A stretch of 6,340 nucleotides of DNA from Nitrospinota bacterium (GTDB taxonomy: Bacteria > 2-12-FULL-45-22 > JACOWJ01): assembly GCA_016176845.1 (NCBI GenBank), contig JACOWJ010000040.1, forward strand, positions 1 to 6,340, given 5' to 3'. The translations under genes were made by a program, and so were the position numbers. Below are positions 1-6,340 of the stretch, one piece after another. Below the pieces are notes generated by a model that saw only the letters and a program-made list of their open reading frames with translations, had not been told where the DNA came from and did no database searches. Each line of letters starts with the position of its first letter. Within the stretch, counting starts at the first letter, position 1.

Positions 1-44
1 AAACCGTTAAAATCATCCTCAAAATCGAATGGGAGGGAACGCCG

Positions 45-1196
45 ATGCCTGTCTCCTTTGACCTCAGTTCGGAGCAGCTGGCCCTTCAGAAGCGCGTCAG
101 AGAGTTTGCCCGCGAGGAGATTCTCCCCCGGGCCGCCGAGATCGACGAGAAGGACGAGTTCCCCGAGGATCTGCTGAAGAAGCTTTACACCCCCCCCACC
201 CAGTTCATCCCGGCCGCCATCCCCAAGGCGTATGGGGGGCCGGGGATGGGCAAGATGGAGTTCTGCATCGTCATGGAGGAGCTGGCTTACGCCAGCGCGG
301 CCTGCTCCACCCTGGTGGAGCTGCTGGCCCTGGCCAGCGGGCCGATCATCCTGGCGGCCGGCGAGGAGTTGAAGCGCAAATACCTGCCGCGCATCGCCAC
401 GGGCGAGATCCTGCCCGCCATCAACATGACCGAGCCGGAGGCGGGCTCGGATGCGGCCGGTATCACCACCACGGCCACCAGGGAGGGCGACGACTACGTC
501 CTCAACGGCATGAAGCGCTACATTAGCTATGCCGACCGGGCCCACGTCTTCTCCACCTCGGTGAAGACCGATCCCTCCAGGGGCTCCAAAGGGATCAGCC
601 TCATCCTGGTCGAGAAGGGGGCGGCGGGCTTCACCACCGAGACGCCCATCCGGTGCATGGGGCTCCGGGGGCACAAGGCTTACTACATGAAGTTCGAGAA
701 CTGCCGGGTGCCCCGCGCCAACCTGGTGGGAGAGGAGGGGAGAGGGCTGAGCTACCTGATGAAGACCCTGGACGGCACCCGCCTCACCCTGGGGGCGGGC
801 TACGTGGGCCTGGCCAGGGCCGCCTTCGACCTGGGGATCCAGTTCACCAAGGAGCGCAAGACCTTCGGGCGGCCCCTCATGGAGAATCAGGCCATCAGCT
901 TTCCCATGGCCGAGCTGGCCGCCGAGATCGAGGCCTCCCGGCTCTTGACTTACAAGGCCGCCTGGATGGACGACCAGGGCCTGCCCCATACCAAAGAGAC
1001 CTCCATCGCCAAGTTTTACGCGGCCGATATGGTGGTCAAGGTAACCGGCAGCGTCGTCTCCTTCATGGGCGGCTGGGGCTGCACCGACGAGTACCCTGCC
1101 GAGCGCTACTATCGGGATGCCAAGACCTGGATCTTCGCCCAGGGGACCCCGCTGATTCAGCGGCTGATCGTGTCCCGGGAGATCTATAAGGATTAA
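45..1196 (+). CDS. acyl-CoA dehydrogenase family flavoprotein lacking the usual catalytic glutamate
   Basis: A full-length FAD-dependent acyl-CoA dehydrogenase of 383 residues, the normal size for the family, cytoplasmic. The helical N-terminal domain is followed by the flavin/substrate motif NMTEPEAGSDAAG (127-139), the beta-domain motif GMKRYISYADRA (155-166), the RKTFGRPLMENQAI signature (271-284) and the C-terminal GGWGCTDEYPAERYYRDAK (342-360). The start is supported by GGGAGGG at 31-37, seven bases before ATG. The family takes a proton and a hydride from acyl-CoA, usually passing electrons to ETF. The catalytic Glu of MCAD/SCAD-type enzymes lies in an EGT motif; here it reads AQGT, giving Gln366 (codon CAG, 1140-1142). 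The alternative base position used by isovaleryl- and long-chain enzymes is Thr245 here (LDGTRLT). Acidic Glu92 falls at the substrate-pocket position of MCAD Glu99. As first gene before a dehydratase/reductase pair it probably handles the same acyl-CoA. The family is certain; the substrate is unknown. Confidence 0.95.
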   Translation: MPVSFDLSSEQLALQKRVREFAREEILPRAAEIDEKDEFPEDLLKKLYTPPTQFIPAAIPKAYGGPGMGKMEFCIVMEELAYASAACSTLVELLALASGPIILAAGEELKRKYLPRIATGEILPAINMTEPEAGSDAAGITTTATREGDDYVLNGMKRYISYADRAHVFSTSVKTDPSRGSKGISLILVEKGAAGFTTETPIRCMGLRGHKAYYMKFENCRVPRANLVGEEGRGLSYLMKTLDGTRLTLGAGYVGLARAAFDLGIQFTKERKTFGRPLMENQAISFPMAELAAEIEASRLLTYKAAWMDDQGLPHTKETSIAKFYAADMVVKVTGSVVSFMGGWGCTDEYPAERYYRDAKTWIFAQGTPLIQRLIVSREIYKD

Positions 1197-1227
1197 GGAT
1201 GATCAAGAAAGAAGGAGGCACCACGCC

Positions 1228-2358
1228 ATGGAACAGACCTTGAACCAGATCTTTAACCTTGTCACCGACCCTTATACGGGCATCGCCGCGTGGAAGGAGC
1301 GCCTCCAGAAGAAGGTTGTCGGCTGTATGCCCATGCACCTGCCGGAGGAGCTGGTCCATGCCGCCGGCCTGCAGCCGGTGGTCCTCTGGAGGAGCAACGA
1401 GCCCGTCACCCTGGGCCATGCCCACGTTTACACCTTCAACTGCGGCCTGACCCGCAGCGTGGTGGACGATGCGGTGAAGGGGAAATTGGCCGTGCTGGAC
1501 GGGATCATCACTTATGACCTCTGCCTCCAGGCCCGCGAGCTTCCTTTCATCATCAACCGCAATGCCCCCCCGGCCTACCTGGAGACGGTCTATATCCCGG
1601 GGCCCGTTACCGCCCCGGTCTACAAGGACTTCCTGCTGGAGAACTTCCGGAACCTTAAAGCGAGCCTGGAGAAGTTCAGCGGTCAGACGATGACGCAGGA
1701 CGCCCTGCGGCAGTCCATCGCCCTCTACAACCGGCAGCGCGGGCTGCTGCGGCAGCTCTATGCGCTGCGACGCCAGACCCCCGGCCTCATCCGGGCCAAG
1801 GAGATGTTGGCGATCGTCCAGTCGGGGATGCTGATGCCCAAGGAGGAGCACATCCCGCTCCTGGAGAACTTGATCGCCGAACTGCCCAAGCGGACGGTCT
1901 CCTCCGGCAAGAAGGCCCGGGTGGTCCTGTCCGGCTGCATGTGCCAGACGCCCCGCTTCGATCTGCTCGACCTGATCGAGGAGGAGGGGATGGCGGTGAT
2001 CGATGACGAGATCTATGTCGGAGGCCGCTACTTCTTCCACGATGTGGCCGAGACCGGGGACCCATTGGAGGCCCTGGCCGAGCGCTACCTGAATCGCACC
2101 ATCCCCTGTCCCACCAAGGTGGACTGGACGAACCATTGGGGCGATTACCTGGTGGACTGGGTCGGGCAGCAGAAGGCCCAGGGGGTGGTCACGCTGCTGG
2201 TCAAGTTCTGCCCTCCCCACCTGTGCTATTACCCCGATGTGAAGAAGCGGCTGGCCAATGCAAATATCCCCGAGGTGATGTTGGAGGTGGAGCACGAGGT
2301 GGTTTCACTGGAACAGGTTCGAACCCGGTTGCAGGCCTTTGTGGAAGAGATTCGATAA
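1228..2358 (+). CDS. 2-hydroxyacyl-CoA dehydratase / benzoyl-CoA reductase family subunit, BcrC/BadD/BzdN-like
   Basis: A 376-residue iron-sulfur subunit of the 2-hydroxyacyl-CoA dehydratase D-component superfamily, close in size to the smaller catalytic subunit of class I benzoyl-CoA reductases. Visible landmarks are VGCMPMHLPEELVHAAGLQP (31-50), FNCGLTRSVVDDA (70-82), DGIITYDLCLQARELPFI (91-108), SGCMCQTPRFD (235-245) and LVKFCPPHLCYYPDVKKRL (324-342). By position Cys72, Cys99 and Cys328 are the likely [4Fe-4S] ligands. The usual TCD triplet of the family is DLC here, so the Asp after the second cysteine is missing. The family forms heterodimers that receive one electron at very low potential from an ATP-driven activator and then dehydrate a 2-hydroxyacyl-CoA or reduce an aromatic ring. 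A strong AAGGAGG at 1212-1218 sits nine bases before ATG, and the gap after the acyl-CoA dehydrogenase is 31 bp, so the two are probably co-transcribed. Whether it is a dehydratase or a reductase cannot be decided here. Confidence 0.92.
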   Translation: MEQTLNQIFNLVTDPYTGIAAWKERLQKKVVGCMPMHLPEELVHAAGLQPVVLWRSNEPVTLGHAHVYTFNCGLTRSVVDDAVKGKLAVLDGIITYDLCLQARELPFIINRNAPPAYLETVYIPGPVTAPVYKDFLLENFRNLKASLEKFSGQTMTQDALRQSIALYNRQRGLLRQLYALRRQTPGLIRAKEMLAIVQSGMLMPKEEHIPLLENLIAELPKRTVSSGKKARVVLSGCMCQTPRFDLLDLIEEEGMAVIDDEIYVGGRYFFHDVAETGDPLEALAERYLNRTIPCPTKVDWTNHWGDYLVDWVGQQKAQGVVTLLVKFCPPHLCYYPDVKKRLANANIPEVMLEVEHEVVSLEQVRTRLQAFVEEIR

Positions 2359-2368
2359 AGAAGCCTAA

Positions 2369-2441
2369 AAGCAGTCAGCCATTCGCCATGGGCCGAAAAG
2401 GGGCTTTTGGCTGATCGATGACTGCCGGCGGCTGATTGCTT
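2369..2441 (+). repeat. nested, competing inverted repeats before the second dehydratase/reductase subunit
   Basis: The 97-bp spacer between the two subunit genes is full of complementary arms. AAGCAGTCAGCC (2369-2380) faces GGCTGATTGCTT (2430-2441), 12 bp with one position that would be G-U in RNA. GCAGTCA (2371-2377) can instead pair with TGACTGC (2419-2425), and a further GGCTGA copy lies at 2409-2414. An inner hairpin GCCGAAAAG/CTTTTGGC with one bulge spans about 2392-2410. The outer arm ends directly before the ribosome binding site AGGGAG (2442-2447). There is no U-run after it, so it is not a standard terminator. Alternatives are an mRNA stability element or a decayed repeat of the GCTGAT-rich intergenic kind. 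Confidence 0.65.
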
Positions 2442-2455
2442 AGGGAGAGTGACCG

Positions 2456-3742
2456 ATGGAAATGGAAAGAGAAAAAAGGGAAGAGAAGCCCAAATATAAG
2501 TTCAACCGGCTGGAGACGCTCAAGCTCATCGGCCCCTGGGTCGATGCCCACTGGGACGGCCTGCGGGTCGCCAAGAAGGAGGGAAAGAAGGTGGCCTGGA
2601 GCATGGGCCCCCTGTTCCCCATCGCCTACGCCATGGATATCCCCTGCCACTTCCACGCGGGCTACGCGGCTTACTGTGGCGGGAGAAAGGGCGTTCCCCC
2701 CCTGTTGGAGGCGGCCGAGGCCGAGGGCCACATCCTCGACGCCTGCTCGTATCACCGGCTCCACATGGGGGTCATTTCCGCCATTGAGAAGAAGCTCCCC
2801 ATCCGGGAAGAGGTGATGCTGCCCACGCCGGACATCGTCCTGAGCGCCCGGCTGTGCACGGAGCACACCCACCAGAGCGACGCCATCTACCGACACCTGA
2901 AGGTTCCCACCATCGCGATCGATATCATTCCCGCCCACCGGGAATCCGACTTCAAGATGCTGGAGAACTACACCAAGCGGCAGCTCACGGAGGTGGCGAT
3001 CCCCTTCCTGGAGGACTTCTGCGGGCGCAAGTTCGACTATGATCGGCTGAGCGAGCTGCTGGCGGTGCTGAAGAAGGCTTCCGAGATCCGGAACGAGTGC
3101 TGGAAGTTCTTCGAGCTGGTCCCGTCACCCTGGACGCTATGGGACTGGGGGGTCAGCATTGCCCCGGTCTTCTATTTGATGGGGCAGCCGAAGACGGTGG
3201 ATTACTTCCAGCAGCTCAAGGCGGAGCTGCAGCAGCGGGTCGATCAGGGCATCGGGGCGGTCCACCCACAGGAGAATTTCCGGGTCTACTGGGACGGCTG
3301 GGTCCCCTGGTCCTTCCTGGGTCCCATCAGCCGCAAGCTCCTCTCCTTCGGCGCCAACCCCATCGTGGGCAAGTATCCGTGGGAGTTCTTCCCCCATCCC
3401 GAGGGGATCGACCCCAACCGACCTATCGACTCGATCGTGGAGCAGTGGTACAGCTACATGATGTCCACCCGCAGCTCCCCCGAGTTCGCCCTGCCCTTCA
3501 TCGAGGAGTCCGTGGAGAAGTACCATTTGGACGGCATGATCATGTTTGCTTCCCGCACCTGCCGGCTGTGGAACCTGGGCGAGCAGGACATTATCGACGA
3601 GATCGAGCGAAAGTATGGCATCCCCGGGGTGGTGCTCGAGGCCGACATGATTGACCCCAAGTTCTTCTCCGAGGGCCAGATCGACACCCGGCTGCAGGCC
3701 CTCTTCGAGATGATGGAGGCGCGGAAACGGCGACGGCGGTAA
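2456..3742 (+). CDS. 2-hydroxyacyl-CoA dehydratase / benzoyl-CoA reductase family subunit, BcrB/BadE/BzdO-like
   Basis: A 428-residue partner of the preceding subunit, in the size range of BcrB/BadE-type subunits. The first 15 residues are highly charged and probably disordered. Landmarks are GYAAYCGGRKGVPPLLEAAE (69-88), ILDACSYHRLHMGV (93-106), LSARLCTEHTHQSDAIYRHL (129-148), FRVYWDGWVPW (275-285), LDGMIMFASRTCRLWNLG (358-375) and a C-terminal EADMIDPKFFSEGQIDTRLQ (395-414), typical of the family. Cys97, Cys134 and Cys369 occupy the three conserved ligand positions for a [4Fe-4S] cluster, so this subunit looks competent. It should dimerise with the upstream subunit to form the two-cluster catalytic unit. 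GGGAG at 2443-2447, eight bases before ATG, supports the start. The 97-bp gap upstream is larger than that before the first subunit and holds inverted repeats, so the ratio of the two subunits may be tuned there. The C-terminus ends in a run of arginines (RKRRRR). Confidence 0.92.
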   Translation: MEMEREKREEKPKYKFNRLETLKLIGPWVDAHWDGLRVAKKEGKKVAWSMGPLFPIAYAMDIPCHFHAGYAAYCGGRKGVPPLLEAAEAEGHILDACSYHRLHMGVISAIEKKLPIREEVMLPTPDIVLSARLCTEHTHQSDAIYRHLKVPTIAIDIIPAHRESDFKMLENYTKRQLTEVAIPFLEDFCGRKFDYDRLSELLAVLKKASEIRNECWKFFELVPSPWTLWDWGVSIAPVFYLMGQPKTVDYFQQLKAELQQRVDQGIGAVHPQENFRVYWDGWVPWSFLGPISRKLLSFGANPIVGKYPWEFFPHPEGIDPNRPIDSIVEQWYSYMMSTRSSPEFALPFIEESVEKYHLDGMIMFASRTCRLWNLGEQDIIDEIERKYGIPGVVLEADMIDPKFFSEGQIDTRLQALFEMMEARKRRRR

Positions 3743-3747
3743 AATGA

Positions 3748-3782
3748 GGGAACAGGGGATAGGGAACAGGGGATAGGGGATA
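3748..3782 (+). repeat. five tandem heptamers, GGGRAYA type, with G-quadruplex pattern
   Basis: Five seven-base units follow each other without a gap: GGGAACA, GGGGATA, GGGAACA, GGGGATA, GGGGATA. The first four form a perfect 14-bp tandem pair (3748-3761 and 3762-3775). The tract begins five bases after the stop codon of the upstream gene (3740-3742). Its G-runs of three to four bases with loops of three to four bases fit the canonical G-quadruplex pattern in the sense (mRNA-like) strand. Confidence 0.9.
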
Positions 3783-3849
3783 GGAGAGAAGAATCGCCTG
3801 TTGCTCAAGTCGCCCTGTCGATGTGTCCCCCTCCGGCAAATCGCTCCAT

Positions 3850-3993
3850 TCTGGAGGGCTTCGAAAACTTCCCGAGTGAGCTTTGCATGATGGCGAAGGG
3901 TCCTTGTCCCCTGTCCCCTAATCTGGAGGGCTTCGAGAACTTCCCGGGTGAGCCTGGTACGATGGCGAAGGATCCCTGTCCCCTGTAACCTGT
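3850..3993. repeat. two imperfect 72-bp direct repeats
   Basis: Copy one begins at 3850 and copy two at 3922, both opening with TCTGGAGGGCTTCGA. By hand count 57 of the first 65 positions match. The differences cluster in the middle (3882-3888 against 3954-3960) and are mostly transitions. Each copy ends in TGTCCCC heptamers. A weak CTTCG...CGAAG inverted pair lies in each copy (for example 3859-3863 with 3894-3898). No conserved reading frame is evident. They are probably members of a dispersed intergenic repeat family, which a self-search of the genome would show. Confidence 0.85.
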
Positions 3994-4004
3994 CCCCTGT
4001 AACC
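3974..4004 (-). repeat. heptamer tract in inverted orientation, TGTCCCCTGTAACC x2
   Basis: A perfect 14-bp tandem duplication (3977-3990 and 3991-4004). Read on the minus strand it is GGTTACA GGGGACA GGTTACA GGGGACA, so it keeps the seven-base period of the tract at 3748-3782 but in opposite orientation. A two-unit version also occurs at 3905-3918. The tract stops a few bases before the activator ribosome binding site. Confidence 0.85.
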
Positions 4005-4008
4005 TAAA

Positions 4009-4013
4009 AAGGA
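4009..4013 (+). promoter_or_regulatory. ribosome binding site deciding the activator start
   Basis: AAGGA at 4009-4013 lies five bases before ATG 4019 but overlaps ATG 4013. This favours the second ATG, giving a protein beginning MPEIYAGIDVGS, which is also the usual N-terminal length for this family. Confidence 0.7.
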
Positions 4014-4018
4014 TGAAC

Positions 4019-4801
4019 ATGCCTGAGATTTATGCCGGCATCGACGTAGGTTCCCTGTGCACGAAGGTGGTGATCCTGGATGCCGGGCGAAACGTCCTCT
4101 CTTCGCATATCCTGCGGAGCGGGGGGCACTACCAGGGGGCGGCCGAGGCCGCCTTCTCCGGGGCACTGGAGTCGGCTGGACTTCGGATCAAAGAGATCAG
4201 CTTTCTGGTCTCCACCGGCTATGGGCGGGCCCGGGTCACCTTCTCCGACACCCACGTGACCGAGATCACCTGCCATGCCCGGGGGGCGAAGCATCTCTTT
4301 CCCCATGTCCACACCGTGATCGACATCGGGGGACAGGACAGCAAGGTGATCTACGTCAACGACGAGGGCCGGCCCAAGAACTTCGTCATGAACGACAAGT
4401 GCGCCGCCGGGACCGGCCGGTTTCTGGAGGTGATGGCGGGGGCCCTGGAGGTGAGCCTGCAGGAGATGGCGGAGCTCTCCTTCCACGCCCAGGGGGAGAG
4501 CGAGGTGAGCAACATGTGCACCGTCTTTGCAGAGTCGGAGGTCATCTCGCTGTTGGCCCAGGGGACGGAGAAGGCCGACATCGCCGCCGCCATCTTCCGC
4601 TCCATCGCCCGGCGGATCACGGGGCTGGTGGGAAAGCTGGGGCTGAAGGAGCCGGTGGTGATGACGGGCGGGGTGGCCAAAAACCCGGGGATGGTGCGAG
4701 CCCTGGAGGAGAAGCTGCGCACGACCCTTCTCATTCCCCCCGAGCCCCAGATCATGGGGGCCTATGGGGCCGCCTTGATCGCGGCGGAGCAATCCGATTG
4801 A
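4019..4801 (+). CDS. ATP-dependent activator (BadF/BadG/BcrA/BcrD/HgdC family) of the dehydratase/reductase
   Basis: A 260-residue ASKHA-fold ATPase of the short, HgdC-like type. Visible in order: phosphate-1 motif AGIDVGS (6-12), phosphate-2 motif DIGGQDSK (102-109), NDKCAAGTGRFLE (125-137) with Cys128, MCTVFAESEVISL (166-178) with Cys167, adenosine motif TGGVAKNPG (216-224) and GAYGAAL near the end. Cys128 and Cys167 each open a helix and by family knowledge bind one [4Fe-4S] cluster between two monomers, the helix-cluster-helix architecture. The protein accepts an electron from ferredoxin or flavodoxin and injects it into the dehydratase/reductase on ATP hydrolysis. Only one ATPase gene is present, pointing to a homodimer as in 2-hydroxyacyl-CoA dehydratases rather than the two different ATPase subunits of benzoyl-CoA reductases. 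ATG 4013 would add MN but lies on the ribosome binding site. The stop overlaps the next start. Confidence 0.95.
   Translation: MPEIYAGIDVGSLCTKVVILDAGRNVLSSHILRSGGHYQGAAEAAFSGALESAGLRIKEISFLVSTGYGRARVTFSDTHVTEITCHARGAKHLFPHVHTVIDIGGQDSKVIYVNDEGRPKNFVMNDKCAAGTGRFLEVMAGALEVSLQEMAELSFHAQGESEVSNMCTVFAESEVISLLAQGTEKADIAAAIFRSIARRITGLVGKLGLKEPVVMTGGVAKNPGMVRALEEKLRTTLLIPPEPQIMGAYGAALIAAEQSD
4786..4789 (+). promoter_or_regulatory. ribosome binding site for the TTG-started PHP gene
   Basis: GGAG at 4786-4789, inside the end of the activator gene, sits eight bases before TTG 4798. It supports a TTG start that overlaps the activator TGA by four bases (TTGA, 4798-4801) and hence translational coupling. 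Confidence 0.6.
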
Positions 4802-5406
4802 AGCTTAAGCTGGATCTGCACACCCACTGCCTGGAGGCCGTCAACTTCGCCCGCCCCGAGCCCAAGACGGTCCGAAGGATACTCGAGGCCGTTCAAGCCG
4901 CGGGGCTGGATGGGATCGCCATCACCGACCATGCCGAGATCGGCGATGGCTTCGCCTACGCGGCCCGGGAGGTCGTCGAGCGCCACTTTCCCGGGGAGAT
5001 CCTGGTCATCCCGGGGCGAGAGCTGCGCTGGCGCACCCATCACCTCGTTGAGCTCGACCTGCCCGAGGGTCTCACCTTTCGCTTCCTGGCGCATCCGGGA
5101 AGGGACCTCTCGGCCTGGGATGGCTGCGTGGAGCGGATCCGAGAACCTTCCGGAGTGGCGGGTTTCCAGGCCGCCCCCATTCTCCCCAATTCGCCTCCTC
5201 ATCCAGGGTTTCCGGATAGTCCGCGGGAGAAGCTCCACGGCCTGGAGATCGAGAACGGCAACCAGACCATCGACCGGGCGAGAGTCCTGGCCTTTGCACA
5301 GCGCCACGGGCTCCTGCTCCTCTCGAACAGCGATGCCCACAGCCTCTCCGACATTGGAAACCACTACACCGAGACCTCCCTGGAAGAGCTCTGCGCTTAC
5401 ATCTGA
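4798..5406 (+). CDS. PHP-domain metal-dependent hydrolase, TTG start, coupled to the activator gene
   Basis: A 202-residue protein made almost entirely of one PHP domain, the fold of histidinol-phosphatase-like phosphoesterases. Metal-site motifs appear in order: DLHTH (His8, His10), ITDHAEIGD (Asp44, His45), GREL (Glu75), FLAHPGRD (His99) and SNSDAHSLSDIG (Asp179, His181), so the site looks complete and should bind two or three divalent metals. Family members hydrolyse phosphate esters or related substrates; the substrate here is unknown. There is no in-frame ATG anywhere in the domain. The frame stays open far upstream within the activator gene, but DLHTH requires a start just before it, and TTG 4798 with GGAG gives exactly that. 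Residues about 117-143 are rich in Pro and resemble no PHP motif, so they may be an insertion or a pair of compensating frameshifts. A link to acyl-CoA metabolism is suggested only by coupling. The cytoplasm is its likely site. Confidence 0.88.
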   Translation: MKLKLDLHTHCLEAVNFARPEPKTVRRILEAVQAAGLDGIAITDHAEIGDGFAYAAREVVERHFPGEILVIPGRELRWRTHHLVELDLPEGLTFRFLAHPGRDLSAWDGCVERIREPSGVAGFQAAPILPNSPPHPGFPDSPREKLHGLEIENGNQTIDRARVLAFAQRHGLLLLSNSDAHSLSDIGNHYTETSLEELCAYI

Positions 5407-5441
5407 GTTTCCTTCTTTGCCCGCCCCCCTCTAACGATGGA

Positions 5442-5483
5442 TCAGACATCTCCAACCTGTTGGATCGGTCCAAGATGAGGCAT
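5442..5483 (-). pseudogene. hicA: hicA toxin relic, 13 codons
   Basis: ATG 5483-5481 overlaps the hicB stop by one base (TAATG), the usual coupling of hicBA pairs. The peptide reads MPHLGPIQQVGDV and ends at TGA 5444-5442. From memory, HicA toxins paired with this HicB type begin MPKLGPI followed by a helix and a GGKH-like motif, about 70-80 residues in all. Only the first seven or eight codons match; the rest is gone, and the sequence beyond has the GC-rich character of the neighbouring operon. The toxin is therefore very probably absent. The shortness of the match limits certainty. Confidence 0.6.
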
Positions 5484-5725
5484 TAGGCAACTTCCTTAAT
5501 GGACAATTCGATTCCATAGATTATGGGTAAAGGAAGGTTTTTGTGAATCCGAAATAAAATCCATTCTTCCAGAACCTCTTCCAATTGTTCTCGGCACTCC
5601 TCAAGGGTCTGTGCATTGGCATAAACGCCATTACATTCTGGAATTTCCCCATAATAAGTGCCATCGTCTGATAGTATTTCATATTTTGCACAACGTAGCG
5701 CAGCTCGTATGTAGTTTATTAACAT
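5483..5725 (-). CDS. hicB: HicB-family antitoxin, orphaned
   Basis: An 80-residue small protein of the HicB / UPF0150 type. The characteristic partial RNase H-like segment is YYGEIPECNGVYANAQTLEE (24-43), followed by a helix CREQLEEVLEEWILFRI and the C-terminal PLPIIYGIELSIKEVA. It has no DNA-binding C-terminal extension, so it is the short form. HicB normally binds and inhibits the mRNA-cleaving toxin HicA encoded next to it. Here the downstream hicA is reduced to a 13-codon relic and there is no room for an intact copy on the upstream side. It starts 20 bp after the stop of the truncated methyltransferase. No strong ribosome binding site is visible before ATG 5725. Base composition is much more AT-rich than the plus-strand operon, consistent with transfer. 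Family assignment is secure; activity as a free antitoxin is doubtful. Confidence 0.85.
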   Translation of the reverse strand: MLINYIRAALRCAKYEILSDDGTYYGEIPECNGVYANAQTLEECREQLEEVLEEWILFRIHKNLPLPIIYGIELSIKEVA

Positions 5726-5745
5726 GATAGTTTAATGCGCTCAGG

Positions 5746-6243
5746 TTATTGAGAAATGGCCGCCGTGTAGATATTTATCTTCCCTTTTTTCTCAAATCCG
5801 ACAACCCGAAATCCTTTCGTTTCTAAAGTGTTTCTTCCGTCATGGTAATCCTGGAAATTGGGCCATGGAGCATTTTCCAGCTTTAATAATGGAACCAAAA
5901 TTTTTCTCATTGATCTTATAGTGAGAGTTTCATCCTCCCAGTGCATCGCATCGAAGATGAAATATCCATCACCTTGTAAACGTAAGAATCTCATTATATT
6001 TTCCAAAAAATATAACATTTCGTTTTTTCTCAGATAAAACATCACTCCCTCTGCAACCATAATTGTTTTTGGATTATAAATATATTCATCAAACATGAAA
6101 ATATCATCATCTATCACATTAAAAGGTTTTAAAATATGATTATCTCTTTTCAATGGAATCATTTCTGTTTTAAAATTTATGACTTCAGGTAAATCACTCT
6201 CAATATAAGCTAAATTTGGATATTTTTCCGTAAACTTAAGCCT
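5746..6243 (-). pseudogene. SAM-dependent methyltransferase (LCM/COG3315-like), N-terminal half missing
   Basis: The reading frame ends at 5746 with the peptide IYTAAISQ. Recognisable segments are FTEKYPNLAYIESDLPEVI (about 6232-6176), MVAEGVMFYLRKNEML and GYFIFDAMHWEDE, the pattern of leucine-carboxyl-methyltransferase-like O-methyltransferases (acidic DLPEV segment, then the EGVxxYL motif). The first ATG in frame is at 6162, but homology plainly runs upstream of it to about 6243, and no ATG, GTG or TTG lies in frame between 6163 and the window edge. The glycine-rich SAM-binding motif expected just before the DLPEV segment is absent; instead the frame enters unrelated sequence (GGIPGPKIGQKIHPKN). 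About 166 residues remain of a family usually near 270-300. It is therefore most likely a 3' remnant cut by an insertion or recombination. Codon use is AT-rich, unlike the operon. Confidence 0.65.
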
Positions 6244-6340
6244 GGGGTGTCCAAAAACGCTGTTTTTAGGGTGTATTTTTTGCCCGATTTTTGGACCCGG
6301 GATACCACCCCATTCAACCGTGATCAGCCGTGAGAGCCAC
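6241..6340. mobile_element. possible mobile-element end abutting the truncated methyltransferase
   Basis: Composition changes abruptly at about 6241 from very AT-rich to mixed, exactly where the methyltransferase similarity stops. The new sequence opens CCTGGGGTGTCCAAAAACGC, contains a perfect 9-bp inverted repeat (6249-6257 with 6288-6296) and GGGTGT twice (6245-6250, 6269-6274). This suits the terminus of an insertion sequence, but no transposase or second terminal repeat is inside the window and I cannot name a family. Confidence 0.35.
6249..6296. repeat. 9-bp perfect inverted repeat, GTCCAAAAA / TTTTTGGAC
   Basis: GTCCAAAAA (6249-6257) pairs perfectly with TTTTTGGAC (6288-6296) across 30 bases. 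Two more G-C pairs follow outward after a one-base bulge (6246-6247 with 6297-6298). It could be a hairpin, an internal element of an insertion-sequence end, or a transcription stop. Confidence 0.7.

Follow-up and report, generated by a model that had tools for sequence, protein, structure and literature searches.

A conserved group of acyl-CoA dehydrogenases with glutamine at the position of the catalytic glutamate, and probably with altered acid-base chemistry, in uncultured anaerobes

The window (i.e., the whole 6,340-nucleotide stretch of DNA analysed here) comes from a 1.5-Mb MAG that is 68% complete, and it opens with a forward-strand gene for an acyl-CoA dehydrogenase (ACAD) of 383 aa (45–1196). 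Both its domains and its fold make this protein a member of the ACAD family: PF02771, PF02770 and PF00441, which represent the N-terminal, middle and C-terminal ACAD domains, all score above cut-off, and the structure predicted by AlphaFold2 (pLDDT 90.7) matches ACAD structures with Z-scores of about 47–53, among them 8sgs (Z 52.9, 1.6 Å across 378 residues). The protein reaches the cut-off of none of the NCBIfam models, its top score being 341 bits with that of the acryloyl-CoA reductase AcrC (cut-off 640).

Further downstream on the same strand lie the beta subunit (1228–2358, 376 aa; PF06050, 266 bits) and the alpha subunit (2456–3742, 428 aa; PF06050, 158 bits) of a complex of the 2-hydroxyacyl-CoA dehydratase/benzoyl-CoA reductase type (HGD-D), an ATP-dependent activase (BcrAD/BadFG) that is the only one in the cluster (4013–4801; TIGR00241, 283 bits against a cut-off of 125), and a PHP-type phosphoesterase-like protein (4798–5406; PF13263) whose TTG start overlaps the activase stop. 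The best-matching chains for the beta subunit are MbdN (189 bits), a subunit of methylbenzoyl-CoA reductase, and HadC (172 bits), with three cysteines retained in alignment with those of HadC. The alpha subunit likewise retains three cysteines aligned to Had cysteines and scores higher with HadB (126 bits) than with BzdO (75) or MbdO (65), and the activase matches MbdQ, HadI and HgdC at about 231–236 bits. Class I benzoyl-CoA reductases possess two activase-type subunits, whereas 2-hydroxyacyl-CoA dehydratases possess one. Two different activase-type subunits occur neither in the window nor in the conserved operons, although a second one may be encoded elsewhere in the genome; the gene set present, two HGD-D subunits with their cysteines plus one activase, is that of a 2-hydroxyacyl-CoA dehydratase, although this does not in itself prove dehydration. 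Because of the HadB-best alpha scores, the conserved cysteines and the single activase, these neighbours appear at least as likely to form a dehydratase as a benzoyl-CoA reductase. Described earlier as benzoyl-CoA-reductase-like, they are HGD-D proteins accompanied by a lone activase, and the alpha subunit matches best to 2-hydroxyisocaproyl-CoA dehydratase.

The HGD-D family (PF06050) is greatly expanded in this lineage: the 1.5-Mb window genome has 29 matches, and a relative from the same phylum has 67. The closest homologue of the beta subunit (69%), in that same relative (L154, 7314–8441), has OYE/BaiCD-type enoate reductases and a NifH-like protein as neighbours instead of an ACAD, on a contig that ends there. 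At the right end of the window (5401–6340), G+C content drops from about 62% to 34–40%, and this segment holds a UPF0150/HicB-like gene (5483–5725, reverse strand) and a methyltransferase-like fragment (5746–6339, reverse strand) that was recognised by eye and has no Pfam match. The low-G+C end may be a recent insertion or an assembly join.

Within the ACAD, the codons TTC GCC CAG GGG ACC (1134–1148) encode F364, A365, Q366, G367 and T368, and HMMER alignments against five solved ACADs align Gln366 (CAG, 1140–1142) with the Glu in [YF]EGT, i.e., with Glu376 in MCAD. The catalytic Glu of MCAD/SCAD-type enzymes is thus replaced by Gln, as the earlier note had proposed. That note had also assigned the alternative base position, where isovaleryl and long-chain enzymes carry Glu, to Thr245 (777–779); the alignments bear this out, so there is no base at that site.

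Relatives with the same substitution were not to be found nearby: ACAD paralogues in the window genome and in one phylum relative include none with Gln at this position and none closer than 41% identity, and an exact-peptide scan of named genomes returned only relatives of at most 44% identity, carrying Glu or other residues, and none with Gln. A scan of IMG/VR gave no match, and the 2005 plasmid records that matched were all below 60% identity (best 41%). True orthologues were reached by searching with the neighbouring beta subunit. The ACADs of the Desulfobacterota-type operons are 44–45% identical to the window protein where aligned in full, and their motif reads RDARTWVFAQGAP, compared with RDAKTWIFAQGTP in the window. 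Profile searches enlarged the set to 17 Gln-bearing homologues, which we compared with 73 other ACADs. Besides the window protein, these comprise five of Desulfobacterota type (L170–L174), one from a GRE/CaiB locus (L202), six that share one phylum (L203, L207, L226–L229), and those of L208, L230, L231 and L232; they span at least five lineages of uncultured anaerobes. Among nine genomes compared in the shared phylum, six have a Gln-type ACAD. An in-frame TGA in L203 and L207 was considered as a case of recoding and ruled out, since it forms part of a tandem stop that closes the gene.

The glutamine does not stand alone. All 17 clade members carry Gln366, which none of the 73 other ACADs has, and the same perfect co-occurrence holds for Glu92 (318–320) and for His210 (672–674), the latter within an [RK]GH motif where most other ACADs have Ser or Thr. 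Arg158 (516–518), which adjoins a flavin-contacting strand, is found in all 17 but in only 4% of the others; Thr245 is likewise Thr in all 17; and in the W-x-x-A segment that precedes Gln366 (Trp362 to Ala365, 1128–1139), neither Trp nor Ala varies among clade members. The full set of residues that are fixed or nearly so within the clade and rare outside it consists of Pro51, Glu92, Arg158, His210, Thr245, Leu249, Gly252, His315, Thr319, Trp362, Ala365 and Gln366. Glu92, Arg158, His210, Thr245, Trp362 and Ala365 thus change jointly with Gln366.

In a maximum-likelihood tree of 80 ACADs, from which the trait columns had been removed, the 10 Gln-type sequences then known (of the later 17) fell on one branch with 100% SH-aLRT and a single origin. 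Pairwise dN/dS within clade subgroups is about 0.03–0.05. Given these ratios and the fixed companion residues, the Gln-type branch is a functional subfamily under strong purifying selection and not a product of decay, in keeping with the earlier judgement, made on the intactness of the protein, that decay is unlikely. The conservation of Gln in 17 homologues rules out a sequencing error or a recent mutation, and a pseudogene is ruled out by the intact model and the low dN/dS. Orthologues carrying Glu would have told a different story, but the operon orthologues retain Gln. That a distinct Gln-type clade exists is nearly certain, and it constitutes a new ACAD subfamily in which the acid-base chemistry is probably altered. 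We found no description of a native Gln at the catalytic-Glu position in the literature searched, and an earlier description may exist elsewhere.

The genomic surroundings of the clade vary. The window's order of Gln-type ACAD, beta subunit, alpha subunit, activase and PHP gene is kept in Desulfobacterota-type MAGs (L158, L160, L200); L161 has an additional beta/alpha pair ahead of the activase, and in L159 the contig ends inside the activase. PHP homologues come after the same genes in L158, L160, L161 and L200. About half of the known clade neighbourhoods are without dehydratase-type subunits, and, conversely, related beta/alpha genes adjoin an ACAD with Glu in L153, L155 and L156. Elsewhere the clade ACAD adjoins thiolase, DUF35 and CoA-transferase genes (L213, L226–L229) or thiolase and DUF35 genes (L212), adjoins a BKACE (L230), or lies near thiolases, DUF35, CoA ligase, BKACE and MaoC (L232), near GRE, CaiB and MaoC (L202), or near CaiB and crotonases (L201). 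Because the neighbourhoods differ between lineages, the clade members need not all share one reaction. BKACE genes (PF05853) thus occur near Gln-type ACADs in two lineages (L230, 6270–8337; L232), and the L230 copy resembles the cleavage enzyme of lysine fermentation, below its cut-off. The glycyl radical enzyme of L202 (1240–3648), which adjoins CaiB and the Gln-type ACAD, falls outside the curated families (best equivalog HypD, 521 of 1100 bits).

Since Gln always stands in place of the acid and several active-site positions have changed with it, the Gln-type ACADs probably carry out a reaction different from that of their textbook relatives. Two features, the lost C2 base and the newly conserved polar residues, argue that catalysis starts in some other way than by the usual Glu deprotonating C2. 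We tentatively favour, as one possible reading, a moved acid-base (Glu92, with or without His210) serving vinylogous hydride chemistry within anaerobic acid degradation. FAD and acyl-CoA binding would be retained; Gln366 would still contact the thioester carbonyl through its backbone and form a hydrogen bond through its side chain, while abstracting no C2 proton; and Ala365, being smaller than the motif Tyr, could leave space for an acyl group that is bulky or branched. The carbon involved in proton transfer would be a different one; Glu92, on the helix of the pocket, would serve as the acid-base, possibly together with His210, and flavin hydride transfer would be coupled to dehydrogenation or reduction of a vinylogous (1,4) type. 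Within the window operon, the ACAD might catalyse a step that precedes or follows an ATP-driven 2-hydroxyacyl-CoA dehydratase, as part of an anaerobic route of acid degradation. Replacement of the motif Tyr by small residues is known to go with alpha-branched or bulky substrates (PMC8360864, PMC11659651).

The operon itself invites a different reading, in which the protein is an enoyl-CoA reductase that comes into play once the 2-hydroxyacyl-CoA dehydratase has acted, as happens when amino acids are fermented reductively, and obtains its alpha proton from water or His210 rather than from Glu. The adjacent dehydratase-type alpha and beta genes with one activase, in an order conserved in several genomes, would suit such a role, as would the AcrC model as best NCBIfam score, though at 341 bits it stays below its cut-off of 640. 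However, characterised reductases of the AcrC and CarC types are not known to lack the Glu, some of the closest dehydratase homologues adjoin a Glu-bearing ACAD (L153, L155, L156), other clade members have degradative neighbours, and the gene contexts examined contained no recognisable ETF genes; we regard a reductase of this kind as unlikely. Quite unlikely, too, is a base-free oxidative decarboxylation of a 2-carboxyacyl-CoA of malonyl type, in which loss of CO2 replaces C2-proton removal and a carboxylate that Glu would repel is accommodated or bound by the uncharged Gln. Here Arg158 and His210, both conserved and cationic or polar, could hold the carboxylate, and there is a precedent in IaaF (benzylmalonyl-CoA dehydrogenase), which is without the catalytic Glu and is suggested to split off the 2-carboxy group instead (PMC8360864). 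But the IaaF motif is GGG where the window has AQG, and neither carboxylase, mutase nor iaa-type genes were recognised in the neighbourhoods examined.

ACAD-like enzymes can also be redox-neutral lyases or isomerases with transient use of the flavin: BbuA performs trimethylamine elimination (PMC8364193), and 3-sulfinopropionyl-CoA desulfinase is a lyase (PMC8360864). Clade members near CaiB CoA-transferases (L201, L202) and BKACE (L230, L232), as in amino-acid and betaine pathways, would be compatible with a similar activity. Yet with the desulfinase family model, whose cut-off is 600 bits, the window protein reaches just 229, and any link to trimethylammonium compounds and any leaving group would be hypothetical; we consider this role distinctly improbable. 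Finally, the protein could be catalytically dead or regulatory: exchange of Glu for Gln at the base position inactivates human LCAD (Glu291Gln; PMC11153573). The co-conserved new residues, the intact family signatures, the strong purifying selection and the conservation of the operon all speak against such a protein, and we consider it very improbable.

The acid-base may have been relocated as outlined above for Glu92, since this residue is a signature of the entire clade. The wider proposition, that the clade represents a new ACAD reaction class in which a Glu92/His210 pair has taken over the acid-base role of the C-terminal Glu and proton-hydride chemistry takes place away from C2/C3, in several candidate phyla and in different anaerobic pathways (dehydratase, BKACE, thiolase/DUF35, glycyl-radical), is one that we would call doubtful. 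Whatever the reaction, an exchange that is a standard way to inactivate ACADs has been kept in nature, with fixed companion residues, across several uncultured lineages. The family, which is probably easily expressed, offers a test case for the coupling of flavin to proton transfer at other carbons; and in genomes that carry it, the annotation ‘acyl-CoA dehydrogenase’ is likely to mislead pathway reconstruction.

Compared with MCAD, SCAD and butyryl-CoA dehydrogenase, the window ACAD has the same fold (Z about 49–53), the same domains and 32–40% identity, but it has Gln for the catalytic Glu and Ala for the motif Tyr, and its His210, Arg158 and Trp362 are new. Glu92 falls at the position of MCAD Glu99, by an ungapped count back from a conserved Pro; Glu99 is not known to be catalytic in MCAD. 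With IaaF, as defined in PMC8360864, the window protein shares the ACAD framework and the absence of the catalytic Glu, and differs in motif (AQG, not GGG) and in its neighbours, which are unrelated to the iaa operon. Another Glu-less ACAD type recurs as adjacent pairs in Syntrophus/Syntrophorhabdus-type MAGs (L031, L032, L042, L047, L051); these ACADs have GGG for YEG, and an acid lies within ILxE or LDEVR. The 3-sulfinopropionyl-CoA desulfinase (NF042439) also combines an ACAD fold with the lack of a catalytic base, and the window protein lies far below the cut-off of that family; BbuA (gamma-butyrobetainyl-CoA TMA-lyase) is ACAD-like and encoded with class III CoA-transferases. For the neighbouring genes, (R)-2-hydroxyisocaproyl-CoA dehydratase (HadBC/HadI) and the class I benzoyl-CoA reductases offer the same HGD-D alpha/beta architecture, conserved cysteines and ATP-dependent activase, but the window subunits score below the NCBIfam equivalog cut-offs and are accompanied by one activase only.

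The comparison drawn in the earlier note was with cyclohexene-CoA dehydrogenase, an enzyme that reportedly works without a C2 base and has its acid, Asp91, on a pocket segment of the N-terminal domain. Its structures (PDB 7p98, 7p9a, 7p9x) match the window fold at Z 51–52 with 38% identity, and it ranks 27th against the clade's first profile, among ordinary SCAD-like chains, i.e., no closer to the clade than ordinary SCADs. The analogy survives as a principle, in the missing C2 base, and fails in descent and in the residue itself: by residue numbering of the aligned ranges, Asp91 corresponds roughly to Ala95/Leu96 of the window protein, which is not an acid, and not to Glu92. Glu92, which the earlier note placed in the matching region, is a clade-wide signature residue that matches MCAD Glu99 and sits about one helical turn away from the inferred Asp91 position. 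Because both positions belong to helix 85–104 of the model, roughly one turn apart, Glu92 and the equivalent of Asp91 probably lie on the same face of that helix.
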